Shown here piece by piece: positions 1 through 36,966 of a stretch of DNA of 36,966 bases. Under the pieces are notes generated by a model, which searched no databases, had not been told where the DNA came from, and saw nothing but the letters and a program-made list of their open reading frames with translations. Within the stretch, counting starts at the first letter, position 1; the number at the start of each line of letters is the position of its first letter. The stretch comes from a virus: positions 1 through 36,966 of IMG/VR virus record IMGVR_UViG_3300049491_000216, one strand, 5' to 3'. Position numbers and translations under genes: made by a program.

Positions 1-40
1 AGTTTCTCGATTCCCCGAGGGTAAGCCCCGCAGCCCCTAG

Positions 41-631
41 ATGCCCGCCATAACCGTCAACGCCTTCGCGAAGCGCATGGGCGTGACGCGCTATGCCGTG
101 ACGAAGGCGATGCGGGACAAGCGCATCAAGTCGTTCAGGAAGGACGACAAGGGCGTCCTGATGATCGACGCCGTCAAGGCGGCCGACGAATGGGCGAGGA
201 ACACTGACCCCGTAGCCGCGGCAAAGGCCGGCAAGGTCTGGCCGCTCCCGAGTGCGCCTCGAGAGTCGCACGCCGAGAAACCCGCCGGCGGTCCTCCCCC
301 TCCCCTGCCGGCGGGTGACGAGGCGCCAGATGCTCCCGACTTCATGGAAGCCCGGGCGTCGAAGGAAGACGCGAACGCCAAGCTGGCGCACCTGGCGCTC
401 CAGGAACGCCTCGGCGTGCTCGTCCCGAAGGCGGACGTGGAGAAGGCCGCTTTCGGCGTCGCTCGCATGCTGCGGGACGCCCTGCTGCACCTGCCCGACG
501 TCATGGCGCCGCGCCTGGCCGCCGAATCCGACTGGTCCGTCATCCGGGCCGATCTCGACAACGAAATCCGAACCGCTCTCAATGGGCTCGCCGACAGACT
601 ACCCGCTCCAGCTACCGTCGGGGATCGCTGA
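41..631 (+). CDS. Terminase small subunit (Nu1-like DNA recognition protein)
   Basis: Predicted small terminase subunit, which recognises the packaging site and recruits the large subunit. The 196-residue protein starts with a helix-turn-helix-like segment (about residues 5-50, including FAKRMGVTRYAVTKAM and a wing-like stretch ending in MIDAVKAADEW). A proline-rich linker follows (about 70-95), then a helical C-terminal half containing KEDANAKLAHLALQERLG, typical of terminase small subunits of this type. The ATG at 41 has a GAGGG-like ribosome site about 20 bases upstream, so the start is only moderately secure. It is the first gene of the late operon and overlaps the large subunit by 50 bases. 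Family assignment rests on architecture and position. Confidence 0.75.
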   Translation: MPAITVNAFAKRMGVTRYAVTKAMRDKRIKSFRKDDKGVLMIDAVKAADEWARNTDPVAAAKAGKVWPLPSAPRESHAEKPAGGPPPPLPAGDEAPDAPDFMEARASKEDANAKLAHLALQERLGVLVPKADVEKAAFGVARMLRDALLHLPDVMAPRLAAESDWSVIRADLDNEIRTALNGLADRLPAPATVGDR

Positions 632-2660
632 TGCCGTCGAGGCATACCGGCGAGCCTTCGGGGCCGGGCTCCGTCCCGATCGCGCCTACACGGTCAGCGA
701 GTGGGCGGACGAGCACCGCATGCTCTCCAGGGTCGCCGCTTCCGAGCATGGCCGCTGGCAGACCAGGCGGACGCCGTACCTGCGCGACATCATGGATGCG
801 TTGAGCCCGTCCGATCCGTGCCAAGAGGTCACCTTCGTGAAGGGGACGCAGCTCGGCGGCTCCGAGGCCGGCTACAACTGGCTCGCCGCGATCATCGACA
901 TCTGGCCGGCGCCGACCATGCTCGTGATGCCGACCACGGACACGGCCAAGAGAATCAGCAAGCAACGCCTCGCGCCGATGATTGACGAGACGCCGAGCCT
1001 ACGCTCGAAGATCAGCGAGGCGAAGTCGCGGGACAGCGGGAATACCGTCCTCATGAAAGACTTTCCGGGCGGCGCGCTCATCCTTACCGGCGCGAACTCC
1101 GGGCCTGGACTGCGCTCCATGCCGATCCGGTTCCTCATGATGGACGAGGTCGACGCTTACCCGTCCGACGTTGATGGCGAAGGCGACCCTTGCATCGTCG
1201 CCGAGAAGCGCACGGACACGTTCAGCCGGCGCAAGATCTTCCGGTGCAGCTCGCCGAAGCTGAAGGCGACGAGCCGTATCGAACGCTTCTATGAGGCATC
1301 CGACCAGCGCCGCTATCACGTTCCATGCCCGCACTGCGAGCATGAGCAATGGCTGAAATGGGACGGGATTCGCTGGGAAACCGCGAAAGTCTGGGAGGTT
1401 ACCCGGGCAGACGACGGGGAAATCGTCGAAGTCGAGCCCGATACCGAAGGGGCGACGGAACGGGATACCGGGGACGTTGTCCGGGCGTGGTACGAATGCG
1501 AAGCCTGTCAGGGCGAGATCCTCGAGCACCACAAGACGAAGATGCTTGAGTCCGGCCGCTGGATTGCGGCGCGGCCCGGCGCGAACCGGCACCCCGGCTT
1601 TCACCTGTCGGCGCTGTACTCGCCCGTCGGCTGGTTCTCGTGGCACCAGGCCGTGCAACAGTACCTCGCGGCCGAGGGCGACCTGTCCGGCGAGCTCGCG
1701 CAGGTGTTCTCGAATACGGTGCTCGGCGAAGCCTACGACGACGCAGGCGAGCAACCGGACGAGCACGAACTGAAGCGGCACGTCGGCGAGTACCGCCTGG
1801 GCGGCAAGGTGCCGCTCGGCGCCTTGATGCTGACGGCCGGCGTCGACGTCCAGCACGACCGGCTCGAGGCGCGCGTATGGGGCTGGGGCCGGGGCGAAGA
1901 GTCCTGGCTCGTGCACCGCGAAATCATCCACGGCTCGCCGGCCGAGGAATCCACCTGGATGGCGCTCAAGGAACTCCTGTTCCGCGAGTGGGACCATGCG
2001 GGCGGCAAGACTCTCACCATCCGGGCGACCGCGATCGACGCGGGCGACGGCAACACGACGCACCACGTGCGCCAGTTCTGCCGCACCTACGCCGCGAAGC
2101 ACGTCATCGCGACGAAGGGGCAGGCGGTCGCCGGGAAGCCGATCATCGGCCGGCCGACGGAGCAGGACGTGAACCACCGCGGCAAGATGTACAAGAACGC
2201 CGTGAAGCTCTGGCCGATGGGATCCGACACCGCGAAGGCGCTGCTCTATTCGCGCTTCAAGATCGACGAACCCGGGCCGGGCTACGTTCACTTGCCGCAA
2301 GGGCTTCCAGATTCCGAGTTCTCGGAGATGACAGCCGAGAAAGTCGTTACCCGCTACGTCAAGGGCTTCCCGCGGCGCGAGTGGACGAAGAAGCCGGGCG
2401 ACCGTAACGAGGGTCTCGATTGCGCCGTCCTGGCGATCGCCGCCGCGCACTATGCCGGGTTGACGCGCGTCAACTGGCAACGCCTCGAACAGCAACTGAT
2501 TCCGCCGCCTTCTCCGGGGGTGCCACAGGTCACACCTGCCGACCAGCGCCCGCCGACCGCCGCGCCACCCGGAGAAGACACGCCGAAAACCCAGCCCGCC
2601 GCGCGCGGGCTTTTTGTTGCGCGTCCTCGCCGCACCGGCGGGTTCGCGACCAACTGGTGA
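582..2660 (+). CDS. Terminase large subunit, lambda GpA family
   Basis: ATP-driven DNA packaging motor and nuclease that cuts concatemers and fills proheads. The protein has about 692 residues, normal for GpA-type terminases. Visible motifs are a Walker A-like KGTQLGGSE (residues 87-95), a Walker B LMMDEVD (185-191), a CPHC...CEAC zinc-binding-like pair in the middle, and the nuclease acidic motifs GVDVQHDR, AIDAGDG and EGLDCAVLAIAAAHY. The frame stays open upstream, but residues before the ATG at 582 are arginine-rich shadow sequence of the small-subunit gene, so 582 is preferred. No strong Shine-Dalgarno is visible, so coupling to the small subunit is likely. The proline-rich C-terminus (about the last 45 residues) is probably flexible. 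Confidence 0.95.
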   Translation: MGSPTDYPLQLPSGIADAVEAYRRAFGAGLRPDRAYTVSEWADEHRMLSRVAASEHGRWQTRRTPYLRDIMDALSPSDPCQEVTFVKGTQLGGSEAGYNWLAAIIDIWPAPTMLVMPTTDTAKRISKQRLAPMIDETPSLRSKISEAKSRDSGNTVLMKDFPGGALILTGANSGPGLRSMPIRFLMMDEVDAYPSDVDGEGDPCIVAEKRTDTFSRRKIFRCSSPKLKATSRIERFYEASDQRRYHVPCPHCEHEQWLKWDGIRWETAKVWEVTRADDGEIVEVEPDTEGATERDTGDVVRAWYECEACQGEILEHHKTKMLESGRWIAARPGANRHPGFHLSALYSPVGWFSWHQAVQQYLAAEGDLSGELAQVFSNTVLGEAYDDAGEQPDEHELKRHVGEYRLGGKVPLGALMLTAGVDVQHDRLEARVWGWGRGEESWLVHREIIHGSPAEESTWMALKELLFREWDHAGGKTLTIRATAIDAGDGNTTHHVRQFCRTYAAKHVIATKGQAVAGKPIIGRPTEQDVNHRGKMYKNAVKLWPMGSDTAKALLYSRFKIDEPGPGYVHLPQGLPDSEFSEMTAEKVVTRYVKGFPRREWTKKPGDRNEGLDCAVLAIAAAHYAGLTRVNWQRLEQQLIPPPSPGVPQVTPADQRPPTAAPPGEDTPKTQPAARGLFVARPRRTGGFATNW

Positions 2661-2667
2661 CACTCTC

Positions 2668-3153
2668 ATGGCACTGACCAACGCGCAGATTCAGATCCTC
2701 AAGGCCGCCATAGCGGCCGAGACAAACGCCACTTTCGTGAGCTATCGCAACAGCGGCGCAACAGGCGCGATGGCCGATTGGTACAACGTCGCCATCAACC
2801 CGACGCAAAAGGCGTGGATCACGGCGCAGCCGGCGACCGACAGCGACGACGCGCCGGACTATTCGACGTTCGACGCCATCGCCGCCGGCAAGCGCGATTC
2901 GTGGGGCTTCTTCCTCGCGTATCCGCGCGACTTTGCGCGCCAGAAGGTCAGGAAATGGGTAACGGACGTTTGGGGTAACGCGACGGCATCGAGCAACTCC
3001 GAGGCGATTCTCCAGGCCGCGACCCGAAACGCCAAGCGCGGCGAGATCGTGTTCGGCGGGGCGGTCGAGACCACGGGAACGGTGGCCGCGCTGGATCTGA
3101 ACTTCGTCGGCGATATCCGCAACGAAGACATCATCGCCGCCCTGGCCGCCTGA
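2668..3153 (+). CDS. Unknown protein between terminase and portal
   Basis: A 161-residue soluble protein with no signal peptide or membrane segment. The start at ATG 2668 gives MALTNAQIQILKAAI, 5 bases after the terminase stop. It opens with a helical segment, has a middle region rich in aromatic and charged residues (WGFFLAYPRDFARQKVRKWV), and ends with a strand-rich part. The gene lies in a block of small virion-type genes in the late operon, so a head or neck structural role is possible. I do not recognise a named domain. The upstream in-frame ATG at 2614 would add 18 residues lying inside the terminase gene and is less likely. Confidence 0.7.
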   Translation: MALTNAQIQILKAAIAAETNATFVSYRNSGATGAMADWYNVAINPTQKAWITAQPATDSDDAPDYSTFDAIAAGKRDSWGFFLAYPRDFARQKVRKWVTDVWGNATASSNSEAILQAATRNAKRGEIVFGGAVETTGTVAALDLNFVGDIRNEDIIAALAA

Positions 3154-3155
3154 GC

Positions 3156-3593
3156 ATGAGCACGCACACCCTAGCGCAAGGTACACGAAGCTCCGCAGTC
3201 CTGGCGCTCGGCACCCTGGCGAGCGGAACGTATGTCTGCTCGAGCGCGATCGACCTGGGCGCGACGATCCCGATCGACGTGACTTTCGAAATGGAAGCGA
3301 ACGCCAACGGCACTCCATCGGGCAATAAGCAGTTGATGCTGTTCGCGAAGTTTTCGCTCGACAATACCAACTGGGGCAGCGGCCCGGAAAGCGGCACCAC
3401 CACGACGGAAGAGGGCGATTTACACCTTGTCGGCGTGATGCCGACAGTCGACACGAACGATCACCGCAAGTTCTTCTCGCTCGCCGGGCTTCCCGTGGCG
3501 CGCTACATGAAGCTCGTCGCGAAAAACGACTTGGGCGTCGCCCTCACCAGCGGCAACGTCTACCGCGCGGATATCACGGGCGTGACGACCTGA
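3156..3593 (+). CDS. Putative virion structural protein, beta-rich
   Basis: A 145-residue protein dominated by alternating hydrophobic and polar stretches with many Thr, Gly and Ser, consistent with a beta-sandwich such as those in phage decoration or fibre proteins. It has no signal peptide or membrane segment. The ATG at 3156 follows the previous stop by 2 bases and the next gene starts 2 bases after its own stop, so it is part of the same late transcript. A stretch such as DNTNWGSGPESGTTTTEEGDL resembles small phage proteins I have seen near head genes, but that is recollection only. A decoration or head-fibre role is inference. Confidence 0.7.
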   Translation: MSTHTLAQGTRSSAVLALGTLASGTYVCSSAIDLGATIPIDVTFEMEANANGTPSGNKQLMLFAKFSLDNTNWGSGPESGTTTTEEGDLHLVGVMPTVDTNDHRKFFSLAGLPVARYMKLVAKNDLGVALTSGNVYRADITGVTT

Positions 3594-3595
3594 CT

Positions 3596-5062
3596 ATGAG
3601 CGGTCGCGACAACTTCCTGCGTGATGTGCCATGGACGCGGCAGCCGCAGATCCCGGTCGGGATCAATCCACGGTTTGCGGCGGCAACGAAACTCCTGATA
3701 TTGCCCGGACTCGGCTGGCACAACCTCGCTTTATTTGGTGAAGTCGCACAGTCAAACGCCGCAATCCCGCTTTCGTCAACACCAAGCGGCAGAACGTTTG
3801 AATTCGACGGAACAACCACTTACGCCGAGTACGGGCCGATTCTGGACGCGGCTGCTGGCGACTTGACGCTGATAGCGATTCTGAGAGCGAATTCCGCTCA
3901 GTACCTCGGGGCGGATGGCGACAGGTATCTGGTAAGCAGCAGAACGGCTGGCAACGCCGGTTTCGCCTGGGGCCTGAATGCGGCAACTGGTGGCGGTGCT
4001 GGCGGGAATGTGACGGCGCAGACGTTAGTGCTGAACGGCGTCGCGGCATACACCGAGGCGAGCTACACGATTGAATCGTTCGTTGATACTCCGGTGGCAT
4101 TCCGGTATGTCAAATCGACCGGCACAATATCGTGGTTCAGATTCGGTAGCAAAAGTTCAGCAGACACGGCGGGAAGCACCTCACCTACAACCGGTAGTAA
4201 TTTGAATGTAGGCCAGTTAGGCCCATATGCCGGCAGTAATCGTTTTAAGCATCGCGCGCATGTCATCGTCGGCATGCAGCGGGCTCTTTCCGATTCTGAA
4301 ATACACGACCTGACAAGCAGTGTTCCTTCGGTCTGGCAACTCTTCGCCCCTCTACCAAGACGTATATTCGTAGGGCCGTCGGCGGGTGGTGCCTATACGC
4401 TAACCGCTGATGCAGGAACGTTCAACAAAACCGGAACAGACGCTACCCTGGCGTTCAATCGCGTTGTCGGCGCATCTGCAGGCGCGTTCGCACTGACCGG
4501 CACCGATGCTTCGCTTCAGTACGGCCGCACGCTCACCGCGGCGGCCGGGACGTTCAATCTTACCGGGACCGATGCGACCCTCGCATACAACCGCGTTCTG
4601 ACTGCGGCGGCGGGCGCGTATGCGCTGACCGGCACGGATGCATCGCTCGTCTACACGCCGGCCGGCGGCGGAACCACCTACACGCTGACCGCCGACACGG
4701 TCGCTTTCTCGCTGACCGGAACTGCAGCGACGCTCGCCTACAACCGAGTGGTAACGGCCGCGGCCGGAAGTTACGCACTGTCAGGAACTGCGGCGACGCT
4801 GACCCGCGGGTTCAACATGACGGCGACGGGCGGCGCCTACACCTTCACGGGCACAGACGCGACGTTCAATCGTACGTATGTGCTCGCATCCAGCGCGGGC
4901 GCCTACACCTTCACTGGCACTGCGGCGACCCTCACATACAGCGCGGCCGCGGTCGTCATCGACTACGGTGACGCGGACTTCGTCATGCGGTTCTCGGGCG
5001 GCAGTACGCAACGCATCGGTCCATCAATTTCCGGCGCATCAGGCCAGAAGATCCGACACTAA
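3596..5062 (+). CDS. LamG-like adhesin with eight tandem 22-residue repeats
   Basis: Large 488-residue presumed virion surface protein. Residues about 25-250 look like a LamG/concanavalin-type jelly roll, with patterns such as FEFDGTTTYAEYG, DLTLIAILRAN and a terminal MQRALSDSEIHDL, which is typical of phage LamG proteins. Residues 267-450 are eight imperfect 22-residue repeats of the form V-T-A-A-A-G-x-Y-A-L-T-G-T-D-A-T-L. A short C-terminal cap follows. The N-terminal coding region is visibly more AT-rich than its neighbours, suggesting acquisition. It sits between terminase and portal rather than with tail fibres, so it may be a head- or neck-attached fibre that binds glycans. That placement on the virion is inference. 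Confidence 0.75.
   Translation: MSGRDNFLRDVPWTRQPQIPVGINPRFAAATKLLILPGLGWHNLALFGEVAQSNAAIPLSSTPSGRTFEFDGTTTYAEYGPILDAAAGDLTLIAILRANSAQYLGADGDRYLVSSRTAGNAGFAWGLNAATGGGAGGNVTAQTLVLNGVAAYTEASYTIESFVDTPVAFRYVKSTGTISWFRFGSKSSADTAGSTSPTTGSNLNVGQLGPYAGSNRFKHRAHVIVGMQRALSDSEIHDLTSSVPSVWQLFAPLPRRIFVGPSAGGAYTLTADAGTFNKTGTDATLAFNRVVGASAGAFALTGTDASLQYGRTLTAAAGTFNLTGTDATLAYNRVLTAAAGAYALTGTDASLVYTPAGGGTTYTLTADTVAFSLTGTAATLAYNRVVTAAAGSYALSGTAATLTRGFNMTATGGAYTFTGTDATFNRTYVLASSAGAYTFTGTAATLTYSAAAVVIDYGDADFVMRFSGGSTQRIGPSISGASGQKIRH
4394..4945 (+). repeat. Eight tandem ~66-bp coding repeats (22-residue units)
   Basis: In-gene tandem repeat region encoding residues 267-450 of the LamG-like protein. Each unit encodes roughly two short beta strands separated by AGxY/F and TGTDATL turns. 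The copies are diverged at the DNA level but strongly alike in protein, which suggests selection for a repeated fold such as a beta-helix or beta-roll stalk. One unit is followed by a PAGGGTT linker. Confidence 0.85.
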
Positions 5063-5074
5063 GGAGCATTTTCA

Positions 5075-5482
5075 ATGGCAACTTTCAACAAGTTCAACTG
5101 CTTCGTCGGGGATCTCGGGCTGAAGCTTCACGAACTGAACGCTGACACTCTCAAGATCGTGCTGACGAACAGCGCGCCCTCGGCGTCGAATACCGTCATC
5201 GGCAACATCACGCAGATATCGAACGGCAACGGCTACACCACCGGCGGCGAGGATACGCAGAACACGTATTCGCAGACGAGCGGCACCGGGACGTGCGTAG
5301 GAACCGACGTTACCTGGACGGCGAGTGGATCGGTCGGCCCGTTTCGTTACGTCGTGCTCTACAACGACACGTCGACGACGGATGCACTGATCGGATGGTG
5401 GGACTACGGGTCATCGATCACCCTGGCGACCACAGAGACGTTCAAGACGGACTTCGGCGCCTCGATGTTCACGATTACCTGA
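5075..5482 (+). CDS. Conserved phage virion-type protein of unknown function
   Basis: A 135-residue protein starting MATFNKFNCFVGDLG and ending in a strand-rich region (PFRYVVLYNDTST, LIGWWDYG). This layout matches a widespread small phage protein of unknown function that I recall from head-gene neighbourhoods. The start is supported by a good AAGGAG ribosome site about 9 bases before ATG 5075. A strong ribosome site in an otherwise coupled operon suggests high expression, as for a multi-copy virion protein. A capsid decoration role is inference. No catalytic motif is visible. Confidence 0.75.
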   Translation: MATFNKFNCFVGDLGLKLHELNADTLKIVLTNSAPSASNTVIGNITQISNGNGYTTGGEDTQNTYSQTSGTGTCVGTDVTWTASGSVGPFRYVVLYNDTSTTDALIGWWDYGSSITLATTETFKTDFGASMFTIT

Positions 5483-5486
5483 TCGA

Positions 5487-6014
5487 ATGAACATCAACAC
5501 GCTGACCGCCGGGACGACTCTCGACTTTCTGACGGAAGTTACGGAGTGGCCGGCGACGGACGGCTGGACGCTCACTTATTACTTGCGAGGCGTCACGTCC
5601 GTCGACCTGGAAGCGACCGCCGAGGGCGCCGATTACCGGGTCTCCGTCGCCGCGTCCGTAACGGCGCTATGGGGCGCGGGAACCTACGCATGGGAAGCGC
5701 GCGTCGAACTCGCCGGCGTCGTCAACAAGGTAGCGAGCGGGACGCTTACGGTCCTCGCTGACCTGACCGCAGTCGCCGCGGGATACGACGGGCGCAGCTA
5801 CGCAAAGAAAGGCCTGGACATCTGCAACGCACTTCTCGCCGGCTTTACCGACGTCGAGGAGTACGCGATCGCCGGCCGGTCGCTGCGGCGGATGAACCGG
5901 CTTGAACTGCTCGAGGCTCGCTCGCAACTGATGGCAGAGGTCGCGGCAGAGGAAGCGGCGGCGGCGGTTGCTGTCGGGATGTCAAACCCGCGTCGGCTGT
6001 ACGTCCGGATGTAA
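5487..6014 (+). CDS. gpW-like head-tail connector with extra N-terminal domain
   Basis: A 175-residue protein just before the portal gene, the position of gene W in lambda. Residues about 1-92 form an Ig-like beta-rich domain (TLTAGTTLDFLTEVTEW, WTLTYYLRG, TYAWEARVEL). Residues about 100-175 look like gpW: a helix, then EYAIAGRSLRRMNRLELLEA, a second helix, and a C-terminal NPRRLYVRM. gpW-type proteins sit on the portal ring after DNA packaging and help connect the tail. Lambda gpW has only 68 residues, so the N-terminal domain is an addition. Assignment is by pattern and gene order. Confidence 0.7.
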   Translation: MNINTLTAGTTLDFLTEVTEWPATDGWTLTYYLRGVTSVDLEATAEGADYRVSVAASVTALWGAGTYAWEARVELAGVVNKVASGTLTVLADLTAVAAGYDGRSYAKKGLDICNALLAGFTDVEEYAIAGRSLRRMNRLELLEARSQLMAEVAAEEAAAAVAVGMSNPRRLYVRM

Positions 6015-6019
6015 CGCCC

Positions 6020-7606
6020 ATGAAGATCCTTCCGCAGTCCATCCGGGCATGGTTGCATGCCAGGACGGGGCCGGCCGCGCCCGCTCGCGGCAATGTCCGC
6101 ATGTACCAGTCCGCCAAGAATACGCGGCTGAACGCCTCCTGGAGCGCGCCGACAACCTCGGCAGACACCGAACTCTATACGTCCCTGGGCACGCTGCGCG
6201 GTCGCTCCCGCGCGCTCGTGCGCGATGCGGCCTACGCCAAGCGGGCGAAGGTCGTTGTCGTAAACAACGTCATCGGCGCCGGTATGGGAATGCAAGGCAA
6301 CGTGCGCACTTCCGACGGCAAGCTCCTCAAGGCCGTCAATGACGGCATCGAGTATGCCTGGTGCGAATGGTCCCGCGCCGAGAACTGCCATACCGGCGGC
6401 GCCATGCACTTCAACGACCTCGAGCGCGCCGCGATGGGGCAAGTCTTCGAAGCGGGCGAATGCTTCCTTCGTCTCCACCGCCGGCCGTTCGGTCGGTCCG
6501 CGGTCCCGCTTGCGATCGAACTGATCGAGGCCGAGCGCATCGCGGACGACTACTCTCAGCCGGTCGGCGCGAACGGCGAGAACCAGGTAAGGATGGGAAT
6601 CGAGGTCGACACGTTCGGCCGTGCCGTCGCCTACTGGGTCCGCAATCAGCACCCGAGCGAGATTCGCTACAACATCAGCGCGACGGACGTGATGTATCGC
6701 GTCCCGGCCGCGGACATGATCCATCTTCGAATCGTCGACCGTTGGCCGCAGACCAGGGGCGAACCCTGGATGCACGCCACCGCGCGGCGCCTGAACGACA
6801 TGGACGGCTACAGCGAGGCCGAGATCGTCGCCGCGCGCGCCTCGGCCGCTTATATGGCCTTCATCATCGACCCGAACGGGACGACGTCCGTCGGCGATGC
6901 GCCCGCAGAAGACGGGACGCGCACGATCACGATGGAACCGGGCATCGTCGAGACGCTCGGCCCGGGCGAGGATATTCGCTTCCACGACCCTAGCCGGCCG
7001 AACACGGCAATCGACCCATTCTTGCGCTACATGCTGCGCGAAGTCGCGGCCGGCGTCGGCGTCAGTTATGAGTCGCTTTCCCGCGACTACTCGCAAAGCA
7101 ACTACTCGAGCAGTCGCCTTGCGCTCCTGGACGACCGAGACCTGTGGCGGACGCTACAGCAATGGTGGATCAGGAGTCTGCGCGAACCCTTGCATCGGAT
7201 CTGGCTCGAGCAGGCTGCGCTTGCGGGCGCCGTCGCCGGCTTGACGCTTGAGGCCTACCTGAACCGCACGGAGAAGTATGCGGCCGTGAAGTTCAAGCCG
7301 AGAGGCTGGAACTGGGTCGACCCGACGAAGGAAGTCGAGGCCTACAAAGAAGCGGTGCTCGCCGGCTTCACGACCGTGTCGGATGTCATCGCGCAGACCG
7401 GCAACGGCCGCGACCTCGAAGACGTGCTGCAGGAGCGCCGCAGCGAACTCGACATGATGGAAGAGCTGGACCTCGAGTTCGATACCGAATACGTCGAACC
7501 GCCAGAGGCCGCGCCGGCTACTCCCGCGCCACCCTCGGCCACCGCTGAAGGCGACAGCACGGAAGACCCCGCACCGCCTGCAGCAAGACTCAGAAAGGTT
7601 AATTGA
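6020..7606 (+). CDS. Portal protein, lambda family
   Basis: Twelve-subunit ring at the capsid vertex through which DNA enters and leaves. The 528-residue length fits lambda gpB. Recognisable family stretches include LRGRSRALVRDAAYAKRA near residue 60, VVNNVIGAGMGMQGN, a GEPWMHATARRLNDMDGY segment, ARASAAYMAFI, and YESLSRDYSQSNYSSSRLALLD. The last 35 residues are Pro/Ala/Thr-rich and probably disordered. ATG 6020 lies 5 bases after the gpW-like stop. Its TGA overlaps the next gene's ATG, so portal and protease-capsid synthesis are coupled. No anomaly seen. Confidence 0.95.
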   Translation: MKILPQSIRAWLHARTGPAAPARGNVRMYQSAKNTRLNASWSAPTTSADTELYTSLGTLRGRSRALVRDAAYAKRAKVVVVNNVIGAGMGMQGNVRTSDGKLLKAVNDGIEYAWCEWSRAENCHTGGAMHFNDLERAAMGQVFEAGECFLRLHRRPFGRSAVPLAIELIEAERIADDYSQPVGANGENQVRMGIEVDTFGRAVAYWVRNQHPSEIRYNISATDVMYRVPAADMIHLRIVDRWPQTRGEPWMHATARRLNDMDGYSEAEIVAARASAAYMAFIIDPNGTTSVGDAPAEDGTRTITMEPGIVETLGPGEDIRFHDPSRPNTAIDPFLRYMLREVAAGVGVSYESLSRDYSQSNYSSSRLALLDDRDLWRTLQQWWIRSLREPLHRIWLEQAALAGAVAGLTLEAYLNRTEKYAAVKFKPRGWNWVDPTKEVEAYKEAVLAGFTTVSDVIAQTGNGRDLEDVLQERRSELDMMEELDLEFDTEYVEPPEAAPATPAPPSATAEGDSTEDPAPPAARLRKVN

Positions 7607-9411
7607 TGACCGAACGAGCAGGAACACAGATTCGAACCTTCGCGTTCGACGTCGAAGGCCGAGCGGCGGGCGACGAAGCTATCCCCGTCGTCATTTCCTC
7701 GGATGCCGTCGTAGACGTTGTCGACGGTCCCGAGATCCTCGTGCATGCGCCTGATGCCGTCGACCTGCAGCGCGCTCCGTTGCCGATCATCGCAACGCAC
7801 CGCAGCGGGCAAGTCAACATCGGCGTAATCGACAACATCACGATTCGCGACGGCAAGCTGCGCGGCGAGGCGCGCTTCGGCGAACGCGAAGAAGCGGCCG
7901 GCTACAAGGCCGACGTGCTCAACAAGATTATCCGCTCTGTCAGCGTCGGCTATGCGCGCGTCAAGGCGCATATCCGCTCCGACGGCGTCATGGTGACAAC
8001 GCGCTGGATGCCAACCCATACGGCGCTCGTTGCCGAACCGGCAGACATCAACGCCGGGTTCTTCCGTTCACTCGAAGCGGTCCCCGCCTTCGAATTGGAC
8101 AAGTCTTCCCCCCCGCCGAAAGGCACCTCCACAAGGAGTATCACTATGGCCGATAACGCCACGTTGGACGCCCCGGCGGGCGCTACCGCCGTTCAGATGT
8201 CCCCCGACATTGCCAACAACCTCGAGCGCGCTCGCGCCTCGAACCTGCAGCGGCTCGCGACGCAGTACAAGGTCGACCCCGACACCGCGCAACGCTGGAT
8301 CGAGCAAGGCGTCTCGCTCGACGAAGCCGGCAATGAGGTCGTCAAGATCCTCGCCGCGCGCAGCAAGGAAGACTCTTCGAAATCCAAGCTCGACCTGAGC
8401 AAGAAGGATCTCAAGGGCTATTCCATCATGCGTGCTATCAACGCCGTCCTCAACAAGAACTGGGCCGGCGCAGGCCTGGAACTCGAGGCATCGCAGGAGA
8501 TCTCGCGCCGCATCGGCCGCACGGTCAACGAGCACACCTTCTTCGTCCCGCTGGACGTTCAGCAACGGGACTTGATCGTGGGCACGTCCACGATGGGCGG
8601 CTATCTGGTGAGCACCGGCAACGTCGGATTCATCGAACTGCTGCGCAACCGCTCGGTCCTGTTCAACATGGGCGCCACGCGCCTGTCGGGCCTGCAGGGT
8701 TCGGTTGCCGTGCCGAAGCAAACCTCGCCCGGCACCGGCTACTGGCTGGCGACGGAAGCGACCGCCGCGACCGAGTCGCAACTCGTCATCGGTCAGATGA
8801 CGCTCACCCCGAAGAACGTGGGCGCCTACACCGAGATCAGCCGGCAACTGCTGCTCCAGGGCTCGCCTGATGCTGAAGGCCTCGTGATGTCCGACCTGGC
8901 CGCCGTCATCGCGCTGGCCGTCGACTCCGCGGGTCTCACCGGCACCGGCGCACCGCAGCCGCAGGGCATCGTCGGCACTTCGGGCCTCGGGTCCGTCACC
9001 ATCACTACCGGCACTGTCACGTATGCGAACGTCCTGGAATTCCAGACAGACGCCGCCGCGTCGAACGCGTTGACCCCGGCGTCGGGTTACGTCACGACCC
9101 CGGCAATCGCGGCGTTGCTCAAGCAGAAGGCGCGATTCAGCAGCACCGATACGCCGATCTGGCAGGGCAACGTGCTCGACGGAAACATCGAAGGCATCCG
9201 CGCCATGACGAGCAACCAGGTCACCGCGGGCCAGTTGCTCATGGGCGACTTCTCGAAGGTCGTCATCGCGGAATGGGGCACGCTCGAAGTTGAAGCGAAC
9301 CCATATGCCAATTTTGCGGCCGGCATCGTGGGCGTTCGCGCGTTCTACACGTGCGACGTCGGCGTGCGGTACGCGGGCGCGTTCTCGCTCGGCACCGGCA
9401 TTACGGCGTAA
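7606..9411 (+). CDS. Fused prohead protease and HK97-fold major capsid protein
   Basis: A 601-residue fusion. Residues about 10-165 match the HK97-type prohead serine protease (peptidase family U35): likely catalytic His65 in IIATHRSGQ and Ser113 in SVSVGY. Residues about 181-601 match the HK97 major capsid family, with a helical delta-like segment (about 190-300) and the capsid core (GGYLVSTGNVGFIELLRN, GYWLATEATAATES, NPYANFAAGIVGVRAFYTCDVGVRY). The preferred start is ATG 7606, overlapping the portal stop; TTG 7603 is an alternative. An internal in-frame ATG at 8146 with a strong ribosome site could make free capsid protein of 421 residues. A run of seven C lies at 8108-8114 near the junction, so a sequencing indel should be kept in mind. 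Confidence 0.92.
   Translation: MTERAGTQIRTFAFDVEGRAAGDEAIPVVISSDAVVDVVDGPEILVHAPDAVDLQRAPLPIIATHRSGQVNIGVIDNITIRDGKLRGEARFGEREEAAGYKADVLNKIIRSVSVGYARVKAHIRSDGVMVTTRWMPTHTALVAEPADINAGFFRSLEAVPAFELDKSSPPPKGTSTRSITMADNATLDAPAGATAVQMSPDIANNLERARASNLQRLATQYKVDPDTAQRWIEQGVSLDEAGNEVVKILAARSKEDSSKSKLDLSKKDLKGYSIMRAINAVLNKNWAGAGLELEASQEISRRIGRTVNEHTFFVPLDVQQRDLIVGTSTMGGYLVSTGNVGFIELLRNRSVLFNMGATRLSGLQGSVAVPKQTSPGTGYWLATEATAATESQLVIGQMTLTPKNVGAYTEISRQLLLQGSPDAEGLVMSDLAAVIALAVDSAGLTGTGAPQPQGIVGTSGLGSVTITTGTVTYANVLEFQTDAAASNALTPASGYVTTPAIAALLKQKARFSSTDTPIWQGNVLDGNIEGIRAMTSNQVTAGQLLMGDFSKVVIAEWGTLEVEANPYANFAAGIVGVRAFYTCDVGVRYAGAFSLGTGITA
8133..8148 (+). promoter_or_regulatory. Internal ribosome site and in-frame ATG for free major capsid protein
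   Basis: AAGGAG at 8134-8139 lies 6 bases before an ATG at 8146 that is in frame with the fusion (180 codons after 7606). The following protein begins MADNATLDAPAGATAVQM, a normal-looking capsid N-terminus. This is the best ribosome site in this part of the operon. It would let one gene make a little protease-capsid fusion and much free capsid protein. Confidence 0.7.
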
Positions 9412-9420
9412 GCGAAACAG

Positions 9421-9444
9421 GGGCCGCCAGAACATCGGCGGCCC
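9421..9444 (+). terminator. Perfect 8-bp hairpin after the capsid gene
   Basis: GGGCCGCC (9421-9428) and GGCGGCCC (9437-9444) form a perfect GC-only stem around an 8-base loop, 10 bases after the capsid stop. There is no T-run after it, so full termination is unlikely. It may protect the 3' end of the abundant capsid message or weakly reduce downstream transcription. Confidence 0.55.
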
Positions 9445-9466
9445 CAATTCTCGGAGACACAAAGGC

Positions 9467-9685
9467 ATGGCAAACATCACGGTACAAGTTCTGCGGCCGT
9501 TCTACGTCGGGACCGCAGCGAAAGCGGCCGGCGAACGCGTCGAAGTGCCGAAGTCGTTCGGGCTGGAAATGGTAAGCCAGAACAAGGCACGCATCGTCGG
9601 CGACATGCCGCCAGCGCAACCGCTCGCGTCGTCTGACGCCGCAGCCGAAGCTATCGCAAACGATCGCAAGAATAAGCGCGCATGA
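9467..9685 (+). CDS. Small protein after capsid, look-alike of the 11215 gene
   Basis: A 72-residue protein from ATG 9467 (GGAG lies 11 bases upstream). It has the form VLRPFYVGTAAKAAGERVEVPK, then a short helix, then KARIVGDMPPA, and an Ala/Lys-rich tail. This resembles small phage proteins with an SH3-like beta fold that often sit between capsid and neck genes. The frame is open upstream to 9290, but that part is shadow sequence of the capsid gene. A structural accessory role is inference. Confidence 0.65.
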   Translation: MANITVQVLRPFYVGTAAKAAGERVEVPKSFGLEMVSQNKARIVGDMPPAQPLASSDAAAEAIANDRKNKRA

Positions 9686-11211
9686 CCTGGAGGGCCGAAG
9701 ATCCGCAGGGCCACGAGTCGGACAAGATCCGGCATGAACTCGTGCCCTACGTTCGCGGGCGCTGTCTTGATATTGGGTGCGGCGCTGAGAAGGTATGGCC
9801 GCACTTCGTCGGCGTCGACTCGTTCAAGGATGTCGCCTTGTTCGGGACGCCCGTCAAGGCCGACATCATGTCGGACGCGAGCGACCTGTCCGTATTCGGG
9901 GACAAGCAATTCGATTGCGTGTTCTCGTCGCATACCCTCGAGCACATTGACGACTACGAGTCGGCGTTGATGGAATGGTGGCGCCTCGTTCGTCCTGGCG
10001 GCACCCTCATCCTGTACCTGCCGCACCGCGACCATTACCCGCGCATCGGCGAACCCGGCGCGAATCGCGACCACAAGCACGACTTCGGCAACGGTACCAT
10101 TGCCGCGGCGATGGTCGCCGCTCCTGGCGGATGGGATCTCGAACGCAACGAGACGCGCATCGGCGGCCGCGAGTATTCCTTCTTTCAGGTTTACCGCCGC
10201 CGCGAAGACGGGCAGATCCTGCAATCGTGGAAGACCCCCGAACCCGAAAAGACGGTCGCTGTCGTGCGCATGGGCGCCGTGGGCGATGCCATATGGTCCT
10301 CGTCGGTGCTCTCGCACCTGAAGGAAGCCGGCTATCACGTCACCGTCTACACGCAGGAAGCCGGCGAGATCGTCCTGAAGAACGATCCGAACGTCGACCG
10401 GATCATCGTCATTCCGGACCTGTACGACGGCGCAGGCCTGCTCGGGTACTTCATCTATGAAGAACCCAAGTACGACCGGTTTATCAGCCTGTGCGGCATC
10501 GTCGAGACCCGCCTGCTTCCAGGGCCGAACGAGGCCGAATATTGGCGGCCTCTGCCGCAGCGGCAAGCCATGTTCGGCGGAACCAACTACCTCGAGGCGC
10601 TCCACCAGGCCGCGGGCGTCCCTATGGACTTCCGCCAGAAGTTCTATCCGACCGACGCCGAGCGCGCATGGGCCGTAATCGAGCGCGCCAAGTTCCCCGG
10701 GCCGGTTGTCGTCATCGCGCCGAGCGGTTCGACCATGTCCAAATGGTGGCCGCACGTTCAGGCGTTCGTGGACCTGTGCAACGAGGCCGGGATCTATCCG
10801 GTTGTCCTCGGAGATCTTCGCGGCGTGGAGTTTCACCCGGGCAACAACGGCCGAATCGTGGGGCTCGAGTGGGACATCCGCCGCGCCATGACGTTCGCCG
10901 CCATGGCCGACGTGGTAGTGGGCACCGAGTCAGCGATCGTCAACGCCGTGGCCTTCGAGGCACCGCTCAAGGTCGTTCTGCTCTCGCACTCGTCAGAAGA
11001 GAACCTGACGAAGCACTGGCTGAACACGGCATCAGTTGCTCCGAAGACGGTTGCTTGTCATCCCTGCCACCGCATCCACCGCACCATGCAGTATTGCAAC
11101 GCCGACAAATCCAACGGTGCCGCACTCTGCCAGTCCGTTGTGACGGCGGACGGGATCTTCGAAGTGGTACAGCAGTACCTCGAGCAGACGGCCGAGGCGG
11201 TCGCCGCGTGA
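9682..11211 (+). CDS. Two-domain SAM methyltransferase / GT9 heptosyltransferase-like protein
   Basis: A 509-residue two-domain enzyme. Residues about 10-175 are a class I SAM-dependent methyltransferase: motif I CLDIGCGAEK (28-37), acidic Asp46, and SSHTLEHIDD (82-91) followed by LVRPGGTLILYLP, typical of small-molecule or sugar methyltransferases. Residues about 190-505 resemble glycosyltransferase family 9 (ADP-heptose:LPS heptosyltransferase type): VVRMGAVGDA with Gly201-Asp202, PSGS...KWWP (347-357), and ADVVVGTESAIVNAVA as the donor-site region. A Cys-rich patch near the C-terminus (CHPCH...YC...C) may bind metal. It lies among virion genes, overlapping the 9467 gene by ATGA. It could glycosylate a virion protein or alter host LPS; the sequence does not decide which. 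Confidence 0.85.
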   Translation: MTWRAEDPQGHESDKIRHELVPYVRGRCLDIGCGAEKVWPHFVGVDSFKDVALFGTPVKADIMSDASDLSVFGDKQFDCVFSSHTLEHIDDYESALMEWWRLVRPGGTLILYLPHRDHYPRIGEPGANRDHKHDFGNGTIAAAMVAAPGGWDLERNETRIGGREYSFFQVYRRREDGQILQSWKTPEPEKTVAVVRMGAVGDAIWSSSVLSHLKEAGYHVTVYTQEAGEIVLKNDPNVDRIIVIPDLYDGAGLLGYFIYEEPKYDRFISLCGIVETRLLPGPNEAEYWRPLPQRQAMFGGTNYLEALHQAAGVPMDFRQKFYPTDAERAWAVIERAKFPGPVVVIAPSGSTMSKWWPHVQAFVDLCNEAGIYPVVLGDLRGVEFHPGNNGRIVGLEWDIRRAMTFAAMADVVVGTESAIVNAVAFEAPLKVVLLSHSSEENLTKHWLNTASVAPKTVACHPCHRIHRTMQYCNADKSNGAALCQSVVTADGIFEVVQQYLEQTAEAVAA

Positions 11212-11214
11212 GAC

Positions 11215-11409
11215 ATGAAGCCCGGCAATGAGCGCCCGCCCTTCGTCGTCCAAGCCGGCGTAGGCGAGATCGTGCAGCGCCGGCCGAAGGTCAAGTATCG
11301 CGTCACGAAGCCATACGGCCCGTACGTGCGCGGGCAGGTAATCGAACCGACCGGCGTCTATCGCGCGGAGCTACTCGCGCGTGGGCTGATTGAAAAGGTC
11401 GAAGTGTAG
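11215..11409 (+). CDS. Small protein before neck gene, look-alike of the 9467 gene
   Basis: A 64-residue basic protein with a core of YRVTKPYGPYVRGQVIEP, then a short helix (YRAELLARG) and LIEKVEV. The order of features (K/R-P-Y/F-x-V, G-x-V-I/V-E-P, helix, hydrophobic strand) parallels the 72-residue protein encoded at 9467, so the two may be paralogues flanking the methyltransferase-glycosyltransferase. ATG 11215 lies 3 bases after the previous stop; ATG 11227 is out of frame. Function unknown. Confidence 0.65.
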   Translation: MKPGNERPPFVVQAGVGEIVQRRPKVKYRVTKPYGPYVRGQVIEPTGVYRAELLARGLIEKVEV

Positions 11410-11411
11410 CG

Positions 11412-13799
11412 ATGCCGTTTACCGAGAACTTCAGCGACTTCCTTTCAGAGTCGGAGTTCGCTTCTGCAGGGACATGGTCTGTCGGGCCAACGCCGATCAG
11501 TCTGATATTCGACTCGGGCTTCCAGGCGTCCGAGATCGGCTCGATAGCCGGATTCGAGGGCGCATCGCTGACCGGGCTTGTTGCGACCGCGAGCGTGCCG
11601 ACGATTGCGCACGGTCAGACGCTTGTAATCGGCGGCACGACATACACCGTTCGCGGCGTTCAGCCAGACGGAACCGGAATGACGACGTTGATCCTCGAAG
11701 CGATCGACGGACCAACCGAGGGAACTACAGTGGCGATCTATTGGACACAAGCTGAAGACTTCGGGGCAGATCCTGACGCGGACGGAGAAACGAACGCGGC
11801 GGCGATACAGCAGGCGTTGGACGTCGGCGGGTATGTCACGCTCATGAGTCCCGGTATCTACGAAGTCTCAACCGACGGCGTCGGTTCCGAGATTCTGACG
11901 ATCGGCAACAACACGCTCTTTCAATTGGGGCTAGGCGTCACGCTTCGCGCTCCCGCCGCTCCGACGGTCGCGCTCCCGATCATTGCAAACAGCAACTGGC
12001 GCAGCAACAGCAAATCAGTCTCGACAATGACGTCGGAGACATCTTCGGCGCCATACATCACGACCGTTACGGCGACGACAACGGACGCGCACGGGTATGC
12101 GGCCGGAGACTACGTGCTCGTTAAGGGCGACACGACTGGCTACTACAACGGGATCTGGCTAGTCGATTCTGCGCCGAGTAGTACGACGTTCACATTCACA
12201 ATGTTCGGCGTTAACCCGACTCCGCCGGATGCCGCCGGGACATTGATTGTCTACGCGGCGAATGGGCGCTTCTCGATTCATGGCGGGACGTTCGATTCGA
12301 ACAGCAACATAACCGACGGTCCGATGCTTGGCGAAGTCGGCCGCATGGGCGGCATTTTCAACAAATGCGGAGACTACGAGATCCGATCGGCGTTCGTGAA
12401 TGCTGGAAAGTTCGGCATCTACTATTGCAACTCCTGGCGAGCGACGTTCAACCTCGGCTCTATCAAGGGGCCGTCAGACGCATTCCACGGTAACGGGCCG
12501 TTGAGTCAGATCCAGATAGGCGGCACGTTCACGGCGAACGGGGACGACATCGTACCGCTTTTAACGGATAACTTCGGATACACAGATTACGACCTGAAAG
12601 ACGCGGACGGCACGAAGAACAGCGACGGCGACATCAGCGACGTAATCATCGAAAACGTGCAGATCACGGCCGGTGGCAGTCGCACGCTGATGCTTGGCGC
12701 GAACGACGGATGGACAATATCCCGCGTCACCATGCGAAACAATCAGCGGGCGTCGTCGCTTTCCGGGCTTTACATCTATCTCGAGACACAGGCGACAGGA
12801 ACGGGGAACTTTGAAGACATCCTGATCGACGGCGTTTACGGGAACTACTCCGGGACAAGCAATCCCGTGGTGTTCGCGGCCGCGGCTGGGACTCAGAACA
12901 TCACGAATCTCACAATCCGCAACGTCGGCGTGCACGGCGGCGAAGTCGACGGAACGCCATTCGCTTTCGCGGCTCAGATTCTCGGATTCGGCAACGGCGT
13001 TGCTAACGTCTATGGTCTGACCCTAGAAGGAATAGATGTTGACTGCGACTTGACGAACTCGGCCGCTGCGGGCGTGCGGTTGCTCGAGTTCGGGGCTGGC
13101 AGCGGCCTGCACACGATCACGAACTTGAAGATTTCCAATGTATCCATGCGCGGAACGGGCACAACCCGCGCACTGGCTGGCGTCGTCATCGGCAGCAACG
13201 GCACCTGGTCCAGCATGCTGATAAGCGACGTCATTTTGTCGGGGAATCTGGCGTCGTTCGTTTACTGCACTTCGACGCAATCCGGAACTGGCTCGATTCA
13301 GTTGAGCAACTGCTACGCAGACGGAAACGGGAACAACGGACAGACGGTCATCAACACGACCGGAGGTCGATCGCTCGACATCTTCCTCGACAACGTCATC
13401 CATAAGACCAACCCGAACCATACGCTTGCGGTTACTGGCGGTTCGGGAAAGACGTTCAACTGCGCCTTCAATAACGTCCGAGTCGAAAACAAACTGTTCG
13501 ACTTCACGGGCGCGACATCGCACACCATCAACGTACGGTTGAGCAATGTCTACTCGGCGAACTTCACGCCGGCGGGCGGGAACATGATTCACGCCTACGG
13601 CACGACCTGCACCTGGAATTTCTACGGCAACTGCCTGGACATCGGCGTCGATCTCTCAAGCATTGCGCGGCGGTCAGGAACAATCATCTTCAATACCAAC
13701 TCAGCCCTCGGGACGCTCGCCGCTGCCGGGCCGGTAGTCGGGCAAGGAACGTCCTCGAACTCCTGGCGCCTGATGGGCGACCCGACGAAACAGTATTGA
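11412..13799 (+). CDS. FII-like neck adaptor fused to a parallel beta-helix spike
   Basis: A 795-residue protein with an unusual two-part layout. Residues 1-97 look like a head-tail joining protein of the lambda FII class: MPFTENFSDFLSESEFA, a LIFDSGF turn, VPTIAHGQTLVIGGTTYTV, then RGVQPDGTGMTTLILEA as the closing strands. From about 114 the sequence changes to the start of a pectate-lyase-type right-handed parallel beta-helix (DFGADPDADGETNAAAIQQA, then GGYVTLMSPGIYEVS). Many G/N/T-rich coils follow to the end. FII-type proteins join heads to tails, so the helix would be displayed at the neck, as phi29 neck appendages are. The beta-helix part is less GC-rich than its neighbours. No catalytic residues can be assigned by eye. 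Confidence 0.8.
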   Translation: MPFTENFSDFLSESEFASAGTWSVGPTPISLIFDSGFQASEIGSIAGFEGASLTGLVATASVPTIAHGQTLVIGGTTYTVRGVQPDGTGMTTLILEAIDGPTEGTTVAIYWTQAEDFGADPDADGETNAAAIQQALDVGGYVTLMSPGIYEVSTDGVGSEILTIGNNTLFQLGLGVTLRAPAAPTVALPIIANSNWRSNSKSVSTMTSETSSAPYITTVTATTTDAHGYAAGDYVLVKGDTTGYYNGIWLVDSAPSSTTFTFTMFGVNPTPPDAAGTLIVYAANGRFSIHGGTFDSNSNITDGPMLGEVGRMGGIFNKCGDYEIRSAFVNAGKFGIYYCNSWRATFNLGSIKGPSDAFHGNGPLSQIQIGGTFTANGDDIVPLLTDNFGYTDYDLKDADGTKNSDGDISDVIIENVQITAGGSRTLMLGANDGWTISRVTMRNNQRASSLSGLYIYLETQATGTGNFEDILIDGVYGNYSGTSNPVVFAAAAGTQNITNLTIRNVGVHGGEVDGTPFAFAAQILGFGNGVANVYGLTLEGIDVDCDLTNSAAAGVRLLEFGAGSGLHTITNLKISNVSMRGTGTTRALAGVVIGSNGTWSSMLISDVILSGNLASFVYCTSTQSGTGSIQLSNCYADGNGNNGQTVINTTGGRSLDIFLDNVIHKTNPNHTLAVTGGSGKTFNCAFNNVRVENKLFDFTGATSHTINVRLSNVYSANFTPAGGNMIHAYGTTCTWNFYGNCLDIGVDLSSIARRSGTIIFNTNSALGTLAAAGPVVGQGTSSNSWRLMGDPTKQY

Positions 13800-13802
13800 G
13801 CG

Positions 13803-14255
13803 ATGGCCTACCACGTCCGCCGACAACTCCGCGAGGCCATAGCAACGGCCGTCACGGGCCTGACGACGACCGGAACCCGCGTCTTTCAGTCCCGCGTCTA
13901 CCGCACCGAGGCGACCGACTGGCCTTGCCTGCTCGTCTACGTCACGGACGAGGAGATCGAGATCGCCGAGATCACCGCGCCGACCGTCTACCAGCGAACC
14001 ATGCAGATTCAAGTCATCGGGCAGGCGAAGCTCGCCGCGAGCCTCGACAACTCGCTCGACCAGATCGGCAAGGAAGTCGAGACGGCGCTATCGGCCGACA
14101 TCACCGTCGGCGGCGCGCTCGTCAATCTCGAATTGACGGCCGTCTCTATCAGCATGTCCGGAGACGCCGAGAGGCCGACGGGCGAAGTCGCCATGTCATA
14201 CCGAGCGGTGCTGATGACCGCTGCAAACGCGCCGGACGTTTCCTTGCTCGGCTGA
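13803..14255 (+). CDS. Tail terminator / completion protein, gpU-like
   Basis: A 150-residue protein starting MAYHVRRQLREAIATAVTGL, with an RVYRTEATDWPCLLVYV strand region, a central helix (NSLDQIGKEVETALSA) and a C-terminal strand pair. This pattern fits the family of small tail-terminator proteins (lambda gpU-like) that cap the tail tube and dock it to the neck. The position between the neck protein and tail tube supports it. ATG 13803 follows the previous stop by 3 bases. The assignment is by pattern and gene order; a head-tail completion role is the main alternative. Confidence 0.72.
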   Translation: MAYHVRRQLREAIATAVTGLTTTGTRVFQSRVYRTEATDWPCLLVYVTDEEIEIAEITAPTVYQRTMQIQVIGQAKLAASLDNSLDQIGKEVETALSADITVGGALVNLELTAVSISMSGDAERPTGEVAMSYRAVLMTAANAPDVSLLG

Positions 14256-14286
14256 TCCACCACCGCTAGAAGTTCAGCAACCAACG

Positions 14287-14310
14287 ACGGCCCGCCACTG
14301 CGCGGGCCGT
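14287..14310 (+). terminator. 9-bp hairpin before the tail tube gene
   Basis: ACGGCCCGC (14287-14295) pairs perfectly with GCGGGCCGT (14302-14310) around a 6-base loop. The sequence after it (TTGCATTTCTGC) is T-rich but broken. It could act as a weak terminator or as an mRNA stability element ahead of the highly expressed tail-tube gene. It lies within an 86-base gap that holds no gene. Confidence 0.6.
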
Positions 14311-14341
14311 TTGCATTTCTGCATCCCGAAAGGAACACACC

Positions 14342-14992
14342 ATGGCAATTCTGAAGGCACAGGGCCTGCAACTGGCAATCGGTACCACGCTCGGCACGGC
14401 GAAGACGATGTCCGCGATCACGAACGCGGCGGCCGCGGTCGCTACGCTCGAGGCGTCGCACGGAATCATCGTCAACGACATCTTGAAAGTTACCTCGGGA
14501 TGGAAACGTCTCACGGGTCGCGTTGTTCGCTGTAGCGTGCTCTCGACGAACGACGTCACGCTCGAAGGCGTTGTGTCCACGTCCACGACCGACTATCCGG
14601 CCGGCGAGGGAACCGGATCGATTCAGGAAGTAACGGCCTGGACCACCATCACCCAACTGATGCCGGACGTTTCTGTATCGGGCGGCGGCTTCCGCAAGAC
14701 GGAGACGACCGAAATCGACGACATCCGCGTGAAGCAGGTTCCTATCCTGGCCGAAGCGGTCGCGCTCTCGTTCAAGGGCCACGCTGACCCGTCGCTCTCG
14801 TGGTACACCGCAATCACCACGGCCTCGCGCGCCGGCACCGCGTACCCGTACCGCATCACGCTTCCGAGCGGGGCGAAGTATTACGGATCGGCCACTGTCG
14901 GCTTCAACCCGGAAGTGCAGATCGATCAGGGCATCTTGGTCTACGCGCTGGACCTGGACCTGGACGCCGACTCCATCTACTACTCGTCGTAA
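14342..14992 (+). CDS. Major tail tube protein
   Basis: A 216-residue tail-tube subunit, the ring protein stacked to form the tail. It begins MAILKAQGLQLAIGTTLG and has alternating beta strands with WTTITQLMPDVSVSGGGFRKTE in the middle, and LPSGAKYYGSATVGFNPEVQ then a long strand near the C-terminus. These fit siphophage tail-tube proteins. The ribosome site AAAGGA lies 8 bases before ATG 14342, as expected for an abundant virion protein. The next genes (chaperones, tape measure) confirm the context. Confidence 0.85.
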   Translation: MAILKAQGLQLAIGTTLGTAKTMSAITNAAAAVATLEASHGIIVNDILKVTSGWKRLTGRVVRCSVLSTNDVTLEGVVSTSTTDYPAGEGTGSIQEVTAWTTITQLMPDVSVSGGGFRKTETTEIDDIRVKQVPILAEAVALSFKGHADPSLSWYTAITTASRAGTAYPYRITLPSGAKYYGSATVGFNPEVQIDQGILVYALDLDLDADSIYYSS

Positions 14993-14995
14993 GCC

Positions 14996-15460
14996 ATGAG
15001 CGAGGGGTTCGACGTCAACGACCTGAAGCGCAGCGTAGAAGCTGCGCGACGGGTCGAGGTCAAGATAGACGGGCGGACGTTCTCGCTCGTCTACCCTGAC
15101 CGCACGGAGCGGGCGCGAATGGCGATGCTCAATCAGATGGCAGACGGGAAGATCGACGAGGTCGGCTTCTCGCGCGCGCTGGTGTCGGCTTCCATTCGCG
15201 AATGGGATTGCGTCGTGGGAGATGCTCACCCGGAAAGCAAGCGGCCGGAAGTGCCGATGCCGGTCTCGAAGGACACGATCGCCATCGTGCTCGGCGAGCG
15301 CGAACAGTGGATGTCCGAGATGTTCGTCTCGATCTTCCGGCACTACTCCGCGCGCGAGGAATCCCTGGAGGCCGTCCGAAAAAACTCGCCGGCCGCGTCG
15401 CCTGGGAACGAACCCGAGGACGCGGCGAACTTGAATCAACAGGCTTCGGGAACCTCATAG
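14996..15460 (+). CDS. Tail assembly chaperone, gpG-like (zero-frame product)
   Basis: A 154-residue tail chaperone, equivalent to lambda gpG, which keeps the tape-measure protein soluble and recruits tail-tube subunits. The N-terminus (VEVKIDGRTFSLVYPDRTER) and helical body are typical. It starts 3 bases after the tail-tube stop. Its C-terminal 25 residues are replaced in a predicted -1 frameshift product (see the A AAA AAC site at 15379). Normal translation ends at 15460. Confidence 0.82.
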   Translation: MSEGFDVNDLKRSVEAARRVEVKIDGRTFSLVYPDRTERARMAMLNQMADGKIDEVGFSRALVSASIREWDCVVGDAHPESKRPEVPMPVSKDTIAIVLGEREQWMSEMFVSIFRHYSAREESLEAVRKNSPAASPGNEPEDAANLNQQASGTS

Positions 15461-15630
15461 GCGATGCGCCGGAACTGCTTCCAGATGCGCGCGTCGCTCT
15501 GGACGTGTGGCGCGTGCTTGGCGGGTACGACCTGGCACGTCTGCCGTTTGCTATGGCGATGATTCAGGTTCACGACCCGGAAGCACTGATCGAGGGCTTG
15601 ATTGCCATTCGAGACAGCGTGAGCGACTGA
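14996..15630 (+). CDS. Tail chaperone gpGT-like fusion made by -1 frameshift
   Basis: Predicted 211-residue fusion: the first 130 codons of the gpG-like gene, then a -1 shift at A AAA AAC (15379-15385), then 81 codons in the new frame to the stop at 15628-15630. The added segment (FGNLIGDAPELLPDARVALDVW, then DPEALIEGLIAIRDSVSD) has no good start of its own and reads like real protein, as expected for a T domain. In lambda the T extension contacts tail-tube subunits while G binds the tape measure. The next gene starts at 15632, matching the end of this frame rather than that of the zero frame. Confidence 0.82.
15379..15385 (+). other. Programmed -1 ribosomal frameshift site A AAA AAC
   Basis: In the zero frame the codons read CGA AAA AAC, so the heptamer A AAA AAC fits the X XXY YYZ rule for tandem tRNA slippage. 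A -1 slip joins the gpG-like frame to the T-like frame, which ends at 15630. A GC-rich stretch directly downstream (CTCGCCGGCCGCG) may form a stimulatory structure. Confidence 0.85.
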
Positions 15631-15631
15631 G

Positions 15632-16213
15632 ATGGCAATCGCATTCGACGTTCGCTTCGATACGCGCGGGCTACGGCGAGAACTCGACGGCCTTCAAGCG
15701 AATCTCGTCGAACAGACGGCGGTGCGCGCGCTGAACCGGGCGATCGTGACGGTGCGCAAGCAGGCCGGCATCGAGATCCGGAAGGAAATCCCTATCCCGG
15801 CACGGTCGCTTACTCGGCGAATGAAGCTGAAGAAAGCGACGCGCGCCGATCTAACGGCGTCGGTGAAGCTGAAGGATTACGACCCGGCGCTCGGCATCTT
15901 CTCGCCGAAGTGGAGACAGCGCCAGCCGATCGGCGCGACCGTCAAGCTTCCGGGGAAACCTCGGCAACGTATCGCCGGCGCGTTCGTTGCGCAGACAGTG
16001 CACAACAAGCCCGGAGTGTTCCGGCGCGTGGGGGCGGCTCGGTACGACATCAAGTTCCTGCGCGCATCCGATGCCGGGCTCCCGACACTCGGGAAGGCCG
16101 CGCTCCAGGTCAAGGCCGACGGCGTTCTAAACCGACTCGGTGCCAAGCGGTTCCGGGAAGAATTCCAGCGGGACATCGCATCCCGATTTGCGCGAAGGGG
16201 CGGCCGTGGCTGA
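15632..16213 (+). CDS. Minor tail protein, gpZ-like
   Basis: A 193-residue very basic protein similar in pattern and length to lambda gpZ (192 residues): a helical N-terminus with RALNRAIVTVRKQAG, then SLTRRMKLKKATRADL, RIAGAFVAQTVHNKPGVFRR, and RYDIKFLRASDAGLP. gpZ-type proteins act at the head-proximal end of the tail, where the tape measure and DNA meet. In lambda Z lies before U and V; here it lies between the chaperones and the tape measure. ATG 15632 is 1 base after the chaperone-fusion stop. The end overlaps the tape-measure start. Confidence 0.7.
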   Translation: MAIAFDVRFDTRGLRRELDGLQANLVEQTAVRALNRAIVTVRKQAGIEIRKEIPIPARSLTRRMKLKKATRADLTASVKLKDYDPALGIFSPKWRQRQPIGATVKLPGKPRQRIAGAFVAQTVHNKPGVFRRVGAARYDIKFLRASDAGLPTLGKAALQVKADGVLNRLGAKRFREEFQRDIASRFARRGGRG

Positions 16214-18209
16214 TGTAGAAGTCGCACGACTTACCGCGAGGGACGAAACAAAAGCCGCGTTTGATTCTGTCCGCCGCGGGATCAAGGACATGGAGGGCAG
16301 CGCCAACAAGCTGCGCAATGTCTTCGCGGGCCTGGGCGTCACGCTATCCGCTGGCGCCTTCGTCGCTGTCGTCAAGAACTCGATAGACGCAGCGGACGCG
16401 CTCAATAAGCTCTCGCAGAAAGTCGGCGTATCTGTCGAAGGGCTTTCGAAGCTTCAGTATGCGGCGCAACTGTCCGACGTTTCCACCGAGGATCTAAGCA
16501 CCGGGCTGCGCAAGCTGTCGATCAGTCTCGAAGAACTGCGGACTAGCAGCACTTCTGCTGTCGCTGCATTCGGGAAGCTCGGGTTAACGCAACAGGATCT
16601 CGCCGGCAAGAACGTAGAGGAAGCATTCTCCAAGATTGCGGACTCGATCAAGGGCATCGACGTTGCGACCCGTAACAACGGATTGAACACCGTATTCGGC
16701 AAGAGTTTCTCTACGCTGATCCCGTTGCTCAATTCCGGGGCCGCTGGTCTCAAGGCTGTTGGCGACGAGGCGCAGCGGTTCGGCGCTGTCGTGAGCACGG
16801 ATACCGCCCGAGCAGCCGAGGCGTTTAACGACAACTTGACCAGGATGCGCAAGTCGCTAGAAGGTCTCGTCGTCACGCTTACCGGAAACATCATCGGGCC
16901 GCTCGCGAAGTTCACGAACGAACTGGTAGACGCAAGCAAAGCGGCGGGCGGGTTCTCGCAGGCGATGGCGCAAATGCTCGCCGGAGAAGCCGGCAACGAC
17001 GCCGGCCGGAAATTGGTCGAAACGGAAGAACGCATCCGTGCGATCCGGATTGAGCGGGACAAGCTCGCCAATTCGAAAGCACCTTCCGGGAGTCTGCAAA
17101 GATTGCTTGGCGGGGCGACTGACGAAGATCTGGCGCGAGAGGAGGCGTCGCTAGTCACTTTGCGAGATCGCCTGAAGATTCTGCAGAACATCAGAGCGGA
17201 ACGCGCCGCCGCAGATGCCGCGCCGGATACCCGAAAGGGCGGCAAGTCGTTCGACGTCCCGGACGAATCGAAGGCCGCGGCAGCGGCGGCGCGCGCGGCA
17301 GCGGCGAGAAAGCGGGCAGCGGATCAAGCCGAGCGCGAAAACATCGAACGTGCGCAGCGCGAAGGCAAGGCGATATTCGATACGTATCAAACCGAGGTCA
17401 TTCAGCCGCTCGAAGCGACATTCCAGGCGAGCAAGCAACGCGAAAGCTTGATCGGTGACTTGATTAGCGTCAGTCAAATAGAGCAGGTCAAGAAAATCCG
17501 GGAGCAGATCAGACTGCTAGGCGAGGCCGGGAAAGATGCTCCGCTCGAGATGCAGGCATCGTTCGAACAGACGTTCGAAGCGCTCAACGACCAATTGCAA
17601 AAAGCACTTGGAAAGCTGGACGGCTCGCAGTTCAAGACGGTTGCCACGGACGGCACCAAGGCATTCAAGGATCTGCAAACCGCCATCGAAGGATGGGGCC
17701 GCAAGTCGGCCGACGTGTTCGCCGACTTCGTCACCGGCGGGAAGGCATCATTCAGCGACCTGATCCAGTCGATGATTCGAGAGGCGATCGCCCTTCAGGC
17801 ATACAAGGCCATTTTCGGTCCACTCTTCGGAGCAATCGGCGGGATGTTCGGCGGCGCGGCCGCCGGCGGTGGTTCTAAGGCATTCGGCGGTCTCGCTAAG
17901 GGCGGCGCCTTCAATTCGTCCGGCGTCCAGCGGTTCGCGATGGGCGGCCTTGTTTCATCCCCGCAACTCTTCATGGCCGGGAACGGAATTGGACTGATGG
18001 GCGAGGCCGGGCCGGAAGCAATCATGCCGCTCAAGCGCGGGCCTGACGGCCGTCTCGGGGTGCAGTCCAACGGCGGCGGCGGTGGCACTTTCGTTGTCGT
18101 GAACGTGGACTCTCGAAGCGATGCGGCATACGTGCGCGACCAGGTGCGCCGCGGCGTCGCTGTCGGTATCGCCCAGGAACGGGACACCAAGCGACGCGGA
18201 CGAGGCTGA
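16206..18209 (+). CDS. Tape measure protein, lambda gpH type
   Basis: A 667-residue protein that sets tail length and is ejected with the DNA. Preferred start is GTG 16206, with AAGGGG 5 bases upstream and an 8-base overlap with the gpZ-like gene; the open frame back to 16140 gives shadow sequence. Features: an N-terminal region (SVRRGIKDMEGSANKLRNVF), a hydrophobic stretch near 40-55, long Ala/Arg/Glu-rich helices with coiled-coil character (about 270-440), and the well-known C-terminal KGGAF...GIGLMGEAGPEAIMPLKRG motif. At about 0.15 nm per residue the tail would be near 100 nm long. Confidence 0.9.
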   Translation: MADVEVARLTARDETKAAFDSVRRGIKDMEGSANKLRNVFAGLGVTLSAGAFVAVVKNSIDAADALNKLSQKVGVSVEGLSKLQYAAQLSDVSTEDLSTGLRKLSISLEELRTSSTSAVAAFGKLGLTQQDLAGKNVEEAFSKIADSIKGIDVATRNNGLNTVFGKSFSTLIPLLNSGAAGLKAVGDEAQRFGAVVSTDTARAAEAFNDNLTRMRKSLEGLVVTLTGNIIGPLAKFTNELVDASKAAGGFSQAMAQMLAGEAGNDAGRKLVETEERIRAIRIERDKLANSKAPSGSLQRLLGGATDEDLAREEASLVTLRDRLKILQNIRAERAAADAAPDTRKGGKSFDVPDESKAAAAAARAAAARKRAADQAERENIERAQREGKAIFDTYQTEVIQPLEATFQASKQRESLIGDLISVSQIEQVKKIREQIRLLGEAGKDAPLEMQASFEQTFEALNDQLQKALGKLDGSQFKTVATDGTKAFKDLQTAIEGWGRKSADVFADFVTGGKASFSDLIQSMIREAIALQAYKAIFGPLFGAIGGMFGGAAAGGGSKAFGGLAKGGAFNSSGVQRFAMGGLVSSPQLFMAGNGIGLMGEAGPEAIMPLKRGPDGRLGVQSNGGGGGTFVVVNVDSRSDAAYVRDQVRRGVAVGIAQERDTKRRGRG

Positions 18210-18210
18210 T

Positions 18211-18813
18211 ATGGCAACCATCACCTACCCTACCGACATGCCGGGCCCGGAGTCTCTGCGCTGGGAACTCGTCAGCAATACGCAGGTGTCGCTCTCTCCG
18301 CTATCCGGGCAGGTGCAGACGCAGGAACTGCCGGGCGCCCGGTGGCGGGTGTCGATCGACTATCCGCCGGTGCGCGACGCATCCATCAAGGCATCGATGC
18401 GCGCCTTCTTCGCGTCCATGCGCGGGCAGGCGAACCGCGTGGACCTGTGGCCGTTCGACTGCCCACGCCTGCGCGGCACCGGCGCCGGGACGCCGCTCGT
18501 CAACGGGGCAAGTCAGACGGGGGCGAGTCTGATAACGGACGGATGGACGGCCGCGACAACGGTTCTCAAGGGCGATTACTTCTCCGTCGGGCAGCAGCTA
18601 TTCATGGCGAGCGCGAGCGCGACGGCAAGCGGCGGCGGTGCTATGACGATCAGCGTCGAGCCGCCAATCCGGACGAGTCCTGCCGACAACGCGGCGCTGA
18701 CGATCTCCAGGCCGAAGGCGCGCTTCATGCTGGCAGACCCCACGATCGGCTGGAGGATCGACTCGAACCTGCTGACCGGGTTTTCCGCCGACTTCGTCGA
18801 AGTCTTTTCGTAA
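18211..18813 (+). CDS. Tail-tip protein, distal-tail-like
   Basis: A 200-residue beta-rich protein directly after the tape measure. It starts MATITYPTDMPGPESLRWEL and contains SGQVQTQELPGARWRVSIDYPP, which I recall from a common phage protein in the distal-tail position. The middle is a Gly/Ser/Thr-rich domain and the end returns to strand-forming residues. Proteins in this place usually form the first ring of the tail tip. ATG 18211 follows the tape-measure stop by 1 base; the open frame upstream is tape-measure shadow. Function by position only. Confidence 0.65.
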   Translation: MATITYPTDMPGPESLRWELVSNTQVSLSPLSGQVQTQELPGARWRVSIDYPPVRDASIKASMRAFFASMRGQANRVDLWPFDCPRLRGTGAGTPLVNGASQTGASLITDGWTAATTVLKGDYFSVGQQLFMASASATASGGGAMTISVEPPIRTSPADNAALTISRPKARFMLADPTIGWRIDSNLLTGFSADFVEVFS

Positions 18814-18816
18814 CCC

Positions 18817-19545
18817 GTGGTCCGTACGCTCACAACCGCCGTTGGCAATGCGGCGTTAGCCGATCACGTCGTCGTCCTGGCGCTGCTCGAGTTCGACTTC
18901 TCGTCGGGCTTCGTGCGCATGACGAACTCCGGTTACGACGTGGTGTACGGCGGATATACGTGGTCCGGCAAAGGCGCGGCCGCATCGATGGAGGTGATCA
19001 AGGAACCGTCGGACCTGTACGCGGCTGGCGTTGCCTTCCGTCTGTCCGGCATCCCTTCGGCGATGGTGACGACCGCCACGAGCGAAGACTACCAGGGCCG
19101 GGCGGCGAAGATGTGGCTCGCCTTCTGCTCGGCGGACCACGTCGTGCAAGCAGACCCGGTGCTCTTGTGGGTCGGCCGAATGGACGTGATGACGATCGAC
19201 ATGGGCGTCGAGGCGACTATTACCCTCACGACCGAAAGCCGATTCGCCGACTGGGACCGGCCGAGGATTCGCCGCTACAACGACGCCGACCAGCAGGCGA
19301 TGTACCCGGGCGACACCGGGCTTCGGTACATGGAGCAGCTCGTCGAGAAGCAACTGATATGGGGTCCGCCCGGCGGCGCGGTTCCTGGCAACCAACCGTT
19401 GCCAGCAGGCGGCGCATCCAACCCGTACAACCCGAGCACTACGTCTGGCACGTTCCCACGGCCCGCAACGTCCAACCCATACCAACAGAACAGCACGACT
19501 TCGGCGCCGTCGCGGTCGAGTGGCAACCCATATCAACCGCGATGA
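18817..19545 (+). CDS. Tail-tip protein of the DUF2163/BR0599-like kind
   Basis: A 242-residue protein starting at GTG 18817, 3 bases after the previous stop. Its N-terminal two thirds (LALLEFDFSSGFVRMTNSG, YTWSGKG, LSGIPSAMVTTA, YQGRAAKMWLAF, DPVLLWVGRMDVM, RRYNDADQQAMYPGD) match a common tail-tip protein of siphophages with lambda-like tips. The last 50 residues are Pro/Ser/Asn/Thr-rich and repetitive, likely a flexible tail. Its stop overlaps the next start. Probably a hub component between distal-tail protein and tip; exact role unknown. Confidence 0.68.
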   Translation: MVRTLTTAVGNAALADHVVVLALLEFDFSSGFVRMTNSGYDVVYGGYTWSGKGAAASMEVIKEPSDLYAAGVAFRLSGIPSAMVTTATSEDYQGRAAKMWLAFCSADHVVQADPVLLWVGRMDVMTIDMGVEATITLTTESRFADWDRPRIRRYNDADQQAMYPGDTGLRYMEQLVEKQLIWGPPGGAVPGNQPLPAGGASNPYNPSTTSGTFPRPATSNPYQQNSTTSAPSRSSGNPYQPR

Positions 19546-19943
19546 CACGCTTCGAAGCCTGGCCGGAGATCCTCGACGCCGAGATCCGGGCCTGTCTGAC
19601 GCGCCCGTTTTCCTGGGGCGAACACGACTGCGCACTGATGGCGGCGGACATCGTCAAGGCGATGACCGGCGAGGATTTGATGGCCGACCTTCGCGGCAAG
19701 TACACGAACGCCACCGGAGCGCGGCGAGTTATCCACAAGCTCGGCGGGCTCGATGTGGCCGTGACGGAGCGGCTCGGTAACGCGATCTCGGTGCCGTTCG
19801 CCCAACGTGGCGACGTTGTCCTCGCGGAACTCGCCCTCGGCCCGACGATCGGCGTATGTCTCGGGACCATGAGCGCATTCCCTGGATATGAAGGCGCGCA
19901 GTTCGTGAACACGGCGCTTTGCGAAAAGGCCTGGGCCATCTAG
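19542..19943 (+). CDS. NlpC/P60-like small tail-tip protein (DUF6950 type)
   Basis: A 133-residue protein with PFSWGEHDCALMAADIVKAM near the start; the W-G-x-x-D-C arrangement resembles the active-site cysteine region of NlpC/P60-type cysteine hydrolases and of DUF6950 phage proteins. Further on, FAQRGDVVLAEL resembles the GDVV stretch that follows in that fold. In lambda the equivalent place holds gpK, which has an NlpC/P60 domain. It may trim peptidoglycan during DNA entry or act only structurally. ATG 19542 overlaps the previous stop (ATGA). The long open frame upstream is shadow. Confidence 0.68.
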   Translation: MTRFEAWPEILDAEIRACLTRPFSWGEHDCALMAADIVKAMTGEDLMADLRGKYTNATGARRVIHKLGGLDVAVTERLGNAISVPFAQRGDVVLAELALGPTIGVCLGTMSAFPGYEGAQFVNTALCEKAWAI

Positions 19944-22900
19944 ATGCCACCGGTAATTGCAGCGGTCGCGGCGATGACCGCGCTCGAGATAGCGGTGTAC
20001 GCCGCGCTTATTTTCATTGCGGTTGCAACCGCAAAGCTGGCCTCGAAGAAAACGTTTGGACTCGGCAGCGAGGCCCGCGATCGCGCGGTCGTCATCCGTT
20101 CGGCATCCGAGCCGCATCGGATACTTTATGGACGATGCATCATCGCCGGGCCGCTGGCGTACTTCGAGCGGGACGACGCCGACAGTTCGCTGATCCATCT
20201 CATCGTGCTGCTCACGGGGCACGAGGTCAGCGCAATCCGCCGCGTATGGTTCGACGATGTCGTCGTGGGAACGCTGGACGGAAGCGGCGACGTGACAAGC
20301 GGCAAGTTCACCGGCCATGCCCGCATCGTCAAGCACCTGGGCTCTACCAGTCAGACGGCAGACGCTGCGCTAGTTGCGGCATCGGCTGGCGCCTGGACGA
20401 CGGACGACAAGCTGCAGGGCATCTCTTACGTCTACGTGCGCTTGAAGCGTAACGACGACATTTTCCCGACCGGAATCCCAAACATCCGCTGCGAGGTAGA
20501 CGGGAAAGCGGTCTACGACCCGCGCGATGCTGGAACCCGCTGGACCATGAACCCGGCATTGATAGCGCGGGATGTGCTCACGTCCGAATGGGGGCTGGAC
20601 TGCGATTCGTCGGAGATCGACGACGCCACCGTTGTGGCGGCCGCCAACGTGTGCGACGAAACCGTTACCGTCAATGTCTACACGTCGCCGGCCGTGACCG
20701 TGGACAACACGACGGACACGCTCACCTTCGCCTCGCGCGAGACGCAGATCGGAACCGGCGACGGTGTGCAGATCGTCTCGAGCGGCACCTACCCGGGGAA
20801 CCTCTCGGCGGCGACGACGTACTACGCCATCCGTACTGGCGAGACGACGGTGCAGCTCGCCACGACATACGCCGACGCACTCGCCGCCACGCCTCGGGAT
20901 ATCAGCAGCAACGGCTCCGGCACGATCACGCTCTCGCATATCAATCAGCGCCGCTTCACCGCAAACGGGACATTCACCCGGGCCACCGACCCGCGCGAGA
21001 TGCTCTCGCAGATTCAAGAGTCCATGATTGGGCGGACGATATACCAGGAGGGCGTTTGGCGCATCCACGCAGGCGCCTGGGCGACGCCGACCGTCACGCT
21101 TACGGAAGCCGACCTGCGCGGCCCGGTGACGCTCCAGCCAAGGACAACGCGACAGGATCTGTTCAACGCCGTTCGGGGCACATACGCGCCGTCCTATAAC
21201 GCGCAGATGGTCGACTTCCCGATGGTGACCGACGCCGGATATGAGACGGAGGACGGCGGCGTACAGATTGCGAAGGACGTCGAATTCCCATTCCTGGACA
21301 ACGCCGTCCGGGCGCAGCGGCTGGCGAAGCTGGTTCTCGAGCGTGCTCGACGGCCGGAAGTCTTGATCCTGCGGTGCAACCTGCGCGCCTTCCGCCTGCG
21401 CACCTGGGATACCGTATACGTCACGATTTCGCTTCTCGGCTACAGCGCCAAGACGTTCCGCATTCTCGATTGGGAACTCTCCGCGGATGACGGCGTGCTC
21501 GGCGTCAACCTCACGATGCAGGCCGAAGATTCCACCGTGTTCTCGTGGACGGCGACCGACGCGACAGACCCAGCGATCCCGCCAGATCTAGTCCTACCGA
21601 CGCCACGGGATGTCGTGGCGCCTACGTCGATAGTGATGTCGTCCGGCAACACAGAACTCGTGCGCGGGACGGACGGAAGCATCGTCAGCCGCATCAAAGT
21701 CTCGTGGACAGCGGCCGCCGAGACGAACCTCACGCAGTACGAACTCCAGTACAAGAAGAGCAGCGAGAGCGACTACGTGACCGTTTCCATGCCCGGCGAC
21801 TCGCTCGCGTACTACGTCGCGCCGGTGGCCGACGGCGTGAACTACGACGTGCGGGTGCGTAGCCTAGCGGGACGTTCCCGTTCGGCATGGCTCACCGGAA
21901 CGCATACCGTTCTCGGCAAGTCTGACCTGCCGACCGCGCCGACATCGCTTGCCGTCACGAGCGCCACGGGCGGCTTCGACATCCTGTGGGACGTGTCCAC
22001 GGATGTGGACTACTACGCGACCGAGGTCTGGGAGCACACCTCGAACGACCGGACCGGCGCGACGAAGCTGACCGAGGTCTCGGCGAACCGCCTGGCGCGC
22101 AGCGGCCTCGCGGGCGGCGCGACGCGTTACTACTGGGTCCGGAACCTGGACACGACCGGCAACCTCTCGACGTGGTACCCGGTCAGCTCGACCGGCGGCA
22201 TCAGCGCCACGACCGGGAGCACCGGCAACACGCTCCAGATTACGCACGACTCGACCAGCTACCTCGCTGGCGGCGCTACCAACTACTTGACCGGCACCGG
22301 CTACTGGCTCGGCTACCACTCCGGCGCCTACAAGATGCACCTCGGGAACCCGTCCGGCGCCTACATGGCATGGGACGGCTCGGCGCTGACCGTGAACGGC
22401 TCCGTGTTCGCGGGCGACATCACGATCAGCACGACCGGGAACATCCGCGGCGGGCAGACGGCGTACAACACCGGGACGGGGTTCTTCCTCGGGTACACGA
22501 GCAGCGCGTACAAGTTCTCCATCGGCAATCCGAGCGGCGAGCACCTGCTTTGGACCGGGACGAACCTCGTCATCAACGGCGCCACCGTCAAGGGCGGGCA
22601 GACTGCCTACAACACCGGAACCGGTTTCTGGATGGGGTACGACTCCGGGGCCTGGAAGTTCTCGATCGGCGACGCGTCCGGCAACCTGATGACGTTCGAC
22701 GGTACGTCTTTCACGACGGCCGGCTCGGCGTTCGGTGGCGAGGACACGCGGACATTCGCGGCAGGGACCAAGATCGTCGCCGCATCGGCACGCGCCGGCC
22801 GCGTCTACGCGGCGGCTTCTCCGACCTACTACAAGACGAAGGCGGTACGCATGGCGCGGGCCGGCACGGTCACGGTTGTGTTCGCCCTCGGCAACTTCAA

Positions 22901-23180
22901 CGGCACGGGCACCGTGTACGGCAAGATCTACAAGAACGGCTCGGCGGTCGGCACCGAGCGAACGCGCTCCGGCTCGGTCGGATGGACGACGCAGAGCAGC
23001 GAAAACTTCTCGATCTCAGCCGGCGACACGCTGGAACTTTGGGTGAAGGCCGACCCGGACGATGCTTTCTGCGCCAACTTCTTCGTCATGGCCGATGACG
23101 AGTTCGACAGCGTCGAGATATACGATTTCGGCACCACCTACGACGCAGGGACGCATTACCCGATGGCCGCGCCTCCATGA
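19944..23180 (+). CDS. Central tail fibre / host specificity protein, gpJ-like
   Basis: A 1078-residue tail-tip protein likely to bind the host receptor. The N-terminus is hydrophobic (MTALEIAVYAALIFIAVATAKLA), followed by a gpJ-type hub region (HRILYGRCIIAGPLAYFE, YVYVRLK, NPALIARDVLTSEWG). A beta-rich insertion and a region with DLFNAVRGTY and RPEVLILRCNLRAFRLRTWDTV follow. Two fibronectin type III-like domains lie at about residues 570-760, then three ~50-residue repeats (about 773-930) and a C-terminal sandwich that is the best candidate for receptor binding. ATG 19944 directly follows the previous stop; the end overlaps the next gene (ATGA). Confidence 0.88.
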   Translation: MPPVIAAVAAMTALEIAVYAALIFIAVATAKLASKKTFGLGSEARDRAVVIRSASEPHRILYGRCIIAGPLAYFERDDADSSLIHLIVLLTGHEVSAIRRVWFDDVVVGTLDGSGDVTSGKFTGHARIVKHLGSTSQTADAALVAASAGAWTTDDKLQGISYVYVRLKRNDDIFPTGIPNIRCEVDGKAVYDPRDAGTRWTMNPALIARDVLTSEWGLDCDSSEIDDATVVAAANVCDETVTVNVYTSPAVTVDNTTDTLTFASRETQIGTGDGVQIVSSGTYPGNLSAATTYYAIRTGETTVQLATTYADALAATPRDISSNGSGTITLSHINQRRFTANGTFTRATDPREMLSQIQESMIGRTIYQEGVWRIHAGAWATPTVTLTEADLRGPVTLQPRTTRQDLFNAVRGTYAPSYNAQMVDFPMVTDAGYETEDGGVQIAKDVEFPFLDNAVRAQRLAKLVLERARRPEVLILRCNLRAFRLRTWDTVYVTISLLGYSAKTFRILDWELSADDGVLGVNLTMQAEDSTVFSWTATDATDPAIPPDLVLPTPRDVVAPTSIVMSSGNTELVRGTDGSIVSRIKVSWTAAAETNLTQYELQYKKSSESDYVTVSMPGDSLAYYVAPVADGVNYDVRVRSLAGRSRSAWLTGTHTVLGKSDLPTAPTSLAVTSATGGFDILWDVSTDVDYYATEVWEHTSNDRTGATKLTEVSANRLARSGLAGGATRYYWVRNLDTTGNLSTWYPVSSTGGISATTGSTGNTLQITHDSTSYLAGGATNYLTGTGYWLGYHSGAYKMHLGNPSGAYMAWDGSALTVNGSVFAGDITISTTGNIRGGQTAYNTGTGFFLGYTSSAYKFSIGNPSGEHLLWTGTNLVINGATVKGGQTAYNTGTGFWMGYDSGAWKFSIGDASGNLMTFDGTSFTTAGSAFGGEDTRTFAAGTKIVAASARAGRVYAAASPTYYKTKAVRMARAGTVTVVFALGNFNGTGTVYGKIYKNGSAVGTERTRSGSVGWTTQSSENFSISAGDTLELWVKADPDDAFCANFFVMADDEFDSVEIYDFGTTYDAGTHYPMAAPP
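22262..22740 (+). repeat. Three tandem ~150-bp coding repeats in the gpJ-like gene
   Basis: Three diverged copies of a ~50-residue unit with the shape G-G-x-T-x-Y-x-T-G-T-G-F/Y-W/F-L/M-G-Y, then Y/W-K-F-S-I-G-x-x-S-G, then a strand ending V-x-G. Copies two and three share GGQTAYNTGTGF exactly. The repeats lie between the fibronectin-like domains and the C-terminal sandwich and probably form a shaft. Confidence 0.8.
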
Positions 23181-23494
23181 CATTACAAGACCGCATCGAG
23201 GACTTAGAGCGCCGCATGGACACATCCGACCGCGAGCGTATGAGCATGCTCGCACTTCTCGAACGCAATCAAGAAACCATCGAGCAGGTGGCCAATGACA
23301 CGCAGGAACTCCGCGAACTCTGGACCGAGGCGCGCGGCGCCTTCCGGCTCTTTGCTAGACTCGTGGCGCTCGGGCGCTGGATTGTCAAGTTCATCGTGCT
23401 GCCGCTGGCTTTTGTACTTTCTGCGCTTTATGCGTGGACGCATGAGGGCCGCCCGCCGGCGTGGATTCATTCCATAACCGACATGGTCGAGTAG
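23177..23494 (+). CDS. Coiled-coil plus membrane segment protein
   Basis: A 105-residue protein with a charged N-terminal helix (residues 1-50, DRIEDLERRMDTSDRERMSM) likely to form a coiled coil, followed by one membrane-spanning segment (about 70-87, IVKFIVLPLAFVLSALYAW). The layout resembles small membrane proteins found between tail-fibre and lysis genes. It might be an inner-membrane spanin-like or antiholin-like protein, but the sequence does not settle this. ATG 23177 overlaps the gpJ-like stop by 4 bases. Confidence 0.65.
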   Translation: MTLQDRIEDLERRMDTSDRERMSMLALLERNQETIEQVANDTQELRELWTEARGAFRLFARLVALGRWIVKFIVLPLAFVLSALYAWTHEGRPPAWIHSITDMVE

Positions 23495-23498
23495 CGCG

Positions 23499-23897
23499 AT
23501 GCACATCACCGTGCAGCGCGAGACTCTGAAGGATGACCGGACGCTCGGCGCGCTGTTGATCGACGGAATGCACTTCGCCTGGACGCTCGAGGACGCCGTC
23601 CGGGACGCGAAGGTACAGAACGCAACGGCGATTCCGGCCGGAGTCTACGAAGTCATCGTGAACTATTCCAACAGGTTCGCGCGGCAACTTCCGATGCTGC
23701 TGAACGTCCCGGGCTTCACGTTCATCCGCATCCACGGCGGCAACGCACCGGAACACACGGATGGGTGCATTCTCATCGGCAAGGAACGCGACGACGAACG
23801 CATCTGGAATTGCAGCGGCGCGGTATCGGAACTGACATTTCGCATCCGAAACGCCACAACGACAGGCAAGGTATTTGCCGAGATTCTCAATTCCTGA
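23499..23897 (+). CDS. DUF5675-type protein, possible cell-wall enzyme
   Basis: A 132-residue protein with the DUF5675 pattern: LGALLIDGMHFAWTLED, then TAIPAGVYEVIVNYSNRF, then VPGFTFIRIHGGNAPEH, TDGCILIGKER. The closely spaced IRIHGGN and DGC motifs resemble the His and Cys of L,D-transpeptidase-like folds, so a peptidoglycan-related activity is conceivable. No signal peptide is present. It lies where phages of this type carry lysis genes, and no classical lysozyme, amidase or transglycosylase is visible nearby. Enzymatic function is inference only. Confidence 0.72.
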   Translation: MHITVQRETLKDDRTLGALLIDGMHFAWTLEDAVRDAKVQNATAIPAGVYEVIVNYSNRFARQLPMLLNVPGFTFIRIHGGNAPEHTDGCILIGKERDDERIWNCSGAVSELTFRIRNATTTGKVFAEILNS

Positions 23898-24157
23898 TGC
23901 ACGCGCACGCCGAGCCGATAGCCTGGGCTGTTCGCATATACGAATCCGACGAAGGCGGGTTTGCGCGCAAGGAAACATGGGTCGCATCCTGTATAGCGCG
24001 AGCGGGCATGGAGCCGCTGGAATGCGAGGTCAATCTGCAGTCGATTCGCTTCGGGTTCGCTGAAAAGCGCGCCGTCATGGCGCTCGCCAAGCTGCACGGA
24101 TTCGAGTGGATCGTGTACACCCGCCGAGGCAAGAAGGTACGGCGCCCAGTCCGATGA
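23897..24157 (+). CDS. Unknown small protein
   Basis: An 86-residue protein from ATG 23897, sharing one base with the previous stop. It reads EPIAWAVRIYESDEGGFARKETW and ends in a basic tail (YTRRGKKVRRPVR). It has no membrane segment and no recognised domain. The stop overlaps the next start (ATGA), so it is translated with the lysis-region genes. The frame is open further upstream to 23765, which lies inside the DUF5675 gene and is shadow. Confidence 0.6.
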   Translation: MHAHAEPIAWAVRIYESDEGGFARKETWVASCIARAGMEPLECEVNLQSIRFGFAEKRAVMALAKLHGFEWIVYTRRGKKVRRPVR

Positions 24158-24327
24158 TTGATCCGGCCGATATCTGGACGATCGTCATCTGGTGGATGTT
24201 GGCACCGTTCGTGGTACTGGTTTTTGTTGTAACGCTCGTCGAGGCGCTTCTCGACATATTCCGTCGTCCACCCCGAAAAGGACATCATCATGAAAGCAAG
24301 CATCAAGGTAAGTATCACCGAAGATAA
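24154..24327 (+). CDS. Small single-span membrane protein
   Basis: A 57-residue protein with one long hydrophobic segment (residues about 7-35, IWTIVIWWMLAPFVVLVFVV) and a strongly basic, His-rich C-terminal tail (RRPPRKGHHHESKHQGKYHRR). The start ATG 24154 overlaps the previous stop. Small one-span proteins with a basic cytoplasmic tail in this region are often holin or antiholin partners, but this is not proven. It overlaps the next gene by 38 bases. Confidence 0.6.
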   Translation: MIDPADIWTIVIWWMLAPFVVLVFVVTLVEALLDIFRRPPRKGHHHESKHQGKYHRR

Positions 24328-24466
24328 CGGCGCATCTTTCTTCGACAACGCCGTCGAGTACAACAACATGAGCCGCGCCGACGTGGTCGCGCTCGAGGGC
24401 GTCATGCTGCAGACCCTCAAGACCCTGCACGAGATCGGCTCGCAGAAAGCGGCGGCGAAGAAATGA
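24290..24466 (+). CDS. Small unknown protein, 58 residues
   Basis: Starts at ATG 24290 behind a clear AAAAGGA ribosome site (about 8 bases away). The soluble protein begins MKASIKVSITEDNGASFF and contains SRADVVALEGVMLQTLKTL, then an Ala/Lys tail. It overlaps the upstream membrane protein gene in another frame, and its stop overlaps the next ATG, so it fits the coupled operon well. Function unknown. Confidence 0.65.
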   Translation: MKASIKVSITEDNGASFFDNAVEYNNMSRADVVALEGVMLQTLKTLHEIGSQKAAAKK

Positions 24467-24753
24467 GCGTCGCCACCGTTTCGTGGAGTTCAGTCGACGC
24501 GACCTTCCAGGCGGGAACCGTCGCGGCTGGCTGGCTCGTCTCCATCGAAGGGCCGAACGGCGTCTCGTCTACTCCGCTGTCGGCAGAGGGTCCCGTCGAG
24601 TTCCAGCTCGGAGCAGGCGATTACATCGCCACCGTTGCGCGGTTGGATGCGGCTGGGGCCGTTCTGAAACAAGTCAGCACCGCGTTCTCCATCACTGAGC
24701 CCGTTACGGTTGTCATTTCCGTTCCGTCGGCGGTCAATGTCCTGGTTGCGTAG
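24463..24753 (+). CDS. Small beta-rich unknown protein
   Basis: A 96-residue protein with alternating strands and an Ig-like feel (AAGWLVSIEGPNGVSST, GPVEFQLGAGDYIATVARLD, AFSITEPVTVVISV). No Cys, signal peptide or membrane segment. ATG 24463 overlaps the previous stop. It lies among lysis-region genes, so a virion or accessory role cannot be told apart. Function unknown. Confidence 0.6.
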   Translation: MSVATVSWSSVDATFQAGTVAAGWLVSIEGPNGVSSTPLSAEGPVEFQLGAGDYIATVARLDAAGAVLKQVSTAFSITEPVTVVISVPSAVNVLVA

Positions 24754-24832
24754 GTTCTGGCGCTGGCTGATCGATGCCCTTTTCGGGGTCTCGATCAGCG
24801 TCCCGCAACGGGTGAAAGTGAGGAAGAAATGA
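24737..24832 (+). CDS. 31-residue Trp/Arg-rich amphipathic peptide (candidate)
   Basis: An ORF with ATG 24737 overlapping the previous gene by 17 bases and a TGA (24830-24832) overlapping the next ATG. The peptide starts MSWLRRFWRWLIDALFG and ends in a basic tail. The first 17 residues would make an amphipathic helix with Trp and Arg in alternation, suitable for membrane binding. It fills the only gap in the coupled operon. It could be a membrane-active lysis helper or only a leader that couples translation to the holin-like gene. Confidence 0.45.
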   Translation: MSWLRRFWRWLIDALFGVSISVPQRVKVRKK

Positions 24833-25068
24833 GCACACAACGTTTCGGCATCGCCCTACTGCTGATCCTGGGCTTCTTCGCGGTCCTGGCCTACATGCTC
24901 TATGCCGGCTGGCCGGCCGAGCAGGTGTCGCTCATGATCGGCGCACTCATCGGATCGTTCGTCCGCGCGCCGCAGTGGTATCTCGACTCGAGCCCCGGCT
25001 CGGAGCGCAAGACTGAACTGCTGGCTCATGCGGGGCCTGTCCCGCCACCCATAGAGGAACTGAAATGA
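24829..25068 (+). CDS. Holin candidate (two hydrophobic segments)
   Basis: A 79-residue membrane protein with an N-terminal span (residues about 7-27, GIALLLILGFFAVLAYMLYAG) and a second hydrophobic segment (about 33-46, SLMIGALIGSFV), then a polar tail with charged residues. Size and layout suit a small class II-type holin that opens the inner membrane at the end of infection. GAGG lies about 6 bases before ATG 24829. It is followed immediately by a lipoprotein gene, a common lysis-region arrangement. Topology and role are inferred. Confidence 0.6.
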   Translation: MSTQRFGIALLLILGFFAVLAYMLYAGWPAEQVSLMIGALIGSFVRAPQWYLDSSPGSERKTELLAHAGPVPPPIEELK

Positions 25069-25406
25069 TCTCGATTCGACTACGACTCAAGCTGCTGCTG
25101 CTCTCCCTGCTGGTGCTGTTCGGGTGCGCCGGAGTACCGAAGCCGGTCACGCTCGACCAGAATCTCGCGACGGCCGAAGGCCAGGTAACGGCCGGATACA
25201 CGTCGGTCGCAGACCTCGCAACCCGCAAGCGGATCTCGGCGGAGACGGGGACGAGCCTCATCAAGACGCTGGACGATGCCAACGCCGCGCTCAAGTCGGC
25301 GCGCATCCTGGTTGGGCAGGGGAACGAAGACGCTGCGCGAACCTACCTGAAGATCGCAACCGACTTACTGCTGAAGTATGAGCAGACGAAAGGGGCCGTC
25401 AAATGA
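25065..25406 (+). CDS. Outer-membrane-type lipoprotein of the lysis region
   Basis: A 113-residue predicted lipoprotein: basic N-terminus (MISIRLRLK), hydrophobic core and lipobox LFGC with the lipid-attachment Cys near residue 21. The mature part is helical and Ala/Thr-rich with no further membrane segment. It could be an outer-membrane spanin partner or a superinfection-exclusion lipoprotein. The residues after Cys (AGVPKP) do not suggest inner-membrane retention. The start overlaps the holin-like stop (ATGA) and its end overlaps the next gene. No inner-membrane spanin with a clear match is seen. Confidence 0.7.
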   Translation: MISIRLRLKLLLLSLLVLFGCAGVPKPVTLDQNLATAEGQVTAGYTSVADLATRKRISAETGTSLIKTLDDANAALKSARILVGQGNEDAARTYLKIATDLLLKYEQTKGAVK

Positions 25407-25609
25407 CCAACGGAGCCGCAGCACTCTCGACGGTGCTTGATCTCTTGCAGGTGATTACCGCGATGATGGATCAGGCGACGAAGATCGGCGCCGTCATCCG
25501 CACCGCCCAGGCTGAAGGCCGCGACATCACCGCGGACGAGTGGGCCGCGATCGATGTGGATCAGATCGCGGCCCGGGCCGCTGCGGTCGCGGCCGTCTCG
25601 AAACACTAG
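25403..25609 (+). CDS. Last gene of the late operon, unknown helical protein
   Basis: A 68-residue mostly helical protein (ALSTVLDLLQVITAMMDQAT, then GRDITADEWAAIDVDQIAAR). No membrane segment. Its ATG overlaps the lipoprotein stop, as in related phages where a lipoprotein and a small helical protein travel together (recollection). It ends the rightward late operon just before a structured intergenic element. Function unknown. Confidence 0.62.
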   Translation: MTNGAAALSTVLDLLQVITAMMDQATKIGAVIRTAQAEGRDITADEWAAIDVDQIAARAAAVAAVSKH

Positions 25610-25617
25610 GCGGGGGA

Positions 25618-25685
25618 CCTCGCGCCGATCTCGCCAAGGCGGCGAGGGTTTCGGCTCCCGAAGCGTCTACCGAATCGGCGCGAGG
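25618..25685. terminator. Structured inverted repeat between convergent operons
   Basis: A perfect 12-bp inverted repeat (CCTCGCGCCGAT at 25618-25629, ATCGGCGCGAGG at 25674-25685) encloses two smaller perfect hairpins (25630-25646, 6-bp stem; 25650-25662, 5-bp stem). It sits exactly where the late rightward and early leftward operons meet. Neither side has a T-run, so simple intrinsic termination is doubtful. A bidirectional processing or Rho-related stop, or collision barrier, is likely. Confidence 0.6.
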
Positions 25686-25693
25686 AAAAGAGT

Positions 25694-25876
25694 TTATCCT
25701 GCGAGCGCCTTCTCGGCGCGGTCTCGCCATTCCGGCGTGCCGTATTCTTCCCACACGAGAACCTCCCGCACCAACTCGCGCAGGGTGGCGTTCTCCGTGC
25801 GCAGGCGGTCGGCATCCCTGAGTAGTCGGTCGATTACTTGGCGTTGCAAGTCAACGACGGCGGCATCGTCACTCAT
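25694..25876 (-). CDS. Small coiled-coil protein, end of leftward operon
   Basis: A 60-residue acidic helical protein (DLQRQVIDRLLRDADRLRTE) with heptad-like Leu spacing. It overlaps the upstream gene by 8 bases, consistent with coupled translation at the far end of the leftward operon. No domain recognised. Confidence 0.6.
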   Translation of the reverse strand: MSDDAAVVDLQRQVIDRLLRDADRLRTENATLRELVREVLVWEEYGTPEWRDRAEKALAG

Positions 25877-26462
25877 CGCCTAGCTTCCGGATGGCTGCTG
25901 CGCACTCTCGTGCTATTGCGCAAATCTCTGTCCATTGATTTTGCCGAGGCCACGGGCCTTTGGTCACGTCTAGGATTGCAAGCAAAAGGTCGCGCATCTT
26001 TGCCGTCCGCTCCCGCTCGCTGGCGCGACCCTTGTCGATCAGGGCTTGCGCGTCGCTGCTCACGGCGGGGTCTAGTGCGATTGCAGTCTCAGCCGCGATC
26101 AGATCGGCCACTGCTAGCCGGGCGTCAGTCTCGTGCTCGGCCTTGAGTGCCCAGTTGATCGTGAGGGCGTCCAAGACGGCAGCTTTGAAGGGCTCGCTGG
26201 AGCGACTGGCGGACTCGGAGGGAGGGGCGAGGTAGAGAGCATGCTGTCCAGGTGGCAGATTGCGAACACGGAGCCATGCGCCCGGCGCCAGCGCAAGCCC
26301 ACAGCCATCGCCAATATTCAATACAGCCACCGGCTCCGGCGCTTGATCTGTGGGGTAGACGCTGATGGCGATTAAATCGCCTCCGGGATCGGGGGGTCGA
26401 TTACTTGCTACAAAAATGCCATCTTTCCCCCATAGCCACATCTTCATAGGCCACTTAATCAT
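25869..26462 (-). CDS. Unknown protein, 197 residues
   Basis: The N-terminal half is strand-rich (MWLWGKDGIFVASN, DLIAISVYP, VAVLNIGDGCGLALAPGAW) and the C-terminal half is helical with many Ala, Glu and Arg (ARLAVADLIAAETAIALD, RERTAKMRDLLLAILDV). There is no signal peptide or membrane segment. The ATG at 26462 overlaps the upstream stop by 8 bases; an in-frame ATG at 26444 is an alternative. Part of the leftward early operon, so perhaps host-directed or regulatory. No family recognised. Confidence 0.62.
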   Translation of the reverse strand: MIKWPMKMWLWGKDGIFVASNRPPDPGGDLIAISVYPTDQAPEPVAVLNIGDGCGLALAPGAWLRVRNLPPGQHALYLAPPSESASRSSEPFKAAVLDALTINWALKAEHETDARLAVADLIAAETAIALDPAVSSDAQALIDKGRASERERTAKMRDLLLAILDVTKGPWPRQNQWTEICAIARECAAAIRKLGDE

Positions 26463-26673
26463 GATCTACGGACCCTATCTGAATAGACTCAGGACCTTGT
26501 TGCGGAGTAATCGGTACACTGATCTCCATAAGCTGCAAAACACGTGCGGCAGCAAGCACTGAGTTTGGATAACTCGTCATTGGATAACCTACGGTTTCGT
26601 CCACGGTCCCTGTGTAAACATCCCAGCCACGCTCTGACTGACGAATGGTGATGTAGATCGGGCGGTCGTTCAT
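26455..26673 (-). CDS. Small unknown early protein
   Basis: A 72-residue protein beginning MNDRPIYITIRQSERGWDVY. The ATG at 26673 has GAGG about 7 bases upstream and overlaps the preceding stop (ATGA); the frame continues upstream but only as shadow. Local DNA is more AT-rich than the late genes. Function unknown. Confidence 0.6.
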   Translation of the reverse strand: MNDRPIYITIRQSERGWDVYTGTVDETVGYPMTSYPNSVLAAARVLQLMEISVPITPQQGPESIQIGSVDHD

Positions 26674-26852
26674 TTCCGATCCTCTACCAAACAGACTACT
26701 GGTACGCAGGTATAGCCCTGCTCTTGCAGAGTCGCACGGAACCAACCGAACAGATCCTCAGCGTAACTCCACGCATCGACTTCTGTGGTCATAACTTGCG
26801 TATCCACAATGAGCGTCCCGTCCGGGCGCTGAATGGCGAAAAACTGGGTCAT
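26670..26852 (-). CDS. Small unknown early protein
   Basis: A 60-residue protein starting MTQFFAIQRPDGTLIVDTQ and containing YAEDLFGWFRATLQEQGY. ATG 26852 overlaps the upstream stop (ATGA) and its own stop overlaps the next start. The pattern of strand, helix and strand suggests a small compact fold. Function unknown. Confidence 0.6.
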   Translation of the reverse strand: MTQFFAIQRPDGTLIVDTQVMTTEVDAWSYAEDLFGWFRATLQEQGYTCVPVVCLVEDRK

Positions 26853-27334
26853 GTCGGGGCCTTTGGTAGTGGCATCCAGTGAGTGGCTGGCCAGTGTTCT
26901 AAGTTGAACTTCAGAAAACCTGTTGCATGGCCACCCTTGCGCCAATAGTCAACTACCATGTACCCATCATGGTTCGATCCGCGCCCGTTAAAGTGCCCGG
27001 CAAGCACGCGTGTTCCATCCTTCGGCGCCGTCTCAATCGGTTGCCACTGCCGCTCGATCTCAGCCTTCTGCGCATCTAGCTGGTCGGCGGCGGAGCGGAG
27101 GGCGGCGGCAGCGCCACGACATGCCCATACGCTAGGAATAGGCAGTGCTGCGTTGTCGTCCATGCGGTCCGCCAGTGCTCGTGCTTCGGTTGGTGTGGTC
27201 ATGGCTGCTTTCCTTTTTGCGAGATAGGTTTCCGCGAACCGTAGGCGAGCGCGAGCTACCGCATTGCCGCCGGAATTTTTCCACACAGCTGCAAGCCTCT
27301 TACGCTCCCGAATAATGTCTTTGGGTGTCATCAT
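26849..27334 (-). CDS. DUF551-domain protein
   Basis: The C-terminal 65 residues match DUF551: WQPIETAPKDGTRVLAG near the start and THWMPLPKAP at the end, a domain common in phage and prophage accessory genes with unknown function. Start is uncertain: ATG 27334 has GAGG 8 bases upstream and gives 161 residues with a basic helical N-terminus. ATG 27202 also has a good AAGGA site and gives 117 residues. ATG 27373 would overlap the upstream stop. The stop overlaps the next gene's ATG. Confidence 0.7.
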   Translation of the reverse strand: MMTPKDIIRERKRLAAVWKNSGGNAVARARLRFAETYLAKRKAAMTTPTEARALADRMDDNAALPIPSVWACRGAAAALRSAADQLDAQKAEIERQWQPIETAPKDGTRVLAGHFNGRGSNHDGYMVVDYWRKGGHATGFLKFNLEHWPATHWMPLPKAPT

Positions 27335-27362
27335 GGATGCGCCCTCGTGTTCCATTTTGTTG

Positions 27363-27620
27363 TTAGCGCCCATCTTGCGGGTCCAGTGGAGCGTAATACT
27401 GGTCTTGCGTATGGTGCGGAGTCGCCACCCATATCCGGCTATTTCCATCACACAGCACCGCACCATCGGCCAGTGCGCGCAGGACTCGGCAAATCAATTC
27501 GCATCGCGCAAATTGGGCGTGGTCTAACGGTTCGCCTGTCCTCTTCGCCTCTTCGAGCCACGCTTCACGGTAGAACGCGGCCAGATATGCCGCCTCTGCG
27601 TACTCTTCTCGCGTCGTCAC
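27363..27620 (-). CDS. Small unknown early protein after RecT
   Basis: An 85-residue helical protein (TTREEYAEAAYLAAFYREAW, then LDHAQFARCELICRVLRAL) from a GTG at 27620 that overlaps the RecT stop (GTGA). An upstream ATG in the same frame at 27644 lies inside the recT gene. Function unknown; the position suggests co-expression with the recombination genes. Confidence 0.62.
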   Translation of the reverse strand: MTTREEYAEAAYLAAFYREAWLEEAKRTGEPLDHAQFARCELICRVLRALADGAVLCDGNSRIWVATPHHTQDQYYAPLDPQDGR

Positions 27621-28465
27621 TCTTTCACCATCTCCGCAATCCACGCCTTCGCCTCTTCCAGGTGAGCGCCCGCGAGTTCGTTGACGAACGGCCGCGCCTC
27701 GTCCAGGAGCAGCGCGCGGATCTCAAGGTCCGGCGTCGTCTCGGCGCGGGTTAGGAGCGTGCAGGCCTTGTCCCACGCGGACACCTCTGGGGCTGGCGGC
27801 ACCGTCTCCCGCAGTTCCTCGGTCGTGGCCACCGAGAACGAACCGTCAGACGCGCGCTCGGCGTCGTACACGTCGCGGATCTCCTCGTCCGTCTGGAGCC
27901 CCATCGCGATCTCGGGCGCGTGCGTCCTGACAAGCCAACCGGCCGCGCGGTACATCAGCATCAGCTCGGGAATCGTCTTCCACTTGCTCCCGCTCTTTTC
28001 GTACCACCCTTCTGCTTTCGAGAGGGCGATCGACACGAGCGGCCCGGTGATCTTCTCACCTGTGGACAACTCCGTGGACCATGCCCGAGCGGCCCAGTCG
28101 TCTTTGCCCTTCGTCCCCGTCCATTCGTACCGAATCGCCGAGAAGCGGCCGCACTGGTTGAACGATGCGATCAGGAACTGCGCCGACCAGCTTGGCCGGC
28201 CGTGGACGACGTAGAGGTTCTGCGCCACCATCAGCGGCGACGCGCCCATGCGGCTTGCCATCTCGAGCGCGATGATGCAATTGGCGATGTTCCCCTGGTA
28301 ATCCTTCGGCACCAGGGTTGACGCGCTGAAGGCCTTCGCAGCGCGCTGCATGAGTTCGAAGCCCTGCAGGCTATCAAAACCCATGCGGACGGCCGGCATG
28401 CTCGCCTCGGGCGCCGTGGGACGGCGCAGGGCGTCGAGTGTGGTAACTGCGGATGGTGTAGACAT
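27617..28465 (-). CDS. recT: RecT-family single-strand annealing protein
   Basis: Recombinase that anneals complementary single strands, used in phage recombination and replication restart. The 282-residue protein has the RecT core: FELMQRAAKAFSASTLVPKDY, NCIIALEMASRMGASPLMVAQNLYVV, GRPSWSAQFLIASFNQ, and a late IPELMLMYRAAGWLVRTHAPEIAMGL stretch (shown in parts here). The C-terminal 60 residues are acidic and helical. ATG 28465 has GAGGGG about 7 bases upstream; residues before it are shadow. It follows the PD-(D/E)XK nuclease gene, forming an exonuclease-annealase pair as in RecE/RecT or lambda Exo/Beta. Confidence 0.9.
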   Translation of the reverse strand: MSTPSAVTTLDALRRPTAPEASMPAVRMGFDSLQGFELMQRAAKAFSASTLVPKDYQGNIANCIIALEMASRMGASPLMVAQNLYVVHGRPSWSAQFLIASFNQCGRFSAIRYEWTGTKGKDDWAARAWSTELSTGEKITGPLVSIALSKAEGWYEKSGSKWKTIPELMLMYRAAGWLVRTHAPEIAMGLQTDEEIRDVYDAERASDGSFSVATTEELRETVPPAPEVSAWDKACTLLTRAETTPDLEIRALLLDEARPFVNELAGAHLEEAKAWIAEMVKE

Positions 28466-28476
28466 GGTTTCCCCTC

Positions 28477-29265
28477 TCACTTTCTGAAGTTGCACTGGTT
28501 GAAAATCGGGCAGAACTTCGGGCCGCACATCATTGAGCGCGGGTTGCCGAAGAAAATCCCGGACTGAATCATTCTGGCGACCGTCTCGAGCACGCCGGCC
28601 GTCTCGCCGTCGCCGAGGAGCGCATCCCGGGCGCCGTACACGGTGCCGATGCCGACGCGCTGGCCGGCTTCCGTCTTCCCCGTCTGCATGCCGACGATCT
28701 GCGCCGGCTCGGAGATCGGGACACCGCTCGCGGACTGGGCGAGCAGCTCATACACGCCAAGCTGGAAGGCGTGACCCTTCGTCTCCACGTGTCCATCCTT
28801 CCGGACCGCGCTCCCGCCGCTCTTGAGGTCCGCGATGCCGTAGCCTTCCTCGCCCTTGTAGACCCTGTCCGTCGTCCCGGTCAGCGCAATCCCGAGGTCT
28901 GAGATCTCCAGGCGGTCGCACTTCACCTCGACGGCCGCGTATTCCTGCTTCGGCGCGATCTCGCGGCAGTACCGGCCGTGTAGCGCGATAGCTACCGACT
29001 CCATCTGGTCAACGTTGTCGTCGTCGAGGTCGACGTCTTCGTTCGGGTGGCGAATGGTGTCCACCGCGGCCGCTGCGGCCTCGTCGATCGTGATGCCGGC
29101 GCCTTCCATCGTCGAGCGGTCGAACACGGCCGTCGATGCGTGGATGGCGGTTCCGAGCAGCGCCTTACCGGATGACGGCGTCCGCTTGCCGAGCAGGTGC
29201 CGGGCTTCGGCTCGAGCCCCGCAATCCAAGAAGTCAGCAATTGCTGATGCGCGAATTTCAATCAT
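28477..29265 (-). CDS. RecB/Cas4-like PD-(D/E)XK nuclease with Fe-S-type cysteines
   Basis: A 262-residue nuclease expected to resect double-strand ends for RecT. The PD-(D/E)XK motifs are visible: GTAIHA (His), VEVKCDRLEI, GTTDRVY (Asp), IADLKSG (Asp-x-Lys) and QLGVYELL. One Cys near residue 15 and three near the C-terminus (C247, C252, C258) match the four-cysteine iron-sulphur pattern of Cas4 and AddB nucleases. The ATG at 29265 overlaps the HNH-AP2 gene's stop (ATGA), and recT follows after 11 bases. Confidence 0.82.
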   Translation of the reverse strand: MIEIRASAIADFLDCGARAEARHLLGKRTPSSGKALLGTAIHASTAVFDRSTMEGAGITIDEAAAAAVDTIRHPNEDVDLDDDNVDQMESVAIALHGRYCREIAPKQEYAAVEVKCDRLEISDLGIALTGTTDRVYKGEEGYGIADLKSGGSAVRKDGHVETKGHAFQLGVYELLAQSASGVPISEPAQIVGMQTGKTEAGQRVGIGTVYGARDALLGDGETAGVLETVARMIQSGIFFGNPRSMMCGPKFCPIFNQCNFRK

Positions 29266-29741
29266 AGCAACCCCAGTGATTTGTTAGTGACCCAGCCTGG
29301 GCCGCGCGCGACAATCACAAACTCGTCGTATGCGCGGGCGGCATCCTCTGGAGTGGCGAACTTGCCTAAGCGATGTTTGCGCCCGTTGATAGATGCGGCC
29401 GCGGTCCATGTTCCGCCGGATCGCTCGACGCCCTTGAACGGGGTCGATCCTTTGGGCCTCGTCTGCCCGCGCGGCGACTTGTTGTGTCGGCTGAACTGAG
29501 GCCAGTCCTGGGAATCAGCCAAACGAGCATGAAGCGCAACGTGATACGCGCGGCTGCAGATCAGCAAGTTCGAATTCGCGTTGTTGGTTTTGTCTCCGTC
29601 AATGTGATGTACGGTCTCATCCGGCCCGAGCGCGCGACCTAGCGCACGTTCCGCTTTCAACTTGTGCTCGTACACTCTTCGCCCATCTGGAAGACGCACT
29701 CGCACGTAACCATGCGACGAAAGCCGGAGATAGCTATTCAC
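29262..29741 (-). CDS. HNH endonuclease with AP2 DNA-binding domain
   Basis: A 159-residue homing-type endonuclease. Residues about 1-75 carry the HNH fold (VYEHKLKAERALG, VHHIDGDKTNNANSNLLI), and residues about 100-155 carry an AP2-type DNA-binding domain (FKGVERSGGTWTAAASING, RLGKFATPEDAARAYDEF). Such proteins are selfish mobile genes in phages. The GTG at 29741 overlaps the upstream stop (GTGA) and its stop overlaps the nuclease ATG, so it is seamlessly fitted in the operon, not disrupting a gene. Confidence 0.88.
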   Translation of the reverse strand: MNSYLRLSSHGYVRVRLPDGRRVYEHKLKAERALGRALGPDETVHHIDGDKTNNANSNLLICSRAYHVALHARLADSQDWPQFSRHNKSPRGQTRPKGSTPFKGVERSGGTWTAAASINGRKHRLGKFATPEDAARAYDEFVIVARGPGWVTNKSLGLL

Positions 29742-29929
29742 GCCGCCGCCTTCCGCTTCGCCGAATGCCGCGGATGCAAAATCCACCGCTCGCCCAGCCA
29801 CGCAATCGCCGCTTCCAACTTCGCCGCGTTCTTCTCCTGCAGCGTCCGCTCGCGCGGCGCCTGGAAGGGCACGAACAGCGGGTAGGTCTGCCGAGTCTTC
29901 ACAAGTCTATGCAGCGGTTCAGCGATCAT
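29738..29929 (-). CDS. Small basic unknown protein
   Basis: A 63-residue basic protein (LVKTRQTYPLFVPFQAPRER, then EAAIAWLGERWILHPRHSAK). No Cys or membrane segment. It overlaps the upstream 38-residue membrane protein gene by 11 bases and its stop overlaps the HNH-AP2 start. I recall similar small proteins in related phages but no function. Confidence 0.6.
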   Translation of the reverse strand: MIAEPLHRLVKTRQTYPLFVPFQAPRERTLQEKNAAKLEAAIAWLGERWILHPRHSAKRKAAA

Positions 29930-30035
29930 CGTCGTCTTCCCTTTCGTTGCGGTTGTTGAACCCCATGAACTGCCCGAGCGCCAGAATGAAGACGGCGTAA
30001 AACATGACGGCGAGAATCCAGTGGGCGGCTGTCAT
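29919..30035 (-). CDS. 38-residue membrane peptide
   Basis: ORF from ATG 30035. It begins MTAAHWILAVMFYAVFILAL, a single hydrophobic segment, and ends with a short charged tail of Arg, Glu and five Asp/Arg residues. The stop overlaps the next gene's ATG region. It is too small for most gene finders but its coupling and a clean one-span design support it. Function unknown. Confidence 0.5.
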   Translation of the reverse strand: MTAAHWILAVMFYAVFILALGQFMGFNNRNEREDDDDR

Positions 30036-30038
30036 CAG

Positions 30039-30113
30039 TTAGTACCCGTCCCCGTCCCCGGACCCGGACCCGTACCCGTACCCGGACCCGGACCAGATGC
30101 TTACTTCGCCCAC
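30039..30113 (-). CDS. 24-residue Gly-repeat minigene (candidate)
   Basis: From a GTG at 30113 (inside the end of the upstream gene) to TAA at 30039-30041. The peptide starts MGEVSIW and then consists of Ser-Gly, Tyr-Gly and Asp-Gly pairs, each kind duplicated, ending in Tyr. I recall Gly/Ser/Tyr/Asp repeat peptides from phages of this kind, which supports a real product. The ribosome site is weak. The alternative is that the repeat acts at the DNA or RNA level only. Confidence 0.4.
   Translation of the reverse strand: MGEVSIWSGSGYGYGSGSGDGDGY
30042..30095 (-). repeat. Nine tandem hexamers, G-rich on the coding strand
   Basis: On the minus strand the sequence is nine hexamers GGGTCC, GGGTAC or GGGGAC in a row. 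It has eight runs of three or more G separated by three bases, so it could fold as a G-quadruplex in DNA or mRNA. Different hexamers occur in adjacent identical pairs, a sign of slippage growth. Confidence 0.85.
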
Positions 30114-30370
30114 TCTGCCGCCATCAACGAAGCGCGCCCTTCGTCTGATGCCTCGATGACTTCAATAACTTCGGTAAGCGTGATGCGCGCGACAGGATCG
30201 CTCACGCGCGAGCCGGCTCCGACTCCGTGCAGTGATATCTCGTGCAACGTGTTTGCGCCTTTCCATGACCAAATGCGGCGCGCGTTCGTCAGTACGGCTT
30301 CCTTGCCGTCTCGCGATTCAAGTTCACCAACGTGAACGCCGGCGCTGTAAGTTCGAATGACAACGTACAT
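30101..30370 (-). CDS. Small unknown early protein, 89 residues
   Basis: Starts at ATG 30370 behind a strong GAGGAGGGG ribosome site. Protein begins MYVVIRTYSAGVHVGELES and includes a strand-rich core (ANTLHEISLHGVGAGS, ITLTEVIEVIEASDE). It has no Cys or membrane segment. I recall similar small proteins next to Gly-repeat peptides in other phages. Function unknown. Confidence 0.65.
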   Translation of the reverse strand: MYVVIRTYSAGVHVGELESRDGKEAVLTNARRIWSWKGANTLHEISLHGVGAGSRVSDPVARITLTEVIEVIEASDEGRASLMAAEWAK

Positions 30371-30384
30371 AGTCCCCTCCTCGT

Positions 30385-30579
30385 TTAACTGCGGTTTGAC
30401 TGCTTGCGCTTCATTCGGCAGGCCTCGCAGATCGCGCGAACGCCGTTCTTCGTCTGAATGCGCCCGACCGTCTCAGCCGGCGCGTAGTGCATGCCGTGCT
30501 GGCACCAGCGGGTTCCGGTTACGGCGGCCGCGGCGTCGGTCTGGCGGCGGCGTTCGGCGTTGTTGATGTTCCAGGGCAT
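30385..30579 (-). CDS. Small Cys-containing (zinc-ribbon-like) protein
   Basis: A 64-residue protein with WCQHGMHYAPA and AICEACRMKRK, a possible two-part metal site (Cys, His, Cys-x-x-Cys). ATG 30579 lies 1 base after the stop of the 305-residue frame that overlaps dcm, with GGGGG about 8 bases upstream; ATG 30594 is an alternative. It overlaps the end of the dcm frame by 61 bases. Possibly a nucleic-acid-binding accessory protein. Confidence 0.6.
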   Translation of the reverse strand: MPWNINNAERRRQTDAAAAVTGTRWCQHGMHYAPAETVGRIQTKNGVRAICEACRMKRKQSNRS

Positions 30580-31502
30580 GTCAGCAACCCCCATGCTGTC
30601 GCCGCCACTCTCGGAACTTGTCCATTCCCAAGGGCTTTAAGTCGGTCCACCCGAGCGGCCACCCCATAAGCCACTCGACCCACGTCGGGTTCAGAGAACC
30701 AACCTCCCCCGCTCGGATCATGTCGCCGGGGATTCCGGATCTCGTCCCTTGGCTTTTCGGAAGCGATGCCTGCTTCGCATCGTTCGCTGTCGGCGTCGCC
30801 CACTGCTTTACCGCCGTCGCCAACCCGTCGCCGCTCTTCGCGCTCAAGCCCGCCTTGTTGTAGTTCCCGTCCACGGTCGGCGTCGGCCAACGCTTCGGCG
30901 CAATTTCCGTTACATTCTGCCCGACGCGCCCTTTCTTCCATCCGCGCACCGCTTTCGTCAGCGTCAAGTGACTGCCCGGCGTCTGCGCTCCATCCCGTTC
31001 GTTCGCCGCCGGCGTCGGCCACAATCCATATCCGTTCCCGTCGATGGGGCGCACCAACGTCGGCAGCACTGACGACTCCCCATCTTGCATGGAACCCCAT
31101 CTCGGCCAAGTCTCCGAGTACGCGGTCGAGTCCTCGAGAAGTGAGTGCTGGCGAGTTTTCCACGAACGCGAATCGGGGTCGTACTTCGCGAATGATCCGG
31201 GCCATCTCCACCCAGAGGCCGGAGCGGGCACCGTCGAGTCCACCGCCTTTGCCGGCCACGCTGATGTCCTGGCAGGGAAACCCGCCCGATACCACGTCAA
31301 CAATGCCTCGCCATGGCCGTCCGTCAAAGGTGCGAACGTCATCCCAAATCGGGAAGGGCGGGAGAATGCCGTCATTCTGTCGGGCGACAAGTACGCTTGC
31401 GGCGTAAGGGTCGAACTCGACGGCGCAGACGGTTTGCCAGCCGAGGAGGTGGCCGCCGAGTATTCCGCCGCCAGCGCCCGCGAATAAAGCCAGCTCATGC
31501 AT
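30519..31502 (-). CDS. dcm: C5-cytosine DNA methyltransferase (Dcm family)
   Basis: A 327-residue enzyme that adds a methyl group to carbon 5 of cytosine using SAM, probably protecting phage DNA from restriction. Motifs in order: I FAGAGG (residues 7-12), II VEFDPYAA, IV GFPCQ with catalytic Cys77, VI ENS (115-117), VIII HRRERIW, a variable target-recognition region with repeated ADAD-type stretches, and the late LKALGNGQVPRVAATAW motif. The preferred start is ATG 31502, overlapping the upstream stop by 8 bases; ATG 31514 is possible. Almost the whole gene is also open in the +1 frame (see the 30581-31498 entry). Confidence 0.9.
   Translation of the reverse strand: MHELALFAGAGGGILGGHLLGWQTVCAVEFDPYAASVLVARQNDGILPPFPIWDDVRTFDGRPWRGIVDVVSGGFPCQDISVAGKGGGLDGARSGLWVEMARIIREVRPRFAFVENSPALTSRGLDRVLGDLAEMGFHARWGVVSAADVGAPHRRERIWIVADAGGERTGWSADAGQSLDADESGARMEERARRAECNGNCAEALADADRGRELQQGGLEREERRRVGDGGKAVGDADSERCEAGIASEKPRDEIRNPRRHDPSGGGWFSEPDVGRVAYGVAARVDRLKALGNGQVPRVAATAWGLLTCPGTSTTPNAAARPTPRPP
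30581..31498 (-). CDS. Overprinted protein in the +1 frame of dcm (candidate)
   Basis: A 305-residue frame on the same strand as dcm, covering nearly all of it. It starts at ATG 31498, whose ATGA overlaps the upstream stop, and ends 1 base before the next gene, so it tiles the operon better than dcm itself. The protein reads like a real phage family I recall: GEALLTWYRAGFPARTS, SWKTRQHSL, SETWPRWGSMQDGE, three WPTP/WATP repeats, and LNPTWVEWLMGWPLGWTDL near the end. Its FPARTS and WPTP motifs are the +1 reading of dcm's FPCQ and ADAG motifs. ATG 31375 is an alternative start. Function unknown; translation is unproven. Confidence 0.6.
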   Translation of the reverse strand: MSWLYSRALAAEYSAATSSAGKPSAPSSSTLTPQAYLSPDRMTAFSRPSRFGMTFAPLTDGHGEALLTWYRAGFPARTSAWPAKAVDSTVPAPASGWRWPGSFAKYDPDSRSWKTRQHSLLEDSTAYSETWPRWGSMQDGESSVLPTLVRPIDGNGYGLWPTPAANERDGAQTPGSHLTLTKAVRGWKKGRVGQNVTEIAPKRWPTPTVDGNYNKAGLSAKSGDGLATAVKQWATPTANDAKQASLPKSQGTRSGIPGDMIRAGEVGSLNPTWVEWLMGWPLGWTDLKPLGMDKFREWRRQHGGC

Positions 31503-31845
31503 TCTCGACGTCATACTCGCGCGACTCCTGCGCTTCGGACCAGTCCTCGTCACCGGCGGCGACGCAGCGGGCGCGAGCCTCTTCCATTTGAAAGTAGAAG
31601 CGATCCGCGCGCTCTTCAAGTCTCCGGTACTCGGTGGACTGGCGGCGAATCGTCAGTACCATTGCAGGGCTGAGATTCATCGCGCGCCCTTCGTCCGCAA
31701 TCCATCGCTTTTCATCTCCGACCGCCCTCGCCCACTCCGCGAAGGCGTGCTCGTACTCGTCGCGAAGTTCGAGGATCTCGCTGCGCTCGTTCGCGTCGCC
31801 GAGGATGGCTGCGACTGTTGCGGAGATCTGTTCGGCGTAGGTCAT
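31495..31845 (-). CDS. Helical acidic protein upstream of dcm
   Basis: A 116-residue protein, strongly helical and charged (ERSEILELRDEYEHAFAEWA, then RRLEERADRFYFQMEEARAR), likely a coiled coil. Its TGA at 31497-31495 overlaps the ATG codons of both dcm (31502) and the overprinted frame (31498). The start overlaps the previous stop. No enzyme motif; it could be a partner of the methyltransferase products. Confidence 0.65.
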   Translation of the reverse strand: MTYAEQISATVAAILGDANERSEILELRDEYEHAFAEWARAVGDEKRWIADEGRAMNLSPAMVLTIRRQSTEYRRLEERADRFYFQMEEARARCVAAGDEDWSEAQESREYDVENA

Positions 31846-31982
31846 TGCGTCTGTTCCTCTTTCAGCATGCGATCAATCTCCGCGACCTGCTCCAGCCAGT
31901 AGTCGCGGAACTTGCTCCAGTCCGCGATGGCGGCGTATTCGGCCCGCTGAAGTTCTAGGTCGTGGCGTTGGGCGGCGGTCAT
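31842..31982 (-). CDS. 46-residue helical protein
   Basis: A short protein starting MTAAQRHDLELQRAEYAAI and ending KEEQTQ, entirely helical. ATG 31982 lies 10 bases after the upstream stop; an in-frame ATG at 32030 would extend into the upstream gene with shadow-like sequence. The stop overlaps the next start. Function unknown. Confidence 0.55.
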   Translation of the reverse strand: MTAAQRHDLELQRAEYAAIADWSKFRDYWLEQVAEIDRMLKEEQTQ

Positions 31983-31992
31983 GGCGGCAGAC

Positions 31993-32187
31993 TTAGATGC
32001 GCTCGGCGTTGAGCGCGGCCTGCTCTGCAAACCCGCGCAATTGCCCGGACGTGTACCCGTTCACTTTCTTGCGTGTCCGGACCGCTTTGTCGGCCATCTT
32101 TGCGAGGGCTTCCGAGTTCTTGCGGTGAAGCGCGCGCACCTGTTCCTCTGTGCATCCGAACCGCTCGGCAATCTCGGCGGCGGTCAT
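31993..32187 (-). CDS. Small HTH-like protein
   Basis: A 64-residue basic protein from ATG 32187, which overlaps the upstream stop (ATGA). Its N-terminus, TAAEIAERFGCTEEQVRALH, looks like a helix-turn-helix, and the rest is basic (KAVRTRKKVNGYTSGQLRGF). It may bind DNA and regulate early genes. The long open frame upstream is shadow. Confidence 0.6.
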   Translation of the reverse strand: MTAAEIAERFGCTEEQVRALHRKNSEALAKMADKAVRTRKKVNGYTSGQLRGFAEQAALNAERI

Positions 32188-32504
32188 GCTGACACCTGTT
32201 CGGAAGCCCAATCGACCGCCGCGTTGTGCTGCGTGATGGGGAACATGTTCAGGATCGTGACCGCGCCGCACAGTTGCGCATCCTTGCCGGCATGCACCAA
32301 CCATGAAGTCTTCATGGCGTTGCGCACGACGTAGATTTGGCGACCGTCTTTCGTCGTCCCGACGTATCCGGAATCAATCACGGGGCCGGCGGCCGACAGT
32401 TTCAGCAACTGTTCGCGCCAATACGCCTGCTTTGGCCCGGGCGTGTTCGCGAGTTCGCCAGCGATTGACAACATCTCGGCTTGGTTCTGTCCGACTGTTT
32501 TCAT
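32184..32504 (-). CDS. First gene of the leftward operon, unknown
   Basis: A 106-residue protein starting MKTVGQNQAEMLSIAGELA and containing KDGRQIYVVRNAMKTSWLVH. ATG 32504 has GGGAGA about 9 bases upstream and lies about 30 bases after the predicted leftward start of transcription. Being first, it is expected to be made earliest in infection. No domain recognised. Confidence 0.65.
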   Translation of the reverse strand: MKTVGQNQAEMLSIAGELANTPGPKQAYWREQLLKLSAAGPVIDSGYVGTTKDGRQIYVVRNAMKTSWLVHAGKDAQLCGAVTILNMFPITQHNAAVDWASEQVSA

Positions 32505-32541
32505 GTTCTCGTTCTCCCGTTGTTGCGTTGTCGATGGCTTA

Positions 32542-32570
32542 ATCGTCTCAAGTATCGCTTACCATGTCAA
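32542..32570 (-). promoter_or_regulatory. Leftward early promoter (pL-like)
   Basis: On the minus strand a perfect -35 TTGACA (32570-32565), a 17-bp spacer and a weak -10 GACGAT (32547-32542) precede the leftward operon, whose first ATG is at 32504. One operator-like repeat lies within the spacer, so a repressor bound there would block the promoter. Confidence 0.6.
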
Positions 32571-32613
32571 GCTATAATTTGCGCTTGCGTTAAAAATAAT
32601 CGTCGCTTACCAT
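32556..32613. promoter_or_regulatory. Operator-like direct repeat CGCTTACCAT and rightward -10
   Basis: CGCTTACCAT occurs at 32556-32565 (inside the leftward promoter) and again at 32604-32613 (just before the Cro-like start), exactly 48 bp apart. A perfect -10 TATAAT for rightward transcription lies between them (32573-32578), though its -35 is poor. This layout suggests binding sites for the Cro-like protein controlling both promoters. Confidence 0.55.
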
Positions 32614-32619
32614 TCCGGC

Positions 32620-32814
32620 ATGAACATCGACAAAATCTTGGACAAGGCCGGCGGACAAGCACACGTCGCGCGGGAGATAGGTGTAAGCCCGCAGGCGGTT
32701 CTGCAATGGCGCTTGAGGGGCAAGGTACCAGCCGAGCGCGTGCTCGCCTTGGAGCGCATCACAGGGGTGTCCAGAACGGTATGGCGGCCGGACATTTACC
32801 CGGCTGACGAATAG
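32620..32814 (+). CDS. Cro/YdaS-like transcription regulator
   Basis: A 64-residue protein with a helix-turn-helix: KILDKAGGQAHVAREIG, SPQAVLQWRLRGKVP, then RVLALERITGVSRTVWRPDIYP, the pattern of YdaS/Cro-type regulators. It would bind the repeats on its left and control the divergent early promoters. The start ATG 32620 has no good ribosome site, only a short leader. It is the only regulator of this kind in the window, and no CI-type partner is seen. Confidence 0.8.
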   Translation: MNIDKILDKAGGQAHVAREIGVSPQAVLQWRLRGKVPAERVLALERITGVSRTVWRPDIYPADE

Positions 32815-32882
32815 GGCGCCGTCGCAGTGCAACACGGACGATGCGCGATCCTCTCCTCCCGTTGGGCTACGGCCCGGCGTTC

Positions 32883-32918
32883 AACCCTCGAGGTCTCAGG
32901 CCTCGGGGGTTTTTCTTG
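32883..32918 (+). terminator. Rho-independent terminator after the Cro-like gene
   Basis: AACCCTCGAGG (32883-32893) pairs with CCTCGGGGGTT (32901-32911), an 11-bp stem with one G-T pair and a 7-base loop, followed by TTTCTTGTT. It is 69 bases after the regulator stop and only about 12 bases before the replication operon, comparable to lambda tR1. The 32815-32882 stretch holds no gene and I see no promoter there. Confidence 0.8.
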
Positions 32919-32929
32919 TTCGGGGTGAC

Positions 32930-33660
<731 letters not shown>

Positions 33661-33664
<4 letters not shown>

Positions 33665-34173
33665 CGAAAACCGAGTTTCACGACGTCACCCGCCGGCTTG
33701 TCGACCTGTCCGACGTGTTCGACAAGCGGCCGCCTGGCGAAGGCTCGCTGCGCATCTTCTGGGAAACGCTCGAGCATCTGCCGGTTGCGGATGTCCTGCT
33801 CACCCTTGTTGACTGGGCGAGAACGCGCCAGAAGTTCCCGACGCCGGCCGAAGTGTTCGCAATCGCAAACGAGCGCGCCACAGACCGCAGGGACGAGCGG
33901 GCCGCGTCTCTCGCGAATCAGGAGCGTACCGAGGTCGCGCAGTTCTTCCGCGGGAAGACTCCCGGAGGTCGGCAGGCCGTCACGCTGATTCGAGACGCGC
34001 TGCGCGCCAAGCTATCGGCGCCGTCCGACCCGAAGGCCTGGGCGCGAAACATCCTCGACCGCTACGTGGACGGCGAACTCGTGCCGTTCCTTTCCGTCGA
34101 GTACGCGTGCGAAGTGCTCGGCAAGTCTGTCGAGGACGTGAAGGCGCTGCGCACGGAAGGGGTCGCCGCATGA
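33661..34173 (+). CDS. Helicase-loader-like replication protein (P-like position)
   Basis: A 170-residue protein whose first 75 residues (VTRRLVDLSDVFDKRPPGEG, FWETLEHLPVADVLLTLVDW, FPTPAEVFAIANE) resemble the N-terminal helical domain of helicase-loader or G39P-like proteins. The rest is helical. It directly follows the DUF1376 gene (ATGA overlap), the arrangement of initiator then loader in many phages. No ATPase motif is present, so it would act as an adaptor delivering the host helicase. Long open frame upstream is shadow. Confidence 0.62.
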
Positions 34174-34370
34174 CGCCGCGCATGTACGTTCCGGCCGAGT
34201 GGCGCTGCACCCTGCCGCCCTCCAGCGAGACGGGGCGCCTGGGTGTGGGTTTCAATCTGGCCGATGGTGAGGTCATACGTCTGGAGTTGTCTCGGGCGAG
34301 CGCACGCAATTTGGCGGAATCGTTGGCGGAGTATTTGTCGACGATTGATGCCGAGAGCGAGGCCGCGTGA
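34170..34370 (+). CDS. Small unknown early protein
   Basis: A 66-residue protein from ATG 34170 (ATGA overlap). It is strand-rich then helical (RLGVGFNLADGEVIRLELSR, then NLAESLAEYLSTI). Its GTGA end overlaps the next gene. Function unknown. Confidence 0.6.
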   Translation: MTPRMYVPAEWRCTLPPSSETGRLGVGFNLADGEVIRLELSRASARNLAESLAEYLSTIDAESEAA

Positions 34371-34606
34371 GCACGCTCGGCGAAGACATCCTCAAGGCCT
34401 GCGAGCCCTTCAAGTACGGCTCGGGGCATACGTCCCACGACAGCATCGCTGCGAAGCCATGCGCGAGGCCTGGATGCGAAAAGCCGCGGCATGTCACCTA
34501 CTCGGGGACCATCAAGTCGTACTGCAAGGAATGCAGCGCGGAGGAGGACAGGAAATGGCGAGCGAAGAACCGGAGCAAGCGGGATTCCGAAAGGCGCGAC
34601 AAGTGA
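34367..34606 (+). CDS. Small zinc-binding-like protein
   Basis: A 79-residue protein from GTG 34367. Cysteines in CARPGCEKPR and YCKECSAEED fit a four-cysteine zinc site, followed by a very basic C-terminus (RKWRAKNRSKRDSERRDK), so nucleic acid binding is likely. It lies in the replication operon. Exact role unknown. Confidence 0.65.
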   Translation: MSTLGEDILKACEPFKYGSGHTSHDSIAAKPCARPGCEKPRHVTYSGTIKSYCKECSAEEDRKWRAKNRSKRDSERRDK

Positions 34607-34800
34607 CCATGCACCGCATCACCGTCACGTCGCCAACCGGAACGGTGCAGCTCGACGTGCCACCAGAAGCCGAGCGCGGCGGCATTCCGCTCGCGTGGGT
34701 GTCGCACGTCTACATCGGGGGCGCCAGTCGCTACCCGGCCGATCGATGGAAAGTCGCAACCCAGGGAAGGGGGAAAGCATGTCGCCAGAAGAAAGGCTAA
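34603..34800 (+). CDS. Small unknown early protein
   Basis: A 65-residue protein from GTG 34603 (GTGA overlap, AGG 8 bases upstream); ATG 34609 is an alternative two codons later. Strand-rich (RITVTSPTGTVQLDV, LAWVSHVYIGGASRY) with a basic tail. Function unknown. Confidence 0.55.
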   Translation: MTMHRITVTSPTGTVQLDVPPEAERGGIPLAWVSHVYIGGASRYPADRWKVATQGRGKACRQKKG

Positions 34801-34961
34801 ACCGCTCGCTCGGTCAGCGGGGGCGCTGGATCAAGCAGGAACTCGCGGAGATGGCAGAGGGCGCGCGGCTGAAGGTCGACGAGATCCTCGGGCTCAGGAA
34901 GCCGGGAGTTAGTACGCGCTTCGTGTGGAACGGCGTCAACCTCGACAGGCTGCCGTTTTGA
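34779..34961 (+). CDS. Small basic helical protein
   Basis: A 60-residue protein from ATG 34779 with a strong AAGGGGG ribosome site. It reads SPEERLNRSLGQRGRWIKQE, then LKVDEILGLRKPG and STRFVWNGVNLDRLPF. Possibly DNA-binding. Overlaps the previous gene by 22 bases. Function unknown. Confidence 0.58.
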   Translation: MSPEERLNRSLGQRGRWIKQELAEMAEGARLKVDEILGLRKPGVSTRFVWNGVNLDRLPF

Positions 34962-35140
34962 GCGCCTGGGCCGAGCCTGCAATCCGTGCCGCGTACTGGC
35001 TCCGCGAAATGAACGACTGCGCAGAGGAAAAGAAGCTGGAGGACGCTATCCAGGCGATCGAGAACGTCGAGATGCAACTCCGCATCTGTCGGGCTTCGAT
35101 CAATCGGGAGCGGGCGCAGGAAGGGCGGGAGCGCGCGTGA
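34958..35140 (+). CDS. Small unknown protein, probable TTG start
   Basis: A 60-residue protein from TTG 34958, which overlaps the previous stop (TTGA); ATG 34925 in the same frame lies inside the previous gene. Helical (AEPAIRAAYWLREMNDCAEE, DAIQAIENVEMQLRICRASI). Its stop overlaps the RuvC-like GTG. Function unknown. Confidence 0.5.
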   Translation: MSAWAEPAIRAAYWLREMNDCAEEKKLEDAIQAIENVEMQLRICRASINRERAQEGRERA

Positions 35141-35589
35141 ACATCCTCGCGATCGACCCGGGGACGACGGAAAGCGGCGTCGCCCGGTATGCAGGCGGCG
35201 TCGTTGTCGATTCTGGCGTCGTGCCGAATGCGGATCTCGTTTGGATTCTCCAGAACATGGGGCCGTCGAAATCCGTGCTCGCAATCGAATGGATAGAGTC
35301 CTACGGAATGCCTGTCGGTCGCGAGGTTTTCGAAACGGTGCGATGGATAGGCCGATTTCAGCAGGCGTGGCACGACCCGATCGGCGTTCTGTTCGTTCCG
35401 CGCCGAGAAGTGAAGCTCGCCCTATGCGGCAATGTCAGGGCGAAGGACGCGAATATCCGGCAAGCCCTCCTGGACCGCGTAGGAGCGCCCGGGACGAAGG
35501 CAAAGCCCGGGCCGACGTATGGGGTCAAGTCGCATGCGTGGAGCGCCCTGGCGGTCGCCGTGACGGTCGAGGCGAGGCGGCACGCATGA
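35137..35589 (+). CDS. RuvC-like Holliday junction resolvase
   Basis: A 150-residue endonuclease of the RuvC fold, used to resolve branched DNA before packaging. Motifs: AIDPGTTESG (Asp7), LAIEWIESYG (Glu51), KDANIRQAL (Asp104) and GVKSHAWSALAVAV, where a His (133) stands at the place that is Asp in classical RuvC. The length suits phage RuvC-like proteins. The start is GTG 35137, overlapping the previous stop. It lies between small replication-operon genes and the Q-like regulator. Confidence 0.82.
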   Translation: MNILAIDPGTTESGVARYAGGVVVDSGVVPNADLVWILQNMGPSKSVLAIEWIESYGMPVGREVFETVRWIGRFQQAWHDPIGVLFVPRREVKLALCGNVRAKDANIRQALLDRVGAPGTKAKPGPTYGVKSHAWSALAVAVTVEARRHA

Positions 35590-35780
35590 GCGCGGCCGAA
35601 CTCGTGCTCGTCGGACTGGCCGGAGCAATCGTCGGGGCGGCGGTTTTCTGGCTCGGCTATTTCTCGGGCAATCGCGCCGCAATGCAGGAAGCCGCCATGT
35701 ATTTCGACGATAGGCGAAACGAGTTCTTGTATTTCAAACGCGACAGCATCTGGATTCGTGACCGTCATGGCAATCCTTGA
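35586..35780 (+). CDS. Small single-span membrane protein
   Basis: A 64-residue protein from ATG 35586 (overlaps the RuvC-like stop). It has an N-terminal membrane segment (about residues 4-25, ELVLVGLAGAIVGAAVFWLG) and a charged soluble tail (YFDDRRNEFLYFKRDSIWIR). Overlaps the next small gene. Role unknown. Confidence 0.62.
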   Translation: MSAAELVLVGLAGAIVGAAVFWLGYFSGNRAAMQEAAMYFDDRRNEFLYFKRDSIWIRDRHGNP

Positions 35781-35853
35781 GGCCTACTTCATCGCAGGGC
35801 TCGGGCTGTCGTTCGTCATGCTCGTGGCGGATGGGATGGGGTGGTGGCCGTGA
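35767..35853 (+). CDS. 28-residue hydrophobic peptide
   Basis: From ATG 35767 to TGA 35851-35853. It reads MAILEAYFIAGLGLSFVMLV then a short tail ending in Trp-Trp-Pro. Mostly hydrophobic, so probably membrane-inserted. Its stop overlaps the GTG of the next gene, which argues for translation. Could serve mainly to couple expression. Confidence 0.45.
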   Translation: MAILEAYFIAGLGLSFVMLVADGMGWWP

Positions 35854-36296
35854 TCGAGTACGTACACCGCAGGCTGGCAGCATGGGGCGAGTGGTCCATG
35901 AGCAGGGCAGACGGGGGATACCTGGGTGGGGGGCAGTTCTCCTACAGGGAGCAGATACCAGGGGCGCCTAAGAGCGCAGAGGCGTTGTCCAAGATCCTTG
36001 CGAACTCACCCGCGCTCGAGATGGAGATGGGTGTGGCATGGCTGCTCAAGCATGAGCACGCGATCGGGCTGATGGTCATCGACTTCTACCGGGACGCTGT
36101 AGGAACGAAGGCCGAATCGCTTGCGCTGCAGCATGGGTGTGGGGAACGCATGCTCTGGTATCGGGTGGACAAGGCACATACCCTGCTGCTTGACTGGCTC
36201 ATGGGTCGGAGCATAGGCGAGCACGAGGCGGATCTGCTTGAGGCGTGGCAGGCTTACCTTGCCAAGACACCACGACTCGCAACGCAAACCGCTTGA
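35850..36296 (+). CDS. Q-like late gene regulator (antiterminator candidate)
   Basis: A 148-residue protein from GTG 35850 (GTGA overlap). The N-terminal RRLAAWGEWSMSRADGG stretch and the following helical region (MVIDFYRDAVGTKAES and HGCGERMLWYRVDKAHTLLL, a helix-turn-helix-like segment) resemble phage Q-type antiterminators and related late regulators. It is the last gene of the early rightward operon, as Q is in lambda. A promoter, palindrome and terminator directly follow, the substrate a Q protein would need. Family assignment is by pattern and position. Confidence 0.62.
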   Translation: MIEYVHRRLAAWGEWSMSRADGGYLGGGQFSYREQIPGAPKSAEALSKILANSPALEMEMGVAWLLKHEHAIGLMVIDFYRDAVGTKAESLALQHGCGERMLWYRVDKAHTLLLDWLMGRSIGEHEADLLEAWQAYLAKTPRLATQTA

Positions 36297-36322
36297 CACG
36301 CATTGCGGGGTTGTGCTGTGAT
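36293..36322 (+). promoter_or_regulatory. Candidate late promoter (pR'-like)
   Basis: A perfect -35 TTGACA (36293-36298), overlapping the Q-like gene's stop, an 18-bp spacer and a -10 TGTGAT (36317-36322, 4 of 6 consensus). Transcription would start near 36329 and meet the terminator at 36349, giving a very short leader, as at lambda pR'. Confidence 0.5.
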
Positions 36323-36330
36323 TCGTATAC

Positions 36331-36345
36331 CGTAGTATTACTACG
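36331..36345. promoter_or_regulatory. 15-bp perfect palindrome CGTAGTATTACTACG
   Basis: CGTAGTA and TACTACG are exact inverted repeats around one T, near the predicted late transcription start and just before the terminator. It may be a binding site for a late regulator or a pause element. Confidence 0.6.
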
Positions 36346-36348
36346 TCC

Positions 36349-36373
36349 AAACCCCGCCTTGTGCGGGGTTTTT
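36349..36373 (+). terminator. Strong Rho-independent terminator (tR'-like)
   Basis: AAACCCCGC (36349-36357) pairs perfectly with GCGGGGTTT (36363-36371) around a 5-base loop, followed by further T's. It would stop both the early operon and the candidate late promoter unless read through by an antiterminator. Confidence 0.85.
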
Positions 36374-36384
36374 GCGTTCGGGAT

Positions 36385-36942
36385 ATGACCAAACTCATTC
36401 CATTGCGTGGAAAGTGGGCGGTCGGGGAACATGCGTTCACGATAGTTGACGAGCAGGATTACCCGCGACTTTCGGCCTTCAAATGGAAGGCGAAATGGAA
36501 CGGCGCTAGGAACAACTGCTATGCGGTCCGCAACGTCAAGATCGGCGATTCATGGAAAACCATTCGCATGCATCGAGAAGTTCTGCGGCTCCGTGAATTC
36601 GACGGCACCGATGTTGACCATATCAATCACAATGCCCTAGACAATCGCAGGGAAAATCTGCGTACAGCAACTCGAAGCGAGAATATGCTGAATGCTAGGG
36701 TGCAATTGCACGAGGCGGATTGTGTCCAGTGCGGTATGCGCTTCAAGCGAGAGCGGACCACAACCATACCTTCCCTCTGCGTCGATTGTTCGAACGGATC
36801 ACATTCCACCTACTTGTTCGTGGATTGCGAAGGCTGTGGCGAGACGTTCGTGGACACATCAGGACAGGCACAGTTCTGTTCGGATGGCTGTCGGTTTGCG
36901 GTGCGTAGAGCACAACGAGTCTGCTATGTTGCGGCGCAATAG
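36385..36942 (+). CDS. HNH endonuclease with Cys-rich C-terminus
   Basis: A 185-residue homing-type endonuclease. Residues about 25-60 (YPRLSAFKWKAKWNGARNN) and the HNH core VDHINHNALDNRRENLRTAT are typical of free-standing phage HNH enzymes. The C-terminal half has four Cys pairs (CVQC, CVDC, CEGC, CSDGC) forming probable zinc ribbons for DNA binding. ATG 36385 is chosen because the GTG at 36361 lies inside the terminator hairpin; the ribosome site is weak. It lies between the late terminator and the terminase genes if the genome is circular, near where packaging sites usually are. Confidence 0.88.
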   Translation: MTKLIPLRGKWAVGEHAFTIVDEQDYPRLSAFKWKAKWNGARNNCYAVRNVKIGDSWKTIRMHREVLRLREFDGTDVDHINHNALDNRRENLRTATRSENMLNARVQLHEADCVQCGMRFKRERTTTIPSLCVDCSNGSHSTYLFVDCEGCGETFVDTSGQAQFCSDGCRFAVRRAQRVCYVAAQ

Positions 36943-36966
36943 AATTTCAAAGGTACTCCGCCAGCC

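Follow-up and report, generated by a model that had tools for sequence, protein, structure and literature searches.

The question raised by this locus is why two full-length reading frames occupy the same strand of the same stretch of DNA, and whether both are genes. The window (the whole stretch of DNA analysed, 36,966 bases of IMG/VR virus record IMGVR_UViG_3300049491_000216) encodes head, tail and recombination genes of phage type. One frame encodes a DNA cytosine-5 methyltransferase (dcm; P0001, here alpha), and the other, in the +1 frame relative to dcm, encodes a second protein (P0002, here beta). The positions given in the initial annotation are exact: the string ATGCATGA contains the dcm ATG (31502-31500), the second-frame ATG (31498-31496) and the TGA of the upstream gene (31497-31495). 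The second frame stays open for 305 codons to a TGA at 30583-30581, one base before the ATG at 30579, and the dcm frame extends to a TAA at 30521-30519, 61 bases inside the next gene (Table 1). From this arrangement it had been argued that the second frame tiles the operon better. This does not mean that the second frame replaces dcm: both frames are under selection. Searches of the upstream gene against PHROG returned no match. About 20 residues of dcm lie beyond motif X, inside the next gene (30519-30578, minus strand). A GC-rich tandem repeat of CGGGT(C/A)-like units occurs at ~30040-30105 (minus strand), just 3' of an ORF ending at 30101.

Based on sequence comparisons and structure modelling, the two frames very probably encode the subunits of one heterodimeric DNA cytosine-5 methyltransferase. 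In enzymes of this class motifs I-VIII, with part of X, make up the large domain, and the target recognition domain (TRD) and motif IX make up the small one; splits between motif VIII and the TRD complement well (PMC5944983; PMC3404938). This division matches alpha as the large and beta as the small domain. Alpha would provide the catalytic domain with motifs I-VIII, followed by a disordered bridge and motif X. Beta would provide ~158 residues overprinted on the catalytic domain, then a variable, modular recognition region, then motif IX. We infer that both are translated, from one mRNA region via twin starts 4 nt apart, that they assemble into an active enzyme that methylates DNA, and that the recognition domain resides in beta.

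Table 1. Features of the overlapping methyltransferase frames in the window, and of three relatives (numbered within their own loci).
Feature	Coordinates	Strand	Basis or remark
Upstream gene, 116 aa	31495..31845	(-)	Stop overlaps twin start
Twin start ATGCATGAG	31494..31502	(-)	dcm ATG, beta ATG and TGA of upstream gene
Alpha (P0001), dcm frame, 327 aa	30519..31502	(-)	C5-methyltransferase; motifs I-VIII and X, without motif IX
Alpha large-domain part, motifs I-VIII, residues 1-164	31011..31502	(-)	hhalign to M.HhaI
Alpha motif X region (RVDRLKALGNGQVPRVAATAWGLL)	30579..30653	(-)	GNGQVP conserved in alignment A4
Beta (P0002), second frame (dcm frame +1), 305 aa	30581..31498	(-)	ATG 4 nt downstream of dcm start
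Beta N-terminal part, residues 1-158, overprinted on catalytic domain	31025..31498	(-)	dSN/dSS; P(open) about 0.01 per locus by shuffling
Beta variable region, three [WLF]PTP-type modules; proposed target-recognition region	30701..31024	(-)	dNS/dSN; mosaic modules
Beta motif IX-like segment (SLNPTWVEWLMGWPLGW), residues 268-284	30647..30697	(-)	PSSM
Next gene	30385..30579	(-)	Begins 1 base past beta stop; overlapped by last 61 bases of dcm
L127 (Paraburkholderia)	2483-3997		Motif X in second frame
L150 (Spirochaetia)	2501-3667		Motif X in second frame
L173 (Kiritimatiellae)	2216-3793		Motif X in second frame

The second frame is open far beyond chance. When the dcm codons of the window were permuted synonymously, with codon usage and the encoded protein unchanged, the second frame acquired 6.1 stops on average and remained open in 1e-4 of permutations. 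The second frame also defines a protein family with relatives well outside this phage, at hundreds of phage and bacterial loci, as the initial annotation had supposed. P0002 matched 122 phage records by tblastn, and second-frame profile searches identified 571 candidate stretches in IMG/VR and 410 in GTDB, from each of which 80 were kept. Both genes were found together in phages of Acinetobacter, Salmonella, Microcystis, Stenotrophomonas, Paenibacillus and Mycobacterium, as well as in numerous bacterial genomes; in all intact loci inspected, the two frames are offset by 1 nt. Homologues away from dcm, also envisaged in that annotation, were not found: dcm overlapped the second frame in every locus examined.

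To avoid selecting on the second frame, we also collected loci via a dcm alignment. The 81 loci found represent a clade rather than all C5-methyltransferases, because the alignment was built from loci with the second frame. The second frame is open (reaching within 60 nt of the end of the dcm profile) in 80 of the 81, and the third frame in none (0/81). Synonymous permutation of these loci predicts 5.5 stops per locus, with a mean probability of being open of 0.002; for the first 160 codons alone the values are 3.2 stops and about 0.013. Loci whose gene has a GC content of about 46-49% agree, with 7.5 stops expected in a Microcystis phage and 2.9 in a Leptospira plasmid. The reverse permutation, which preserves the second frame, was applied to loci picked for a complete dcm and predicts 3.7 stops in alpha over its C-terminal part, yet alpha is open. 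These counts bear on whether the second frame could be an untranslated shadow, held open through codon bias and constraint on dcm. The high GC here (62%) and the lack of a Pfam or NCBIfam match for P0002 are in keeping with such a shadow, but it would be hard to reconcile with a frame open at about 46% GC where about 7.5 stops are expected, or with the difference between the second and third frames.

Some relatives depart from the intact arrangement. In one (L041/L178) beta has a stop and dcm is intact. Elsewhere the dcm frame is interrupted and the second frame intact, with the stop just past motif VIII (L055/L236, L097 and L166/L284) or at other places (L121 and L167). All of these retain motif X in a downstream dcm-frame ORF, and the stops may reflect decay, readthrough, sequencing error or a three-piece enzyme. 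In E. coli PCP07014 (L297:2003-2764), where the gene is recorded as a pseudogene containing an internal stop, both frames seem broken near one place. Locus L092 (2147-3997) contains a third-frame ORF with a C-terminal HNH-like stretch (3486-3884) between motifs IX and X. Towards the 5' end, it is the beta frame that contains motif I, beside a G run, which suggests an indel or a sequencing error.

Substitution classes were analysed in codon alignments of 185 loci, with 57 flanking-gene pairs from the same loci as the control (RecT, considered as a control family, has too few relatives). The dNN/dNS ratio was dropped as a test of second-frame constraint; it is uninformative because ordinary flanking genes give equal values (0.61-0.72). 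Over the catalytic part, where the N-terminal part of beta is encoded, dSN/dSS is 0.26-0.43, compared with 0.57-0.62 for flanking genes; even in this part, therefore, selection acts against changes to the second frame. The ratio dNS/dSN (changes that alter dcm but not the second frame, relative to those that alter only the second frame) is 0.23-0.55 for codons 1-164, 2.52 (2.03-3.23) for codons 166-264 and 1.14 for codons 265-308; flanking control genes give 0.15-0.28. Constraint thus changes frame at codon ~165, and the profile identifies dcm as the main frame over motifs I-VIII, the second frame as the main frame over the variable region, and both as constrained at the end. In the variable region the dcm sequence is hardly constrained (dNN/dSN 1.07). 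Because the loci are phylogenetically related, z-scores are inflated.

Individual sites agree with the ratios. Invariant synonymous third bases of dcm fall at the invariant beta residues G279, G135, P271, P281, P132, W276 and M1; the counts are 69/69 at G279 and at G135 and 62/62 at P132. In a partly circular comparison of 85 disjoint pairs, 34-37% of four-fold sites differ at variable beta residues and 2-6% at conserved ones. Constraint is not confined to the dcm frame, and the earlier proposal of two coding frames stands.

The start of beta is also under selection. All of the 169 loci with an aligned start (169/169) have the beta ATG, placed 4 nt downstream of the dcm start register; the dcm register itself reads ATG, GTG or TTG in 152 of them. 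The twin start is mostly (A/G/T)TGAATGAG among relatives. At dcm codon 2 (Asn) AAT occurs 161 times and AAC never, compared with an AAT:AAC ratio of 646:1080 elsewhere in these genes; at codon 3 (Glu) the counts are GAG 209 and GAA 0, compared with GAG:GAA of 961:1788 elsewhere. A Shine-Dalgarno-like core is common in relatives 3-5 nt 5' of the dcm start, and therefore 7-9 nt before the second start. In the window, a strong Shine-Dalgarno core is absent at that position before the dcm start. Translational coupling of the twin start to the upstream gene is plausible there, because the TGA of that gene overlaps it. The frozen start and frozen dcm synonymous sites, the dNS/dSN of 2.52 in the variable region and the existence of variants whose beta carries motif X all speak against an untranslated shadow frame, which we consider exceedingly improbable. 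The second frame is a real, selected gene.

What, then, does each frame encode? The initial annotation credited dcm with all C5-methyltransferase motifs. Motifs I-VIII and X are present in alpha; a canonical motif IX and a predicted folded recognition domain are not. PF00145 matches alpha over residues 5-162 only (E 1.4e-32), and the alpha alignment matches residues 15-176 of M.HhaI by hhalign (E 5e-19). The PF00145 match stops near motif VIII in alpha and its relatives, whereas canonical enzymes of the same bacterial genomes match over 1-322. Motif X is recognizable by the conserved RLKALGNGQVP, and helices 281-308 of the model align with the C-terminus of M.HhaI. A PSSM of the alpha C-terminus finds no motif IX. 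In the AF2 model of alpha, pLDDT exceeds 90 for the motif X helices and the bulk of residues 1-166, and is below 50 across most of ~197-284. The model aligns with M.HhaI (2uyc) over 190 residues, approximately the size of the large domain (VIA-align Z 22.4). Alpha is thus predicted to fold as the large domain and motif X only, with a disordered bridge between them.

Beta appears to hold what alpha is missing. Near its C-terminus, the second-frame LNPTWVEWLMGWPLGW is in register with canonical C5-methyltransferase motif IX. A PSSM of the beta segment placed motif IX (LTPRECARLMGFPDTF; LHPRECARVMGYPDSY in M.HhaI) as the top window, in register, in 7/8 canonical enzymes. This assignment rests on 16-19 residues, and although motif IX is also the best local match of beta to M.HhaI by hhalign, that match is not significant (E 0.34). 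Beta gave no meaningful hhalign match to the canonical alignment. Upstream of this segment, the variable region of relatives consists in most loci of 1-6 tandem modules that start with [WLF]PTP, in mosaic combinations. Such a modular mosaic fits a recognition region, the role we assign to it by inference from the sequences. The first module of the window (TPGSHLTLTKAV) was found again in an Acinetobacter locus (L289). Residues 1-158 are under selection, and our guess is that they dock on alpha.

We also considered that the second frame may be translated as a separate accessory protein, such as a regulator or anti-restriction factor, rather than as a methyltransferase subunit. A Pfam search with its N-terminal half found no relative whose function is known. 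Sequence searches of PDB with the second-frame alignment and with the beta of L150 gave no match. AF2 of beta alone yielded no confident model (pLDDT 57.6, pTM 0.27), and a fold search with this model found nothing, an outcome that carries no weight given how poor the model is. The missing relatives and the empty fold search would suit an accessory protein, yet beta is always linked to dcm and carries the motif that dcm lacks, and single-chain relatives have the equivalent segment within the methyltransferase itself. An accessory role is thus very unlikely, and a methyltransferase subunit remains our preferred assignment for beta.

The single-chain relatives are phage enzymes such as Tweety gp72 and CheeseTouch gp88, in which a C-terminal IX-X segment of the beta type is in the same chain as motifs I-VIII. 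The Tweety gp72-like enzymes share with the window pair motifs I-VIII, a PTP-containing region, xxEWMMGWPxGW (motif IX) and motif X, but have everything in one open frame. In other relatives, namely the Cluster O mycobacteriophages L010 and L011 and the three loci at the foot of Table 1, the alpha frame stops beyond motif VIII, and both IX and X are found in beta. In these loci a complete methyltransferase requires the second frame. The Cluster O pairs (Corndog gp7/gp6 and Firecracker gp6/gp5) resemble the window pair in having a catalytic half together with C-terminal methylase helices in an overlapping, P0002-related second frame. They differ in that alpha ends after VIII, motif X belongs to the second frame, and the two frames overlap only briefly. 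The C-terminal 53 residues of Corndog gp6 match the last three helices of M.HaeIII by HHpred (PMC4351075).

For the Corndog version a frameshift, hop or intron was raised, and whether two products are made was left open (PMC4351075). A single polypeptide could indeed arise if ribosomes shifted after motif VIII into the second frame, and back again for motif X; in L127, L150 and similar loci, one shift would suffice for the canonical order I-VIII-TRD-IX-X. However, the window would require two opposite shifts, a conserved slippery heptamer is not evident at the end of motif VIII, and the separate beta start is strictly conserved, with beta open and constrained 5' of any shift point. We therefore regard frameshifting as unlikely and two separately initiated subunits as the better reading.

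Two-subunit enzymes of this kind are known. Within the alpha gene of M.EcoHK31I, a different frame encodes its beta subunit of 176 residues. In this enzyme (YGGCCR) the large subunit carries motifs I-VIII and X and the small subunit motif IX, with the predicted TRD placed in the large subunit (PMC3404938). Judged by this published description, the window pair has the same split of motifs across two polypeptides. The second is likewise in another frame overlapping the first, and carries the motif IX-like segment (by PSSM; the hhalign match is not significant). The differences are that beta of the window spans nearly the whole gene (305 aa), whereas that of M.EcoHK31I is shorter, and that the variable region is assigned to beta rather than to the large subunit. 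M.AquI (CYCGRG) is a heterodimer with a natural split after motif VIII, and its beta carries IX and X (PMC3404938). The window pair would similarly be a two-subunit C5-methyltransferase split downstream of VIII, but its motif X is in alpha; in the position of motif X it is L127, L150 and L173 that are M.AquI-like.

How did the overlap arise? The initial annotation suggested birth of the second protein by overprinting. Overprinting is supported, but beta is not an unrelated newcomer, because the motif IX-like segment and the variable region, both missing from the dcm frame, lie in its C-terminal half. Overprinting probably went both ways, with beta residues 1-158 arising over the dcm catalytic domain and dcm codons ~165-264 over the recognition region of beta. 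The canonical one-chain order suggests that the TRD and motif IX were once in frame with I-VIII, so the second frame is probably ancestral over the recognition half, and what dcm reads there would be a more recent open stretch linking to motif X. A more detailed scenario is plausible, if somewhat short of probable: a ~0.9 kb gene in which nearly every base codes for the catalytic and recognition subunits of an obligate heterodimer, with ~158 beta residues evolved de novo for assembly, ~100 alpha residues evolved de novo as a bridge to motif X, and exchangeable recognition modules giving several target sites.

The general kind of arrangement is thus known from M.EcoHK31I, and a related one was noticed in Cluster O phages. 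To the extent of the open-access literature searched, the full-length overlap, the switch of constraint between frames and the very wide distribution are new. If our reading is correct, both domains of one enzyme are stored in two frames over the whole length of one stretch of DNA, in hundreds of phages and prophages. Such loci are usually annotated as dcm alone (as in the E. coli and Leptospira RefSeq records examined), and on this reading the annotated dcm cloned by itself should be an inactive enzyme. The finding bears on the choice between two products and a frameshift raised for Corndog (PMC4351075). More broadly, these loci provide a large natural data set on the evolution of overlapping genes, with many intact and others in which motif X has moved or the enzyme is a single chain.
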